Positions 1 through 64,000 of a stretch of DNA of 64,000 nt are shown here, piece after piece. Origin of the DNA: Acinetobacter terrestris (GTDB lineage Bacteria > Pseudomonadota > Gammaproteobacteria > Pseudomonadales > Moraxellaceae). Each line of letters begins with the position of its first letter. The stretch's first letter is position 1. The translations under genes were made by a program, and so were the position numbers. Where the stretch lies: the NCBI RefSeq assembly GCF_004331155.1, contig NZ_SJNZ01000005.1:62001-126000 (forward strand), read 5' to 3'. The notes under the pieces were generated by a model, which was not told the DNA's origin, did not search any database, and was given only the letters and a program-made list of their open reading frames with translations.

Positions 1-528
1 CCAGGTATCGAATGAACTTGCAGATACACTTTTGATAGTCACTGGCGCAAGGTTCAATCCAATAATCATTACAATTGCGCCCGTCACAATCGGCGGCATC
101 AGTTTTTCAATCCAGCGGGTGCCAGTTTTCATGACAATCAAACCGATGCCGGCATAAATCAAACCACAAACGATGGTTCCGCCGAGCGCCAAGGCAATAT
201 TGGGATTAGACCCTGCACCGGCATAACCAGTTGCCGCGGCGACTGCACCAATAAAAGCAAAACTGGAACCCAAATAACTCGGCATGCGCCCGCCAGTAAT
301 CAGGAAAAATAAAATGGTCCCGATCCCGGTAATTAAAATGGTCAAGTTCGGATCGAAACCCATCAATAACGGTGCAAGCACCGTTGCACCAAACATTGCA
401 AAAGCATGTTGTAGCCCTAAAACAATGCTTTTCCCCGCAGGTAAATATTCATCCATTTGGACTGGTGTTGTATCTAAATTGCCTTGATAAGGCTTAAATT
501 CTGGAAACCACGATTCTTTTTTTTGCAT
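1..528 (-). CDS. rutG: RutG-type uracil/pyrimidine permease (NCS2 family), C-terminus cut by window edge
   Basis: N-terminal 176 residues of an inner-membrane nucleobase transporter; the rest lies beyond base 1. The start ATG at 528 is preceded by a strong AGGGGAGGGG ribosome site. Around residues 35-55 it carries the NCS2 signature GLQHAFAMFGATVLAP, followed by alternating hydrophobic segments and Gly/Ala-rich helices typical of UraA/RutG. It is the last gene of the rutA-B-C-F-G run, 33 bp after rutF, so uptake of uracil or thymine for the Rut pathway is the likely role. A general UraA-type permease cannot be excluded from the fragment alone, but the position favours RutG. Confidence 0.88.
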   Translation of the reverse strand, partial: MQKKESWFPEFKPYQGNLDTTPVQMDEYLPAGKSIVLGLQHAFAMFGATVLAPLLMGFDPNLTILITGIGTILFFLITGGRMPSYLGSSFAFIGAVAAATGYAGAGSNPNIALALGGTIVCGLIYAGIGLIVMKTGTRWIEKLMPPIVTGAIVMIIGLNLAPVTIKSVSASSFDTW

Positions 529-561
529 GGGTTTCCCCTCCCCTCAATTAGGAATATTGGA

Positions 562-1137
562 TTAGTTCATGGGTTGTGGCTCGCAATACGCACGATTGAA
601 ATACATCAATGCATTCCTACCTTCATTTTGTTTCATGGCTTTGACCTGACAGATCAGTACATCATGACTGCCGACCGACATGCTTTGCACCACTTCACAA
701 TCAAACGACACCAGTGCATCTTCTAACACCGGTGCCTGTGTGATCAGTGTTGACCATTTACCACGCAAGAATCGTTCCGATATGGGTGTTTTTCCACCAA
801 AAACATTCGATAATTCAGTTTGATGCGAGGCGAGCGTATTTACACAAAGCACTTTATTGGTTTTGAATGTTTCAAATACTGACGCTGAACGGTTTAAACA
901 GACCAATAAAGTCGGTGGTGAATCGGTGACACTACACACTGCAGAAGCGGTAAATCCTGCCTGACCCGCTGCACCATCTGTGGTAATCACATTGACGGCT
1001 GCACCCAAATTGGACATGCCCTGTCTAAAAATCGCCTGATCAATTTCTGTATGCGCTTCATGCGCCATCATTTGAAAATTTTGTGCATGTTGTACTAAAT
1101 CTTTTGCAGATTGAACCGACATGATTTTACTGTTCAT
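562..1137 (-). CDS. rutF: RutF flavin reductase (NADH:FMN), pyrimidine utilisation
   Basis: A flavin reductase-like FMN-binding protein of 191 residues. It should supply reduced FMN to the RutA monooxygenase. The flavin-reductase core begins near residue 35 (FRQGMSNLGAAVNVITT) and includes GFTASAVCSVTDSPPTLLVCLN, split here as GFTASAVCSV then TDSPPTLLVC, the usual isoalloxazine-binding stretch. The open frame extends 11 codons further to 1170, but the ATG at 1137 has GGAGG five bases upstream while the upper ATG has no ribosome site, so 1137 is chosen. It has about 30 more N-terminal residues than E. coli RutF. It lies directly after rutC because rutD and rutE are missing here. Confidence 0.9.
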   Translation of the reverse strand: MNSKIMSVQSAKDLVQHAQNFQMMAHEAHTEIDQAIFRQGMSNLGAAVNVITTDGAAGQAGFTASAVCSVTDSPPTLLVCLNRSASVFETFKTNKVLCVNTLASHQTELSNVFGGKTPISERFLRGKWSTLITQAPVLEDALVSFDCEVVQSMSVGSHDVLICQVKAMKQNEGRNALMYFNRAYCEPQPMN

Positions 1138-1241
1138 CACCACCTCCATCACTGAAATTCGATTATTCATGGTTGAATTCGAATTTCAGTTTTGTCCTGT
1201 ATGGATATTATTTACATCTGTTTTTTTAAGAATTTTTTGAT

Positions 1242-1622
1242 TTAAACATGGGCAATAGATGCAATTTCAACTAGAGCATCGGGTTTCACCAAGCCCGTCT
1301 GTACGCAATAGCGTGCCGGTTTATCACCCGGAAAATACTCCGCATAGACGGTATTGATGGCAGCATAATCGGCCCAGTCTTTGACAAAGACATGATTAAA
1401 GGTCACGTCATCCATGGTCCCACCCGCAGTTTCAATGACTTTTTTGATGGTTTGCAAAATATGACGGGTTTGTGCTGCGGCATCTCCCACATGCACGACA
1501 TTGTTATTTTCATCAAAGGCCAAAGTGCCTGACACATAAACAATATTGTCCGCTTTGGTTGCAGGTACGTACGGTGCCAATGGTTTTCCTGTTCCTGCGG
1601 GTAAAATAATTTCTTTTGGCAT
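1242..1622 (-). CDS. rutC: RutC, 3-aminoacrylate deaminase (RidA/YjgF family)
   Basis: A 126-residue RidA/YjgF-fold protein. In the Rut pathway RutC speeds conversion of 3-aminoacrylate to malonic semialdehyde. Family features are visible: the N-terminal GxxLAPYVPA stretch, [10 protein letters not shown], and the C-terminal [18 protein letters not shown] region that carries the conserved Arg and Glu of the active cleft. It follows rutB by 19 bp with AGGGGAG before the ATG. The length is typical for the family (about 128). Sequence alone cannot separate RutC from general RidA, but its place between rutB and rutF settles the call. Confidence 0.92.
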
Positions 1623-1641
1623 GATGCTCCCCTATGAAGTT

Positions 1642-2403
1642 TTAAGCTGATTTTTCTAAAAGATTGGAGTTGGTTTGAAAGGTTTCGACAAAGTTTGCTG
1701 TGTCCGACACCCAACCAAAGAAGGTTTTAATGTTATATAAACTGGCTTCATGCGCCTCAATCGGTCCTGCCTGATAACAGGCATCACCCAGTGCTACGCC
1801 AAAATACTCCAGAAAAAAACCGTCTCTTAAAGTTGATTCCACACAGACATTGGTGGCAATCCCGACAAACACCAGATTACGAATGCCACGACTTCTGAGC
1901 ATGCTGTCTAGTGCTGTATTAAAGAAACCGCTATAACGGGGTTTTTCAATCACGATGTCTTGAGCCAAGGGTATGAGTTCATCAATCAGTTCAAAGTCCC
2001 AACCGCCTTTTGCGAGTAATTTCCCTTGTAATTCAGGCTGCTGACGCATGGTTTTTAAGGCGTTGGATTTATGAAAATTCGGGGAATTGATACCACCCGC
2101 TTCCACATACTGATCATCCCAGCCATTTTTGAAATAAATCACCTGAATGTTTGACGCATGTGCGGCATCGACTGCTTTTTTGATGTTCTCCACAACAGGC
2201 TTGGTTTTTGAAACGTCAAAACCCGCCAAGTCTAAATAACCGCCTTTTGAGGTATAGGCATTTTGCATGTCTATTACGATTAATGCGGTTTGCTCAGCTG
2301 CCAGTTGAATTGCTTCAGGTTGTGCCTTTAATACTTTTCCAGTACCAGCGGCTTGAGTAAATCCTGCACAAACCACATTTTCTACAGATTTATTCATATT
2401 CAT
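1642..2403 (-). CDS. rutB: RutB, ureidoacrylate amidohydrolase (isochorismatase fold)
   Basis: A 253-residue cysteine hydrolase that cleaves (Z)-3-ureidoacrylate, the product of RutA, to aminoacrylate and carbamate. The isochorismatase-type triad is visible: Asp45 in VIDMQNAY, Lys154 in [10 protein letters not shown] and Cys187 in [10 protein letters not shown]. The N-terminal 30 residues form the extension usual in RutB. Its ATG overlaps the rutA stop by four bases (ATGA), which indicates translational coupling. Two ATGs occur six bases apart (codons 1 and 3); the first is used here. Confidence 0.95.
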
Positions 2404-3515
2404 GCTGACTTCTCCAAGACTGAAACTTGAGTTGCTTCACCTTCAACCACAATATGCTCACGGCATTTCATCAAAGGCTGAATTTTTTGGCCAAAATTTT
2501 CTACGCCTTGAATAAAATCATCAAAGGTTAAAAGAATGCCTTCAGTTCCTTCGATTTCAGCAATTTCATCCAGCATTTTTGCGACATTTTCAAAAGAACC
2601 GACAATGGTGCCCATGTTGATATTGACGGGTGAAACACTGGATGCCATTTGACGAATGTTGGTATCGGCGCCAGATTTGGTATCTTTTCCGCCTTGATTC
2701 ATCAGCCAGTTAATCGCCTCGACATCGGCTCCATCGTTATAGCTTTGCCATTTTGCAAAGGCTGCTTCATCTGTCTCTGCGGCAATCACCATAAAGAGCA
2801 CATAGGTTTGCACATCGCGGCCTGTTTTATCGGTATATACCTTTAAGCGATCATTGATGTCTGCATACGCCTTCGGTGTATTTAAGCCTTTACCAAAGAC
2901 AAAATTGTAATCTGCATATTTAGCGGAGAACTCTAGCCCCGTATCGGATTGCCCTGCACAGATGATTTTCATATCGGCTTGTGGAACTGGACTTACCCGG
3001 CAATCATCCATCTGGAAATGTTCACCCTTAAAGTCCGATTTTCCAGTCGCCCAAAGCTCACGTAAAATTTCGACATATTCAGATAAATAGTCATAACGTT
3101 TGGCAAAGTATTCATCGCCCGGCCACATACCCATTTGTTTATATTCAGGCGCTTGCCATCCCGTTACTACATTTAGTCCAAAACGCCCATTGGAAATGGA
3201 GTCAATGGTGGATGCCATACGTGCCACAATTGCAGGTGGCATCACCAAAGTTGCCGCTGTCGCATAAATTTTAATTTTGCTGGTCACTGCAGCCAGCCCC
3301 GCCATTAAAGTAAATGTCTCGAGGTTATGATCCCAAAATTCGGTTTTCCCGCCAAAGCCACGCAGCTTGATCATCGAGAGTGCAAAGTCAAAACCATAAT
3401 GTTCTGCACGTTGCACAATTTGCTTGTTCATTTCAAAACTGGGTTTATATTGCGGTGCATTTTCAGACAGTAACCAGCCATTATTTCCGATTGGACAAAA
3501 GACGCCTATTTTCAT
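2400..3515 (-). CDS. rutA: RutA, FMN-dependent pyrimidine monooxygenase
   Basis: A 371-residue luciferase-like (bacterial luciferase/alkanesulfonate monooxygenase) protein that opens the uracil ring to give ureidoacrylate, using reduced FMN from RutF. Visible motifs are [17 protein letters not shown] at the N-terminus, [11 protein letters not shown] near residues 120-130 and the C-terminal [17 protein letters not shown] nine bases upstream is in frame, but GAGG sits eight bases before the ATG at 3515, so the ATG is chosen. It is the first gene of the rutABCFG unit, about 65 bp downstream of the predicted sigma-54 transcription start. Confidence 0.96.
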
Positions 3516-3591
3516 TATTAACACCTCATTTTTACCATTTGGTTATAAACATGCTTCAAGCAACCCACTTGAACTTTTATAGTTAATATTT

Positions 3592-3608
3592 AGCAAATGC
3601 TATGCCAA
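3592..3608 (-). promoter_or_regulatory. sigma-54 (RpoN) promoter of rutA
   Basis: On the minus strand the sequence is TTGGCATAGCATTTGCT. It holds the GG and GC dinucleotides exactly ten bases apart and matches TTGGCA and TTGC at the -24/-12 elements. It lies about 77 bp upstream of the rutA ATG. E. coli rut transcription is nitrogen-controlled by NtrC, which fits. I could not find a clear paired NtrC site upstream by eye. Confidence 0.8.
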
Positions 3609-3789
3609 CATTATTAAAATTATATTTTTCAATAATTTGTAAATATTTTATTTTAACAAACAGTAAAATACACAACAAAATACCTGCACTGTTTTAGCGA
3701 TAATGGCTCCAAAAAAATGCATAATCTTTAAAATTTGAAAATGCGGCATTGATCGATATCGAATTATTTTTATGAAAAAATGAATTAAA

Positions 3790-3815
3790 AAACCGTGATC
3801 TTAAAATCACGGTTT
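3790..3815 (-). terminator. Rho-independent terminator after rutD
   Basis: A ten-base perfect stem, AAACCGTGAT with ATCACGGTTT, around a six-base loop, followed on the minus strand by a run of T. It lies about 57 bp after the rutD stop, so rutD forms its own transcription unit instead of reading into rutA. Confidence 0.85.
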
Positions 3816-3871
3816 GATCAATAATTTACGGGTTATGACTATTAATAAGCCTGCTTAATTCGACAGTGAAA

Positions 3872-4687
3872 TCACTTCAAAAAATGATTTTTAAAAAACT
3901 GCAGCATGGTTTTATTCAATAATTCAGGCTCTGTGACCGTAGATGCATGTGCACCTGTAGCAAGCACATTCAGTTGCCCATGACCCAGTCTCTGTTGCAG
4001 ATCACTCGACTTGTGGCCGGGCACTAAAAAATCATCCTGATTGGCAATGAAATGTAATTGGCTATATTGCAAGGCTTGTATGTGCTGCTCATCGATCCTG
4101 AATTTCTGTGCAGCCTCAATGCGCTTCAATATATTTGCAGCCGGTGGAAAATCTTCAAGTTGAATATTTTCCAGCGTATTTAAATGCTGGTGATTTTTTG
4201 AAATCCATGCCGGTGGATATAAAAATAGCCCCTGCGCCCGTACATAAGCTTCAGAACCTGCTGATTTTAATAAATGAATCCGGGCTTCAAAACATTTTTG
4301 GGTATGCGGATCGAGCTCATCCCATGAATTGATACAAGTCAGACTTAATAATGTCGCTTCAGATGACTTTATTAATACCGCCAGTTCTGCTCCAATAAAT
4401 CCGCCAATGGCATGTCCAATAAAATGAAAATCCTGAATTTTTTCCAGTTTTATAATTTCCAGTAACTGTTTTGCCAGATCGGTAATTGAATACTCATCGG
4501 CTAGAAGACCGGAATCTGCATGGCAGCCTTCCTGGTCATAACTCAACACATGAAAATATTGGGTTAATGCCTCAATTTGTGGTTTCCAAAAACTCGCATG
4601 ACCACCCAAACCTGAAGATAAAATCAGGAACTCGGCTGCTGTATTTTCTGTACATTGATGAATTTGATAGTCCATTTTTTTTACCAT
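3872..4687 (-). CDS. rutD: RutD-type alpha/beta hydrolase (aminoacrylate/carbamate hydrolase)
   Basis: An alpha/beta hydrolase of 271 residues that fits RutD. The oxyanion region is LILSSGLGGHASFW, then LSYDQEGCHADS, a GHAIGGFIGAELA nucleophile elbow with Ala where most hydrolases have Ser, and HTQKCFEARIHLL and GLFLYPPAWIS as in RutD. The terminal catalytic-type His is in ATGAHASTVTEPE. RutD promotes the late steps after RutB; later work proposes carbamate hydrolysis. In E. coli it sits between rutC and rutE, but here it stands alone upstream of rutA with its own sigma-54 promoter and terminator. A second ATG at 4675 is also possible; neither has a good ribosome site. Confidence 0.85.
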   Translation of the reverse strand: MVKKMDYQIHQCTENTAAEFLILSSGLGGHASFWKPQIEALTQYFHVLSYDQEGCHADSGLLADEYSITDLAKQLLEIIKLEKIQDFHFIGHAIGGFIGAELAVLIKSSEATLLSLTCINSWDELDPHTQKCFEARIHLLKSAGSEAYVRAQGLFLYPPAWISKNHQHLNTLENIQLEDFPPAANILKRIEAAQKFRIDEQHIQALQYSQLHFIANQDDFLVPGHKSSDLQQRLGHGQLNVLATGAHASTVTEPELLNKTMLQFFKNHFLK

Positions 4688-4713
4688 TCATTAAAATAAA
4701 TTTAATAAGAAAT

Positions 4714-4730
4714 AGCAAAAGTTGTGCCTA
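4714..4730 (-). promoter_or_regulatory. sigma-54 (RpoN) promoter of rutD
   Basis: The minus strand reads TAGGCACAACTTTTGCT. The GG and GC pairs are ten bases apart, with GGCAC at -24 and TTTTGC at -12. The predicted start of transcription is around 4702, giving a leader of only 15-28 bases. The element is the same class as the one before rutA, so both rut units are probably induced together under nitrogen limitation. Confidence 0.75.
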
Positions 4731-5134
4731 AATAATCAAATAAATTTAGTTTAAATACCTAATATTAAATCACGCCACAGTGAAATATAGACAACGAAAT
4801 TCGATATAAAAATAAGAAAGAGGAAAAATTTAAATCAAGAAAGTTACCTAACAGGATTTACTTTCATACTCAAATCTACAACAAAAACAGCTAAACCCAA
4901 GTCAACCTAAAAACTTAAAATAGATGAATACAGCAAAGACCAATAAAAGAAAAAATTTAAGAAAATAATTTGTTAAAACAAGCGTTAAAAATCAATATGC
5001 AATTTAATTGGAGTCAAGTTTATAACAATTCTAGGTATTTCCTGTCTCTAGGTACGTTCTGTCTCGTAATGGAACAGTCGCGCACTAGAAATAACAGTCA
5101 CACCCTATCTATATTTTTTTTGAGGTGAGGGTTC
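4731..5134. other. AT-rich intergenic stretch between rutD and the next gene
   Basis: Very AT-rich and without a convincing open frame. A short direct repeat of TTCTGTCTC/TTCCTGTCTC type is seen near 5040-5066. The last 20 bases hold GAGGTGAGGG, a strong ribosome site for the gene starting at 5135. Upstream activator sites for the sigma-54 promoter would be expected here, but I see no clear palindrome. Confidence 0.5.
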
Positions 5135-5731
5135 ATGGACACAGCAACTGAATATCCCCTATTTCAATGTCACTATCTGCCGCGTTATTTCATTGGGCTG
5201 ATCTTTATCCCTGCCATATTTATTGTTTTAGCTCAGCACTCACTCAATAACTTCAATATGGTTCAAGATATTAGTAGTCTGATTCAGTATTTATTAGCTC
5301 AATCCCTGTCAAGTTGGTTAATGGTGTCGCTCATCTTCATGCTGGCTTGCGTTGCCATGAATATGAAACTTGTGGTCACCAGCCAGACCATCTCCATACA
5401 AAGTATTGGAATAAAGCTGAGTAGCATGGTGCAGCGTAATACGCTGTGTAAAGCCCAACTCTACTCCTCACATGCCTCAAAGTATCGTCTGCTTAAGCCC
5501 CTAATAACAAAAGGATTAAGCCAGCAAGAGTGGAAAAGATGCAGTATCGGCTTTATTTTAAAACCTGAATTTCGCAAGCACTATAAAATGGCACATATTG
5601 ATCTGAATATGTTGAATAAAGACAACCGGCAAAAACTGATCCAGATTTTGGTGCAACACTATCATTTAAACCCTACGGTTTTTTTAGGCAGAGAACAACT
5701 TGCCAGACGGAAACTACAGCACAAATTTTGA
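5135..5731 (+). CDS. Uncharacterised inner-membrane protein
   Basis: A 198-residue protein that I do not recognise. Two hydrophobic segments are visible, roughly residues 17-35 (YFIGLIFIPAIFIVLA) and 58-78 (LSSWLMVSLIFMLACVAM), followed by a basic, soluble C-terminal half of about 120 residues rich in Lys, Gln and His. The layout, two helices then a beta-like stretch (LVVTSQTISIQSIGIKL), recalls small PH-like membrane proteins, but this is only a resemblance. The ribosome site GAGGTGAGGG supports the ATG at 5135. It is a single gene with its own terminator. Confidence 0.7.
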   Translation: MDTATEYPLFQCHYLPRYFIGLIFIPAIFIVLAQHSLNNFNMVQDISSLIQYLLAQSLSSWLMVSLIFMLACVAMNMKLVVTSQTISIQSIGIKLSSMVQRNTLCKAQLYSSHASKYRLLKPLITKGLSQQEWKRCSIGFILKPEFRKHYKMAHIDLNMLNKDNRQKLIQILVQHYHLNPTVFLGREQLARRKLQHKF

Positions 5732-5740
5732 TAAAATATA

Positions 5741-5769
5741 AAAAAAAGCGCTCTCCGCGCTTTTTTTTA
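5741..5769. terminator. Bidirectional terminator between convergent genes
   Basis: An A-run, stem GCGC-TCTCC-GCGC and a T-run of eight lie between the gene ending at 5731 and the kbp-like gene ending at 5781. The symmetrical A and T runs let it work on both strands. Confidence 0.88.
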
Positions 5770-5780
5770 TTCATCCCAGT

Positions 5781-6263
5781 TTAGGCAGGAATACGAAGTA
5801 CCTGTCCTGGATAAATGTCATCGGCATTTTTTAACAAAGGACGGTTGGCTTCAAAAATTTTATTATATTGATTGCTATCACCATAATATTCTTTTGAAAT
5901 TTTAGACAAGGTATCGCCAGATTTAACCGTATAAAATTTGCTTGCGGGTTCAGGCGTTGCAACAGTCATCTGATCATCGACCTTAGCGACATGATCGACA
6001 TTCCCTACCGCCAATACAATTTTTTCACGGTCTGCTTGGCTTTGTACTTGCCCTTTAATGGTGGCTAGATCAGAAGTCCCGTTATAACTCACAGACAAGC
6101 CGGTTACAGGCAAACCCAAAGCTTTGATATGTCCGAGCAGTTTATTTGCGATTTCTTGTGCAGATGGCTCTGCGGGAGTAGTTGAAGCTGCTGGAGTTGC
6201 CTGTGGTTCAGCGGGTGCTGTATTTTTCTTACCAATTCCTTTTACAAAATCAAAAAGACCCAT
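5781..6263 (-). CDS. kbp: BON-LysM domain protein, Kbp/YgaU-like
   Basis: A 160-residue protein matching E. coli Kbp (YgaU) from end to end. The start MGLFDFVKGIGKK is nearly identical, followed by a Pro/Ala-rich linker of about 25 residues, a BON domain (about residues 40-105, with VAGNVDHV-type turn VGNVDHVAKVDDQM) and a C-terminal LysM domain (FYTVKSGDTLSKISKEYYG to YPGQVLRIP). Kbp binds potassium in E. coli. It has no signal peptide, so it is probably cytoplasmic. The extra linker makes it about 11 residues longer than E. coli Kbp. It is a single gene. Confidence 0.88.
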   Translation of the reverse strand: MGLFDFVKGIGKKNTAPAEPQATPAASTTPAEPSAQEIANKLLGHIKALGLPVTGLSVSYNGTSDLATIKGQVQSQADREKIVLAVGNVDHVAKVDDQMTVATPEPASKFYTVKSGDTLSKISKEYYGDSNQYNKIFEANRPLLKNADDIYPGQVLRIPA

Positions 6264-6412
6264 TTTATTTCTCCATATTGTTATTTATGCTATTTAAAAA
6301 AATAGTGTTCTATTTTTATACCTAAAATTTACCCAAAAGAAAGATTGTCTTTGGTGAACCGAACGTAACGATATGTAATGAAAGCTGTTTAAAACAGTTT
6401 TCATTTTGCAAT

Positions 6413-6441
6413 AAAAAAGCCACCTAAAAGGTGGCTTTTTT
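6413..6441. terminator. Terminator after acpP
   Basis: A 13-base arm AAAAAAGCCACCT pairs with AGGTGGCTTTTTT around a three-base loop, 25 bp after the acpP stop. A second imperfect hairpin at 6379-6402 (GAAAGCTGTTT with AAACAGTTTTC) lies just beyond. Confidence 0.9.
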
Positions 6442-6466
6442 ATTTTCAGCAAAGCTGAAACAACGA

Positions 6467-6703
6467 TTAACCTAGTTTCTTAGAAACATAGTCAATTGCT
6501 GATTGAACAGTTGTGATTTCGTTAGAATCTTCATCAGGGATAGTGATGTCAAAATCATTTTCGAAAGACATAACAAGCTCAACTAAGTCCAAAGAATCAG
6601 CACCCAAATCATCCATGAAAGATGCTTCGTTTTTAATCTCTTCAGCTTTAAGACCAAGTTGTTCTGCAACCGCTTGTTTGATACGTAGTTCGATATCGCT
6701 CAC
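6467..6703 (-). CDS. acpP: Acyl carrier protein
   Basis: Acidic protein of 78 residues that carries growing acyl chains in type II fatty-acid synthesis. The phosphopantetheine site is Ser37 in [13 protein letters not shown] longer ATG frame exists up to 6718, but the GTG at 6703 has AGGAG seven bases upstream and gives the normal ACP N-terminus ([11 protein letters not shown]), so a GTG start is chosen. It follows fabG after 86 bp. In E. coli fabF comes next; here acpP ends the unit at a strong terminator. Confidence 0.96.
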
Positions 6704-6789
6704 AGGAATTCTCCTCATTGCTTGTGGCGTTTTTAATGCCGTTAGTTTAATTGAATATCTAAGTTTTTGAAAGTTTATACATCAGCTAA

Positions 6790-7524
6790 TTAGCTCATGT
6801 ACAAACCGCCATTCACATGTAAAACAGTACCAGTGATGTAACTTGCCTTCTCGCTAGCCAGAAAGCTCACTGCATTCGCGATATCTTGTGGGTCACCTAA
6901 ACGGTTTAATGCCACTTGATCACTCATTTTCTTACGAATTTCTTCACTTAACTGTTCTGTCATTTCTGTTGCAATAAAACCTGGCGCAACAGCATTCACC
7001 GTAATTTGGCGACTACCCATTTCTTTTGCAAGGCTACGGCCAAATGCTTCTATCCCTGCTTTTGCAGCAGAATAGTTGGCTTGTCCCGGATTTGCAAAGT
7101 GGGCAACGACAGAACTGATATTAATAATTCGTCCAAAACGTGCTCGGGTCATGCCTTTTAAAACACGCTTAGATAGACGGTATACGGCTTTCAAATGAAT
7201 ATTGAGAATATCGTCCCAGTCATCTTCAGACATACGCAGTAACAAATTATCTTTGGTAATTCCAGCATTGTTGACCAGTGCAAGAACAGGACCATACTTT
7301 TGTTCAATATCTGTAACCAAGGCATCAATGGCGGTCGCATCACGCACATCAAGCACTGCACCAGCACCATTTTCAGCGAAGCTTGCAGATAATTTTTCTG
7401 CGCCTGCTTCAGACGTTGCGGTACCCACCACAAAATAACCGTCTAAAATTAATTGCTGAGCAATGGCAGCTCCAATCCCTCGGCTCGCACCTGTGACCAA
7501 TGCGACTTTACGTTCTTGTGTCAT
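6790..7524 (-). CDS. fabG: 3-oxoacyl-ACP reductase FabG
   Basis: A 244-residue short-chain dehydrogenase that reduces 3-oxoacyl-ACP with NADPH. Visible features are the TGASRGIG nucleotide-binding loop (residues 11-18), LVNNAGIT (83-90), the catalytic Ser137/138, Tyr151 and Lys155 (YSAAKAG), and the C-terminal TGTVLHVNGGLYM typical of FabG. Its ATG overlaps the fabD stop by four bases, so translation is coupled. Confidence 0.97.
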   Translation of the reverse strand: MTQERKVALVTGASRGIGAAIAQQLILDGYFVVGTATSEAGAEKLSASFAENGAGAVLDVRDATAIDALVTDIEQKYGPVLALVNNAGITKDNLLLRMSEDDWDDILNIHLKAVYRLSKRVLKGMTRARFGRIINISSVVAHFANPGQANYSAAKAGIEAFGRSLAKEMGSRQITVNAVAPGFIATEMTEQLSEEIRKKMSDQVALNRLGDPQDIANAVSFLASEKASYITGTVLHVNGGLYMS

Positions 7525-8507
7525 GCAATTTTCCCTTCCGCCACCAAAATGGCATTTAATGCATCCTCAAGACGACTCTTGCTGTCCAGTGGAAATGCTT
7601 TTTCGATATTTGGTAAACGCTTCGCAAGATTGGCAAGGACATTGCCCGGACCACATTCAACCATATATTGCACCCCTTGGTCTTGCAGGTATTGCATGGT
7701 CTTGGTCCATTGCACAGATTGATACAATTGTGCAGTCAATGCCTGACGTACGCCTGCCACATCCGTTGCGATTTCCGCGTTGACATTTTGTATTACAGGA
7801 AAGCCAGGCAGCTCAATGGCAGTTTGTTCCAAAGCTGCTGCAAACTTTTCAGCCGCAGGTTTCATCAGTGAACAATGTGACGGAACAGAGACCGGTAATG
7901 CAATCGCTTTACCTGACTGTTCTTTGGCCGCAGCCATCACCGCTTCTACAGGTGCTTTATCACCAGCAATGACTACTTGACCTTGAGCATTATAATTTGC
8001 AGCTTCAACCGAACCCAAACCTTGTGCATTTACCTGCTCGCAAAGTTGAATTACTTTAGCGTCATCTAGACCTAAAATAGCAGCCATTGCGCCCTGCCCT
8101 TGAGGAACAGCATCCTGCATGAGTTTGCCACGCAAATTCACAAGTTTTACTGCATCGCCAAGGCTCATTGCCCCTGCAGCAACCAGTGCGCTGTACTCAC
8201 CCAGTGAGTGACCTGCAAGATATTTTGGTGCAACACCACCCAATTCCAACCACACGCGCCATAAGGCGATACTTGCAGTCAGCAATACAGGTTGTGTAAA
8301 TTCTGTTTGGTTTAAGCCTTCACCACTTTGAGCAATGTGCCATAAATCAAAACCAATCGCTTCTGAAGCTTCAGCAAAAGTGTCGGTCACACCACTAAAC
8401 TGTTCTGCAAGTTCAGCCAACATGCCAACTTTTTGTGAACCTTGACCAGGAAAAACAAATGCAGTTTTTGTCGCTTGAGCGGCTTGATCGAGTCTTTTAG
8501 CAGACAT
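7521..8507 (-). CDS. fabD: Malonyl-CoA:ACP transacylase FabD
   Basis: A 328-residue acyltransferase that loads malonate onto ACP. The nucleophile is Ser101 in AGHSLGEYSAL, the oxyanion Gln lies in FVFPGQGSQKVGML, and the catalytic His is in SVPSHCSLM around residue 210. It is first in the fabD-fabG-acpP unit. The first 12 residues (SAKRLDQAAQATK) are a short extension before the core. plsX and fabH, which precede fabD in E. coli, are not here; a terminator and rpmF lie upstream instead. Confidence 0.97.
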   Translation of the reverse strand: MSAKRLDQAAQATKTAFVFPGQGSQKVGMLAELAEQFSGVTDTFAEASEAIGFDLWHIAQSGEGLNQTEFTQPVLLTASIALWRVWLELGGVAPKYLAGHSLGEYSALVAAGAMSLGDAVKLVNLRGKLMQDAVPQGQGAMAAILGLDDAKVIQLCEQVNAQGLGSVEAANYNAQGQVVIAGDKAPVEAVMAAAKEQSGKAIALPVSVPSHCSLMKPAAEKFAAALEQTAIELPGFPVIQNVNAEIATDVAGVRQALTAQLYQSVQWTKTMQYLQDQGVQYMVECGPGNVLANLAKRLPNIEKAFPLDSKSRLEDALNAILVAEGKIA

Positions 8508-8603
8508 ATAAAAATCCTTTCATGAGTCTAAGCTCGTTTACGAAGCGAAATTTAACACTTAATTTTTGTTTTGGTAATTGCCAAATACAACAAAAAACGG
8601 CAA

Positions 8604-8634
8604 CAAAAAAAGGGAGCTTTCGCTCCCATTTTTT
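8604..8634 (-). terminator. Terminator after rpmF
   Basis: The stem GGGAGC-TTTC-GCTCCC is followed by T7 on the minus strand, 32 bp beyond the rpmF stop. It separates yceD-rpmF from fabD. Confidence 0.92.
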
Positions 8635-8665
8635 CTACTAAGCTTGACGCTTAATACATCACCAA

Positions 8666-8851
8666 TTATTCAGCAGCAGCTGCTTTAGCGAATAATTGAC
8701 GACCACGGTAGATACCATCTTTAGTCACGTGGTGACGACGGTGAGTTTCACCAGATGTTTGGTCTACAGTTAATGCATTCTCGGTTAAAGCGTCATGTGA
8801 ACGGCGCATGTCACGGCGAGAGCGACTTTTACGGTTTTGCTGAACGGCCAT
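8666..8851 (-). CDS. rpmF: 50S ribosomal protein L32
   Basis: A 61-residue basic protein. The N-terminus [20 protein letters not shown] is that of bacterial L32, followed by [18 protein letters not shown] and GIYRGRQL. It is the short proteobacterial form without the zinc-binding Cys pairs seen in some phyla. It lies 77 bp after yceD, the usual pairing. Confidence 0.97.
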
Positions 8852-8928
8852 GATGGCTCCTTACAAAGATCGAAAAAATGGATCAGAACAAATTCAGTTG
8901 TCTTATACTTTACAGTATAACACAAAAA

Positions 8929-9486
8929 TTAGTTAAGTTTACCCTTCAAACCTGCCAAAACATCAAACGGATTATCCCGTTTTTCTTCGGCAATGTCTTC
9001 ATCGGCGGGTTGATGCTTATGTACACAAACATCATGCTTGGGAGACAATGGCATCAACAATAACAATTCATCTTCTATCAGCGCGAGTAAATCAGCCGAC
9101 GCAGGCGCATCAATGCTACCTTTTGTCGTTGCTTCACCTTCGCCTAAGACGATGAAATCAGCATCCTCATCCAAGCGCTCTATCAGTGATTCATCATCCA
9201 CAAGCGCTAAATGAAAGTCTGAAACGAGAGGAATTTCAACGGACTGCAGACAACGCTGACATTCCATTGGGACTTTCGTTTCAACATGACCATCTAACCA
9301 TACGATACGATGATACGCATCCATTGATAGCTTACAGTCTATGTTAATCAATTGATGATCAATTGATCCAACAGCTTCACGGGAAATGCGAACAAAGCGA
9401 GACAATGGCAGGGTACCTGACCATGTAAAGCCTTGCTCAGCCCATTTAAACGGCTCAATCTGTGCCGGAAAGGTATTTGCTGACAT
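8929..9486 (-). CDS. yceD: YceD family (DUF177) protein, 23S rRNA accumulation protein
   Basis: A protein of 185 residues of the YceD/DUF177 family, which is linked to 23S rRNA accumulation and almost always sits before rpmF. The family motif VPMECQRCLQSVEIP with CxxC is at about residues 92-106, and the acidic C-terminal part ends with LMPLSPKHDVCVHK and NPFDVLAGLKGKL, close to the E. coli ending. Molecular function remains poorly defined. Confidence 0.92.
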   Translation of the reverse strand: MSANTFPAQIEPFKWAEQGFTWSGTLPLSRFVRISREAVGSIDHQLINIDCKLSMDAYHRIVWLDGHVETKVPMECQRCLQSVEIPLVSDFHLALVDDESLIERLDEDADFIVLGEGEATTKGSIDAPASADLLALIEDELLLLMPLSPKHDVCVHKHQPADEDIAEEKRDNPFDVLAGLKGKLN

Positions 9487-9583
9487 AATTAAGGCGGCAA
9501 TTCTACAAATTCATGGGTACTCTGTCAAAGATTAAGATACAATTTTGTACTTATTTAGACAGATCATTTGGGTAATACAAGTC

Positions 9584-10246
9584 ATGCATCAGTTGCAGCC
9601 GCAACCTGAAGTCACCACTTCATTACGGTTAACCACTCATTCAACCTCAAGTCCTGCAGTTTTTTTAGACCATGTGCAACTCTCACCTTGGGCTAATTTG
9701 CAAACAGAAGTTCAACCAGTAGATTGGCTTATATTACACTTTAATCACTGGTTTTCCCACTTAAATGTGATGCTTGTTCGTGGTGATTTTGAACCTGAAT
9801 ATTTTCCAGCGACTAAAGACCTCCCTGCCCGAATTCAGTTCGCACACGGTTTCTTTAATAGTGCATTGCATGAAATCAGCCATTGGAGCATTGCTGGCGA
9901 CAAAAGACGCTTATTGGCAGATTTAGGTTACTGGTATGCACCTGATGGCCGAACTGCCGAGCAACAGGCATTATTTGAACAGGTGGAAATTAAACCGCAA
10001 GCCATTGAATGGTTGTTTTCTCAAGCTTTCGGCAGAAAATTCCGGGTATCCTTGGATAATTTAACCGGCGATAGCGGTGATGGCGCGACATTTAAAGACA
10101 ATGTTTATGCTCAAGTTCAGCGATATTTTAATGGAGAAGCCAAACTTCCGCGTGATGCTGCGCACTTGATTCAGTGTATCTGTAGCTGCACAAGAAGTGG
10201 CAAAACATTACAAAGTGATGAGTTTCGACGTGAAATGTTAGGCTGA
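9584..10246 (+). CDS. epmC: EpmC, elongation factor P hydroxylase
   Basis: A 220-residue protein matching E. coli EpmC (YfcM), which hydroxylates the modified lysine of elongation factor P. Key stretches are RIQFAHGFFNSALHEISHW with an HExxH-like metal motif, LGYWYAPDGR, EVKPQAIEWLF and VSLDNLTGDSGD. The open frame starts with a TTG at 9545, but the ATG at 9584 gives a more usual beginning. Residues 1-45 are an extension compared with E. coli. No epmA, epmB or efp is in this window. Confidence 0.88.
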   Translation: MHQLQPQPEVTTSLRLTTHSTSSPAVFLDHVQLSPWANLQTEVQPVDWLILHFNHWFSHLNVMLVRGDFEPEYFPATKDLPARIQFAHGFFNSALHEISHWSIAGDKRRLLADLGYWYAPDGRTAEQQALFEQVEIKPQAIEWLFSQAFGRKFRVSLDNLTGDSGDGATFKDNVYAQVQRYFNGEAKLPRDAAHLIQCICSCTRSGKTLQSDEFRREMLG

Positions 10247-10330
10247 ATTACATAAAATCATCAAAGCCTGATTGCAAGACTTTGTAAATTCAACAGATAA
10301 TGTCTAAAAATAAGTCGGGAGAGAATAAAT

Positions 10331-10948
10331 ATGCTTCATTTAAGAGTACATCCTGATAACCCTCAACCGCGTTTGATCACGCAGGCGGTAGAACGTATTC
10401 GTGCAGGCGATGTGGTGGTTTACCCGACCGATGCTGCTTATGCAATTGGTTGCCAGATTGGGAATAAAAATGCCATGGAACGGATTGCCCAGATTCGTGG
10501 CTTGGGACCGAAACATCAATATGCGATTCTGTGTTGTGACTTATCCGACATTGCCACTTATGCCAAAGTAGACAACGCCATGTACCGGTTGCTGAAAAGT
10601 AACACTCCCGCTGTGACCACCTTTATATTACCTGCGACCAGCGAAGTGCCTAAACGCCTGATGCACCCGAAAAAGAAAACCATTGGACTTCGTATTCCGA
10701 GTAACCCGATTTGCCGGATGTTACTGAAGGAATTGGGTGAACCGCTTTTAACCAGTACCCTGATTCTTCCCGACCATACAGATCCTTTAGATGATCCTTA
10801 TGATATTGAAATGGAATTGGGCAAACGTATTGATGTATTTGTTGATGGAGGTTTAGGTATTTTAAACACCACCAGTATTGTTGATTTATCCGGTGATCAT
10901 CCCGAAGTGATCCGTCGAGGTGTTGGAGATGTAAGCGCTTTCGAATAA
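10331..10948 (+). CDS. yciO: YciO-type Sua5/YrdC domain protein
   Basis: Protein of 205 residues close to E. coli YciO (206), a paralogue of the threonylcarbamoyl-AMP synthases Sua5 and TsaC. It begins with HPDNPQPRLITQAVERIRAG as in YciO, then VVYPTDAAYAIGCQIGN, the KRLMHPKKKTIGLRIPSNP binding loop and a C-terminal VIRRGVGDVSAFE. The role in tRNA t6A synthesis is not certain: YciO has little activity compared with TsaC. GGGAGAG before the ATG is a good ribosome site. Confidence 0.9.
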   Translation: MLHLRVHPDNPQPRLITQAVERIRAGDVVVYPTDAAYAIGCQIGNKNAMERIAQIRGLGPKHQYAILCCDLSDIATYAKVDNAMYRLLKSNTPAVTTFILPATSEVPKRLMHPKKKTIGLRIPSNPICRMLLKELGEPLLTSTLILPDHTDPLDDPYDIEMELGKRIDVFVDGGLGILNTTSIVDLSGDHPEVIRRGVGDVSAFE

Positions 10949-11004
10949 GCGCTTATTTTTTGGAATGAATTAAAAAATAAAGATAGAAATTGGAGATGAA
11001 TTAA

Positions 11005-11280
11005 ATGGACTTATTTCATGTCTTGGTCAATATTCAGCAATTCTCTGAACACGATAGCATTTATGTCGAGCGTCCTTGGACATTAGAATCCGAGGCTCAA
11101 GTTCTTTCCAGTTCGGAGGATGCAAAAATTATCAGTATCGAAAATAAGGTATTCGAATACTTTCTGGACATCTCCATTGTCGATGAATTATTGGCACAGT
11201 GTACGAATCAAAATTTATGCATCCGCGATACATCGCAACGTATTGTTGAATTTGCAATAAATACGGGACAACTGAAATAA
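11005..11280 (+). CDS. Small uncharacterised acidic protein
   Basis: A protein of 91 residues that I do not recognise. It is acidic, soluble and likely alpha/beta, with repeated Ser/Glu stretches (LESEAQVLSSSEDAK) and no signal or membrane segment. TTGGAGATGAATTAA upstream of the ATG gives a ribosome site. It lies 56 bp after yciO in the same direction and may be co-transcribed. Its length and composition resemble small immunity-type proteins, but nothing else supports that. Confidence 0.65.
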   Translation: MDLFHVLVNIQQFSEHDSIYVERPWTLESEAQVLSSSEDAKIISIENKVFEYFLDISIVDELLAQCTNQNLCIRDTSQRIVEFAINTGQLK

Positions 11281-11308
11281 GCCAAATGCTTATTTAGATA
11301 AACCGACT

Positions 11309-12034
11309 TTATATAAATCCATAAGGTCTTTTAATTTCTTGATCTGCTGCCCCCTCAATATCAAAATTATCCGCTTTTAGCCAAGCCAGATAGGCCTTTT
11401 CTAATTCCGGCCATTCTTCATCCAGAATTGAAAACCAAGCAGTATTACGGTTTTGGCCTTTGGCGATACGATGTTGACGAAAGGTTCCTTCATACTGAAA
11501 GCCAAAACGTAATGCTGCACGTTTTGAGGGATGATTCAATTCATCACATTTCCATTCCACCCGACGAAAGCTTTGCTCAAAACATGTTTTTAATAATAGA
11601 TAAATCACTTCAGTCGAGGCGGTAGACTGTTTCATCTGATGCGAAAAATAGACGTTGCCAATTTCTATGACCTGATCCGCAGGACATTGATTAATTAAGC
11701 CCACCCATCCCACCATAGCGTGGTTCACTTCAATTAAATAATGGGTTGCTCCATTAAAACCAAAATGATTCTTTAAAGCGCTTCGTAATTCATCTTCGGT
11801 TTCAAAAGCCGGATAAGGTAAATAGGTCCAGCAACTGCGATCCACTTCGGTTTTTACACATTGCCAAATTTGCTTAAAATGCTCTTCACTGGGTGTGGTT
11901 ACAGACAAATCATGGAGTGTCGCACTGTGTCCATATAAATTTTCTGCCAAAAGATGCACAGCTAAAGGATTGGGTACTGGCGTCCCAATCATTTGACCAT
12001 ATTCATTTTCTTGTTTTTTTTGATAATTTTTCAT
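11309..12034 (-). CDS. GNAT family N-acetyltransferase (RimJ/RimL-like)
   Basis: A 241-residue acetyltransferase of the RimJ/RimL-like Acetyltransf_3 group. Visible are HYLIEVNHAMVGWVGLINQ, the beta4 region IEIGNVYFSHQMKQST, the motif A region TEVIYLLLKTCFEQ, RRVEWKCDELNHPSKRAALRFGFQYEGTFRQH (split: RVEWKCDELNHPS then RAALRFGFQYEGTF) and a C-terminal helix region. Members acetylate small molecules or protein N-termini; the substrate here cannot be read. The N-terminal 14 residues may not be translated if the ATG of MIGTPVPN is used. Confidence 0.85.
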   Translation of the reverse strand: MKNYQKKQENEYGQMIGTPVPNPLAVHLLAENLYGHSATLHDLSVTTPSEEHFKQIWQCVKTEVDRSCWTYLPYPAFETEDELRSALKNHFGFNGATHYLIEVNHAMVGWVGLINQCPADQVIEIGNVYFSHQMKQSTASTEVIYLLLKTCFEQSFRRVEWKCDELNHPSKRAALRFGFQYEGTFRQHRIAKGQNRNTAWFSILDEEWPELEKAYLAWLKADNFDIEGAADQEIKRPYGFI

Positions 12035-12315
12035 CGCTGATCACACTGCATTTTCTTGATTTTATTTTGCTTAAAGAATTTCTTTACTGCCAGTAAAATA
12101 TATATCGAACAATGACATCAAGAGTATTGTTTTTACTTAAATCAAAATTCCCTATTTATTTTAGGTTTTTTTGCCATTTGTTAGCTTTTGTAATTTATTT
12201 GAACTCCATTTTCCTTTAGACTACGCAGATTAATTATGTGCTTTTTTCTTTCGATGCGAGATCGAAGCAAAAGCCTCCTGCATGCCTTTGAAAATTCGCG
12301 TGGCCTATAACTGTA
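12035..12315. other. Intergenic region between divergent GNAT gene and scpA
   Basis: AT-rich spacer presumably holding both promoters. A short hairpin TTCGAT-GCGAG-ATCGAA at 12250-12266 lies about 50 bp before scpA, without a T-run, so it is not a terminator. No open frame of note. Confidence 0.5.
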
Positions 12316-13110
12316 ATGAATCAACCGATCCATAATCCTATGGAGCAAGCTTCACCCATCCGAGTCATGGATGAGTGGCAAGAATCAATTCCAGAGGATT
12401 TGTATATTCCTCCTGCTGCATTCGAAATTCTTTTAGAGCATTTCGAAGGACCACTCGACTTTCTGATTTACCTGATTCAAAAAAGCGGTTTCGACTTATT
12501 ACAACTTGATATTGCCCCAATTGCAGCCCAGTATTTATCCTATATGGATGCAATGAAGTCTCTCAATATTGAATTAACGGCAGATTATATGGTGATGGCG
12601 GCGTTATTGGCCGATCTTAAATCACGGCTTTTGCTACCAAAAACAAATTCATTCATTGTGATTGAGAAAGATCCAAAACAACAACTGATTGACCGTCTGG
12701 AAACCTATTTGCGGGTGAAACAGGCGGCTGAACGTTTGGGCCAGATGCCCGTTTTAGAACGCGACACCTTCCCGACCAATGTAAGCCTCGGTCAGATTGC
12801 ACAAAACAACGAAGGCTACGATATTGGTCTGTTACGCGATGCCTTATTTTGCGTGTTTAACCGACCAGAACCGGTGATCCATCAAATTCAGCAAGAACCG
12901 GTACTGCTTGAAGAGCGCATTGCCTTTATTGAAAGCCGCTTACAGTCAGGTGAAATCCTGCATTTCGAAGCCTTGCTGAAACCGAGTCAAGGGCGTATGG
13001 GCATGGTGGTCACCTTTATGGCCATTTTAGAACTCACACGCCAGCAAAAAGTGAATATTATTGCAACAGGTATTGAAGCGCCACTTGCGATTCAAGGAGT
13101 ACCAGCATGA
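12316..13110 (+). CDS. scpA: Segregation and condensation protein ScpA
   Basis: Kleisin subunit of the SMC condensin, 264 residues. The N-terminal kleisin part contains FEGPLDFLIYLIQKSGFDL and the helix-rich core ELTADYMVMAALLADLKSRLLLP; the C-terminal winged-helix part contains VTFMAILELTRQQKV. It bridges the SMC heads and works with ScpB and the smc product encoded at 25659-29111. The scpB ATG overlaps its stop by four bases. No clear ribosome site precedes the ATG at 12316; ATG codon 9 is an alternative. Confidence 0.95.
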   Translation: MNQPIHNPMEQASPIRVMDEWQESIPEDLYIPPAAFEILLEHFEGPLDFLIYLIQKSGFDLLQLDIAPIAAQYLSYMDAMKSLNIELTADYMVMAALLADLKSRLLLPKTNSFIVIEKDPKQQLIDRLETYLRVKQAAERLGQMPVLERDTFPTNVSLGQIAQNNEGYDIGLLRDALFCVFNRPEPVIHQIQQEPVLLEERIAFIESRLQSGEILHFEALLKPSQGRMGMVVTFMAILELTRQQKVNIIATGIEAPLAIQGVPA

Positions 13111-13697
13111 TTGATAATCAAGCCACAGCTCTGTCTGTTCTAGATAACCAACATGAAGTTTTGATGCAACTGGAAGCGATTATTTTTGCCAGTGAAGCTG
13201 CCGTTTCGCTTGCACGTTTAAAAGAAGCGTTCCAAAATCAGTATACTAAACAGGAATTGCGTCAATTCTTGCAACAGCTTGCTATGCTACAACATGGCAG
13301 ATCAATCGAACTGGTGGAAACAGCACAAGGTTTCCGTTTTCAGGTTCGTGCTAAATATCGCAATATCATTACCCAGGTTTGGCCAGAGCGACCAACTCGC
13401 TTATCGCCAACCCTGCTCGAAACCATTGCTGTGATTGCTTACCATCAACCAGTAACCCGAGCAGATATTGAACAGATTCGTGGGGTTTCTAACAATAGTC
13501 AAATACTAAGATCTTTGTTTGACTGGAATTGGATTAAAGAGTCCGGATTCAGAGAACTCCCTGGAAGACCCGCGTTGTTAGTTACAACGCCACAATTTTT
13601 AAATGCATTTGGCCTGTCGTCTTTAGGTCAATTGCCTCCCCTGCAGGATGCCAAGGAAGCTTTTATGGCCCTCGATGCTCACGCACCGAAGTCATAG
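13107..13697 (+). CDS. scpB: Segregation and condensation protein ScpB
   Basis: A 196-residue protein with two winged-helix domains, binding partner of ScpA in the SMC complex. Family motifs are LEAIIFASEAAVSLARL at the N-terminus, the central SPTLLETIAVIAYHQPVTRADIEQIRGV (split here as SPTLLETIAVIAYHQP and TRADIEQIRGV) and LPGRPALLVTTPQFLNAFGL. It is translationally coupled to scpA and followed 41 bp later by rluB, a common arrangement. Confidence 0.96.
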   Translation: MIDNQATALSVLDNQHEVLMQLEAIIFASEAAVSLARLKEAFQNQYTKQELRQFLQQLAMLQHGRSIELVETAQGFRFQVRAKYRNIITQVWPERPTRLSPTLLETIAVIAYHQPVTRADIEQIRGVSNNSQILRSLFDWNWIKESGFRELPGRPALLVTTPQFLNAFGLSSLGQLPPLQDAKEAFMALDAHAPKS

Positions 13698-13738
13698 ATA
13701 GGTGAACTGTTGATGATAATTTCTAAGGTTATGCTGTC

Positions 13739-14881
13739 ATGAGTGAAAAATTACAAAAGGTGCTTGCACGCGTTGGTTTGGGTTCTCGCCGTTATATGGA
13801 AGAAGTCATTGCCGCTGGTCGTGTAAGTATCAACGGACGTGTTGCCCAAGTGGGTGAACGCATTGAACCAGGTGATGAGCTTCGCATCGATGGTCGTAAA
13901 GTTGCATTCCAAATTGAAGACGAAATTCGTCGTCGTGTGATTATTTATTATAAGCCTGAAGGCGAAATTTGCTCACGCAGCGACCCTGAAAACCGTCCAA
14001 CCGTATTTGAACAATTGCCGTCTATTCCGGGCGATCGTTGGGTGATGGTCGGTCGTCTAGACATCAACTCAACCGGTCTATTGTTGTTCACAAACGATGG
14101 TGAATTGGCAAACCGCTTAATGCACCCTTCAAATGAAATTGAACGTGAATATGCTGTGCGTGTGATGGGTGAAGTAACACCACAACTCAAAAAGAACATG
14201 ACTGAAGGTGTTGTTCTGGATGATGGTCCGGCAAAATTTGAATCATTCTCTGAAATTGGTGGTGAAGGGATTAACCGCTGGTATCAAGTGGTGGTAAAAG
14301 AAGGCCGTAACCGCGAAGTTCGTCGTATTTTCGAATCGCAAGGTCTTAAAGTCAGCCGCTTGCTTCGTACCCGTTATGGCACTGTAATTCTACCTCGCGA
14401 ACTTCGTACGGGTCGTTGGATTGAGCTTGATAAAGGTGATATCGATAACTTGACCAAATCTGTTGAGTTGAAACCACGTCAAGGTACTGGCTTATTCGGC
14501 ATGGCAAAACGCCGTAACGAACGTATGCAAGAAAAACCAATGGCTGCACGTCGTGGTGGTTATTTACGTCAGCAACGCCGTGATAACGAAGGTGAAGCGC
14601 AACCGGAACAGCGTCGTGACCAGCGTCAAGCCAGCCCTGAAAATGGCCGTACTGATAACCGCAGCGACAACCGTTTCAATAGTCGTCCTGTTCGTACAGA
14701 AGGCACTAGCGATAACCGTTTTAACACTCGTAATGATCGTTCAGAACCGCGTGGCGATGATCGTGGCAACCGTGCGCCTACTGAGCGTAATGGCAATACC
14801 TTTGAAAACCAAAACCGCCCTACAGATAAATTTGCACAACGCAAACCTTTTGGCTTGAACAAAGGCTTTAAGAAATTTTAA
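13739..14881 (+). CDS. rluB: 23S rRNA pseudouridine-2605 synthase RluB
   Basis: A 380-residue pseudouridine synthase. An N-terminal S4 RNA-binding domain (about residues 3-50) is followed by the RsuA/RluB catalytic domain with Asp108 in GRLDINSTGLLLF and EGRNREVRRIFE. From about residue 245 to the end there is a low-complexity tail of roughly 130 residues rich in Arg, Asn, Asp and Gln, with repeated DNRFN/DNRSDNR units; E. coli RluB has a shorter tail. The tail likely binds RNA or is disordered. RluE and RluF are less likely given the S4 domain and scpAB context. Confidence 0.93.
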   Translation: MSEKLQKVLARVGLGSRRYMEEVIAAGRVSINGRVAQVGERIEPGDELRIDGRKVAFQIEDEIRRRVIIYYKPEGEICSRSDPENRPTVFEQLPSIPGDRWVMVGRLDINSTGLLLFTNDGELANRLMHPSNEIEREYAVRVMGEVTPQLKKNMTEGVVLDDGPAKFESFSEIGGEGINRWYQVVVKEGRNREVRRIFESQGLKVSRLLRTRYGTVILPRELRTGRWIELDKGDIDNLTKSVELKPRQGTGLFGMAKRRNERMQEKPMAARRGGYLRQQRRDNEGEAQPEQRRDQRQASPENGRTDNRSDNRFNSRPVRTEGTSDNRFNTRNDRSEPRGDDRGNRAPTERNGNTFENQNRPTDKFAQRKPFGLNKGFKKF

Positions 14882-14903
14882 TTCTTAAATGCCCTTTAAA
14901 AGG

Positions 14904-14932
14904 AAAGCCACTCATTTGAGTGGCTTTTTTTT
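14904..14932. terminator. Bidirectional terminator between rluB and bioD
   Basis: Stem AAAGCCACTC-ATTT-GAGTGGCTTT followed by T8 on the plus strand. The A-run before it is interrupted, so it works best for rluB. Confidence 0.88.
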
Positions 14933-14959
14933 ATTATCTTCCAGAAAAAGAGAAAGCCT

Positions 14960-15601
14960 TTACAACACCGGAATATCTATCCACTGTGCATTCGGGAAAT
15001 GTATGGCCAAATACGCTTTTAAATAGTCCGACGTATCTTTAGAAATAAGCGGGTCTTGCGATTCATCATTCAAGTTATAAGCTAATGCATAAAGTTCCAA
15101 ACCACGACTTTTCAAAGCTTCCAAGCTGAGCAAAGTATGATTAATACTGCCTAAACGGCCTGAACTGACCAAAATCACAGGAAATTTCTTTTCAGCCAGA
15201 TAATCAATCGTCAGCAATTCAGTGGTTAAAGGCACCATCAAACCGCCTGCACCCTCCAGCAAAACCACCTCATATTTATGAGCCAATTGCTGAGTCGCAT
15301 CTTCAATTTTCTGGAAATCAATTTCGCGACCATCAATTTTAGTCGCCAAATGTGGCGAGGCGGGGTAAGTAAAAATTTCAGGCATGGTCAGCTTGCTTTC
15401 ATCTTCGGGAAACCAGCCCATCTGCATCATTTTACGGTGCTGTTCGATATCTTCAGAAATATCGCTATTGCCGGTTTGAATCAGCTTTTGAGTAATGGTT
15501 TTCTTGCCCTGCGCATTCCATAATTTTGCCAGATAACCCGTGGTATAGGTCTTGCCAATGCCGGTATCAATACCGCTAATAAAATAAACGGGTGCTGTCA
15601 T
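14960..15601 (-). CDS. bioD: Dethiobiotin synthetase BioD
   Basis: Protein of 213 residues that closes the ureido ring of dethiobiotin from 7,8-diaminopelargonate, CO2 and ATP. The P-loop is [13 protein letters not shown] at residues 10-22, then [10 protein letters not shown] and the [13 protein letters not shown] motif. The frame continues upstream to 15664, but the ATG at 15601 overlaps the bioC stop by four bases and starts the conserved part, so it is chosen. Last gene of the biotin operon. Confidence 0.96.
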
Positions 15602-16371
15602 GGCTTGCTCCGTGCAATGCAATAAATAGGATGATAGCTCAGCTGATAATGGCGCTGACCACACTGATCAAGCTCTGAAAATTGCTGATAATCTTGATAA
15701 AAATGCTGCAAAGACTGTTTGCTCCAACGATGCTGCGATGCGGTTGCAGTCACGCCTGTAGCTTTTAAATGTTGCAGTACTTGTTTGGGATGTGAAAATG
15801 TCAGGGTTTCAATATTCTCTGAAAGATGCAGGATTTCAAAATTCTGCTGCATCAACTTTTCCTGAATAGATTCAATGCTGAGATAATTCAGACCCTGTCC
15901 AGTAAGCGCCTTAATTTCTTTTAGATTCTGCTGACCAAAGGTCGAAATACACAAATAGCCTTGCTGTGTTAACACATCAAAACATTTTTTAAAGATGGCA
16001 TCTAAATCATAGATCCATTGCAAAGCTGAACTGGACGCGATCAGGTCAAGGGATTGAGGGAAATCCAGTTGTTCAATATCGCCAATCAGCCATTGCAGTC
16101 TTTTAGAATCAGAAAAATGTTGTTGAACTTCAGGATACAGGTCATTTAAAAACAGCTGTTTGATTTGAAAATTCTGCATCAGCAAATGGCTTAAATTACC
16201 TGAGCCACAACCAATTTCAAAAACACGATCCAAACTGTTTTCGGATAAGTGTTCTTGCATCAACCCCATTAAATTCTGGCAAATCTGTTTTTGCACCACC
16301 GCATGTTGAGTATAACTTTGCGCTGCTTTTTCAAAGCGCTGCGCGACTTGTGACTTATCAATCTTCACCAT
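15598..16371 (-). CDS. bioC: Malonyl-ACP O-methyltransferase BioC
   Basis: A 257-residue SAM-dependent methyltransferase that masks malonyl-ACP as a methyl ester to start pimelate synthesis on the fatty-acid pathway. Motif I is [15 protein letters not shown] (about residues 46-60), followed by [12 protein letters not shown] and [14 protein letters not shown], the latter characteristic of BioC. The C-terminal [11 protein letters not shown] segment is also typical. It lies 6 bp after bioF and is coupled to bioD. Confidence 0.95.
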
Positions 16372-16377
16372 GCAGAC

Positions 16378-17535
16378 TCACAACAATCCTACAAGCTGAT
16401 CGAGATCAGTTTGGCTCACTTGCGTGGTCAGTGAAATACGCAATCTTGAGCTGTGTTTTGGTACCGTCGGCGGACGAACCGGCATGATATAAAAACCAGC
16501 CCGCTGTAGCTGCGTGGCTTTATCCACGGTCTTTTGTGACTCTCCGATAATCACCGGCACAATATGCGAGGTTGAAGGACAATCAAAACCTTTGCTCAGA
16601 ACCGCTTGCTGCAAGGACTGGCTGATATTCTTTAAATGCTGTCGCTGATTTTTTAAAGTTAACACTTTTTGGAAAATAAAATCAGTCCATGCCATACAGA
16701 TCGGTGGCTGTGCGGTACTGAAAATCAGCGGTCGCATACTATTAATCAGATATTCACGAATGATCGGATGACAAATCAGATAACCACCGACCGATGCCAG
16801 TGCCTTACCAAAAGTCCCCACCAGCAAATCAATATCATCAATCACGCCATATTGTTCAGCGCAGCCCAAGCCCTGCTCACCCCGTACTCCAATGGCATGC
16901 GCTTCATCGACATACAGCATGACTTTAGTAAATTGCTTTTTAATCCGAACCAGTTCAGCTAAATCGGTCTCATTGCCATCCATGCTAAAAATGGATTCCG
17001 TGACCACAATAATGCGATCGAATGTTTCATCTGCATGGTATTGCTGTAAAAGTTGGCTCAGATGTTTCAGGTCATTATGACGATATCGCACATACTTCGC
17101 TGTTGATAAACGGATGCCATCAATCATGCTGGCATGTATTAGTTTATCTGCCAGAATTAAGGTTTTACTGTCACTTAAGGCAGGCAGAATCCCGATATTC
17201 ATGTGATAGCCACTGTTAAATAACAGTGCGGCACGACCCTGAAAAGCCTGACTTAAACTGGATTCCAGTTGTTCATATTCAGGGAAATTCCCCGTCAGCA
17301 AACGTGAAGAAGATGAACTCATGATCCGCAGTTCATTTGGGGTTTCATCAAAAAACTGTTCACGAAGTTTAATATCAGATGCCAAACCCAAATAATCATT
17401 GGATGAAAGGTTGAGCATCTTCTGGTTGTTAATTTCGATATAACGGCCTTGCTGAACATTGGAAGTAAATTGGCGCAGATTGCCTTGCTGTTTTAATTCA
17501 TCCAGTTTTGCTGCATAGTCATTCAACAGCTTCAT
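16378..17535 (-). CDS. bioF: 8-amino-7-oxononanoate synthase BioF
   Basis: A 385-residue PLP enzyme that condenses pimeloyl-ACP and alanine. Visible are [14 protein letters not shown], the [11 protein letters not shown] substrate region, [17 protein letters not shown] and the PLP lysine in [16 protein letters not shown] near residue 243. The ATG overlaps the bioA stop by four bases. Confidence 0.96.
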
Positions 17536-18827
17536 GCTGAAACCTCTTGCATCTGTTCTACCACTTCAACCAGTTGTTGCAACAAGATCTTGAGTTCTTG
17601 CTCACTAATCACATAAGGCGGCATCACATAGACCAGTTTTCCAAATGGACGAATCCAGATGCCGCGCTGAACAAACTGTCGTTGCAAGGTTTTCATATCC
17701 ACATTAAAGCTCAGTTCAACCACGCCAATAGCACCTAGTACCCGCACATCCTGCACATAATCCAGTTGTGACAGCGGTTGTAAATATTGCTCTAACTGTT
17801 TTTCAATCCGCTGAATATTCGCTTGCCAATCCTGTGCCAATAAAACTTCGGTGCTTTTCAATGCAACAGCACATGCCAGTGGATTCGCCATAAAGGTTGG
17901 GCCATGCATGAATACACCGGCTTCACCTTGGCTAATAATCTCCGCAACATGCCTAGTGGTTAAGGTGGCCGAAAGCGTCATATAGCCTCCAGTTAACCCT
18001 TTACCAATACACATAATATCCGGTTCAACCTGTGCATGTTCCCATGCAAACAACTTGCCGGTACGCCCAAAACCGGTGGCAATTTCATCAAAAATCAGCA
18101 GCACTTGGTATTTTTCACAGAGCAGTTTGGCTTGGCGTAAATATTCAGGATGATAAAAGCGCATCCCGCCTGCGCCTTGTACGATAGGTTCTAGAATCAA
18201 ACCGGCAATCGTCTGATGATGATTTTTTAGGACCTGTCCTAATTCAGCAATATCTGCTTGATTCCATTCATTATAAAAACCGACTTGCGGTGCCGGAACA
18301 AAGAAACGGTTCGGTAGACTGGAACCAAAAATCTGATGCATGCCCGTAACTGGATCGCAAACGGACATCGCATTCCAGGTATCGCCGTGATAGCCAGAAC
18401 GCGGGGTCACGAAATTGGTCTTCTGACTTTTTCCCTGCGAAGTCCAAAACTGAACCGCCATCTTTAACGCCACTTCAACAGCGACCGATCCTGAGTCTGC
18501 ATAAAAAATTTTATCCAGACTGGGCGGTGTTATTTTTAACAGAAGCTTGCCGAGTTCAATCGCAGGATCATGGGTAAATCCACCAAACATGATGTGCGAC
18601 ATCTTTTGTAATTGATCCGTTACTGCCTGGTTCAGCTCAGGATGGTTATAACCATGAATCGCGCACCACCAGGAAGACATGCCGTCAATCAGTTGCCGTC
18701 CATCTTCCAGTTCGATGATTGCACCATAGGCCTTTTTGACCTTAAACGTTGGCAAGGGTTTCGTCATGGAAGTATAAGGATGCCAGATATGCTCAAGATC
18801 AAATTCCAGATCAGTTAACTCGGTCAT
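17532..18827 (-). CDS. bioA: Adenosylmethionine-8-amino-7-oxononanoate aminotransferase BioA
   Basis: A 431-residue class III aminotransferase using SAM as amino donor. Motifs: IWHPYTSM at residues 14-21, [50 protein letters not shown] and the PLP lysine in [11 protein letters not shown]. The WHPYTSM and SSWWC motifs distinguish it from other class III enzymes. It follows the bioH-like gene after an 85-bp gap, which may contain a promoter. Confidence 0.97.
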
Positions 18828-18912
18828 CCTTACCTCTAACAGTACATAAAAATCCTAATTTCAGATCTTAAACTGCCAGCAAACAAAAAGGAATTGCGAG
18901 ATCAGCCATTTC

Positions 18913-19641
18913 TCAAGATGTTTGTTCTATTTTCTTTAAATACTGACAGATTTTTTCACTTGTTGCTTCTGGATGGAAGACAGGAAATCCATGCGATCCT
19001 GAAATCAGGTCAACCTTTAAAAATTTTGCATTTAAATTTTGAAGATTACCTATAACTTTGCAGCTAACTAAGGCATCTTGCTGCGCCAGCAAATGATATT
19101 GCTCCCCTCGATAATTTTTTAATATATCTGCAACATTTAATTGCTCAAGCAAATTTAAACCTTGCTTTAACAGCTGAATTTGCTGTGGCTGAATTAAACT
19201 TTGCAAAGTGATGAGATCGGTCCTGGTAGTTTCCACACCCTGACACACCATATAGCTAAATTTCTTTAATGTCGCAATTGCATCCTGTTCAAAGGACTGT
19301 TTAAACTGCTGAAAAGTTGCTTGAGCCATTGCCGTTTGCCATTCATCATTTGCAACAAAGCAGGGATTCGAAGCAAGCGTGATCAGGATTTTTCTTTGTG
19401 CATATTGCTGTTCAATTTGATCCACCAGCAAAGCAGCCAATTGCCCACCTAAAGACCAGCCCATAATGACATCAAACTGTTTAGCCAGCTCAATCTTTTG
19501 CTGCAATATCTGCTCATCAAAGGCATTAAAGATATTGATCAATTCGACTTGATGACCTTGTTGTTGCACGGCCTGTTTTAAAGGATTAAGCAGTTGGGTG
19601 CCACCGCCCCAGCCAGTAATGAGTAAAATACGTTGCTGCAA
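18913..19641 (-). CDS. BioH-like pimeloyl-ACP methyl ester esterase (alpha/beta hydrolase)
   Basis: A 242-residue alpha/beta hydrolase that is probably the BioH step, removing the methyl ester from pimeloyl-ACP. The catalytic triad can be placed: Ser63 in MGWSLGGQLAA, Asp189 in LAQQDALVSC and His217 in SGSHGFPVFHP. The stretch LASNPCFVANDEW mirrors VASSPCFSARDEW of E. coli BioH, and VETTRTDLITL mirrors the following helix. The cap is diverged and the protein is about 14 residues shorter. It lies directly upstream of bioA in the same direction, while E. coli bioH is unlinked. A BioV/BioG/BioJ-type name could also be used for such esterases. Confidence 0.82.
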   Translation of the reverse strand: MQQRILLITGWGGGTQLLNPLKQAVQQQGHQVELINIFNAFDEQILQQKIELAKQFDVIMGWSLGGQLAALLVDQIEQQYAQRKILITLASNPCFVANDEWQTAMAQATFQQFKQSFEQDAIATLKKFSYMVCQGVETTRTDLITLQSLIQPQQIQLLKQGLNLLEQLNVADILKNYRGEQYHLLAQQDALVSCKVIGNLQNLNAKFLKVDLISGSHGFPVFHPEATSEKICQYLKKIEQTS

Positions 19642-19783
19642 GGTTAATCCTTAAATCTATGCTCAGACTGACTGCAGTATATAAAATTTTATTGCTTTTA
19701 AACTGCACAAAATCCATCAAAAATAATCTAGGTTTAATGAATATTATTTTGTTAGTATTTGCAGAGATCCTGACAAAAAGAAT

Positions 19784-20380
19784 ATGCAGAATATTATGAA
19801 CGCTTCTAAAATATGCAAATCTAAACTATGCAAAATCACTTTGCTGTGTATAAGTCTAAGCTTAAGTCTGACTCAATTTGCATCTGCTGAAAGTTCCATT
19901 TTTTCAAAGTCTGAAACATCTCAAAAACAATGGGTGGGTAAATCCGCACCTGCGTTTAAATTACAGGATCAAAATAGCAAATGGCATTCACTCAGCCAAT
20001 ATAAAGGCAAATGGATCGTTCTGTATTTTTATCCCAAAGACAATTCACCGGGCTGCACCCAAGAAGCCAATCAATTCAAGGCACTGTATCCACAATTTTT
20101 AAAAAGTAATGCTGTGGTTCTGGGCGTGAGTCTGGATGATGTCAAATCTCATCAAAAATTTTCAGAAAAGTTAGGTTTACCTTTTCCAATCCTGGCTGAC
20201 AATAATCATCAGTTGGCAAATCAATTCGGGATTGTCCGTAACTTAGGCATCACCAAAATTGCGAAACGGGAAAGCTTTTTGATTGATCCTAAAGGAACCA
20301 TTGTTTATCACTACAACAGTGTAAATACCCAATCGCATGCCGCTCAGGTCTTGGCAGACATTCAAAAGTTTTCTAAATAA
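19784..20380 (+). CDS. Exported peroxiredoxin (Bcp/PrxQ type)
   Basis: A 198-residue peroxiredoxin with an N-terminal hydrophobic signal (LCKITLLCISLSLSLTQFASA, cleavage near residue 36), so it should act in the periplasm. The peroxidatic Cys is in NSPGCTQEANQF; the PrxQ CysR five residues later is replaced, so it would be a 1-Cys or atypical enzyme. Other marks are YFYPKDNSPGC, LGVSLDDVKSHQKF and ESFLIDPKGTIVY. Two ATGs at 19784 and 19796 can start it. It reduces peroxides with an unidentified electron donor. Confidence 0.85.
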   Translation: MQNIMNASKICKSKLCKITLLCISLSLSLTQFASAESSIFSKSETSQKQWVGKSAPAFKLQDQNSKWHSLSQYKGKWIVLYFYPKDNSPGCTQEANQFKALYPQFLKSNAVVLGVSLDDVKSHQKFSEKLGLPFPILADNNHQLANQFGIVRNLGITKIAKRESFLIDPKGTIVYHYNSVNTQSHAAQVLADIQKFSK

Positions 20381-20459
20381 ATCTTCAAATATTTAAAATC
20401 CACAAAATATAGCTAGGCTCAAATAATCAACAAAATTCAAATCATAAAAATGCAGATAC

Positions 20460-20484
20460 AAAAAAACCCGACTATTGTCAGGCT
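20460..20484 (-). terminator. Terminator after bfr
   Basis: On the minus strand CCTGAC-AATA-GTCGGG (one G-T pair) is followed by seven T. It starts about 22 bp after the bfr stop. Confidence 0.75.
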
Positions 20485-20505
20485 TCTTTATTTTTAAATT
20501 TAAGC

Positions 20506-20970
20506 TTACATTTGCGATTGAATATAGTTTTGCAAACCAATTAACTCGATTAAACGAATTTGTTTTTCCAGCCAATAGGTATGATCTTCTTCAGTATCAG
20601 ACATTTGCTGACGAAGCATATCACGGGTCACGTAATCGCCTTTTTCTTCGCAAAGTTTTACACCTTGCGCCAGTTTTTCACGTACATGATATTCGAGTTT
20701 TAAATCTGCTTTTAAACACGTTACAACATCTTCACCTGTTTCGATGTCATCACGGTTCATATTCGGTGTACCTTCGAGGAATAATACACGGCGAATAATC
20801 GAATCGGCATGCGCTGCTTCTTCTTGCATTTCATGATCGATCCGTTCGAAAATCTTGGTTAAACCCCAATCTTCGTACATACGAGAATGAATCAAATATT
20901 GATCACGAGCAGCCAGTTCGCCACCGATCAACATATTTAGATAGTCTACGACTTCTGGATTGCCACGCAT
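20506..20970 (-). CDS. bfr: Bacterioferritin lacking the haem-ligand Met52
   Basis: A 154-residue ferritin-like iron-storage protein. The start at 20970 ([12 protein letters not shown]) is supported by GGAG eight bases upstream; the frame runs to 21027 but without family similarity. Ferroxidase ligands are visible: Glu18 ([10 protein letters not shown]), Glu51 and His54 (MQEEAAHAD), Glu93 and the EEDH motif at 127-130. Position 52, the Met that binds haem between subunits in E. coli Bfr, is Ala. This pattern is that of the haem-free partner subunit in two-subunit bacterioferritins. No bacterioferritin-associated ferredoxin gene is adjacent. Confidence 0.93.
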
Positions 20971-21113
20971 TTCAATTACTCCATACCCTTTTTCTAATAT
21001 TATGGACAAAAGCGGCCATGAATGCAAAATAAAAATTATGTAAGTTTATGATTTTTATAAAATTAAAATGAGAAACATACGCATTTGCAGTGTATTTAAC
21101 AAAACTTTCCATA

Positions 21114-21161
21114 TAAAAAATAAGCCTTTGCGTAATTGAAGACATTTTCTCAAGGCTTATT
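21114..21161 (-). terminator. Orphan minus-strand terminator
   Basis: AATAAGCCTT pairs with AAGGCTTATT over ten bases with a 23-base loop; on the minus strand TTTTTT follows the stem. No minus-strand gene ends upstream of it; the next minus-strand gene is ligA beyond a plus-strand gene. Confidence 0.65.
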
Positions 21162-21186
21162 AAAATTGTAAAAGTGTATTTTTAAG

Positions 21187-21205
21187 ATTTGTAACGATTA
21201 CAAAT
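21187..21205. repeat. Perfect 8-bp inverted repeat
   Basis: ATTTGTAA-CGA-TTACAAAT. Such a palindrome is the size of a dimeric repressor site. It lies about 240 bp before the gene at 21444 and inside the putative minus-strand transcript. Confidence 0.6.
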
Positions 21206-21443
21206 AGTTCTTATTCCATCAGCGAAATGGTATTAACTTCGTGATAGCGGTCTTAGCCGACAATCGTTCAGCAGCACATGCGTCTTGTTTAAACCCATTC
21301 AATAGCTGTCGAGCATTTACCAATCGCACATAAAGCATTTCTATATACACATTATTGCTGAAACAAGCACCAATCCGCCAAAGACAAGTCTGCGCTTTCA
21401 CTCTAAGATAGATACAAATTTAAAAACAACAATGGTTTAACTT

Positions 21444-22511
21444 ATGACGACTCCACAACATGCTGCGCCCATTCTTGTGACCGGTGCGACAGGCTATATC
21501 GCCAGCTGGGTGATTAAAAATTTACTGGAGCAAGGTCATACCGTACATGCCACTGTTCGTGACCTCAACAAAAAGCCAAGCTTTGCACATTTAGATAAAA
21601 TTGCAGCAGGAACCATAGGCACACTTAAACTTTTTAAAGCCAATCTGCTTGAACCGCATTCATTTGATGAAGCCATGCAAGGCTGTGAAATTGTATTGCA
21701 TATGGCATCTCCTTTTGTGGTGAATAACTTTAAAGATGCGCTAAAAGACATTATTGAACCGGCTATTTTAGGCACTGAAAATGTGCTGAACAGTGTCAAT
21801 AAAACCGATTCAGTGAAACGTGTGATTGTGACCTCGAGTATTGCCGCAACTTATGGCGATGCCATTGATATTCAACACACCGCAAAGAATGAGTTTGATG
21901 AATCGCACTGGAATACCACCAGTTCAGAAACACATCAACCCTATCCGTATTCCAAGGTGATCGCAGAACGCAAAGCATGGGAAATGCAAAAAGCACAGCA
22001 ACGTTGGGACCTGGTCTGTATTAACCCGGCGCTGGTGCTCGGTCCATCATTAACTGCAAATACCCAGTCAGGCAGTGTAGAGGTGCTACAACAATTTGCC
22101 AATGGCATGACCTTACTTGGTGTGCCGCCAATGTGGAATGGCATTGTCGATGTCCGTGATGTTGCCGAAGCACACGTTCAAGCCGCGTTTAATCCTAAAG
22201 CCGAAGGTCGCTATATTATTAGTGGCGGTACTTTAAGCTTACTGGAAATGGGGGAAATTTTACGTCAGAACTTTGGGCCTAAGTTCCCGTTCCCACGTAA
22301 TAAACTCCCGAAAGCGGCTTTCAAACTGTTTGGCCCTTTGGCCGGTTTTTCCAAATCATTTGTTGAACTGAATATGGGCTATCCCATCTACTTTAATGCC
22401 AACAAAAGTCAGCAAGAACTTGGCATGCAGTACCGCAACATCGAAACCAGTTTAATTGAGCATTTCCAGCAGTTACTGGATGACGGTGTGGTGAAAAAAT
22501 ACATTCCTTAA
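21444..22511 (+). CDS. NAD(P)-dependent aldehyde reductase, dihydroflavonol-4-reductase-like
   Basis: A 355-residue extended short-chain dehydrogenase. The Rossmann motif is VTGATGYIASW (residues 13-23), then LHMASPFVV, VTSSIAATYG and the catalytic YPYSKVIAE (Tyr and Lys). This pattern is that of the DFR/cinnamoyl-CoA/aldehyde reductase group, found in bacteria as reductases of aldehydes and ketones with NADPH. The substrate cannot be deduced. It is a single gene with a terminator. Confidence 0.85.
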   Translation: MTTPQHAAPILVTGATGYIASWVIKNLLEQGHTVHATVRDLNKKPSFAHLDKIAAGTIGTLKLFKANLLEPHSFDEAMQGCEIVLHMASPFVVNNFKDALKDIIEPAILGTENVLNSVNKTDSVKRVIVTSSIAATYGDAIDIQHTAKNEFDESHWNTTSSETHQPYPYSKVIAERKAWEMQKAQQRWDLVCINPALVLGPSLTANTQSGSVEVLQQFANGMTLLGVPPMWNGIVDVRDVAEAHVQAAFNPKAEGRYIISGGTLSLLEMGEILRQNFGPKFPFPRNKLPKAAFKLFGPLAGFSKSFVELNMGYPIYFNANKSQQELGMQYRNIETSLIEHFQQLLDDGVVKKYIP

Positions 22512-22516
22512 TGCCT

Positions 22517-22551
22517 AAAAAAACCACATGCATTTGGCATGTGGTTTTTTT
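22517..22551. terminator. Bidirectional terminator between reductase gene and ligA
   Basis: AAACCACATGC-ATTTG-GCATGTGGTTT flanked by A-run and T7, between convergent genes ending at 22511 and 22582. Confidence 0.93.
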
Positions 22552-22581
22552 GACTGCACTGATTGAAACTTTAAGTGCGTA

Positions 22582-24660
<2,079 letters not shown>

Positions 24661-24712
24661 AAAAATATTTTATCTGCTCGCTATTATAGAAATCGAGTCC
24701 GTCAGTTTCAAA

Positions 24713-25657
24713 CTAAACTTCAGCAGTTTGTCCTGCACGATAGTCGATCGCATGATGACGCCATTGCTCACGTAGCTGAGGTGTGAATTCCTGATTGTTC
24801 TGATCATAGACGGTGCCATCAATTTCACGCGCAATCAGACGTGAAAGACTGTCCATGGTGTCAAAGGCATTTTGCACATCACTATGTGGCAAGGCCAGGA
24901 AGAATGCCAAACCTTTCACCTGTTCAGTCGACAAGGTTTCAAGGTCAAAACCGGCAGCGCCTTCATCGGTAATTTGTAAAACCGAAAACAGCAATTTACT
25001 GTCGTCTGGGCTGTAACGATGGAAACAGGCCATTTCACCAAAACGTAAACCATACTTAAGCAATACTTTTAAAGTTTTTTCACCTGAAAGTACACGGCGT
25101 TCCGGGTAAACATTTAATGCAATAAACTCAACTGCAGTGGACAAGGCACTTTCTTCATCAACGCGCTGCTGTTCATGTAAGTGTTCATCCAGAATACTGC
25201 TTTCATCTTCAAACTCTGAAATTTCAGCTTTTTCGACATTGGCATTTACGCTCTGTTCTTCTGAATTTTTTGCTTCAGCTGGTTCAGCCTCAATCGCTTG
25301 TTCTTGTGCAGGATCTGTTTTTGATTCAACTTGATTCGCTGTTTCTGCGCTAGCGGCTACTGGCGCTTTAACTTCATTATTTTCAGATTTTGCTTGTGCT
25401 TTTTTTGCATCTTGAACCAGCTCAGCAGCCGGTTCTGCCAACGTAGGTTCAACACGTTCTAAACTTGATGGCTCATTGGCACTCTGTAATTGATCACGGA
25501 CATGGCGAGGAATCACGGGCTGCTGGCTATCTGTGTCTACATGAAGTTCTGATTCTAATGATGGTGCTGCATCAGCAGGTTTTTTGAACAGTATTCTTAA
25601 GCCGAATAACATAATGATAACGGCGATAACAATACCAACGACGGTGGTGATTTCCAT
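24713..25657 (-). CDS. zipA: Cell division protein ZipA
   Basis: A 314-residue bitopic membrane protein that tethers FtsZ to the inner membrane at the division site. Residues 1-22 are a membrane helix (TVVGIVIAVIIMLFGLRILF), then a long acidic Ala/Glu/Gln-rich linker (about residues 35-165), and a C-terminal ZipA domain from about residue 175 (EFIALNVYPERRVLSGEKTL, and CFHRYSPDDSKLLFSVLQI). It starts one base after the smc stop, so the two are coupled. Confidence 0.93.
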   Translation of the reverse strand: MEITTVVGIVIAVIIMLFGLRILFKKPADAAPSLESELHVDTDSQQPVIPRHVRDQLQSANEPSSLERVEPTLAEPAAELVQDAKKAQAKSENNEVKAPVAASAETANQVESKTDPAQEQAIEAEPAEAKNSEEQSVNANVEKAEISEFEDESSILDEHLHEQQRVDEESALSTAVEFIALNVYPERRVLSGEKTLKVLLKYGLRFGEMACFHRYSPDDSKLLFSVLQITDEGAAGFDLETLSTEQVKGLAFFLALPHSDVQNAFDTMDSLSRLIAREIDGTVYDQNNQEFTPQLREQWRHHAIDYRAGQTAEV

Positions 25658-25658
25658 A

Positions 25659-28600
25659 TTATGACTCCGCGACTAAACCGTATTCTTTTGCCTGTTCCAA
25701 ATCGACAGTGACTAATTTTGATGTACCAGGTTCTGGCATGGTAACACCTAACAAATCGGTTGCCATCGTCATTGCAACTTTATTATGGGTAATGTAAATG
25801 AATTGAACTTGTTCAGATAGTTCTTTGACCAAATTACAAAACCGACCCACGTTTGCATCATCCAAAGGGGCATCAACCTCATCCAGAACACAGAACGGTG
25901 CCGGATTTAAACGGAAGATTGCAAACACCAATGCCAATGCTGTTAATGCTTTTTCGCCACCAGACAACAAGGCCAAAGAGCTGTTGCGCTTGCCTGGCGG
26001 TCGAGCCATTAGTTTTACACCCGATTGCCAGTCATCTTCAAGACTTAAACTCGCTTCCCCGCCATTAAATACCTTAGGAAACAAATCTTGCAGCTCAAGA
26101 TTGACCTGATCGAAGGTGGTCATAAACAATTTGCGGGTTTCCTGATCAATACTTTTCATGGCCGCTTGTAATTGATCAACCGTTTTTTCCAGGTCTTCAA
26201 TTTGATGGCTGAGTTCTTCAAAGCGTTTAGAGACTTCTTGGTATTCTTCGGAAGCCGCCAAATTGACCGCGCCCAATTTTTCAAAGCGCTGCTGGGCTTT
26301 TTCCAGTTGTTGCTGATGGGCAATGACATCAATATTTAAACCGCTAATCACTTCACTATTCAAGGCATTGAGTTGTTCTGAATAATGCTGAAAGTCTGAT
26401 TTGGCCACTTGCCAAGCCAGACGTTTTTCTTCCAGTTGACCACGCAATTTCTCATCTTGCTGCTGATGCTGATGACGTTGTTCGGTCAAATTCTGCTGTT
26501 TTTCCTGAATATTATTCAGCTCAACTTGCCATTCATTCCAGGTCTTTTGCAACTTCTCTGTGACTTGCGACTGTTCACTGAATTGTGATTCCAGCGCTGG
26601 CAATTCCAGCTGGACAGGATCGACAAACTTTTTCGCCTGTTCCATTTGCGCAATAATCTGCTGATATTGTGCTTTTGAGAATGAAGCATCTTTTTCCAGC
26701 AATTCTACCTGCTGCTGGGTTTGCGTGCTTTGACGCCGTAGCAATTCTAACTCTTGTTGCGCTTGCTGCCAGCTGTGCTGGGTATTTTCAAGCTGTTCGG
26801 TCAATTCCTCAACTTGGAATTGCAAGGTTTTATAATTCGGTAAAGCCTGCTCAAGTTTCAGATTCAAGGCATGCAAATCAATTTCCAGATCATCTTTTTG
26901 CATCGCATCTTCTTCAAGCTGCGCATCCAGTTGCTGTAACTGGTTGTGCAATTGCTGCTTTTGCACTAAAAAGGCCTGAGCCGTACTTTGTACTTTGGCA
27001 ATATTCACATCGAGCTGTTGCAAAGACTTTTGTTGTTGCTTTAAAGCCTCTTGCTGATCTTGAATGTTTTTTTGCAGGGTTTGAATCTGTTGTAGCATTG
27101 TTGGCAATTGTTGTTCCGCGGCTTCAAGCTGAGCTAACTGCTGTGTCAAGACAGTTTCAATTTCATCTAGACGGATACGATGACTTAAGCTCCCTTGCCC
27201 GGCTTGACTGGCTTCATCATAAAATAAACCAATCACCCAATCCGCAGCAACATGATAGCCATCCAGACTTAAAATCGACTGACCGATAGCTAACTCTGAT
27301 TGTAAAGACAAGGCCTGATTCAGATTGTCCGCAACTGCAACCTGCTGCCAAATGGAATGCTGTGGTGACTCAATCCAATCCGCCAAACAAGGCAAACCGG
27401 CGAGCTGAATCTGATCTTGCGAAGCATGGGTTTTCAGCTGACGGGCCATACTTTCAGCAAAATCAGCATTTGCATCTAATACTTGTGCAGAAAGCCATTT
27501 TGCCAAAAATTTTTCAATTAAGTTGGCATGCGCTTTGGCCTGATCTTTTAGCTTGAGTACCTGCATCAACTGCACGGCATCATTCTGAACTTTGGGACTG
27601 TTCTTGATCAGCAACTGATTCAGGTTTTTCTGTTCCGATTGCAACACCTGAATCGCAGACTTCAAGGTTACGGCATCATTTTTCTGCTGCGCATACTGAG
27701 CCTGATCCAATTCCAATGCCTGCTTCTGGGTTTGAATCGCGTGTTCTAATTGTTCAATCTGCTGGCCAAGCTGAACTTTTTCACTTTCCAGCTGTTCAAT
27801 ATCATCTTGCTGATCCTGATTTTGGATCTGAGCCGTTTGCTGTTGCAGGGTTTGTTTTTGCTGTTCGATCCGGGCAATATTTTTGGCTAACTGCTCACTT
27901 TGCGCCAGCATCTGCATTTTTTGCTGCTGCTGTTTCTCAACCTGTGCTTTGACCAATTCAAACTGTTGCTGCACTTGCTGCTGTTGTGCTTTTAAATCGC
28001 TAAAAGTTTGAGTCTGGTCTTGATTCTGACTTTCTTGCTGTTGTAATTGTTCAGTCTGCTGTTCATATTGAGATTGCAAAGTTTCAATTTGCAGTTCAAT
28101 CAATTGCAGCCGTTCTTTGGTTTGAATTTTTTGTTGTTCGAGCTGAGTTAGAGTCGAGGTATTTTGCTGAAACAAGGACTGTTTCTGTTCCAATGTCATT
28201 TTCAATTCAGACAGTTTTTTCTCGGCTTGTTGCCATTCATTTTGCAGTGGAGTGGACTGCTGAATCAGGCGTTGAAACAGTTCACTGGTCGAGGTTAAAT
28301 CATGTTCCAAGGTACTTAATTCTGAACGAACCAGCTTAAAAGTATCACCGAGTTCATTCATCTGAAGGCTATATTCTTGCTGCAAGCGGCTGCTTTGCTC
28401 GCATTGAAAAGACAATACTTCAACTTTGATGGTGCGAATCTGGGTTTCCAGTTCTTTATATTGCACAGCCGTTTCAGACTGACGTTTCAGGGTTTTCAGC
28501 TGTGACTTAAGTTCAGAGGCAATATCTTCAAGTCGGGATAAATTCTGTGTGGTGTGATCAAGATGCAATAAGGTTTCGCGGCGACGTGCCTGATAACGCG

Positions 28601-29111
28601 AAACGCCCGCAGCCTCCTCAATAAACACCCGCATTTCTTCAGGTTTGGCATCGACCAGACGGTTGATCATGCCCTGTTCAATAATCGCGTATGAACGTGG
28701 CCCCAATCCTGTACCTAAAAAGATGTCGGTGATATCACGACGACGGCATTTAGTGCCATTTAGAAAGTATTCAGACTTGCCATCACGGTTGACCTGACGA
28801 CGCACGGCCAATTCATTGTAGGCATTATAAGCCCCACCGAGCTTGCCATAGGTATTGTCAAAACGCAGTTCAACACTGGCTACACCGACAGGTTTACGTT
28901 TGGCCGTACCGGTAAAAATGACATCCTGCATGCTGCCACCACGCAGCTGGCGCGCACTGGATTCCCCCATCACCCAACGGATGGCATCAATCACGTTAGA
29001 TTTACCACAACCGTTTGGCCCAACGACAGCGGTACGATTCGCCTTGAAATGTAAAGTCGTACTATCGGCAAAAGATTTAAAGCCGGAAAGTTTTAAGCTG
29101 CTTAAACGCAT
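25659..29111 (-). CDS. smc: Chromosome segregation ATPase SMC
   Basis: An 1150-residue condensin ATPase, about the normal SMC length. The N-terminal head has Walker A VGPNGCGKSNVIDAIRW near residue 30; two coiled-coil arms very rich in Gln (about 170-490 and 660-990) flank a hinge around 500-650; the C-terminal head has LLSGGEKALTALAL and Walker B CVLDEVDAPLDDANV. The start is set at 29111 (MRLSSLKLSGFKSF) with AGGAC five bases upstream; the longer frame overlaps the regulator gene. It acts with ScpA/ScpB (12316-13697). The arms are unusually Gln-rich, common in this genus. Confidence 0.97.
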   Translation of the reverse strand: MRLSSLKLSGFKSFADSTTLHFKANRTAVVGPNGCGKSNVIDAIRWVMGESSARQLRGGSMQDVIFTGTAKRKPVGVASVELRFDNTYGKLGGAYNAYNELAVRRQVNRDGKSEYFLNGTKCRRRDITDIFLGTGLGPRSYAIIEQGMINRLVDAKPEEMRVFIEEAAGVSRYQARRRETLLHLDHTTQNLSRLEDIASELKSQLKTLKRQSETAVQYKELETQIRTIKVEVLSFQCEQSSRLQQEYSLQMNELGDTFKLVRSELSTLEHDLTSTSELFQRLIQQSTPLQNEWQQAEKKLSELKMTLEQKQSLFQQNTSTLTQLEQQKIQTKERLQLIELQIETLQSQYEQQTEQLQQQESQNQDQTQTFSDLKAQQQQVQQQFELVKAQVEKQQQQKMQMLAQSEQLAKNIARIEQQKQTLQQQTAQIQNQDQQDDIEQLESEKVQLGQQIEQLEHAIQTQKQALELDQAQYAQQKNDAVTLKSAIQVLQSEQKNLNQLLIKNSPKVQNDAVQLMQVLKLKDQAKAHANLIEKFLAKWLSAQVLDANADFAESMARQLKTHASQDQIQLAGLPCLADWIESPQHSIWQQVAVADNLNQALSLQSELAIGQSILSLDGYHVAADWVIGLFYDEASQAGQGSLSHRIRLDEIETVLTQQLAQLEAAEQQLPTMLQQIQTLQKNIQDQQEALKQQQKSLQQLDVNIAKVQSTAQAFLVQKQQLHNQLQQLDAQLEEDAMQKDDLEIDLHALNLKLEQALPNYKTLQFQVEELTEQLENTQHSWQQAQQELELLRRQSTQTQQQVELLEKDASFSKAQYQQIIAQMEQAKKFVDPVQLELPALESQFSEQSQVTEKLQKTWNEWQVELNNIQEKQQNLTEQRHQHQQQDEKLRGQLEEKRLAWQVAKSDFQHYSEQLNALNSEVISGLNIDVIAHQQQLEKAQQRFEKLGAVNLAASEEYQEVSKRFEELSHQIEDLEKTVDQLQAAMKSIDQETRKLFMTTFDQVNLELQDLFPKVFNGGEASLSLEDDWQSGVKLMARPPGKRNSSLALLSGGEKALTALALVFAIFRLNPAPFCVLDEVDAPLDDANVGRFCNLVKELSEQVQFIYITHNKVAMTMATDLLGVTMPEPGTSKLVTVDLEQAKEYGLVAES

Positions 29112-29121
29112 AATGTCCTGA

Positions 29122-29817
29122 TCAACGTCGTGAACGTCTTGCCCATGCAAGTTCGATTTGTTTCATCCGTGTTAGAGATTCCAACACAAGGTTGCGCAAG
29201 TGTCGACAAAAATCGTCCATAAATAAAGTAGCTTGTTGTGATTTTCGGATCAAAACTGCATCAGTCACTAACTTAAACAGTTCAAATGATTCCTCTAGCT
29301 CGCGACGAGAGATATTTAAGGTTAAAAAATAGCTGCGGCGCATTGAGGGTAACAGCTCTTGATAGAACTTCATCAAATAAGGATTAGCCACCATTTCGTG
29401 CTGGCGCGCCATACCTTGAAAGATTAAATCGTAAAATTTTTCAGTATGTCCCTGACGCGTCTCTTCATGCAATTGATGCAATAATGCCTGAATTCTTTCC
29501 GCTTCATGGGTACGCCAGGTTTCCGCCACACGATGCACAATCTGTCCCAAGAGTAACGCGCTCATATCAAATAAGGCGCGGACTTGTTGCGCAGACATTT
29601 CTGAAACAACCGCACCACGGCGTGGGTAAATTTCAATCAGGTGCGTGCGTTGCAACAGCAATAATGCTTCACGCACAGAGCCACGACTGACATCGAGTTC
29701 AGCCGAGATTCGCAACTCTTGAATGCGTTCACCTTCAACCAATTCGCCACGAATAATTTGCTCACTAATATGCTTTGCAATTTGTTCGGACAAACTGTCC
29801 TTTTCCTGTTCTTGCAT
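29122..29817 (-). CDS. GntR family regulator (FadR/FCD subfamily)
   Basis: A 231-residue transcription regulator. The winged helix-turn-helix is at about residues 10-75 (IAKHISEQIIRGELVEGERI and ISAELDVSRGSVREALLLL), followed by an all-helical FCD ligand domain. FCD regulators bind carboxylic acids or acyl-CoA; the ligand is unknown here. It lies ten bases before smc in the same direction, so smc may be transcribed with it. No metabolic gene it could obviously control is adjacent. Confidence 0.88.
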   Translation of the reverse strand: MQEQEKDSLSEQIAKHISEQIIRGELVEGERIQELRISAELDVSRGSVREALLLLQRTHLIEIYPRRGAVVSEMSAQQVRALFDMSALLLGQIVHRVAETWRTHEAERIQALLHQLHEETRQGHTEKFYDLIFQGMARQHEMVANPYLMKFYQELLPSMRRSYFLTLNISRRELEESFELFKLVTDAVLIRKSQQATLFMDDFCRHLRNLVLESLTRMKQIELAWARRSRR

Positions 29818-29953
29818 ACTCGTCCTATCTTGTTTTTATAAGATGCAATCGAAAAAATTTCACACGTTTGGATTAACTTTGTTATTTTTACTTGGTTTTA
29901 TCAGTAAAACATATGACATTGTCAGACAATTTTTGAGTCTTTAAAGCCAATAT

Positions 29954-29991
29954 AAAAAAGGTGTGAACAATTGAACTGTAGCACACCTTTT
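29954..29991 (-). terminator. Terminator after the TauE/SafE gene
   Basis: AAAAGGTGTG and CACACCTTTT pair around a 16-base loop, followed on the minus strand by a T-run. It lies 28 bp after the stop at 30019. Confidence 0.85.
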
Positions 29992-30018
29992 CATTCTATT
30001 TTTATCTGTTATTTAAAA

Positions 30019-30828
30019 TTAAAAATAAGTCGAAAATCCTTGATAAATAAAATATAAACCGACAACACTTAACAGGCAGGCAAAGCATCTTTTCAACATG
30101 GCAGGCGATAGTTTATGCGCCACTTTTGCCCCGAATTTTGCAGTGATAAAGCTCATCACACTAATGCCAATAAAGGCATAAATATGTACATAGCCAATAC
30201 TATGCGGCACTTCTGCTTGGGTATTCGAGCCAAACCACATAAAGCCCAATGCTCCGGCCACCGCAATGGGTAATCCGCCTGCAGCTGAGGTTGCGACCGC
30301 TTTTTGAATGACTACACCATGACGAATCAAATACGGTACCGTCAAACTGCCCCCACCGATGCCGAAAATAGCCGATGCAATCCCGATGCCTCCACCTGCC
30401 AGCAGCTGCATTTCTTTAGAAGGCAAATCATGCTTAGGATCAACGGGTTTGCTTGCACCGGTAAACATGCCGTATGCAACCCACACCGCAAAAAAACCAA
30501 TCAGCAACTGTAAGCCCTGACCTGACATATAGTCAGCAATACCAGCACCTAAAAATGAGCCAAGAGCCAGACCCGGTGCCAAATTACGAAATACATCCCA
30601 CATTACTGCACCGCGTTTATGGTGCGCTGAAACAGAGCTGATTGAGGTCACAATAATGGTCGCCAACGATGTACCAACGGCCAAATGCATAATCACTGAA
30701 GGATCATAATGCAGCTGCGTGAACACAATATATAAAATGGGCACAATAATCAGGCCGCCACCGACACCGAATAGTCCAGCGGCAAAACCAGCCATTGCAC
30801 CAATCAATAAATATATGATTAACTCCAT
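30019..30828 (-). CDS. TauE/SafE family membrane transporter
   Basis: A 269-residue inner-membrane protein of the TauE/SafE (UPF0721) family, with two repeats of four helices. Signature motifs are AGFAAGLFGVGGGLIIVPIL at residues 13-32 and the second copy ASAIFGIGGGSLTVPYL at about 151-167. Members export sulfite, sulfoacetate or other organosulfur anions. The substrate is not determinable. It is divergent from birA by 30 bp, so the promoters overlap. Confidence 0.9.
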   Translation of the reverse strand: MELIIYLLIGAMAGFAAGLFGVGGGLIIVPILYIVFTQLHYDPSVIMHLAVGTSLATIIVTSISSVSAHHKRGAVMWDVFRNLAPGLALGSFLGAGIADYMSGQGLQLLIGFFAVWVAYGMFTGASKPVDPKHDLPSKEMQLLAGGGIGIASAIFGIGGGSLTVPYLIRHGVVIQKAVATSAAGGLPIAVAGALGFMWFGSNTQAEVPHSIGYVHIYAFIGISVMSFITAKFGAKVAHKLSPAMLKRCFACLLSVVGLYFIYQGFSTYF

Positions 30829-30858
30829 TATTCACATTCCACTGTTGCTTAGATTTAA

Positions 30859-31617
30859 ATGGATTTCGAGACTCGACAACTGCAAAAAATCCTCGACGAA
30901 GCTCATCAGCTCCCGGAAGTTTTAATACTGAAACCCGTCACGACTTCAACCAATGATGATGTGCGGGAAATTGCACTCAAAGGTATTCAGAGCGTTTTAG
31001 TCTGTAGTTTGAGGCAAACTCAAGGTCGTGGACAGCGTCAACGCCAATGGGTCTCACCTAAAGGGAACATCTATTTAAGCACATTGCTGAATACGCGAAC
31101 ACCCATTGATGGTCGGCTTGCCCTTGAAATTGCATTAAATATTTTGCAAATGCCAAGTCTAAAGAAGCTGGATCTGCAAGTAAAATGGCCGAATGACCTT
31201 TATAGTACTCAGGGCAAATGGGGCGGAATTCTGGTTGAACCACTTTCTCCGCATCAGGTGATTGTTGGTGTAGGAATCAATCTTGAACCCGTGCCGAAAG
31301 AACAGATTGACCAGCATGCAACATCACTGAGTGAATTGGGCTTGGCCAATATTTCCCGTATTCAGCTGGTTGCAGAGTTATATATGGCAATTCAACAGGC
31401 CAGCGAATGGTTTGATCATCATTGCTGTAACTTGGCTGCGCGTTTTAATCACTATGCTGCTTTTAAAAATCAGGCGGTTGAATTTGAGCATCATTCGGGG
31501 CAATGTTCAGGTATCTTTTTAGGGATTCAGGATGATGGTGCGGTCAATATTGAAACCAGCGAAGGCTTAAAACAGTTTTATCAAGGGCGCTTACGTCGCT
31601 TGGAAAGCGCTCTTTAG
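30859..31617 (+). CDS. birA: Biotin-protein ligase BirA (without DNA-binding domain)
   Basis: A 252-residue biotin-[acetyl-CoA-carboxylase] ligase. Catalytic motifs: VTTSTNDDVREIA, QTQGRGQRQRQWVSPKGN (biotinyl-AMP loop), VKWPNDLYS and GVGINLE, then a C-terminal SH3-like part. The protein begins only about 20 residues before the catalytic domain, so the N-terminal helix-turn-helix that makes E. coli BirA a repressor is absent. It is followed 9 bp later by coaX, the common birA-coaX pairing. Confidence 0.96.
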   Translation: MDFETRQLQKILDEAHQLPEVLILKPVTTSTNDDVREIALKGIQSVLVCSLRQTQGRGQRQRQWVSPKGNIYLSTLLNTRTPIDGRLALEIALNILQMPSLKKLDLQVKWPNDLYSTQGKWGGILVEPLSPHQVIVGVGINLEPVPKEQIDQHATSLSELGLANISRIQLVAELYMAIQQASEWFDHHCCNLAARFNHYAAFKNQAVEFEHHSGQCSGIFLGIQDDGAVNIETSEGLKQFYQGRLRRLESAL

Positions 31618-31626
31618 AGAAATGCA

Positions 31627-32364
31627 ATGAAGAATTTATGGCTAGATATTGGCAATACCCGACTCAAATACTGGATTACTGAAAATGACCAGATTATTGA
31701 ACAGGCTGCAGAACTGCATTTGCAATCCCCGGCAGAACTGCTGCTGGGCTTAATTCAGCATTTTAAATGTTTAGGTCTGCAGCAAGTTGGGGTGTCTTCA
31801 GTTCAGGACAAAAAGAATAATGAACGCATCCAGAAGATTCTCAAGTTTTTAGATGTGCCGGTGAGCTTTGCCAAAGTACATGCCGAATATGCAGGTTTAC
31901 GCTGCGCCTATGAAGATACCAGCAAGTTCGGGATTGACCGTTGGTTACAAATGCTAGCCGTGGTCCATGATCCGAAGCAAAAATATTGTGTGATTAGTTG
32001 CGGAACCGCCTTGACCATTGATCTCACCGATGGCATGCAACATTTAGGCGGTTATATCCTGCCGAATCTGTATTTACAGCGGGATTCTCTAATTCAGAAT
32101 ACCAAGGGCATTAAAATTCCCGATGCCACATTCAACGAGCTTACTCCAGGCCGCAATACTATGGATGCCGTGCATCATGGTATTTTGTTAAGCCTGGTGA
32201 GTACCATTGAAAAGGTACTGGATAAATACCCAAGCCAGCTGATTCTGACTGGCGGCGATGCTCCATTATTTGCCAAATATCTGACCCAATACCAGCCTCA
32301 AATTGAGCCAGACCTACTGCTCAAAGGTCTGCGGAATTATATTTATTCCTTGGCCGAAGCCTAG
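31627..32364 (+). CDS. coaX: Type III pantothenate kinase CoaX
   Basis: A 245-residue ASKHA-fold kinase, first step of CoA synthesis. Motifs: [13 protein letters not shown] (P-loop-like phosphate site, residues 3-15), [25 protein letters not shown] and [12 protein letters not shown]. Type III enzymes require a monovalent cation and are not inhibited by CoA. It forms an operon with birA. Confidence 0.96.
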
Positions 32365-32440
32365 GGCCTGGCAAAATTTTCCGTGCTTCATATCCGCTTA
32401 AAAATATGTGTCGTCGCAAATATAGATGAAGTGTCACCGC

Positions 32441-33010
32441 CTAATCTTGACGAATGAGATAAGGTTGTATGGTCTGCCAAACTTCAGGCAGTTCCGTACA
32501 CCCTTCAGAATCGATAAAGTGTCCCTGGCACTGGGCAGAAATGAGCTCGGCATCCAGACTTTGCGCCTGTTCAATACTGAATTTTGGCAGGACGTGATCA
32601 TCACCTTCCGAATAGATCACCACACGGTGTTCAATCTGACGTTTTAGCAATTCAAAATCAATTTGGGCTGCATCGATAAAAGGATAGACTTCTTCTAATC
32701 GTCCCAGACGTCCATTAAAACCGGCAACCAGAACCAATTGTTTAATACGCTGATGGGCTAAATGTTTGGACAAATAATGTAATGCCGCGATAGTTCCCAA
32801 ACTATGCGCAATCATAATGCTGTTTTCATCCAGTCCTTCTATCTGCTCATCCATTTGTGATTCCCACACCGACAGTTCCGGACGCGGTGAAGGATCCAAA
32901 CGCAATACTTTCAAACTATAATGCTGCTGGTCTGCAGTCTGCTGAATCCAGGGATACCAGTTTTCTTCGGGGCTGGCGGTATACCCATGGATCACGTTCA
33001 CTTGAGCCAT
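32441..33010 (-). CDS. RBBP9/YdeN-type serine hydrolase (first copy)
   Basis: A 189-residue alpha/beta hydrolase of the RBBP9/YdeN family (DUF1749-like clan). The nucleophile Ser is in IMIAHSLGTIAALH (about residue 70), the Asp in YSEGDDHVLP and the His in QCQGHFIDSEG. The N-terminal VIHGYTASPEENWYPW is diagnostic. Substrate unknown; human RBBP9 is a serine hydrolase. It is a paralogue of the next gene upstream. Confidence 0.88.
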   Translation of the reverse strand: MAQVNVIHGYTASPEENWYPWIQQTADQQHYSLKVLRLDPSPRPELSVWESQMDEQIEGLDENSIMIAHSLGTIAALHYLSKHLAHQRIKQLVLVAGFNGRLGRLEEVYPFIDAAQIDFELLKRQIEHRVVIYSEGDDHVLPKFSIEQAQSLDAELISAQCQGHFIDSEGCTELPEVWQTIQPYLIRQD

Positions 33011-33168
33011 TATTCTTCCCTCTTCTTAAGCTGTTCTAGTGCGTATCTAGCCTAATCTGAATTGAGTCATGTAATTGTTGGTCTTTTTATAAAAATACCA
33101 ACTTCCGAAGTACCCACTAAAACTCAATCGCTCATTCACTTAAAGATTCAAAATAAATGCGAAGTCCA

Positions 33169-33750
33169 TCAATGATGTAGCAACGGCTTCAGAACATCCC
33201 AAACCTGTTTAAATTCATCAAAACCGTCACTTCGCATAAAATGTCCCGCTTGATTTACCTCTTGCATCTGTGCATTAATAAAATGCCCGAGCAAGACCGA
33301 TTTAGGCGGTGAAACATAAGGATCATTACAGGAAAACAGTAGAAATCGTGTTGCAATCTGTTTTTGCAAAATGGCCATGTCTAGTTTTGCCTGACGAATA
33401 AAACCATCCAATTCAGGCAATGCGGTTAATTTATCCTTAAAACCGGCCACCAGAATCAGCCCTTTAATTTGGGTCTGGTTGAGTGCCTGAGTTAAAAAAT
33501 GCAAGCTCGCCAGACAGCCTAAACTATGCGCGACAATAATGCTTTCTGGGTCTAATGTCGGCATTTGCTTCTGTAATGCTTGTTGCCATATTTGAAAATT
33601 AGGCGCGTTTGGATCGGGCAATATCAGACGTTTTGCAAAATGGCCTGAATGTTGAACCTGTTGACCAAGCCATGGAAACCAATGATCATTCGGTGATTCC
33701 TGATCCCCATGCACGATATAAACTTTCTTTTGTTTTTGTAATACTGACAT
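33169..33750 (-). CDS. RBBP9/YdeN-type serine hydrolase (second copy)
   Basis: A 193-residue paralogue of the protein at 32441-33010, same strand, 158 bp upstream of it. It shares IVHGDQESPNDHWFPW, the nucleophile elbow IIVAHSLGCLASLHFL, LILVAGFKDKL, the Asp in FSCNDPYVSPPKS and the His in QAGHFMRSDGF. The ATG at 33750 is chosen over an upstream non-ATG start because AAGAAAAGAT precedes it. Similarity between the two copies is visible over the whole length, so it is an old tandem duplication. Confidence 0.88.
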   Translation of the reverse strand: MSVLQKQKKVYIVHGDQESPNDHWFPWLGQQVQHSGHFAKRLILPDPNAPNFQIWQQALQKQMPTLDPESIIVAHSLGCLASLHFLTQALNQTQIKGLILVAGFKDKLTALPELDGFIRQAKLDMAILQKQIATRFLLFSCNDPYVSPPKSVLLGHFINAQMQEVNQAGHFMRSDGFDEFKQVWDVLKPLLHH

Positions 33751-33892
33751 ATCTTTTCTTCTTGTTATTGACAATTTTATTATGGTTTCAAATTTATCTT
33801 ATTTCATAATCATAGGTATAACTTTTTTGTCTTCCATATTTTAATTTTATTTACCTTATAACTTCAAAAAGTTATTTTTAAATTTCAAAAAC

Positions 33893-33919
33893 AAAAAAGG
33901 CGCATCAAGCGCCTTTTTT
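33893..33919 (-). terminator. Terminator after ffh
   Basis: A6-GGCGC-ATCAA-GCGCC-T6, 18 bp after the ffh stop; symmetrical A and T runs. Confidence 0.93.
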
Positions 33920-33937
33920 ACGATGATAAGTATAATT

Positions 33938-35344
33938 TTACTTCTTGTCGTTTCCACCGAACAATGGTCCCATACCGCCGCCACCGCCGAATTTATTTTG
34001 CATACCGCTAAGTGATTTCATCATTTTTGCCATGCCTGATGGATTGGCAAATTTCTTCATCATTTTCGCCATTTGCGCATGTTGTTTAATCAGTTTATTG
34101 ACTTCAACAACTTCCATACCACAACCCGCTGCGATACGTTTTTTACGGCTCGGGTTCATCAGGTCTGGGTTACGGCGTTCTTTAATGGTCATCGACTGGA
34201 TAATCGCTTCCATTTTTTTCACTTGCTTTTCAGGGTTCGCTTGCGCAATCGCATCTTGAATACCTGAATTGCTCATGCCAGGCAACTTATCCAGGAAGCC
34301 CATCATGCCGCCCATTTTGTTCATTTGTTCAAATTGCATCAGCATATCTTCAAAGTTGAAGCTACCGCCTTTTTGCAATTTTTTCGCCATTTTTTCGGCT
34401 TTTTCTTTGTCGACCTTGCGTTCAAGTTCTTCGACCAGCGACAGTACGTCACCCATACCCAAGATACGTTGTGCAATACGCTCAGGATGGAATGGCTCCA
34501 GCGCATCGAGTTTTTCACCCATCCCCAAGAATTTGATTGGCTTGCCGGTAATGGCACGAACAGAAAGTGCCGCACCACCGCGTGCATCACCATCAGTTTT
34601 GGTCAGGATCACACCGGTTAAAGGGAGCGCATCATTAAAGGCTTTTGCAGTATTCGCCGCATCCTGACCGGTCATAGCATCGACTACGAACAAGGTTTCA
34701 GTTGGGTTAATTGCTGCGTGAAGCGCTTTAATTTCGTCCATCATGTCATCATCGACATGCAAACGACCTGCCGTATCGACAATCAGCACATCGGCAAACT
34801 GGATTTTTGCCTGTTCAATTGCACGTTTTGCAATATCAATTGGGCGTTCATCTGCGTGAGATTCTAAGAAAATCGCACCTACTTCGCCTGCAACCGTTTG
34901 TAGCTGTTTGATCGCTGCTGGACGGTATACGTCAGCAGATACCATCGCGACTTTTTTCTTTTGACGTTCTTGTAAGAAGCGTGCAAGTTTCGCTGCAGTT
35001 GTTGTTTTACCCGCACCTTGTAGACCTGCCAGCAGGACAACAACAGGTGGTTTTGCAGCGAGGTCGAGGCTTTCATTGGCCTCGCCCATCATTTTGGTCA
35101 ATTCGTCATGAACGATTTTGACAAAAGCCTGTCCAGGGGATAACTGAGTCATCACTTCCTGGCCCAATGCTTCTTCCTTAACTTTCGCGATGAATTCACG
35201 AGTTACAGGTAACGCAACATCGGCCTCAAGAAGCGCCATACGCACTTCACGTAACGTATCTTTAATATTGTCTTCGGTTAGCTGCCCTGAGCCAGTAACA
35301 TTTCTTAAACTCTGCGTGAGTCGTTCTGTTAAGGTATCAAACAT
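33938..35344 (-). CDS. ffh: Signal recognition particle protein Ffh
   Basis: A 468-residue SRP54 GTPase that with 4.5S RNA targets nascent membrane proteins. N domain, then G domain with GLQGAGKTTTAAKLARFL (about residue 108), DTAGR, TKTDGDARGG and the Met-rich M domain (FNFEDMLMQFEQMNKMGGMM). The tail is a Gly/Met/Lys-rich stretch (GGGGGMGPLFGG). Full length. Divergent from the ypjD-like gene. Confidence 0.98.
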   Translation of the reverse strand: MFDTLTERLTQSLRNVTGSGQLTEDNIKDTLREVRMALLEADVALPVTREFIAKVKEEALGQEVMTQLSPGQAFVKIVHDELTKMMGEANESLDLAAKPPVVVLLAGLQGAGKTTTAAKLARFLQERQKKKVAMVSADVYRPAAIKQLQTVAGEVGAIFLESHADERPIDIAKRAIEQAKIQFADVLIVDTAGRLHVDDDMMDEIKALHAAINPTETLFVVDAMTGQDAANTAKAFNDALPLTGVILTKTDGDARGGAALSVRAITGKPIKFLGMGEKLDALEPFHPERIAQRILGMGDVLSLVEELERKVDKEKAEKMAKKLQKGGSFNFEDMLMQFEQMNKMGGMMGFLDKLPGMSNSGIQDAIAQANPEKQVKKMEAIIQSMTIKERRNPDLMNPSRKKRIAAGCGMEVVEVNKLIKQHAQMAKMMKKFANPSGMAKMMKSLSGMQNKFGGGGGMGPLFGGNDKK

Positions 35345-35482
35345 TGCAAAATCCGCTTAAAATTGCCAGTTGCAAAAAAATCTTTCTTAAAATAGAAAAT
35401 TTATGCATAAGATGCTATAGGATACTGTAGTTCACGTAGAATTTATATAAATGAATATTCAACATCCTGAAAAAGGTTTGAC

Positions 35483-36289
35483 ATGATCAGTCCCCCCTTG
35501 GTTTACACGATCTTAGCATTAATTTCTTATACCACATCTTTCTGGTATTTGTTTATTCACTTAATGTCAAAGCGTGATCCGAACCATTGGTTTATAGGGC
35601 TTGTACTCGGTTTAGGGTTATTGCTACATGCGGGTGTTTTATATAACGATATGATGACACCCTTAGGTGTGAATTATGACGTATTTCTCATACTGTCATT
35701 TACATCTGGTCTGATGTTATTGCTGAGTTTAATCTTTAGTACTTACCGCCCCATTTTGGCACTCAATTTACTGGGCATTCCTGTTGCTGCGACCGGCTTA
35801 ATTTTAGGTTTTGCCTTAAGCAAACAGAATCAGGTAATTGAACCACACTCCTTAGGCTTGGACATTCATATTATTTTGTCTTTATCGGCCTATGCGGTTC
35901 TGCTGATGGCAACCATACAAGCCGTGATTCTGTGGTTCCAAAATCGTGAATTAAAGAACAAGCAAAAAAGGATCTGGGTTAATTTACTGCCTTCATTCCA
36001 AGCCATGGAATCTTTGCTGTTCGACTTGATCATTACCGGTTTTGTCTTACTGACTTTAGCACTCGGCTTTGGTTTCTTCACCATTGAGGACTTCTTCGCC
36101 CAACACTTGGCCCATAAAACCGCGTTTAGCATTATTTCATGGTTTGTTTATGGATCGCTGCTGATTGGTCATTACAAATTTGGTTGGCGTGGTCAGAAAG
36201 CCATTCGTTTTACCTTGATTGGTTTTATGCTACTGGCGATTGGTTTTATTGGTTCCAAGTTTGTGCTGGAAATGATTTTGGGAAGATAA
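35483..36289 (+). CDS. ypjD: Cytochrome c assembly/CcsA-HemX family inner-membrane protein (YpjD-like)
   Basis: A 268-residue multi-pass membrane protein, about eight hydrophobic segments, with the CcsA/CcmC-type core (HSLGLDIHIILSLSAYAVLLMA and FFTIEDFFAQHLAHKTAFSIISWFVYGSLL, quoted in part: LAHKTAFSIISWFVYGSLL). E. coli YpjD has the same position next to ffh and the same length. The family name implies haem or cytochrome c handling but the real job of YpjD is not settled. Confidence 0.88.
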   Translation: MISPPLVYTILALISYTTSFWYLFIHLMSKRDPNHWFIGLVLGLGLLLHAGVLYNDMMTPLGVNYDVFLILSFTSGLMLLLSLIFSTYRPILALNLLGIPVAATGLILGFALSKQNQVIEPHSLGLDIHIILSLSAYAVLLMATIQAVILWFQNRELKNKQKRIWVNLLPSFQAMESLLFDLIITGFVLLTLALGFGFFTIEDFFAQHLAHKTAFSIISWFVYGSLLIGHYKFGWRGQKAIRFTLIGFMLLAIGFIGSKFVLEMILGR

Positions 36290-36360
36290 ATACATTTTCC
36301 CTTTAATTTTTTAATCAAACAATAATTGAATATCTGACATGGAACATGGCAAATCAGTAA

Positions 36361-36388
36361 AAAGCTCAAATTAACCAGATTGAGCTTT
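36361..36388 (+). terminator. Probable terminator after ypjD-like gene
   Basis: Nine-base stem AAAGCTCAA/TTGAGCTTT with a ten-base loop and a short T-run, 71 bp after the stop. The T-run is weak. Confidence 0.5.
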
Positions 36389-36517
36389 TCTAAAGAAGTA
36401 AAACAAAAGATATTGATGATAATAAAAAGAAAAAATCGAATAATTTATAGAGGATGAACTGTAATTTCTAGAATGAAGATTTTATAAAATAGGACTATTA
36501 ATTTTTTCCGTTTTTGC

Positions 36518-36658
36518 TTAATAATTTTTTTTAGCCTCTTGCATTAATTTCTTTATTTCTTGATTCTTTCTTTTGGCCTCTTCTACTATATATTTGATTT
36601 CCTCATTCTTTCTTCTCTTTTCATCTTTATAGCCTTGTAAACCTAAAGTAATTGTCAT
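36518..36658 (-). CDS. Possible 46-residue charged coiled-coil peptide
   Basis: A small frame whose product begins MTITLGLQGYKDEKR and then holds two tandem copies of a 14-residue unit, RKNEEIKYIVEEAK and RKNQEIKKLMQEAK. The repeats are amphipathic and predict a helix or coiled coil. Such ordered composition is unlikely for random AT-rich DNA. No convincing ribosome site precedes the ATG, so it may be the decayed end of a larger gene. I do not recognise it. Confidence 0.35.
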   Translation of the reverse strand: MTITLGLQGYKDEKRRKNEEIKYIVEEAKRKNQEIKKLMQEAKKNY

Positions 36659-36755
36659 AAGTGTTAATAATTAAGCAGTTAGACCTATTTTTTTTGCATA
36701 TTTTCTCTTTAAGAATAGTTTTAAAATAATATTGTTTTTTTCTTTGTTTAAAAAT

Positions 36756-36783
36756 AAAAAAAGCACTCATGAGTGCTTTTTTT
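36756..36783 (-). terminator. Terminator after csp
   Basis: AAAAAAGCACTC-AT-GAGTGCTTTTTTT, 16 bp after the csp stop. Confidence 0.9.
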
Positions 36784-36798
36784 AATATCTGTGGTTAC

Positions 36799-37014
36799 TT
36801 ATACAGCAACAATATTCACAGCATTTGGGCCTTTTTGACCTTGTGTAACGCTGAATTCTACTTGTTGACCTTCAAGTAAGGTTTTGAAGCCTGAGCTTGC
36901 GATTTCGCTAAAATGAGCAAAAACATCTGGACCTGATTCTTGTTGGATAAAACCAAAACCTTTAGTTTCGTTGAACCACTTTACAGTACCTTTAACAACA
37001 TTTGAGTTTGACAT
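36799..37014 (-). CDS. Cold-shock domain protein
   Basis: A 71-residue CspA-family RNA/DNA chaperone. The RNP1 motif KGFGFIQQ and RNP2-like VFAHFSEI are present, after [15 protein letters not shown] six bases before the ATG is the ribosome site. The long AT-rich stretch upstream may hold a structured leader as in other csp genes, but I cannot assign a cold box. The paralogue identity (cspA, C, D, E) cannot be fixed. Confidence 0.95.
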
Positions 37015-37487
37015 AATAAATCCTACTGATTTTTAATAATTTTTAGCCATTTTATTGACTGATTGTAACTTGGAAAATAATAAAGAATGGAACTTAAAAT
37101 CTGAAAAAAACGAAGGATTATGACTAAAACTGCGATACTTAAAGAAGATTTACCGAAACAAGACTTTTTTCTAGTTGAGTTCATTATATACGAAAAAACT
37201 AAATAATCAAGTTTTCTTATATGTATATTTAAATCATTTATATAAATAGTGAATTTTATAAAATTTTAGCCTTAATAAACAATTCTCTATACAGTTATCA
37301 TAAGCATTCTTTTAAGAAAATTGAGCTTTAATGACCTTTTTAGCTTTTCATAACAGCTTTTAGCTCGAATGACGTGTCAAAAAACATCTAGCAGATTAAG
37401 TGTTTAACACGACTCGGCCCAAGCAATAAAATACTGCCTGAGCCTAAACGCAGATCAAAGATTGAGCTATTAAAAATCCATTTCTTA
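37015..37487. other. Intergenic region upstream of csp
   Basis: 473 bp, strongly AT-rich up to 37340. It should contain the csp promoter and leader on the minus strand. A 28-codon plus-strand frame (37120-37206) was noted but not accepted. A more balanced stretch (37370-37480) precedes the next gene's stop and shows no clear hairpin, so the sorbosone-dehydrogenase-like gene has no evident terminator. Confidence 0.45.
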
Positions 37488-38846
37488 CTATTTAACCGAT
37501 GATGAATTTGCGGCTTTTTCTGCAATAGGTGATACGCGCCAAATCATATTGCCGACATCATCGGCGACCAAAATGGCACCTGATGAATCAACAGCTACAC
37601 CCACAGGCCGACCTAAGGCATCCCCTTGCTCACTTAAAAAACCGGTCAATACATCTTGTGGCGGGCCTGAAGGCTGGCCATTTTGAAACGGCACATAGAT
37701 GACTTTATAGCCACTATGCGGTTTACGGTTCCATGAGCCATGCTGACCAATCAAGGCACCACTGCGGTATTGTGGCATGAGTTCAGCCTTATAAAAGGCC
37801 AGGCCTAAGGATGCTGTATGGTTGCCGAGTGCATAATCAGGTTTAATCGCGCGCGCTACTCGCTCAGAGTTTTGTGGTTTCACCCGCGTATCGACATGTT
37901 GGCCATAATAACTATAGGGCCAGCCATAAAAAGCACCATCTTTCACTGAAGTCAGGTAATCGGGCACCAAGTCATTGCCAATTTCATCACGCTCATTCAC
38001 CACCGTCCATAACACGCCACTCTGCGGCTGCCAGTCCATACCATTCGGGTTACGTAACCCGGTCGCAAAGGGTCGCGCTTTAGCACTGGCGATATCAAAT
38101 TCCATAATCAATGCGCGGCCCACTTCCTTGTCTAGTCCATTTTCGGCCGCATTACTGTTTGAACCGACAGTAATATATAGTTTGCTGCCCGCAGGATTGG
38201 CAATGACATTTTTGGTCCAATGGTGGTTTAAGGTGCCGCCCGGTAAATCCAGTACTTTAGTACCATTTGCTGTAATTTGAGTCGCACCTTCTGGGTAAGG
38301 AAAGCGCATAAGCGAATCGGTATTGGCGACGTACAGCATATTGCCGACCAGTGCCATGCCAAACGGAGAATTGAGATTTTGTAGAAACACGGTTTTCTGG
38401 TCAGCTACGCCATCACCATTACTATCACGCAGTAAGCTAATACGGTTGGCACTCGGATATGACGACCCTGCACGCCTCATCACCAGCTTCATGATTTTGC
38501 CTTTAATGCCCTTACTGTCATCAGGCTTAGCCGGAGCATCGGTTTCGGCCACCAGCACATCACCATTCGGCAGCACATGCAGCCAGCGCGGATGCTGAAG
38601 TTCTTTTGCAAATGCCTGTACTTTTAAAGCGGCAGCAGGGATTGGCATCGTCCCTGCAGGCCAGCCTTTGGCAGGTGCGATATTAACGATCGGCAACAAT
38701 CTTGATTTGGGTTCAGGCAGATGAGGCTGCGGCCCGTAGCTGTCTATGATGGGGGACTTTGAGGGTAACGCACATCCTGCTAATGCCAAGACAATGGCAG
38801 AACCCGCCATGGGAAGTAAAATGGGCAGTAAAAATTGAACAGACAT
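37488..38846 (-). CDS. Sorbosone dehydrogenase-like lipoprotein (PQQ sugar dehydrogenase fold)
   Basis: A 452-residue six-bladed beta-propeller of the glucose/sorbosone dehydrogenase family. A lipoprotein signal with lipobox LAGC lies near residue 25, so it should be anchored in the outer or inner membrane facing the periplasm. Family motifs are [46 protein letters not shown] and WSYSYYGQ-like WPYSYYGQH, with [18 protein letters not shown] at the end. Members may use PQQ, but sugar or alcohol substrate cannot be stated; some are orphan. Confidence 0.88.
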
Positions 38847-39120
38847 CTTTGCGCTCCTTATTTTTATCGCAATAGCCCTAGCTTACTGTCACTCATAAAT
38901 TTCAAATTTGCCTTAGTCTTTTGGTAATTAGTCTTTTAGTAAAAAGTAAGCAATGATGATGTTTTAAGTTTTATTATTAATATTTCTATTAACCTAAATC
39001 TCTTCCAGTAAAGATAAAGTCTTAAATCACGAATGTACAAGGTGGCAATTCAAGACCTATGCTAGACATCTTCCCTAAAAAAACGTATAACCCTGTTTTT
39101 CTTTAACTAGGTCTAACACT

Positions 39121-40056
39121 TTGAAACTTGTTCTTGCGCCCATGGAAGGCTTAACCGATCCTATTATGCGAGATGTACTGACGCATGTCGGCAGCTTTGA
39201 CTGGTGTGTAACCGAGTTCATTCGTGTGACAGACTCTGTCCTGCCCGACCACGTTTATCATAATTATTGTCCTGAATTATTGAATGATGGCAAAACTGCT
39301 GCGGGTACCCCTGTGCATGTGCAGTTTTTAGGAAATAACCCTGAAATGCTGGCAGCCAATGCCATTCGTGCGGTGGAACTGGGCGCCCCTGCCATTGATA
39401 TGAACTTTGGTTGTCCTGCAAAAACGGTCAACCGCCACCGTGGCGGTTCAGTCCTGCTGGATGAACCGGAAGTGGTACATATGCTGGTCAAAGCTGTGCG
39501 TGATGCCGTACCCAGCCATATTCCCGTCTCTGCCAAAATGCGTTTAGGCTATATGGACAGAAACTTTACCCTGGAAAATGCCCATGCCATTGAAGATGCC
39601 GGTGCAGCCTGGGTTACCGTCCATGCCCGCACCAAAGCTGAAGGCTATACGCCCCCTGCATTTTGGGATCAGTTACAACCGATTCGTGAAGCATTGAAAA
39701 TTAACGTGATTGCCAATGGTGAAATCTGGACCAATACTGATGCCAAACAATGCCAGTTAGAGTCTGGTTGTGAAGATTTGATGATTGGTCGGGCTGCAGT
39801 AACCACACCCGATATCACGCAATGTATCCGCAAAAATACCGATGAGCCCATCATTACTTGGGATGAGCTTTTAGACTTGCAAATCCGCTTTTTAAATGGC
39901 CCGTATAAAAAAGAAATTAATATGGTCGGACGCTATAAACAGTGGCTCGGCATGATGTCTAAGCATTATCCTGAAGCAAAAGAATTGTGGAATGAAGTAA
40001 AACGAATTAAGGCTTTGATTGAAATTATTGAAAAATTAAATGTCTTAAAGCCGTAA
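39121..40056 (+). CDS. dusC: tRNA-dihydrouridine(16) synthase DusC
   Basis: A 311-residue flavoenzyme that reduces U16 in tRNA. The start is a TTG (KLVLAPMEGLTD follows at once), with TAGG about 12 bases upstream. Catalytic Cys98 is in MNFGCPAKTVNRHRGG, then VSAKMRLGY and VHARTKAEGY. FMN-binding residues follow in VIANGEI and LMIGRAAV. The RHRGGSVLL and LGNNPE patterns fit the DusC branch rather than DusA or DusB. Confidence 0.93.
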   Translation: MKLVLAPMEGLTDPIMRDVLTHVGSFDWCVTEFIRVTDSVLPDHVYHNYCPELLNDGKTAAGTPVHVQFLGNNPEMLAANAIRAVELGAPAIDMNFGCPAKTVNRHRGGSVLLDEPEVVHMLVKAVRDAVPSHIPVSAKMRLGYMDRNFTLENAHAIEDAGAAWVTVHARTKAEGYTPPAFWDQLQPIREALKINVIANGEIWTNTDAKQCQLESGCEDLMIGRAAVTTPDITQCIRKNTDEPIITWDELLDLQIRFLNGPYKKEINMVGRYKQWLGMMSKHYPEAKELWNEVKRIKALIEIIEKLNVLKP

Positions 40057-40057
40057 T

Positions 40058-40088
40058 AAAAAAGCCTTTGAATATTCAAAGGCTTTTT
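40058..40088. terminator. Bidirectional terminator between dusC and the NERD gene
   Basis: A perfect palindrome, AAAAAAGCCTTTGAA with TTCAAAGGCTTTTTT, directly between two convergent stops. Confidence 0.93.
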
Positions 40089-40091
40089 TAT

Positions 40092-40745
40092 TTAGCTACT
40101 TTCTTTACGCTGTTTTAAATTTTCCACATGTATTCGATTAGTTTTCCAAGATTTTTCTAACACTTCCTTTTCAATGCGTAATTGAATCCGTTTCAGTTTC
40201 ATCGCAGGGATGACTTCCGCTTTAAAGTTTTTCACATAATCTACCCAAGCGGCTCCACGAAATACATTCACAGGCATATCGGTTTTAAACTCACAATCGG
40301 GCATAAATACAACAATTGAATGTAAATATTCAGGAGTAATAATATCCGCAAGCACCTGTTCTAAAACCTTTTGGTGCTTGTAATTTTGATGTAGGGGATT
40401 TTGAAATTTATAGCTCTTTTTAAATATTTTCTGCGTCCACAATTTCTGACGTTCACTACCGAAAATCCAGCCTTTATAATTTTTGGTTTCAATAATAAAG
40501 ATGCCATAGGGACTTAATAAAATATGATCTATCTGGGTCGTACCCGATTGCTCATCCGGCAAAGTACAATCATTTAATAAAATATATTGAACATCTTTCA
40601 AATAGAGTTTGACGTGCAAAGCGACCGCAAATTCCCCAACTTTTCCTTTAATAAAAGGTTTAAAGGCTTTGATGATCCCTATTGCAACAAAAGCAAGAAT
40701 GACCCACCAAAAAGTTGAAAACAGCTGACTCGATATTATTTGCAT
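40092..40745 (-). CDS. NERD domain membrane protein
   Basis: A 217-residue protein. An N-terminal hydrophobic helix (about residues 8-28) is followed by a NERD (nuclease-related) domain: GKVGEFAVALHVKLYL, TTQIDHILLSPYGIFIIETK and KLWTQKIF. The D..E-x-K residues (QIDH, IETKNYKG) match the restriction-endonuclease-like core. NERD proteins are widespread and mostly uncharacterised; a role in DNA processing at the membrane is only inferred. No partner such as a helicase is adjacent. Confidence 0.88.
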   Translation of the reverse strand: MQIISSQLFSTFWWVILAFVAIGIIKAFKPFIKGKVGEFAVALHVKLYLKDVQYILLNDCTLPDEQSGTTQIDHILLSPYGIFIIETKNYKGWIFGSERQKLWTQKIFKKSYKFQNPLHQNYKHQKVLEQVLADIITPEYLHSIVVFMPDCEFKTDMPVNVFRGAAWVDYVKNFKAEVIPAMKLKRIQLRIEKEVLEKSWKTNRIHVENLKQRKESS

Positions 40746-40800
40746 AATTTTATAAATTATTAAATTTTATAAGGAACAATAACAGTTTTTTCTATTTAAA

Positions 40801-41280
40801 TTAGTGTTTCTCTAAACGGAGCAAAATATCCTTATTATCCAGACCACCTGCAAAACCCACCAATTTGCCATTGGTACCCACTACACGGTGACACGGCGCA
40901 ATAATTGAAATCGGATTTTTACCATTCGCAGCACCCACTGCACGTACCGCTTTGACATTGCCAATCTGTTCGGCAATGTCACGGTAACTTCGGGTCTCTC
41001 CAAAGGGAATGCTGAGTAAGGCTTGCCAAACCTTCTGCTGAAACTCGGTTCCTGCAAAATCTAAAGGCAAATCAAATTGCTGTCTTTTTCCTGCAAAATA
41101 TTCAGTTAACTGTTTTTGAGTTTCCAGCAAGATAGGATGATCTGCCTGTTCCACCAATTCGGCTAAACGTACACGCTTGGGATTCTCATTTTCCCAAAGT
41201 ACCGCGACTAAAGCTGTTTCATGGGCGACCAGTTTTAAAGTACCGACAGGAGAAACCATTTCTATAAATGCTAGTTTCAT
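40801..41280 (-). CDS. ogt: Methylated-DNA-[protein]-cysteine S-methyltransferase
   Basis: A 159-residue suicide repair enzyme that takes alkyl groups from O6-methylguanine. The acceptor is Cys130 in IIAPCHRVVGTNG, with the recognition helix TRSYRDIAEQIG and AVRAVGAANGKNPI before it. Length and lack of an AraC domain match Ogt rather than Ada. It lies 36 bp after the guanidinium exporter gene and may be read with it. Confidence 0.95.
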   Translation of the reverse strand: MKLAFIEMVSPVGTLKLVAHETALVAVLWENENPKRVRLAELVEQADHPILLETQKQLTEYFAGKRQQFDLPLDFAGTEFQQKVWQALLSIPFGETRSYRDIAEQIGNVKAVRAVGAANGKNPISIIAPCHRVVGTNGKLVGFAGGLDNKDILLRLEKH

Positions 41281-41316
41281 TGGTCTTCTCCTGCAGTGAA
41301 ATAAATGATCCAGATT

Positions 41317-41634
41317 TTATGATGATGACAGTTTCATTAACACTAATCCAGAAATAATCAGTATTGCTGCCAACATACGCATTGCCGATGCTGGCTCACC
41401 TAAAATAAAGATTCCCACAAGGAAAGAGCCTACTGCTCCAATGCCTGTCCAGATGGTATAGGCTGTACCGAGCGGTAAAGTTCGCATGGCATAAGCCAAT
41501 AGAGCAAAACTTAAAATCATAAATACTAAGGTAATAATACTGGGCGTTAAACGTGTGAAACCTTCTGAAAGTTTCATAGCATAGGCCCAGACAATTTCAA
41601 AAAGACCCGCTAAAATTAATACCACCCAAGCCAT
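41317..41634 (-). CDS. gdx: Guanidinium exporter Gdx (SugE, SMR family)
   Basis: A small multidrug-resistance family protein of 105 residues with four membrane helices. It starts MAWVVLILAGLFEIVWAYAM, with the essential Glu13 in LFEIVWA; GTAYTIWTGIGAVGSFLVG is the Gdx-type second signature. Such proteins exchange guanidinium for protons. The frame extends upstream to 41739 but crosses the riboswitch below; the ATG at 41634 has GGAG about ten bases upstream. The riboswitch makes guanidinium the likely natural substrate, rather than quaternary ammonium drugs. Confidence 0.95.
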   Translation of the reverse strand: MAWVVLILAGLFEIVWAYAMKLSEGFTRLTPSIITLVFMILSFALLAYAMRTLPLGTAYTIWTGIGAVGSFLVGIFILGEPASAMRMLAAILIISGLVLMKLSSS

Positions 41635-41660
41635 GACGACTATGCTCCGTTTAATGAAAA

Positions 41661-41729
41661 TCAGGTCGTCCTGACGAGTTTCCTTGGTGCAAATATCAAC
41701 TGAATTGTACCAATGGAGGTCGTTCCTCC
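41661..41729 (-). promoter_or_regulatory. Guanidine-II (mini-ykkC) riboswitch
   Basis: In the leader of gdx, minus strand, two small hairpins each present ACGA in the loop: GGAGGAACGACCTCC at 41715-41729 and TCAGGACGACCTGA at 41661-41674, separated by 40 bases. Two ACGR-loop hairpins are the defining feature of the guanidine-II riboswitch, which commonly precedes sugE/gdx genes. The second hairpin lies about 12 bases before the ribosome site, so control of translation is likely. Confidence 0.9.
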
Positions 41730-41820
41730 TGTCATTCAAGCTGATTATATAAATAAATGATTTAGATTGGTGCAGTATTTACACTTTTGACCCATTGTTC
41801 ACCTGAACAAGCGCTAAAAT

Positions 41821-41853
41821 AAAAAATCCGGTAGACATGTCCCCACCGGATTT
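41821..41853 (-). terminator. Terminator after copB
   Basis: AAATCCGGT pairs with ACCGGATTT over nine bases around a 12-base loop, with a T-rich tail on the minus strand, 18 bp after the copB stop. Confidence 0.85.
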
Positions 41854-41870
41854 CTGCTCATCATTTTGTT

Positions 41871-42758
41871 TTAAAACTTGAAACGAATACCTGCACCATA
41901 GAGCCATTCATTTTCAGAAGCTAAGGATGGCTGCCCAGCCGTTTCTTCCTGCCCGTTTTTATATCCATATGCAACATCTATAAAAGGCATGACCTTTTTA
42001 TTGATTTCATAACGGGTTTCCAGACCCAGTTGTGCGGTACTTAAACCGGTCTTTTGCGCATAGTTGGAGTCATCACTGAAAATGATATTCAGATCCAGAT
42101 AGGGCTTTAGAATCAGTTTCTGGGTCAGTAGCACATCCCGCTCAGTTTCTAGACTGAATGATACTTGCCGATCCTGTCCAACAAATAAATAGGCATCAGT
42201 TTCAAAGAAATAGGGCGCCAAGCCATGGATACCAATGACAGCGCCCACCTGCTCCTGATCCACTTCACGATTCTGATTATTCAAATAGCGAAGACCGGCC
42301 TGCACATCCCAAAAATCACTCAGCATACGGCTATATAACAGTTTGGCATCATATTCAGCTTGCTGCGATTCAGCCTGATCGGCATGAATTTTAATAAAGA
42401 ATTTATTTTCATCTGTCCCGATTCGGGTCACAAGCTCTGACTGTAAAATACCCTCGCCATCCTCATTGCGTAGCCATTTACTTTCAAAAATGGTCTGCTG
42501 ATATACCTGCCCCCCATGCTCTTTGATATGTGATGCATGATCAGTCCCGTCTGAATTGGATTGCTCCTGCTGCACAACGGGTTGCGGTTCGGTTGCCATC
42601 TGATGATGCTGCGAATGATCCTCATGCACTTCAATAGCTTGTCCAGACTGCTGTGACATCGGCATAGAATGGTGCGGGTCCTGCGCAACACTTTGCCCGC
42701 TCAACAGCAACAAGGAAGCGCTCAATGTACTCATGGCAAATAAATTAATGATGCACAT
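41871..42758 (-). CDS. copB: Copper resistance protein CopB (outer membrane)
   Basis: A 295-residue protein of the PcoB/CopB family. An N-terminal signal peptide (about residues 1-25) is followed by a His/Met/Gln-rich segment (MPMSQQSGQAIEVHEDHSQHH) and a C-terminal beta-barrel of about 210 residues with LLYSRMLSDFWDVQAGLRYL and the final aromatic GAGIRFKF. It probably lets copper cross or be held in the outer membrane. Its ATG overlaps the end of copA by 14 bases, so the two are coupled. Confidence 0.93.
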   Translation of the reverse strand: MCIINLFAMSTLSASLLLLSGQSVAQDPHHSMPMSQQSGQAIEVHEDHSQHHQMATEPQPVVQQEQSNSDGTDHASHIKEHGGQVYQQTIFESKWLRNEDGEGILQSELVTRIGTDENKFFIKIHADQAESQQAEYDAKLLYSRMLSDFWDVQAGLRYLNNQNREVDQEQVGAVIGIHGLAPYFFETDAYLFVGQDRQVSFSLETERDVLLTQKLILKPYLDLNIIFSDDSNYAQKTGLSTAQLGLETRYEINKKVMPFIDVAYGYKNGQEETAGQPSLASENEWLYGAGIRFKF

Positions 42759-44634
42759 GTGAGTCTCCTTGCTTTGCCGGGACTGAGCTAGATCGTGTAG
42801 TGGCTGCTTGATTTCTATCTACATTCGCAACAACCAGTTTACTCATCATGCCAGATGACATGTGATACAGCAGATGGCAATGAATGGCCCATTCCCCCAA
42901 CTCATCCGCAGTGAGCAGCGCAGTGACTGTCTTACCCGGTGGCACAATCAAGGTATGCTTGTTGGGCAGGTCTGATAATGCCTGTCCATTTTCCAGTTGC
43001 ATAAACATGCCATGCAAATGCATTGGATGCGCCATCATGCTGTCATTGATAAATTTCAAGCGAATCCGTTCACCATACTTGACCTGCAAGGGTTCAACTT
43101 CGGTAAATTTCTTGCCGTTGATGGTCCAGATATAACGCTCCATCGTACCGCCCAAACGGACTTCCAGCTCCCTTTCAGCCGGACGGGTATCGGATTGCGG
43201 TGTGAGCGATTTCAAATCACCATATTGCAGTGCCCTATGCCCTGCTGGAGTGGAGGCATTTGCCCAGCCTTCAACAGGCTTGTTGCTCTCCACCAATCGT
43301 TTCGCTACTGCATGTGCTGAATGATTCATCCCTTGTTGTGGCTCTGAATCAGACTTTGCTTGATGTTGTGAATGATCATTCCTATTCGTCTTAGAGTGGT
43401 TCATTTGTGAATGATCCATCGTCGCTGAATCATGCTGCATCATGGAATGATCCATTTTTAAATGATCCATAGCCTGATGATTCATCTTGCCCGCACTTTC
43501 TTGACTGGCATCCATCTGATCGTGATTCATATCCGTATGATCAGTGGATGATGAACCATGTCCCATATCTTCCATTGTCAGCAAGGCACGTGGACGCGGT
43601 TTAGGCATCTGAATCCCTTGTGTCCCGGGTTGATTTTGGTTCTGTAATGATCCAATCGCAAAACCGCTACGGTCGATCGACTCGGCCTGAATTTGGTAAT
43701 GATTGTCTTGCGGCTCAACAATCACATCATAGGTTTCTGCAGTACCTATACGAAATTCATCTACTGCCACAGGTTGAACAGGCTGTCCATCGGCACTCAC
43801 TACGGTCATTTTCAAGTTAGGAATATTGACATCATAAAACGACATGGCGGAGGCATTGATAAAACGTAAACGGACTTTTTCATTCGGCTTAAACATTCCG
43901 GTCCAGTTTTGTGCAGGGGTTTTGCCATTCATCAAAAAGGTATATCCGGTGACATCAGACAGGTCGGTTTTGAGCATGCGCATCTGGTTCCACATTGCAC
44001 GATCTTGCCATGTGTTTTTCAAACCCTGACGTTTTACCTGCTTAAATACATCAGCCAAAGTTTCACGCTGATTCTGATAGTATTCTGAGGACTTTTTCAG
44101 ATTTTTCAGGATTTGCTCACTACTGGATGGATGAAAATCAGACAGCATCACCACATAATCACGATCCGTTTTTTCATGCGCCGCGACGGGCTTTTTATCT
44201 TTAGGGTAAATGACCAGCGCACCATATAAACCATCCTGTTCCTGTCCTTTGGAATGCGCGTGATACCAATAGGTGCCGTTTTGACGCACCTTAAAACGAT
44301 AGACAAAATTCGCCTGTGGTTTAATGCCTTTGAACTGGTTGAAGCCCGGCACACCATCCATTAAACCGGGCAGCAATAAACCATGCCAGTGAATGGAAGA
44401 ATCTTTATTTTTCATCTTATTATGTACATGAATAATGGCATCATCACCTTCTTCAAATTCTAGAAGTGGTGCCGGAAACTGACCATTTACGGTAATCCGT
44501 TTTAATGGCTTGCCGGTGACATTCACCATCTGCTCATCAATATTCAGATGATATTCTTTGACCGCAGCAAATGCCCACGATGATGACAGCAGAGACACCC
44601 CAACCAAGAGGCTTTGCGTTAATTTAATAGACAT
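42745..44634 (-). CDS. copA: Copper resistance multicopper oxidase CopA
   Basis: A 629-residue periplasmic oxidase, PcoA/CopA family, presumably oxidising Cu(I). Copper-binding motifs are IHWHGLLLPG (His82, His84), TYWYHAHSKG (125, 127), HPMHLHGMF and the type 1 site HCHLLYHMSSGM. A Met/His-rich insert of roughly 80 residues with repeated MDHSxM units lies at about residues 365-445. The N-terminus (SIKLTQSLLVGVSLLSSSWA) is a plain Sec-type signal; the twin-Arg of other CopA proteins is absent. Confidence 0.94.
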   Translation of the reverse strand: MSIKLTQSLLVGVSLLSSSWAFAAVKEYHLNIDEQMVNVTGKPLKRITVNGQFPAPLLEFEEGDDAIIHVHNKMKNKDSSIHWHGLLLPGLMDGVPGFNQFKGIKPQANFVYRFKVRQNGTYWYHAHSKGQEQDGLYGALVIYPKDKKPVAAHEKTDRDYVVMLSDFHPSSSEQILKNLKKSSEYYQNQRETLADVFKQVKRQGLKNTWQDRAMWNQMRMLKTDLSDVTGYTFLMNGKTPAQNWTGMFKPNEKVRLRFINASAMSFYDVNIPNLKMTVVSADGQPVQPVAVDEFRIGTAETYDVIVEPQDNHYQIQAESIDRSGFAIGSLQNQNQPGTQGIQMPKPRPRALLTMEDMGHGSSSTDHTDMNHDQMDASQESAGKMNHQAMDHLKMDHSMMQHDSATMDHSQMNHSKTNRNDHSQHQAKSDSEPQQGMNHSAHAVAKRLVESNKPVEGWANASTPAGHRALQYGDLKSLTPQSDTRPAERELEVRLGGTMERYIWTINGKKFTEVEPLQVKYGERIRLKFINDSMMAHPMHLHGMFMQLENGQALSDLPNKHTLIVPPGKTVTALLTADELGEWAIHCHLLYHMSSGMMSKLVVANVDRNQAATTRSSSVPAKQGDSHVHH

Positions 44635-44679
44635 GACTTAACCTGTAATTTAAAAATAAAAATGTTTTTTAAATAAAGA

Positions 44680-45132
44680 TTAAGCTTTAGGAGGACGTAA
44701 GATTTGTTGCCAGAAGCCGGTTAAATGCTGGGCTGAATAATCAAAATTGCGCTGTGGATGTTCTTGAATAGGGTCTAAATTGGGCAATTCTGCTGTTGCT
44801 GAATCCAGCCAGGTGGTCAAACTTTGACAATGTAACTGTACACAATCATTACAACTGAAATGCTGCGTCTGATCGGTCATGGTCTGATGACAATCTTGAT
44901 CATGCGCTACTTTTATATGTTCTAAAGAATGTTGCGTATCAGGTTCAACATTCACCGGATCATGGCAGCCAGACATCGCCGTCATTTCTGCGTTGTGATG
45001 CTGATCAACGCTCGCTGCATGCATCATGGGCTGATGCATGGATTTTACCGATGCCAAGGCAACACTACTCCACCCCATGGCAAAAACCATCAGGAACACA
45101 AACCAAAGCTGTTTGCGTAATGAAGTCAGCAA
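44680..45132 (-). CDS. Small Cys/His/Met-rich exported protein of the copper operon
   Basis: A 150-residue protein with a signal segment (about residues 8-28, FVFLMVFAMGWSSVALA) and a mature part rich in metal ligands: SMHQPMMHAA, DQHHNAEM, CHDPVN, DQDCHQTM and the cluster FSCNDCVQLHCQ. It resembles the small CopL/DUF2946-type proteins found before copA, though I cannot name it. It lies 45 bp upstream of copA and is first in the operon. A periplasmic copper chaperone or sensor is the likely role. Confidence 0.75.
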   Translation of the reverse strand: MLTSLRKQLWFVFLMVFAMGWSSVALASVKSMHQPMMHAASVDQHHNAEMTAMSGCHDPVNVEPDTQHSLEHIKVAHDQDCHQTMTDQTQHFSCNDCVQLHCQSLTTWLDSATAELPNLDPIQEHPQRNFDYSAQHLTGFWQQILRPPKA

Positions 45133-45358
45133 AGAATTATCCTTTAACCCGTCCAGAATAAAATATAAATCATATTATTTTGATTTAGATCTACAGCATA
45201 ACCAAGAACAAAGTTATATACAATTTTTTAAATTTATACTCAACAATTCATGGTTCGCTATTTTTATGAGCATTAAAACAATAAAGTTATTTTTTAAACA
45301 GGTTTATTTATAAGCATAGTTTAATAAACAACCATATTTTTGAATAGCTTAAGAGATC

Positions 45359-45385
45359 AAAAAAGGACTCATTTGAGTCCTTTTT
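45359..45385. terminator. Terminator between copper operon and rpe
   Basis: AAAAAAGGACTC-ATTT-GAGTCCTTTTT. On the minus strand it would end the rpe transcript, about 140 bp after the stop and beyond the DnaA-box array, which would then be transcribed. Confidence 0.85.
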
Positions 45386-45444
45386 ATACATTTAATGTCT
45401 AATTATTAAACTATTGTTCCATAATCGTTTATAAACTAATCAAG

Positions 45445-45501
45445 TTATCCATACAGTTATCTACACAGATATCCATATGGTTATCCATAAAGTTATCCAC
45501 A
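45445..45501 (+). repeat. Five DnaA-box-like 9-mers in direct orientation at 12-bp spacing
   Basis: 9-mers start at 45445, 45457, 45469, 45481 and 45493: TTATCCATA, TTATCTACA, ATATCCATA, TTATCCATA and TTATCCACA. The last is a perfect DnaA box (TTATNCACA), the second matches it fully, and the others differ at one or two positions. All five point the same way and are spaced exactly 12 bp. Confidence 0.85.
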
Positions 45502-45527
45502 ACTTAGGAACAATTAATTGTAGATTA

Positions 45528-46214
45528 TTAGATATTTACAGCGCCAACTTTTGCAAGTTCTGCACGCATTTCATTAATCACAGCTTGATAATCCGGTTTA
45601 CCGAAAATCGCCGAACCTGCAACAAACATGTCTGCACCAGCTTCTGCAATTTCACGAATATTGGCCGGTGTTACACCGCCATCTACTTCTAAACGGATGT
45701 CACGACCTGAAGCATCAATGATTTTGCGCGCTTGACGAAGTTTCTCTAAAGTCATTGGAATAAATTTTTGACCGCCAAAACCCGGGTTGACACTCATCAA
45801 TAACACTTGATCGACTTTATCCAAAACATAGTCCAGATAATGCAATGGTGTTGCCGGGTTAAAGACCAAACCGGCTTTCGCGCCACCAGCTTTAATCAAC
45901 TGTAAAGAACGGTCAATATGGTCGCTTGCTTCCGGGTGGAAGGTAATAATGTCTGCACCCGCTTCCAAGAAATCACCAATCATACGATCGACTGGCGAAA
46001 CCATCAAATGCACATCAATCGGTGCTTTAATCCCATATTTTTTTAATGCCTTACACACACCTGCACCAAATGTCAGGTTAGGCACGTAATGGTTATCCAT
46101 CACGTCAAAATGTACGACATCTGCACCAGCAGCGAGCACATTTTCGACTTCTTCACCTAAGCGGGCAAAGTCAGCAGATAAAATTGATGGCGCAATTAAA
46201 TATGGCTTGGACAT
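45528..46214 (-). CDS. rpe: Ribulose-phosphate 3-epimerase
   Basis: A 228-residue TIM-barrel enzyme of the pentose phosphate pathway. Motifs: [17 protein letters not shown] at the start, [18 protein letters not shown] (His and Asp metal ligands), [26 protein letters not shown] and [12 protein letters not shown]. Full length. Confidence 0.97.
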
Positions 46215-46403
46215 GGGGAGAACCTGGCTATGTATTTGAATTGATTTTTCACATTATAACAAATTGAACCTGGCTGCTGTGATTCAATCCTGATTCGATG
46301 CTATTTATTCAGCATTCCAAAACTGCGACGTTGCGTTGCATTTTTTAACTTTAGCTATTTTTAGAATCTGTTATGTTGATGTCACACCACAAGGTAAATG
46401 AGA

Positions 46404-46679
46404 ATGAAAAGCAATACAGCAATTACCACTTCAGAAGCCGCCCGTATCGCCAAGCGTTTGCTCAATCATTGGAAACATAAATTTGACGTTGCTGAAACTG
46501 ACGGCCATTTCAGTATTTTTATGCCGGATGCCACCGTAAAGCTGATGCCACAACCAGAAGCGTTATTGGTCTCGATTGATAGCTCGCGAGAAGACTTAAG
46601 CACTTTAGAAAAAGTCGTTCTGGATCATTTAAGCCGTATGGCACAGCAAGAATTTACCACAATCTGGCAGCATCAATAA
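46404..46679 (+). CDS. DUF2218 domain protein
   Basis: A 91-residue protein of the DUF2218 family, which has no defined function. Visible is the family pattern ITTSEAARIAKRLLNHWKHKF and the ligand-like FSIFMPDATVKLMP. The upstream ATG at 46398 is too close to AAGGTAA; the one at 46404 has eight bases of spacing and is chosen. Single gene. Confidence 0.85.
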   Translation: MKSNTAITTSEAARIAKRLLNHWKHKFDVAETDGHFSIFMPDATVKLMPQPEALLVSIDSSREDLSTLEKVVLDHLSRMAQQEFTTIWQHQ

Positions 46680-46711
46680 AAAAAAAGGAGAATCATGTTC
46701 TCCCTTTTTTT
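46678..46711. terminator. Bidirectional terminator between the DUF2218 gene and fghA
   Basis: GGAGAA-TCATG-TTCTCC with flanking A and T runs, between convergent stops. Confidence 0.88.
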
Positions 46712-46721
46712 GAATTAAATA

Positions 46722-47558
46722 TTATGCTTCAAGCTGCACGGCATGAAATTGCAAATGGTCATCGATAAAACTTTGAATGAAGTAATATCCATGATCATAA
46801 GCTTCGTGTTCACGCAAGGTTAGCGACTGTCCCACTTGGGCACAAGCCTGTTTAAATAATGCCGGATTCAATTGAGCATAGAATTGATCTTTCAATCCTT
46901 GATCAATCAGAATCTCTGGAAATAATGCGCCTTTTTCTTGAATCAAAGCAGTGGCATCATGCTTTAACCATTCATTTCGGTCTTCACCAAAATAGTTCGC
47001 AAAGGCTTTTTCGCCCCATGGACATTGGCTCGGTGCACAAATAGGCGCAAAAGCAGAAACCGATTTAAATTTTTCCGGGTATTTAAATGCCAGTGTTAAT
47101 GCACCGTGTCCACCCATGGAATGTCCGAAAATGCCTACCGCATCCGCCTGAACGGGAAATTCTTGAATCACCAGATCATAAAGCTCATCTGCAATAAAGC
47201 TTTCCATTTGATAATGTTCAGCCCACGGCGTTTGGGTCGCATTGATATAAAATCCTGCACCTTGACCGATATCCCAAGAATCGCCTTGTGCAACCTGCTC
47301 GCCTCTTGGCGAAGTATCGGGACTAATCAGGATTAAACCCAATTGAGTGGCCATGCGTTGTGCATGTGCTTTAATACTGAACGTTTCTTCAGTACAGGTC
47401 AGACCGGCTAAATAAAAAAGTACCGGGCAGGCCTGTCCCCTTAAAGCTTGCGGGGGCAAGAAAATGCCAAATTTGGTTTGTCCATTGAGAACACGAGAAT
47501 TAAAAGCATACATGCGCTGTTCACCATCAAAACATCGGTTATGTTGAATTAATTCCAT
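46722..47558 (-). CDS. fghA: S-formylglutathione hydrolase
   Basis: A 278-residue alpha/beta hydrolase that splits S-formylglutathione in formaldehyde detoxification. Motifs are YLAGLTCTEETFSIKA, DTSPRG, the nucleophile in GIFGHSMGGHGALTLA (Ser about 148) and EHEAYDHGYYFIQSFI with the catalytic His. frmA (the dehydrogenase) is not in the window. Confidence 0.93.
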   Translation of the reverse strand: MELIQHNRCFDGEQRMYAFNSRVLNGQTKFGIFLPPQALRGQACPVLFYLAGLTCTEETFSIKAHAQRMATQLGLILISPDTSPRGEQVAQGDSWDIGQGAGFYINATQTPWAEHYQMESFIADELYDLVIQEFPVQADAVGIFGHSMGGHGALTLAFKYPEKFKSVSAFAPICAPSQCPWGEKAFANYFGEDRNEWLKHDATALIQEKGALFPEILIDQGLKDQFYAQLNPALFKQACAQVGQSLTLREHEAYDHGYYFIQSFIDDHLQFHAVQLEA

Positions 47559-47569
47559 GTCTATTTTCC

Positions 47570-48982
47570 TTATTGTGTTTGAACATTAAGTTGTGGTGTT
47601 TCTATTTTCATCTCTGTTTTAGACGTCACTGGAAATAAGCGTTGTTCCAATTGCGGCAACATAAATTCCATATTCTTGCCAATCGACCATTGCGGTTCGG
47701 ATGCTTCAAAACCTTGCGCTTTTTCCCATTGCGCCACAGTGCCTTTGGTTTGCTCAAATGCAGCACTGATTGAATTCTGTTCACGCATAGACTGATCAAA
47801 GAAAGCGCGGCCGAAATACGTATAATCGGCTTCATTTGAACAGCCAAAAGAAGCCCGGTCAGCAGCAGATGCGGTAATAATCAAGGTGTTATCATCTTGC
47901 AAGGCTGGAACAAAACTGCCTGAATAACATGCAGAAATCACAATAACACGCCAGCGAATCCCCGATTTATCCAACGTATCTTTGAGCCATTTCGGATCGA
48001 CATCATTTAAATCGATCGGCGCATTTTCCATCTCAAACTGGTTCGGCAAGCCATGTGAGGTCATGTATAAAAATAACACATCACTTTCACGGTTCATCTG
48101 CTGCCCTATTCGACGTAGGGCCATCTCCATACTGGTACGCGAAGCAATCGGCGTTTTGGTACGGGTCTCTGGATTATTTACCAGCATGATGGAACGGCCA
48201 AAGGTTCCAAAACGGGTATCAAACTGTTCTTTAATCCGTTCGACTTCCGACTTGAACACGTCTTGATAACCGGCGCCTGCTACACCTAAAAAGTACCAGT
48301 GCGACTGTGCAAATTCGCCATACTGGACATCTTCCAGCGATTTATTCAGGACACGGCTTTGGGCGTAAAAAGCATCTTCGGCAAAGGTCGGTGGTGTTTC
48401 TTCAACTTTCCAGATGGGCTGGCTTTTGACTGACATTTGCCAGACCACAAGAGTAAAAAGCGTTGCTGCAACAATCAGTGCCCGCTCCCACCACGGCCAT
48501 TTCAGTTCACGCGAAAATACCCAAACCACGGCCAAACTTTGCCAGACAAACAGCACCATGAATATCATCGGTAAATAGTCATAGAAGATGTAAGGCAATA
48601 CATCGATATAACCCAGATACTGAATCAGACTTTGTAGTAAGGCGATATGCGTATCCAGTACTAGCCACAGTAAGGCCGGCACCAGCATCAAACGCGGGTT
48701 ATTAATACGTTGCGAAAGGAAAATACCGACAATCAGCGCAATAAAAGGCCATAAGGCATAACTGATCAGGCCTTGAGGATTAAACTCGCCCACTTCCCCT
48801 GAACTTAACCAACTAAATAAGCTGTTGGCACTACCGCCTAAAATTCCCCAAAAAATGAGTTGTAAAATTGAAGGGCGAACAATTTGTAAAGACCGACGTG
48901 ATCCCAAAAAGAGCCACATCCCTGCAGTTTGGTTGCTTTTAAAATCATGCCAAAAATTGATGGAGGGTTTAAAGTCGATCAT
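47570..48982 (-). CDS. Membrane-anchored C13 (legumain/caspase-like) peptidase
   Basis: A 470-residue protein. The N-terminal 190 residues hold about five to six hydrophobic helices (residues 38-185); the C-terminal part (about 200-430) is a peptidase C13 domain. The catalytic dyad is His310 in LYMTSHGLPNQ and Cys352 in VISACYSGSFVPAL, with TASAADRASFGC after. It resembles prokaryotic relatives of legumain and GPI8; target unknown. It lies 11 bp before fghA on the same strand. Confidence 0.85.
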   Translation of the reverse strand: MIDFKPSINFWHDFKSNQTAGMWLFLGSRRSLQIVRPSILQLIFWGILGGSANSLFSWLSSGEVGEFNPQGLISYALWPFIALIVGIFLSQRINNPRLMLVPALLWLVLDTHIALLQSLIQYLGYIDVLPYIFYDYLPMIFMVLFVWQSLAVVWVFSRELKWPWWERALIVAATLFTLVVWQMSVKSQPIWKVEETPPTFAEDAFYAQSRVLNKSLEDVQYGEFAQSHWYFLGVAGAGYQDVFKSEVERIKEQFDTRFGTFGRSIMLVNNPETRTKTPIASRTSMEMALRRIGQQMNRESDVLFLYMTSHGLPNQFEMENAPIDLNDVDPKWLKDTLDKSGIRWRVIVISACYSGSFVPALQDDNTLIITASAADRASFGCSNEADYTYFGRAFFDQSMREQNSISAAFEQTKGTVAQWEKAQGFEASEPQWSIGKNMEFMLPQLEQRLFPVTSKTEMKIETPQLNVQTQ

Positions 48983-49105
48983 AGGATTTAGGGTTAGCTG
49001 TAGCTCGCTGATTCACTGTGTAAGTTTATGCCTGATGGAAGTTTTATCAATGCTGCTTTGGCACTATATAACAAATTAATGTTCAATATTGAAGCAATTA
49101 CCAAA

Positions 49106-49924
49106 CTACTCTACAAGATGCTGCTGAAAGTAGGCATCAAAACGACAAGCGTCGCCTTGCCACTGATGATTGGGTTGCTGATCAGCCAAATATACGGCTA
49201 AACGCGGCCGTTTCACCACCACTCGTTTTGCTACTTTTTGCGCTAAAATCAATAAATTATCACCGAGATCCATTTCACCATCTTCAGGTAAAAGCATATG
49301 CAGTAATTGCATCTGCTTTTTGACTTGGGCCTGCTTCTTGATGGCTTGCTGGTTTTGATCACGTTGTGGAAACATCGGATCAAGATAAACCACATCCACG
49401 ATCTTGTTCTGTTCAGCTTGCTGAATTAAGTAGTCGGCAGAATCGGAGAAAACCAAATGAATTCGAGCAATAACCGAACTTAAAAACGGATCGGTTTCAG
49501 CATGGTTTTTAGTATCTTCCAGCAAGGTAAATAAAATCGGATGTCGCTCAACCAAGCTAACATCGGCGCCTAAATGCGCCATTAACAAACTGTCATGCCC
49601 CAGACCTGCTGTAGCATCAATCAAGCTGGGTTTCTCACCGAGGTTACACGCTCGGGCAATCATTTCAGATTTTAATGACGATCTTTTTAAACGTGGAACT
49701 TCCGCTTTCCAGTCCGGTTGCATCTTCATACCATTGGCACACAGCCAAAGACCGGATTCATCTACACATAAAGCCAAATCTGGATGAAAACGCAAAAATC
49801 GGGCATTGAGCTTTTCAATGATTTCAAGATTTACCTTCACTCCACGAGAAGAAAGCACAGCAGAATACTGCTGTGCTTTCTGGTGAAATTCCTGTTCTAC
49901 AAATAAGCGGATCTCGCTTACCAT
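49106..49924 (-). CDS. rsmJ: 16S rRNA m2G1516 methyltransferase RsmJ
   Basis: A 272-residue SAM-dependent methyltransferase. Motif I is [20 protein letters not shown]; acidic [11 protein letters not shown] and the catalytic [13 protein letters not shown] follow. The frame extends to 50089 over the end of uppP; the ATG at 49924, overlapping the uppP stop by seven bases, starts the conserved part. Coupled to uppP. Confidence 0.93.
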
Positions 49925-50742
49925 AATTTCCAGCCTGTAAATGCAAAGAGTAAGATTAAAAGACCCGAGGCAATACGATACCAGGCAAAGACCATAAAAT
50001 CGCGTTTTGCGACATAGGCCACCAATACTCGAATCAGAATCAAAGCCGAAACAAATGAAACTATAATTCCTGTTGCAAGAACGGCCCAATCTTCTGTGCT
50101 TTGGAATACATGGTAGCTTTGGTAAAGATCTAAAAGACCTGCACCAATAATCACCGGAATCCCGAGAAAGAAGGAAAATTCAGTGGCCGCTTTACGTGAT
50201 ATCCCCAAGAACATTGCACCAATAATAGTTGCACCCGAACGTGAGGTTCCCGGAATTAACGACAGTACTTGAATTAAACCAATCCAGATCGCTTCTTTAT
50301 AGCTGATGTTCTCAACTTCTTCGGCATTCACTTTTGGTGGATTTTTTTCAATCCAGATAATAATGAAACCACCGATGATCAGCCCAATCGCAACCGCAAT
50401 ATCATTAAATAATAATTCTTTGACTGCCTGTCCAAAGGTGAGACCAATCAGCACGATTGGAATGGATGCCATAATCAGGCTAAAGCCCAAACGGCGACCT
50501 TTGGGTTCACCGGTAAACATACCGGTAGCTGCACCCCACAGACGAGCCCAATATTCATAAATGACGGCTGCAATCGCACCCATTTGAATAGCGATCACGA
50601 ATACATCACTTTTTTCTTTGGTCCAGAAATTCATGAGTTCGGAAGCGAGTATTAAGTGTCCGGTACTTGAAACAGGTAGAAATTCGGTAATACCTTCAAC
50701 AATACCCATAATTGCCGCTTTCAGCAGCAGTAAAAGATCCAT
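49918..50742 (-). CDS. uppP: Undecaprenyl-diphosphatase UppP
   Basis: A 274-residue inner-membrane phosphatase that recycles the cell-wall lipid carrier; loss or excess alters bacitracin sensitivity. Motifs are [20 protein letters not shown] (residues 14-33) and [19 protein letters not shown]. Eight membrane segments. It follows tsaB by 12 bp. Confidence 0.97.
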
Positions 50743-50754
50743 ACAAAATCCTGA

Positions 50755-51420
50755 TTATGATTTGCCTTGTTCTGGAATTTTTTTCCAAGCGTTATCACGT
50801 AAATACACAGGTAATGCCTGTTCAGCACTGACCCATTTTTTTTGTTCAACATCTGCGCGCGCAATGGTAGCAATATCTTGCGCAGTCGCACTTAAGTCTT
50901 TGTATTGTATTTGTTCAGGCTGAATTAAAGCTGAACCGGAACCGACAAGTTCAAATTTAACCACTTGGCTGGCATCATCGTAATTTAGCAGTTGCTCTTC
51001 ATCCACAGCCTGCATAATGCCCTGTGAATCCAGCTCAAAACTTGCAATATAAACTTCTTTCATCCGTGCATCGAGCACCGCAGTCACGGCGGTTAAACCT
51101 GCAACGCGATATGCTGTCTGTGCCAAAGCTTGCAAAGTTGAAACAGCAACAACGGGAAGATCATTTGCCCATGCCAAGGCTTGAGTCACCGCGGCATTAA
51201 TCCGCACGCCACTAAAAGAACCGGGACCACGGCTAAATGCAATTGCAGTTAATTCAGATGCAGATAGGTCAAGCTGTGTAAAAGCCTGCTCAATCATCGG
51301 GAGAATCGTTTGCGTTTGTGCTTTTGCTCGCGCATCTAATTGGAAAAATAATTCTTGGGTTTCATCTACAATAGAGACGGAACACTGCTCATTGGCAGTT
51401 TCCAATGCCAGCAATTTCAT
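50755..51420 (-). CDS. tsaB: tRNA threonylcarbamoyladenosine biosynthesis protein TsaB
   Basis: A 221-residue ASKHA-fold protein, partner of TsaD and TsaE in t6A37 synthesis. Motifs: MKLLALETANEQCSVSI, AFSRGPGSFSGVRINAAV and VLDARMKEVYIASF. The ATG at 51420 follows AAGG; an upstream TTG is less likely. It begins the tsaB-uppP-rsmJ unit. Confidence 0.95.
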   Translation of the reverse strand: MKLLALETANEQCSVSIVDETQELFFQLDARAKAQTQTILPMIEQAFTQLDLSASELTAIAFSRGPGSFSGVRINAAVTQALAWANDLPVVAVSTLQALAQTAYRVAGLTAVTAVLDARMKEVYIASFELDSQGIMQAVDEEQLLNYDDASQVVKFELVGSGSALIQPEQIQYKDLSATAQDIATIARADVEQKKWVSAEQALPVYLRDNAWKKIPEQGKS

Positions 51421-51551
51421 GCACAACCTTAATTAATTTAAATGTAAAAAACGGCTCATATGATACTCCACTCATCTGCGCTAGGCGAGATTTTCCATCT
51501 GGGGAATACAAAAAAGCCAATCGCCAGCTTGGGTAGATCAACCCGTTCTCA

Positions 51552-52082
51552 TTACAGTTCAACTGCTTCCAGGTTCTGAAAATTCTTAAAATGTGCTGCG
51601 TAGTGCATGGCACTCATTTTGAGTTTAGCTTCAGCAGCCTCGTCCAAAGTTTTTACTATTTTTCCCGGTGAACCCATCACCACCGAGTTATCCGGAATAA
51701 CTTTGCCTTCAGGAATTAAGGCATTTGCCCCGATGATGCAATTTTTACCAATCACCGCATGATTTAAAATGACCGAGTTGATGCCAATTAAAGTGTTATC
51801 TCCAACCGTACAGCCATGCAACATCGCTTGATGCCCAATCGTGACATAGCTACCAATGTGCATCTCGATGCCAGCATCGGTATGTAAGACTGCATTTTCC
51901 TGAACATTGCTAAAATCACCAATTTTGATTTTGCTGTTATCACCACGGATTACTGCACCAAACCAGACACTGACCTGTTTCCCCATTTCAACTTGACCAA
52001 TCACCGTCGCATTCTCTGCGACCCAGCCATCCCAAGGCTGGTGCGTGGCTTGAGGGGCATAGCCATTAAATTTGTACATCAT
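51552..52082 (-). CDS. Gamma carbonic anhydrase family protein (hexapeptide repeat)
   Basis: A 176-residue left-handed beta-helix protein of the YrdA/CaiE/gamma-carbonic anhydrase group. Zinc ligands are in LHTDAGIEMHIG and TIGHQAMLHGC. Repeats such as VGDNTLIGINSVILNHAVIG span the middle. AAGGAA before two consecutive ATGs. Carbonic anhydrase activity is inferred from the family only. Confidence 0.92.
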   Translation of the reverse strand: MMYKFNGYAPQATHQPWDGWVAENATVIGQVEMGKQVSVWFGAVIRGDNSKIKIGDFSNVQENAVLHTDAGIEMHIGSYVTIGHQAMLHGCTVGDNTLIGINSVILNHAVIGKNCIIGANALIPEGKVIPDNSVVMGSPGKIVKTLDEAAEAKLKMSAMHYAAHFKNFQNLEAVEL

Positions 52083-52096
52083 AGTGTGATATTCCT

Positions 52097-52714
52097 TTAT
52101 CTATTGCGTTTAATCTTATTGCTGTGAAAAGCAGGAGAATTTAATAAAAATGGCCACTCTTTCTGATAATTCAAACCATACTGAAACAGTGAGATCAACA
52201 TCCGTGCAGTTAAACCCCAAACAATTTCATTTTCCACACGCATACTGGGAAAATATAAAGACTGGTGTGCATAACGTACTTCATAGGGAATGGGCGGTGC
52301 CTTCATTAAACTACTCAGGGATGCAAAGAAAATACGGTCAATTTCGCTCGGTTGAGCAATCAAATTGACTTCAGCTGGAATCAGCCCGACCACAGGTTTT
52401 ACCAACATGCCATTGCGCGCTTTTTGCATCGGTAAATCACCCATCAATTGCACATCAAATGGATTTAATGCCGTCTCTTCATAGGCTTCACGTAATGCCA
52501 CCACAATATTACTGGTATCTTGCGGGTCTCTTTTCCCGCCTGGAAATGAAACCTCACCGGCATGATTCGATAAATAGAGTGAGCGTCGAGTAAGCAGAAC
52601 TTTTGGATCCAATTCATCTGTAATCGCGATTAATACAGCAGCGTGTGCCGGTTTTATCCGGGTGGAAAAACGCAATCTTTGCTGTAACGATTGTATTAAT
52701 GAATGGTCATCCAT
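52097..52714 (-). CDS. Nudix hydrolase, CoA pyrophosphatase-like (NudL)
   Basis: A 205-residue Nudix enzyme. The box is FPGGKRDPQDTSNIVVALRE followed by AYEETAL, with Asp in place of the first Glu as in CoA pyrophosphatases. LLTRRSLYLSNHAGEV precedes it, typical of the NudL/YeaB group. It lies 14 bp before the carbonic-anhydrase-like gene. Confidence 0.88.
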   Translation of the reverse strand: MDDHSLIQSLQQRLRFSTRIKPAHAAVLIAITDELDPKVLLTRRSLYLSNHAGEVSFPGGKRDPQDTSNIVVALREAYEETALNPFDVQLMGDLPMQKARNGMLVKPVVGLIPAEVNLIAQPSEIDRIFFASLSSLMKAPPIPYEVRYAHQSLYFPSMRVENEIVWGLTARMLISLFQYGLNYQKEWPFLLNSPAFHSNKIKRNR

Positions 52715-52834
52715 ACCTCTACTCTCCCCTCATTTCTTCTTGGTTTCATCATAGCTGAATTTTTATTCTAAAAGATAGAAATGATGCCAAAGTTCAATTT
52801 TTCAGTTATGCTGATCACACCTTTATCATTGACG

Positions 52835-53389
52835 ATGAATATGAATTTCTGTGTAATTTGTGGACATAAAACTACGGAAAAAATCCCACTCGGCGATCAT
52901 CAATTACGTCGTGTTTGTACAGATTGTGGCAATATTCATTACATCAATCCTAAAGTCATTTGCGGGGCCTTAGTCCTGTTTGAAAATAAAGTTTTAATGT
53001 GCCGCCGTGCCATTGAACCGCGTTACGGTTTATGGACGCTGCCTGCCGGCTATATGGAACTGTTTGAGACCATGGAGCAAGGTGCAGCACGCGAAACCCG
53101 TGAAGAAGCCGAAGCCGAAATCGATATTGAACAGCTCTACTGTATGTATAATATTCCACGGATCGGACAAATTTATGTGTTATTCAAAGCCAATTTAATT
53201 GATGGTCAATTTGGCGCAGGTGAAGAAACCATTGAAAGCCGCTTATTTAGCGAAGATGAAATTCCTTGGTCTGAACTGGCCTTCCCAAGTGTAGAACATA
53301 CCTTAAGACATTATTTTGAAGATCGTAAAACCAATCAGTTCCAGATGCATTTAGAAACCTTGGGTTCACGCCTTGACCATACCGGTTAA
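52835..53389 (+). CDS. Nudix hydrolase with N-terminal zinc ribbon
   Basis: A protein of about 184 residues. An N-terminal zinc ribbon (FCVICGHKTT and RRVCTDCGNIHY) precedes a Nudix domain with LPAGYMELFETMEQGAARET and REEAEAEI. The pattern resembles NudC-like and ADP-ribose type enzymes with a ribbon; the substrate is open. The frame runs to 52781; 52835 is set because the ribbon starts right after it, but no good ribosome site supports either. Confidence 0.85.
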   Translation: MNMNFCVICGHKTTEKIPLGDHQLRRVCTDCGNIHYINPKVICGALVLFENKVLMCRRAIEPRYGLWTLPAGYMELFETMEQGAARETREEAEAEIDIEQLYCMYNIPRIGQIYVLFKANLIDGQFGAGEETIESRLFSEDEIPWSELAFPSVEHTLRHYFEDRKTNQFQMHLETLGSRLDHTG

Positions 53390-53415
53390 TCGATACAATA
53401 AAAAAATATAAGCAT

Positions 53416-53447
53416 AAAAAAAAGCCCATCATCGGATGGGCTTTTTT
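53416..53447. terminator. Bidirectional terminator between the Nudix gene and filF
   Basis: GCCCATC-ATCG-GATGGGC flanked by A8 and T6, 10 bp past filF and 27 bp past the Nudix gene. Confidence 0.93.
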
Positions 53448-53457
53448 AATTTCGTGA

Positions 53458-55461
53458 TTATTTGGTTTTCACTTCATAACATGGCGCAAGATTGAATTGA
53501 ATGCTGCCACCGCTGTATTTAGACCATTGTTTTGCATCTTGGTCGGTGGAATCGACCGCGCTATAAATGCTTTGGAAGCTGGCAAAACTATTCGCCCACT
53601 TCACTGCATTATCAGCAGAGTCTTTGAATGGCACATCATCAATAGCCGGCGTACCACCCGATCTCATTGCCAATAAACGATTTAAATCCAGTAATGCACC
53701 GCCAATCACAATAGATTCATTGGAATTTGGCGAGGTCTGAATACTCGAGTTCATACCAATCAATGCACCATCCAGGCTTTGGAATACTTTATCGGCCAAG
53801 ATCATACGAACCGAGATTTTATTGCCATCCATCCCGGAGCTAGTAAACGCACGGCCCGTGGTTCCAATGCGATACTGCTGCACATTGTTGCTGTCAATCA
53901 TGTCACTAGCAAGTACATCTGTACCACTGCAACCGTTTGTTCCGGTCGACATATCAATGATTGTGCTCGATTGATCTGGAACCGTAGGTTTCATATTGGT
54001 CCGAATATCACCATTACGGTCAATTACAATGCCGAGTTTCACGGTCTTGACTGAGGTATCAGTGAAATTAAAGACCAAATCTGCATACAATGGAAAAATA
54101 TACGCTCCATTGCTGACATTATTTTCTGATTTAAATACTTTGCTGTCTAAATAGGTAATTGGATAAATTTTATAAAGATCGAGTGTACCTTTAAAGGTTT
54201 CACCATTGACCTCTTGTTGCCATAAACCATAATTTTTCTTATCATCTTCGTTGACTTCTTTTTTACCTGTCAGCAGTTTATAAAAACGCTCTTTGCCGGC
54301 AATCATATAGTCATTAAACAATTTACCTTGAGTCACGGTCAAGGGCTTTGAATTGCCATCAGCCACATTGAACTGGAAACCAGTTTGCGCGGTTAAATCG
54401 GGATTATTATTAATCGCTTTGGTAATTGGATGAATCCAGGTATCTTGTGCAAATGCAGTCATTTGTACCGGTTTCACCTTACGAATCAGTTGTGCATTCA
54501 CGCCACCAATAGTGGTCAAATCGCTACCGGCTTTACCGCGCCATTGTAAACCGCTACCAAAGCTTTTGCCTTGACGATCCGTCATCAAAATAAAGTGACC
54601 CACCAAATGAGTTGCTGACGTATCTTCCGCCTTACATTCTTCCTTATTACAACCCACCAAGCCTTCCGAACCACTTAAGGTACTACCCAGTACTTCCTTA
54701 CTCGAAAATAGTGAGAATTCAGGTTGATACACAGCCGCTGTAGTAATACGCATCAATTGAGTAATCACATCAAAAGCATCTTCATCTGTGACCTTAGAAA
54801 TATCGACCCAAGGTTTGACTGCATCAGCAAAATCTTCATTCGATAAGCTTTTAAATTGCACTGAGGTAATTAATGAAGTGATTTGCTCTAATTTTTTACG
54901 GTCCGCATCGCTAATACTGACCGATTGAATATCACGTGCATTGACAATCTGCCGATTTTGCAAGCCTACTGCTTGAATCAGACGCGCCAAACGAATCGCA
55001 ACTTTAACTGTTGCATCGTCAGGTGACAATTTTTGCGCAGCTGTGCCTTGAATTCCTGCTGCAATATCCAATAGAGTTAAACGTGGCAATTGCGATACGC
55101 TGACATTGGCAATATTGCGAAGCGGCATAGTACCTAATTCAATTTTCTTGTCTTTTTCGCCACGTAAGAAAAAGGTAATATCGTCCGTATTCTTACACGC
55201 ACCCGTTGCCGCACCATCTTGGGGATCAAAAATCGTGGTAAAGCGGTTCTTGGTGTCACTGCTACAGGTGAAATTTAAACCGTTTAATGGATAATCTAAG
55301 GCGAATTCAACGCAGCCTGCTGTTCCCGTTTGACAGGCACCATTGGCGGTACTTTCATCATATACCTCAGGGGTCACGTTGGCACTTTCACCACCACAAC
55401 CTGTTAAAGCCATAGCCAATGCAGTTGCGGCAAAAGGTAATTTATATTTATTTATGTTCAT
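53458..55461 (-). CDS. filF: Fil cluster lipoprotein FilF
   Basis: A 667-residue lipoprotein. The start at 55461 gives NINKYKLPFAATALAMALTGC with lipobox LTGC near residue 22; GTCAGG precedes the ATG. The rest is a large extracytoplasmic domain, Ser/Thr/Asp-rich, with paired Cys (CQTGTAGC, CNKEEC). Together with filA-E it is called putative pilus system protein FilF in Acinetobacter, a name that rests on annotation. No pilin motif can be seen. Last gene of the operon. Confidence 0.85.
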   Translation of the reverse strand: MNINKYKLPFAATALAMALTGCGGESANVTPEVYDESTANGACQTGTAGCVEFALDYPLNGLNFTCSSDTKNRFTTIFDPQDGAATGACKNTDDITFFLRGEKDKKIELGTMPLRNIANVSVSQLPRLTLLDIAAGIQGTAAQKLSPDDATVKVAIRLARLIQAVGLQNRQIVNARDIQSVSISDADRKKLEQITSLITSVQFKSLSNEDFADAVKPWVDISKVTDEDAFDVITQLMRITTAAVYQPEFSLFSSKEVLGSTLSGSEGLVGCNKEECKAEDTSATHLVGHFILMTDRQGKSFGSGLQWRGKAGSDLTTIGGVNAQLIRKVKPVQMTAFAQDTWIHPITKAINNNPDLTAQTGFQFNVADGNSKPLTVTQGKLFNDYMIAGKERFYKLLTGKKEVNEDDKKNYGLWQQEVNGETFKGTLDLYKIYPITYLDSKVFKSENNVSNGAYIFPLYADLVFNFTDTSVKTVKLGIVIDRNGDIRTNMKPTVPDQSSTIIDMSTGTNGCSGTDVLASDMIDSNNVQQYRIGTTGRAFTSSGMDGNKISVRMILADKVFQSLDGALIGMNSSIQTSPNSNESIVIGGALLDLNRLLAMRSGGTPAIDDVPFKDSADNAVKWANSFASFQSIYSAVDSTDQDAKQWSKYSGGSIQFNLAPCYEVKTK

Positions 55462-55483
55462 CCTGACTCTCTTTTTTTTATCC

Positions 55484-56731
55484 CTAACGGATTGCAACGA
55501 GTTTAACTTGCCCGTGATTGGTTAAAGCACGATTATCGACATCAATGGCTGATGCCAAGGGCGTCAGCAATATATATTTGCTATTTGCAGGCACATGCAG
55601 TACCCCTTCTATTTTTTCGTGCTGAATGAGGGTAGATGCTCCCTCTTGATTTTTATATCCACCTGCGCCTTCCAAGACACAACCTTTTGCATCTAAAAAC
55701 ACCACAAAAGGCCAATAAAAAGTTGGGTTATTCTGCCGCGATGCATACGAGTTAAGTTGAATATTCTGTACAGATGTATTCAGTGCCGCAACTTCAAAAT
55801 CGAACTCATCATTCAGCGGCGCACGTGGCCAGAAATTAACCTCTTTATCCAGATCAAGTTTTTTGACTTTTTTCAGTTTTTTTTCAGAAAAACATTGCTG
55901 TCCCAAACCATTAACCGCATCTGCTTGTGAAACGCGGTAATAGGTCTTTGCTAAGGTAATCGGGCCATTATCTTGCACGACATTACGTTTGAACAAGGAT
56001 TGCATTGTAGATTTGCCCACACCTTTTTCACGCTCAACGGTCTGTAGACGCGTTGCACCATGTTTGGTATCAATAATCCCTTCTGGCATGGTGTAAAAAC
56101 GCTTTTTGCCTTCTAAATTAAATTCTTTGTCTTCTAAATATTCATTTTTTACATATTGTTGCCCGTCAATATCAACAAAGGCATTATTTTCTGTATTTTC
56201 CTGAATATTATCAGACTGCATTTCTACTCTTTCTTTGGTAACACTAGCCTGTTGTGGAATAACTGACTTTTCAACCTTTTGAGTAGGCTTGGTACTTACT
56301 GGAGAGGATTGCGTTGACAATATCTGCCCTTTTTTTGTTTCTTGAACATTCACTGCAGTCTGTGTCTGTTCTTTTACAGTTTTAATTGTATTCCGGTCAG
56401 CAGCCTGAATGTCCTGCTCAACTTTCGAATTACCGAATGGTTTTTTAGTCACCACTGTTTCTATCTTTGAGACAGCCTTGGGTAATGGAGGTTGTGGCAC
56501 AGTTGTTGTCGTTGCCGCTTGTCGAATAGCCACAGAATGAGAAGATATACTCTGATTTGCAATAACTGGATTTGGATTCGGTTTTGCTGCAACCGCTTTT
56601 GGTGGCTCGCGTTGAATGATCATTGGACGACCGTCTGGGCCAATAATGGTATGAAACTCTCCTGCATATGACCACGATACTTGCGCTAAACTCAGCGTCA
56701 GTATCGTTTTCATCAATAAATTCCCTTTCAT
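55484..56731 (-). CDS. filE: Fil cluster protein FilE
   Basis: A 415-residue exported protein. Short signal peptide (about residues 7-23), then GEFHTIIGPDGRPMIIQREP, a long Gln/Thr/Val/Lys-rich linker (about residues 30-190, disordered) and a C-terminal folded part from about 250 with DFEVAALNTSVQNIQLN and LVAIR at the end. The domain resembles a beta-sandwich but is not assigned. It starts 13 bp after filD. Function unknown. Confidence 0.8.
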   Translation of the reverse strand: MKGNLLMKTILTLSLAQVSWSYAGEFHTIIGPDGRPMIIQREPPKAVAAKPNPNPVIANQSISSHSVAIRQAATTTTVPQPPLPKAVSKIETVVTKKPFGNSKVEQDIQAADRNTIKTVKEQTQTAVNVQETKKGQILSTQSSPVSTKPTQKVEKSVIPQQASVTKERVEMQSDNIQENTENNAFVDIDGQQYVKNEYLEDKEFNLEGKKRFYTMPEGIIDTKHGATRLQTVEREKGVGKSTMQSLFKRNVVQDNGPITLAKTYYRVSQADAVNGLGQQCFSEKKLKKVKKLDLDKEVNFWPRAPLNDEFDFEVAALNTSVQNIQLNSYASRQNNPTFYWPFVVFLDAKGCVLEGAGGYKNQEGASTLIQHEKIEGVLHVPANSKYILLTPLASAIDVDNRALTNHGQVKLVAIR

Positions 56732-56744
56732 TCTTTTCCTTTGT

Positions 56745-58409
56745 CTACCAACGTGTTCTATAGTTCAATCCTAGAATGGTGATTTTTGTATTGGTTTTTA
56801 CATTCAGGCCCGCATACGGATTAAGCAATAAGTTATTCACACCAGTTTGGTTGGCCAAGCTACTGGTATTGGCTGGAATATTATCTTTACTACGCAAGAA
56901 GCCAATGGATAAATCCAGGTCTGTATCCGCATCAAAACGGTAGCCCACCCCCATACCAAACAATTGTGCATTGTTAATTGGAATCATGGTGTTGCGCTTG
57001 CCATCTGGAATGGCACTTGAACGTGGTTCATAGCCCGCACGCAGTTTTAAACGATCAGTTGCTGAATATTCCACACCAATGCCGAAATTCCAGGGTGAAG
57101 TGAAACCAAGCGGTAAAGATAACGAGCTATCACTGACATTTTCAGAAAGTAATTTTGCAACTTTTAAAGCTGAAATTTGTCGGTCAAACTCAAATGTAAA
57201 TTTATCCCATGCACTATAGTCCGTCCAGCCCACATCAAAATTTACCTGCAAATCCGGCATGACTTTGTATTTAATCCCGGCTTGGAAATGCGCAGGATAT
57301 TCAAAATCCATGGATACCAAACCTGATTCACTGGATGGAATGTAATTCGGGAAGCCTAAAATAGCTGCAAGAATTTGTCCGGTTGGCGATGACATCAAGC
57401 CTTTAATTAACTCTTGTGGCGCTTTGGCATTATCAATATGGTATTTCCCTTTTAAGCGCATTTTTGCTGCACTTTGATAGACCATACCAAAACTAAAGTC
57501 ATCCGTTGGCTCCCACAATACCCCCAAGTTAAAACTTGGACTTAGGGATTGCTCAACTGCCAATTGCATTTGACCGAATTTACCAAACGGATTCATCCCT
57601 TCTTCAGCATTACACATCCCCAGTAATAGAATGTCGGTAATAATGTCTGAATTTTCTTTAAATGGTGTACAAACGACCTCATCGATCATTCGTAACATAC
57701 CAATCAGTTCATTGGGGAAACGTAAATCGGTTTTGAGGCCCATGGCTTGGTAAGACATACCAATACCACCACCAATTGAAAGTTGGTCATTGACTTGGTA
57801 ACCCATGGATGGAGATAAATAAGTAATCCGTTCTAAGGCAACTTGCTGCCCCATGTAGTTACCTGCATTGCCATTTTCAGCACCAAAACCGGCAACCAGT
57901 GGTGCATAAACTGCCGTCGCATAAGTCGCTTTTGAACCCGGTGGATTATAGGCAATCCCCATGGTAGGTGCGACCAATGGCATACCTTCACCTAAATCCA
58001 CCATCTTTTTCAAAATAGGGATATAAAGACTTGGATATTCAACATCGCCATGAACTTTATCTTTAAAATCAGTACAAATATCAGATGCCACCTCTGGTCC
58101 ATCATTACAGACCATTGGATCATCTGAATAACCAAAGACGTTATAGCCTGGTGGTACGCTAAATTGACGTTGAATGTCAAAGTTGGCAACAATAATTTGT
58201 TGCTCCGTTTGTAAACCCTCAATCTTGGTTAAGCCTGCAGGGTTAAAGTGAACAGCGTTCACGCCTGGTGGGTCTGCTGTTACAGCATTACCCATACTCA
58301 AAGATCTTAAATCTACAGAAAGGTTGGTACCTAACTGTGCAAATGCAGCACTTGAACAGCCCGTTAAGACAATGGCGCTAACGAGCGGTCTGAGTCGAAT
58401 TTTATACAT
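56745..58409 (-). CDS. filD: Fil cluster FadL/OmpP1-family outer membrane protein FilD
   Basis: A 554-residue beta-barrel of the FadL/OmpP1 type. After a signal segment come LSMGNAVTADPPGVNAVHFN and NPAGLTKI, the NPA hatch motif of FadL. The C-terminus ends with ITILGLNYRTRW, aromatic as needed for barrel assembly. The signal contains LTGC as well as AFA, so lipoprotein or signal peptidase I processing is open. FadL members transport hydrophobic compounds; here export or assembly of fil products is suggested by context only. Confidence 0.87.
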   Translation of the reverse strand: MYKIRLRPLVSAIVLTGCSSAAFAQLGTNLSVDLRSLSMGNAVTADPPGVNAVHFNPAGLTKIEGLQTEQQIIVANFDIQRQFSVPPGYNVFGYSDDPMVCNDGPEVASDICTDFKDKVHGDVEYPSLYIPILKKMVDLGEGMPLVAPTMGIAYNPPGSKATYATAVYAPLVAGFGAENGNAGNYMGQQVALERITYLSPSMGYQVNDQLSIGGGIGMSYQAMGLKTDLRFPNELIGMLRMIDEVVCTPFKENSDIITDILLLGMCNAEEGMNPFGKFGQMQLAVEQSLSPSFNLGVLWEPTDDFSFGMVYQSAAKMRLKGKYHIDNAKAPQELIKGLMSSPTGQILAAILGFPNYIPSSESGLVSMDFEYPAHFQAGIKYKVMPDLQVNFDVGWTDYSAWDKFTFEFDRQISALKVAKLLSENVSDSSLSLPLGFTSPWNFGIGVEYSATDRLKLRAGYEPRSSAIPDGKRNTMIPINNAQLFGMGVGYRFDADTDLDLSIGFLRSKDNIPANTSSLANQTGVNNLLLNPYAGLNVKTNTKITILGLNYRTRW

Positions 58410-58421
58410 ACGACCGCCCTC

Positions 58422-59654
58422 TTAGCGAATTTTCTTACCAAAGCCTAGAATATCAAGTGGGAATGACAAACCCAATGAAACGTCTGGCGCATCTTCCGTC
58501 AAACCAAAGCCTACCGTACCGTTCACAATCGTCTCTGGCGATACACGTACCCCAAGAGAAATCGCTAAAGTTGAACTGGTTTGATCGGCCGGTGAATAGG
58601 ATTCACCACTGCTGTAGATAAATTCAGAGCCGGTGTTAAAGCTTTGTTGATACGACATGGTCATGGATACGTCATAGTTAAATGAGTATGCGAAACCGAA
58701 AGCGAAACCGCCACTAATGCCGGGTTCGAACTCATCTATGACACGGCTACCACGGCGTTGATTTAAGCCGGTTTCTTTAAAACCATAGTTCGCTGAAACT
58801 GAAGCGAACAATACGACTGGATCGATATATTTACGCGTACTTGCACCAACACCGGCAGAGTAATAACCCTTACCTGTGGCTAAGTCAGTCGCAGAATTGA
58901 CTTCATAGGGACTGTCACCGCTTTTAGTCGATAAATTACCGAATAAAATCAGTGGTAAACGTCCTGCTTGTAATGGAAATGGCTCCCAACGCGCGCCCAA
59001 AGAAATATCCCCTAAACCTGCAGTAGAGGTATCTTTTAACAAGTCTGTTTTTGCGACTAAGGGTAATGAAGCAGTAAAGGTTAAATTATCTAAAATACCG
59101 TACTGTGCAGTAAAAGTATTGGTAATTGCGTGTGTCGCATTTTCTTGAACACGCAGTTGATAGAGTTGACCTTGAGCCATCTCCATATCAAGTTGCGTAT
59201 CACGATAATAGGTATAGTCAATATCATAATAAGATGAGATATCACCTTTTTTAATTAATGAATACTGGCGTTCATTTGATGTAAATACTTCTTGTAGATT
59301 GGCTTCTTTACTGGCATCACCTTCTTGCTGCTGTAGTGCCGAAGATGCTTGTGATTTTTCATCTACTGGTGATGTTTCGGTTACAGGCTGCGCATCTGCA
59401 GATTGTGCTGCCACTGCTTCAACTTGCGTCTCCTGCTCATCTACAGCCTCATACTCGCCTAATGCTGACTCTTCTGCAGCATTAATTCCCCCTAAATTAG
59501 CATCTGCAGGCTGTGATGTTGTTGATTCAACTTCTTCCTGCTGATCTACAACTTCATACCCTCCCAGTGCTGGCTCTTCTGCTGCATAAGCTGCGCCCAT
59601 CAGCATTTGAATACTGATCGCTAACAGGGTTTTGTTCATCCATTTACTGTTCAT
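58422..59654 (-). CDS. filC: Fil cluster beta-barrel protein FilC
   Basis: A 410-residue exported protein. The ATG at 59654 is used (NSKWMNKTLLAISIQMLMGA signal). Residues about 25-135 are low complexity and contain a duplicated segment, EEPALGGYEVVDQQEE and EESALGEYEAVDEQET. A coil-like stretch and YDIDYTYYRDTQLDM follow, then a beta-barrel of about 250 residues (NTFTAQYGILDNLTFTASLP, GLGDISLGARWEP). This layout is like FapF of the Pseudomonas amyloid system. It starts 51 bp after filB and is 12 bp before filD. Confidence 0.83.
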   Translation of the reverse strand: MNSKWMNKTLLAISIQMLMGAAYAAEEPALGGYEVVDQQEEVESTTSQPADANLGGINAAEESALGEYEAVDEQETQVEAVAAQSADAQPVTETSPVDEKSQASSALQQQEGDASKEANLQEVFTSNERQYSLIKKGDISSYYDIDYTYYRDTQLDMEMAQGQLYQLRVQENATHAITNTFTAQYGILDNLTFTASLPLVAKTDLLKDTSTAGLGDISLGARWEPFPLQAGRLPLILFGNLSTKSGDSPYEVNSATDLATGKGYYSAGVGASTRKYIDPVVLFASVSANYGFKETGLNQRRGSRVIDEFEPGISGGFAFGFAYSFNYDVSMTMSYQQSFNTGSEFIYSSGESYSPADQTSSTLAISLGVRVSPETIVNGTVGFGLTEDAPDVSLGLSFPLDILGFGKKIR

Positions 59655-59705
59655 ATTCCATCCCACCAGTTTTTTATTTTTTTTAAGCTGAATCTTTCTT
59701 AAACG

Positions 59706-60545
59706 TTATTTATTTTTATAATAAAGACGCAAGAAATTATAATTTAAGTCCCCATAGGAATCTGATTCTTCATTCATATTTTTATCAAGTCGAATCGTAG
59801 ATGCTTTGTCGGCAATTTTATCCATATAAAATTGCGGGTATTGCATACTCACCAAGGCATAACGATTCACGGTTGCGTCTTCTACATGACGCATATCCGA
59901 ATCTTGTAAAGCCAATAAATTTTTGCGGTTTTCTGGCGCAACATTAATTAAGAATAAAGTGTTATTTTCCCAAATCTCTTTAAAACGCACTTCATCGAAA
60001 CTAATATTCCCCAATGCAGGATCAGCGACATAGACACGGCCATTTTTATACGCTTTAAATACCACGAAATGTTTAAAACCTGCATAGGAAATCGGTACAA
60101 TGGCAGGTTGTCCCTGTTTCACCAAATCACTAAATTCACCGCGATACCCCCCACTTTCAAAGCCAATTGCGCTGACAAAGCGTTTCATATCCAGCAGTGA
60201 AAAGCTACGGCGTTCAACAATCTTGTCTGTCTCACCAAACTTCATTAGACCGTCCATAACCTGTTGTTCGGTTAAAGTCGCATTAAGATTGGTATAACCA
60301 TTTAATAGGGTCGTTAATGCAGCAGAACCACAACTATAGTCATAGGCTTGGTGAACAATGCCACGAAATTGATCGATGATTGCCGGTTTAACCTGTACGG
60401 TTTCACGGTGCATACGGGTAAAGGAATCATTACGAGAGTCTAAAGTCTCTGTGTAGTACACAGCTTCTGCTGGTTTTGGTTTTATATCAAAGGCTTCTTT
60501 GGCAGCGTAATACATCAATGCCGAGCCTAATGCGATCTCTAACAT
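59706..60545 (-). CDS. filB: Fil cluster C39-family cysteine peptidase FilB
   Basis: A 279-residue protein with a hydrophobic N-terminus (about residues 2-18) and a peptidase C39 domain: Cys72 in QAYDYSCGSAALTTLL, His159 in YAGFKHFVVFKAY and Asp175 in RVYVADPALGN. C39 peptidases in ABC exporters cut leaders after Gly-Gly; this one has no ABC part, like FapD in Pseudomonas fap operons. It should face the periplasm. The remaining C-terminal 90 residues are not assigned. Confidence 0.88.
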   Translation of the reverse strand: MLEIALGSALMYYAAKEAFDIKPKPAEAVYYTETLDSRNDSFTRMHRETVQVKPAIIDQFRGIVHQAYDYSCGSAALTTLLNGYTNLNATLTEQQVMDGLMKFGETDKIVERRSFSLLDMKRFVSAIGFESGGYRGEFSDLVKQGQPAIVPISYAGFKHFVVFKAYKNGRVYVADPALGNISFDEVRFKEIWENNTLFLINVAPENRKNLLALQDSDMRHVEDATVNRYALVSMQYPQFYMDKIADKASTIRLDKNMNEESDSYGDLNYNFLRLYYKNK

Positions 60546-60695
60546 ATTATTTAACTTTTCTAGTTATCGGCATGATGTGCCATTTTTTATGATCTTAGAG
60601 TAGATACTCTACTTCCCTGTTCTAGCAAGATACCTTTTTTTCAAAAAAAAAACAGTATTTTTTTTATTTTTTGCAAAATTTAACGATATTTATGT

Positions 60696-60726
60696 AAAAA
60701 AAAGCGCGTGTAAACACGCGCTTTTT
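60696..60726 (-). terminator. Terminator between filA and filB
   Basis: GCGCGTG-TAAA-CACGCGC, followed by T8 on the minus strand, 12 bp after the filA stop. It is strong, so filA is likely transcribed more than filB-F. Confidence 0.92.
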
Positions 60727-60737
60727 CACACGGAAAC

Positions 60738-61730
60738 TTAGTGACCGCGGATTGTGATAATCGCACCCGGAACATATTGACCCTGAGCTGGGCTAAAGTA
60801 AGTTTGCATACCTTGAACTTCCATATCACCAATAGAAGCAGCAGTTTTGCTACCCAAATGAATACCTTTTACGTAGGTATCGTGCGCGCCGCTCGTGCTT
60901 ACAATGCGTACATAACCTTTATCAGCACCTTCTTCACCAAATACACTGATGCTTTGATTTAATTTCAAGTCACGGCTACTCGCATCTGTCACTTGAATGC
61001 TATCAAGATAGATTACACCTGCCTTACGGTTACCTGCAGTACCATCACCAGTACCCTGCTTGGTAGAGTTATCCAGAATACCCAAATCTGTAATGGTTAA
61101 ACCACCGATCATTGTTGCATTCAATTTAATCATCGCGCCCTGTGGTGCAGCACCTAATTGAATGTTTGCAGTCATTGGACCAGTTTTTACTGAAAGACCA
61201 GTTAAGATCGCATTTTCAGTACCTTGACCACCACGACGGATTGTTGCTGCACCTGCAGCAGGTACATCACCAGATGCCACAACACCAATTTCACCGATGT
61301 GAATATCTAAACCAGATACTTGCGCAGCAATGTTAATGAATGGATTGCCACCACCAGCATCAGAGTCAATTTGCAAATCGGCTAAGTTACGTGAAGGTAG
61401 TAAGTAAGCACCACCATTGTCATAGTTTGCGCCAATCACAATACCGTTGGTTGCTGTAATACCTGTACCAGTACCTTTAATATAGATTGCACCTGCTTCA
61501 CCTGTACCACCAAAACCCGCTTGACCCGCAGTAAGACTACCTGCAGCTAAACCGTCATTATCGTGAATGAATAACTTTTCGATTTCGATTTTAGAAATAC
61601 CAATCCCGATGTTAATACCATCTTGACCAGTAGTAGCACCCAATGAAGCATCATCCATTGCTTGCATTGCCATCGCATTTGCGCTAATTGCTAATGAAGA
61701 AACTAAAGCAAGTTTAGTAAATTTTTTCAT
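60738..61730 (-). CDS. filA: Fil cluster secreted protein FilA (DUF6160-like)
   Basis: A 330-residue exported protein. GGGAGAG precedes the ATG at 61730; a longer frame to 61784 is not used. The signal (KKFTKLALVSSLAISANAMA) is followed by DDASLGATTGQDGINIGIG, a motif seen in many Acinetobacter surface proteins. The mature chain is Gly/Ala/Asn/Thr-rich without Cys and looks beta-rich (GLTITDLGILDNSTKQG), as in repetitive extracellular or amyloid-like proteins. It is first in the cluster and followed by a strong terminator, which fits a major secreted component. Confidence 0.85.
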   Translation of the reverse strand: MKKFTKLALVSSLAISANAMAMQAMDDASLGATTGQDGINIGIGISKIEIEKLFIHDNDGLAAGSLTAGQAGFGGTGEAGAIYIKGTGTGITATNGIVIGANYDNGGAYLLPSRNLADLQIDSDAGGGNPFINIAAQVSGLDIHIGEIGVVASGDVPAAGAATIRRGGQGTENAILTGLSVKTGPMTANIQLGAAPQGAMIKLNATMIGGLTITDLGILDNSTKQGTGDGTAGNRKAGVIYLDSIQVTDASSRDLKLNQSISVFGEEGADKGYVRIVSTSGAHDTYVKGIHLGSKTAASIGDMEVQGMQTYFSPAQGQYVPGAIITIRGH

Positions 61731-61987
61731 TTGTACTCTCCCAAGAGTATTATTTTTTTGATTGTCAACCACTCGATATTCCATGTTGTTTTTTGTTTTT
61801 GGACAACAATGGAGCCTTTCCTTGAGCAGCCTGTTTGCCCTACTAAAGTTATATGTCTGTCATTTTTTGTTCAACTGCTGTTGGTCGTAATCCATATGTT
61901 ACCGACAAACGGTATTTACAGTTTTTATGCATAAATATTGTTATAGAATAGGCGATCTATGTATAGCCTTTTATAATTTAACATCGT

Positions 61988-63325
61988 ATGAATAATCCGG
62001 TTATTTTTCAAAAACTGTTGACTGAACAATGGCTTAGTACAGCTCAAATATTGTCTGCTTTATCGCATCTCTCTCATTTGGTTTACTTAAAAAATGTAAA
62101 CCAACCTGTGATCGCTTTTTTTGCATCTGAATATATGCTTAAACAAGGTCAAGTCACTAAAAATTTCCAACGAATTTCACTACATCAATATCAAAAAAAA
62201 TCGCAATCTATTCATTTCAATAACTTTTTCAAAAAAAACATTCAGAACCATTCTTCTGATTTTAACGGCGGATTAATTGGCTTTGTCGGTTATGATCATG
62301 CAGCTCAGCAACAGGTTCCGATTAAACAAAAAAATCAGCCTACCTTATTTTTAGGTATTTATCGCAGTTACCTCAAACCCACCCCTCAGGGTTGGACTTT
62401 TTTTAGTGATGAAGATGAGGCAGAAAGTATTTTTCAAGTTATTCAGGATGCAATACAAAATAAAAAACCTTCCTCTTTTTCTCTCACTCAACCTTGTAGC
62501 GCGCGTTGGAATAAAAATGAATATGTGACTGCTTTTAACAAAATTCAGGACTATATTAAAGCCGGTGATTGCTATCAAATTAATCTAACTCAAGAATTTA
62601 CAGCAAATGCTCACGGATCCTTATTGGCTACGGCTGAAGAATTCTGGAAACTCACCAATGCTCCTTATTCAGGTTATTTAAAGATTAATGACTTCGAACT
62701 ATTAAGCTGTTCACCTGAATTGTTTATTAATTTTGAAGCGAATCGAAAAATTGTCACTCGTCCGATTAAAGGCACAATGCCCCGTTATGCTGACCCGAAG
62801 CAAGATGAACAGTCCAGGCAAAAACTGCTTCATTCTAAAAAGGATCAGGCTGAAAATGTGATGATTGTTGATTTACTACGCAATGATTTAAGTGTTTATG
62901 CAGAAACAGGTTCAGTAAAAACACCACAACTTTTTGAAATTGAATCTTTTAATCAAGTTCATCATATGGTGAGCGAAGTCACAGCTACATTAAAGGAAGA
63001 TATCAATCCATTTGATGTCTTAATGTCTGCACTGCCCGGAGGTTCGATTACGGGTGCGCCAAAAATTCGCGCAATGCAGATTATTGATGAAATTGAAGGT
63101 GCGCCGCGCGGTGCTTATTGTGGATCGATGGGTTATTTTAATTTTGATGGTACGGGTTCTTGGAATATTTTGATTCGCTCCATCCAAAAATACCAAGATG
63201 AAGTATCTCTATGGGCAGGTGGTGGAATTACCATTGCCTCAGATTGTGATGCAGAATATCAGGAATGTTTTGATAAAGTTTCTGCCATGCTTGATTTACT
63301 CAATACATGGCAGAAAGAAGCTTAA
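61988..63325 (+). CDS. pabB: Aminodeoxychorismate synthase component I PabB
   Basis: A 445-residue chorismate-binding enzyme for folate synthesis. The Lys of TRPIKGTMPRYAD marks PabB rather than TrpE (PIAGT). Others are DLLRNDLSVYAETGSV, PGGSITGAPKIRAMQIIDEI (split: PGGSITGAPKIRAM) and WAGGGITIASD at the C-terminus. It lies alone, away from pabA. Confidence 0.95.
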   Translation: MNNPVIFQKLLTEQWLSTAQILSALSHLSHLVYLKNVNQPVIAFFASEYMLKQGQVTKNFQRISLHQYQKKSQSIHFNNFFKKNIQNHSSDFNGGLIGFVGYDHAAQQQVPIKQKNQPTLFLGIYRSYLKPTPQGWTFFSDEDEAESIFQVIQDAIQNKKPSSFSLTQPCSARWNKNEYVTAFNKIQDYIKAGDCYQINLTQEFTANAHGSLLATAEEFWKLTNAPYSGYLKINDFELLSCSPELFINFEANRKIVTRPIKGTMPRYADPKQDEQSRQKLLHSKKDQAENVMIVDLLRNDLSVYAETGSVKTPQLFEIESFNQVHHMVSEVTATLKEDINPFDVLMSALPGGSITGAPKIRAMQIIDEIEGAPRGAYCGSMGYFNFDGTGSWNILIRSIQKYQDEVSLWAGGGITIASDCDAEYQECFDKVSAMLDLLNTWQKEA

Positions 63326-63347
63326 CTTAAGCTCTTCTTAAAAGAAC

Positions 63348-64000
63348 TTAAGCCAAGATGTCATTTTTTAAAGTATCAACAAGACGTTGATTTTGTTCAT
63401 CTGTACCAATCGTAATACGTAAATACTGATTGATACGGGGCTTATTAAAATAGCGCACAATAATGCCGCGTTGACGTAATTCAGCCGCTAATTCGCCTGC
63501 ATCTTTATTAGGGAGTGATGCGAAAATAAAGTTGGCTTTCGAAGGCAAAACCTTAAAACCAATTGCTTCTAAATTAGCAACCAACTTTTCACGACTGTCG
63601 ATCACTTTTTGACATTGTGCTTCAAAATAAGCTTGATCTTCAAATGAAGCTACGGCAGCAGCAATCGCAAAACGATCCATCGGATATGAATTAAAGCTAT
63701 TTTTTACTGCTTCTAGGGCAGCAATCAGATGTGGCTGAGCAATGGCAAATCCTACACGCAAACCTGCCAGTGAACGTGACTTAGATGTGGTTTGACATAC
63801 AACCAAGTTTTCGTATTTAGCCACTAGACTGACCGCAGATTCCGCCCCAAAATCGACATAGGCTTCATCAATCACCACCACTGAATCAGGATTTGATTGC
63901 AGCACGTCTTCAATTGCAGATAATCCTAATGCAATACTGGTTGGCGCATTTGGATTGGTGATAATGATGCCGCCATTGGCTTGTTTATAATCATCCACCA
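63348..64000 (-). CDS. hisC: Histidinol-phosphate aminotransferase HisC, N-terminus beyond window
   Basis: C-terminal 216 or so residues of a PLP aminotransferase; the start lies beyond base 64000. [31 protein letters not shown], the PLP lysine in [18 protein letters not shown] and the terminal [25 protein letters not shown] (in part: [17 protein letters not shown]) are diagnostic of HisC. It acts in histidine synthesis. It converges with pabB. Confidence 0.94.

Follow-up and report, generated by a model that had tools for sequence, protein, structure and literature searches.

A conserved array of DnaA-box-like sequences at 12-bp phase downstream of rpe in Acinetobacter

We found an array of five DnaA-box-like 9-mers next to rpe in a 64-kb stretch of Acinetobacter DNA (the whole stretch that was analyzed, referred to here as the window). 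The array, at 45445-45501, is a real and conserved element. We think that it is probably a non-coding chromosomal DnaA-binding locus that restrains initiation, like datA of E. coli or the DnaA-box clusters of B. subtilis.

The array and its setting

The five boxes are all on the + strand and start at 45445, 45457, 45469, 45481 and 45493, in exact 12-bp phase with 3-bp gaps, and together they occupy 57 bp. Box 1 (45445-45453, TTATCCATA), box 2 (45457-45465, TTATCTACA) and box 4 (45481-45489, again TTATCCATA) each have one mismatch to TTATNCACA, box 3 (45469-45477, ATATCCATA) has two, and box 5 (45493-45501, TTATCCACA) matches perfectly, giving a mismatch profile of 1, 1, 2, 1, 0 from box 1 to box 5. 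The same array was reported by Tandem Repeats Finder (period 12, 4.8 copies). It can be described as four box pairs, each 3 bp apart, placed end to end with a strong box at one end, and it has the arrangement of the E. coli double box (tandem boxes 2 or 3 bp apart). An earlier note on this DNA was partly confirmed. Its five same-orientation 9-mers every 12 bp with 3-bp gaps are borne out by the coordinates and by Tandem Repeats Finder, and the array is indeed away from dnaA, which is on another contig of this draft genome. The note erred in the number of perfect matches to TTATNCACA, counting two where only that at 45493 is perfect, and in the side of rpe on which the array lies.

The array is not a product of chance. 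Boxes were scored against what we take to be the consensus motifs for DnaA and IHF. Single boxes with at most one mismatch were not enriched (88 in the window, compared to a shuffle mean of 86.24). The phased run had a score of 22, compared to a best score of no more than 13 in 100 dinucleotide shuffles of the 64-kb window, and runs at other phases (10, 11, 13 and 14 bp) scored 10 or less in the window. Because the scans counted only exact 12-bp steps, the constancy of the spacing is partly built in.

The neighboring gene rpe, which is outside the element, encodes ribulose-phosphate 3-epimerase (TIGR01163; 45528-46214, - strand). The - strand orientation of rpe places the array past the 3' end of the gene, 26 bp from the stop codon, and not upstream as the earlier note had stated. 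On the other side of the array is a hairpin with A and T tracts (45359-45386) that folds with approximately -14.5 kcal/mol on either strand (z approximately -4.7; none of 200 shuffles was as good). Read by eye and from its fold, this hairpin is terminator-like on both strands; it was not among the sites listed by a terminator scan. In many relatives the position of the hairpin (45365-45380) appears to be kept in the printed alignments with both sides of the stem changed, as judged by eye. Beyond the hairpin, which stands between the array and the copper genes, there is a CopL-like gene (below the family cut-off) and then copA (TIGR01480, above the cut-off). A promoter scan listed nothing between 45100 and 45528.

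Conservation at rpe and the IHF-like flank

The earlier note had stated that absence of the repeats from related genomes would refute its reading; our comparison did not refute it. We found the array at the rpe flank in 81 of the 97 Acinetobacter genomes (of 99) in which the rpe region was matched; these and the other genome counts are raw and uncorrected for kinship. The array was absent from the other 16 flanks, one of which (G046) contains N. Of the 81 arrays, 80 are unbroken, 60 with five boxes and 20 with six; a genome in which one box is destroyed (G022) is still counted among the 81. Each array holds a perfect TTATCCACA in the run. The alignments of the 81 arrays and the counts of box bases were anchored on this box, so its invariance is partly built in.

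Conservation was highest in the boxes themselves. Pairwise identity was 0.856 for the boxes, 0.633 for the spacers, 0.585 for the 40 bp upstream, and 0.333 for the 20 bp after box 5, indicating that conservation ends abruptly on the rpe side. Upstream of box 1 there is a GTTTA block (45427-45431) with columns that are 95-99% conserved, except for one at 63%. We considered whether this block and a TAAAC block, also upstream, are further inverted DnaA boxes, and rejected this, as the blocks were inconsistent across relatives when compared by eye.

A degenerate pattern made from the array matched 81 stretches in GTDB-220 genomes. In 74 of the 80 loci examined (73 with a stricter cut-off), rpe was within 1.5 kb, and these loci include A. 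pittii, A. nosocomialis, A. calcoaceticus, A. junii and A. venetianus. Of the remaining six, one is a Moraxellaceae contig for which the sequence stops close to the array. The other five are from elsewhere: one beside dnaA (L199), two coding repeats (L166 and L212), one with the same repeat as L212 (L240), and L192.

An IHF-like site has a fixed place 26-38 bp before box 1. In the window it is at 45407-45419 on the - strand, with two mismatches to the consensus that we assumed. Across the 81 genomes, the site at this place had one mismatch or none in 43, two or fewer in 64, and at least four in 15. When the site was allowed to fall at any place in the 55 bp upstream, 49 of 81 genomes had one with no more than one mismatch, compared to a mean of 18.2 and a maximum of 28 in 100 rounds of shuffling. 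We prefer this stricter count to a looser one (63 of 81) that allows the site to overlap box 1. In the 55 bp downstream, such a site was found in 3 of 81, and the AT content was 0.632, compared to 0.745 upstream. These sequence matches provide moderate and uneven support for an IHF site across clades. The genome encodes both IHF subunits and a DnaA with a C-terminal DNA-binding domain.

Arrays at recB-recD and oriC, and distance from dnaA

The earlier note had suggested looking for other clusters at 12-bp phase and comparing them with oriC. There are three boxes at 12-bp phase upstream of dnaA in the genome's own oriC, and a three-box array at the same phase, outside the window, at the recB-recD junction (L002 1489-1521; C12:208980-209012). 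A three-box pattern was matched in 97 of 99 genomes, and a reversed control pattern gave three matches in total. The places of the matches were relisted for 29 genomes. Among the matches listed, we examined 20 loci, of which 17 were assigned to the recB-recD junction and two to the side of dnaA, leaving one (G032, L161).

A phased run of at least three boxes was found in the recB 3'-end regions of 95 of 98 genomes, with up to seven boxes in relatives. The recB regions of the other three (G001, G077 and G089) had no phased run of at least three boxes, and these genomes are without the rpe array too. The shuffles for these regions had a length of 900 bp; of the 98 regions themselves, 44 are at least 3 kb. 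All 81 genomes with the rpe array hold the recB-recD array, as do 13 of the 16 that lack the rpe array and the genome G012, for which there was no rpe match. Outside the genus we looked at the RecB loci of 26 Moraxellaceae genomes, leaving three further weak RecB-like loci (L320-L322) out of the scan. Seven boxes were present at the recB 3' end in four of four genomes of one sister genus, and no array was found at the RecB loci of the other 22, whether or not recD adjoins recB there.

The recB-recD array may overlap the start and the ribosome site of recD. The third base of the box was A in only 282 of 430 boxes there, which suggests that this stretch is under further constraints. There were more recB-recD boxes in genomes missing the rpe array (a mean of 5.3 in 13 genomes) than in the 81 rpe-array genomes together with G012 (a mean of 4.4 in 82), a difference that is suggestive only and uncorrected for kinship; one run of seven (G092) was entered as five boxes. 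One contig (G026 C14; L146 and L147) carries the recB-recD array twice in opposite orientations; the stated contamination of this genome is 9%. Elsewhere in the window's own genome, two boxes 3 bp apart (L015 1501-1521; C45:53854-53874) are 281 bp before an open reading frame of the ribonucleotide reductase alpha family, and nrdA of E. coli also has a DnaA box pair (PMC11317965).

Distances from dnaA were taken from 24 of 34 genomes, excluding those with dnaA and the arrays on different contigs or with an array missing, as well as G081 and G043; for G070, the recB-recD position alone was used. The rpe array was 0.193 genome lengths from dnaA (sd 0.017, n = 23), and the recB-recD array 0.102 (sd 0.009, n = 24). 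Both arrays were on the same arm in 15 of 23 chromosomes, and each array had one constant orientation relative to the fork in every chromosome. The coefficient of variation was 0.088 for the rpe array and 0.083 for the recB-recD array, compared to 0.094, 0.150 and 0.281 for three synthetase genes labeled from protein length. For hda, picked by eye, the mean distance was 0.300 (sd 0.043). Because control genes are nearly as steady, the distances of the arrays may only reflect inversions centered on the origin. It is possible, and we propose it tentatively, that in Acinetobacter DnaA filaments at recB-recD (near 0.10) and rpe (near 0.19) together control initiation. This would be a two-locus system of independent origin, with a layout like that of datA and DARS2, made of compact 12-bp-phase arrays that can be on either arm if their distance from the origin is kept.

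Candidate functions and comparison with known loci

If the array restrains initiation, the strong box 5 would be the site at which ATP-DnaA nucleates, and head-to-tail growth by one protomer per 12 bp would then cover the weaker boxes 4 to 1. The AT-rich DNA before box 1 would, in many species, also be bent by IHF. Copying of the locus by the fork would double its capacity and lower the amount of free ATP-DnaA by titration, and possibly also by stimulated ATP hydrolysis. Re-initiation would be delayed as ATP-DnaA gathered on the copied locus.

Among the roles that the earlier note had offered, this datA-like or titration locus is the best fit, whereas a DnaA-controlled promoter and a secondary origin were unsupported. 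It fits best because the array is conserved in the genus, its boxes have one orientation and the same 3-bp gaps as targets of DnaA in E. coli in vivo, and many species have an IHF-like flank. Further points in its favor are the score far above the shuffles, the phased boxes at the genome's own oriC, the recB-recD array, and the encoded DnaA and IHF. Against it are the 16 of 97 flanks that lack the array, the three of 98 genomes that lack the recB-recD array too, the fact that the IHF-like site is weak here and flanks the boxes, and a distance from dnaA that varies almost as much as the distance of a control gene. Transcripts of rpe would probably cross the array, and this also counts against a datA-like locus; in E. 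coli, both datA and DARS are impaired under strong forced transcription (PMC5010248).

ChIP-seq in E. coli showed DnaA bound at 16 regions, 15 of which contain close matches to box pairs with a gap of 2 or 3 bp, and adding a base between the boxes at purH strongly lowered DnaA binding (PMC11317965). The essential boxes of datA point one way and act with IHF (PMC5742627), and its box pair is TTGTAAACA-gag-TTATCCACA (PMC11317965). The rpe array resembles datA in being a non-coding, one-direction cluster of DnaA boxes off oriC, with an IHF-like site and a weak box 3 bp from TTATCCACA (PMC5742627, PMC11317965). It differs in having five boxes in 57 bp with the IHF-like site upstream of box 1, whereas the few boxes of datA are distributed along 183 bp and its IHF site lies between essential boxes. 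It also differs in its distance of 0.19 genome lengths from dnaA; datA is 0.10 from oriC by map positions (PMC5742627), a value close to that of the recB-recD array. The B. subtilis clusters, which have been shown only to titrate DnaA (PMC5010248), are likened to the array by description and not by sequence: like them, it is a DnaA-box cluster away from oriC and may act by titration alone (PMC5010248). The low-affinity arrays of E. coli oriC are similar in that their weak sites are arranged head-to-tail and a strong site anchors them (PMC4451416). Those sites are 2 bp apart, with R4 and C1 at 3 bp (PMC4451416), whereas the rpe array has 3-bp gaps and neither an unwinding element nor an adjoining dnaA.

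The array also shares features with DARS1 and DARS2 of E. coli, which are extra-origin loci with DnaA boxes, DARS2 having an IHF site and a similar relative distance (PMC5742627, PMC5010248). We regard it as very improbable that the array is a DARS-like locus that reactivates ADP-DnaA, even though it has an IHF-like flank and its distance of 0.193 from dnaA is near that of DARS2 (for a site equally distant in relative terms, PMC5010248 reports 0.21). In DARS cores box I is opposite to boxes II and III (PMC5742627), whereas all five boxes here are on one strand, as they are in the relatives' printed arrays, and we therefore rejected a DARS core. By the features examined, the array is a member of neither datA nor DARS. 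Its resemblance to the genome's own oriC array would suit a secondary or cryptic origin, which the earlier note had offered as a secondary replication-linked site, but we consider an origin extremely improbable. In an oriC, dnaA would adjoin the boxes and an unwinding element would be conserved on their 3' side; the sequence 3' of box 5, where that element would be expected, is not conserved, and no initiator or helicase gene is among the named neighbors. GC skew is negative in the 2-kb bins around the array, with no change of sign there (31 of 32 bins in the window are negative; the other, at 10001, is +0.010). We rejected a second origin on these grounds.

Two further explanations do not involve control of initiation. 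DnaA might bind the array to act on transcription, either serving as a roadblock or aid to termination where rpe ends or regulating the copper genes on the far side of the hairpin. The array does lie between the rpe stop codon and the terminator-like hairpin, copA is within 2.5 kb in 43 of the 50 loci with enough flank, and older work cited in PMC10950094 describes a block to transcription by DnaA bound near the asnC terminator. This explanation seems unlikely to us, as an intrinsic hairpin is already there, the region from 45100 to 45528 has no listed promoter, 7 of those 50 loci have the array but no nearby copA, and the recB-recD array has different neighbors. The DnaA-controlled promoter of the earlier note is unsupported, given the position of the array past the 3' end of rpe, the strong hairpin before the copper genes and, again, the lack of a listed promoter. 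A link to the copper genes may exist all the same, as copA is so often near. That the repeat instead reflects coding, or a DNA-binding protein other than DnaA, is in our judgment quite improbable. Repeats of 12 bp like TTATCCACA do encode VDK repeats in L166 and VDND repeats in L212, 77 of 81 genomes have one minus-strand frame that runs through the array without a stop, and the recB-recD array has its possible overlap with the recD start and its less constant third base. At rpe, however, the motif itself ensures the open frame, and 403 of 405 boxes have A as their third base, which on the opposite strand would be the wobble position of GAT; only one box would read GAC. We rejected a coding repeat at rpe for these two reasons; there is also no conserved start region on the rpe side, and the same phased boxes occur at oriC.

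Loci outside oriC that regulate DnaA are well described in E. coli and in a few other bacteria. A search by title and abstract, covering mostly open-access papers and not preprints, found no report of a DnaA-box cluster outside oriC in Acinetobacter; the oriC of A. calcoaceticus is mentioned in PMC4451416. Because two arrays are kept across most of the genus, small deletions could show which of titration and ATP hydrolysis sets the timing of initiation in bacteria other than the enterobacteria. The arrays further suggest that such loci can be found by sequence alone with the 3-bp pair rule of E. coli.

Two observations concern records from elsewhere. In a Desulfurobacterium MAG (L199, approximately 7503-7600), DnaA boxes form a long run just downstream of dnaA, most of it at 12-bp phase. 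The 12-bp repeats at approximately 5446-5502 in L166 and 1782-1838 in L212 are in unrelated records and are coding, and repeats of this kind are a trap for scans for DnaA-box arrays.
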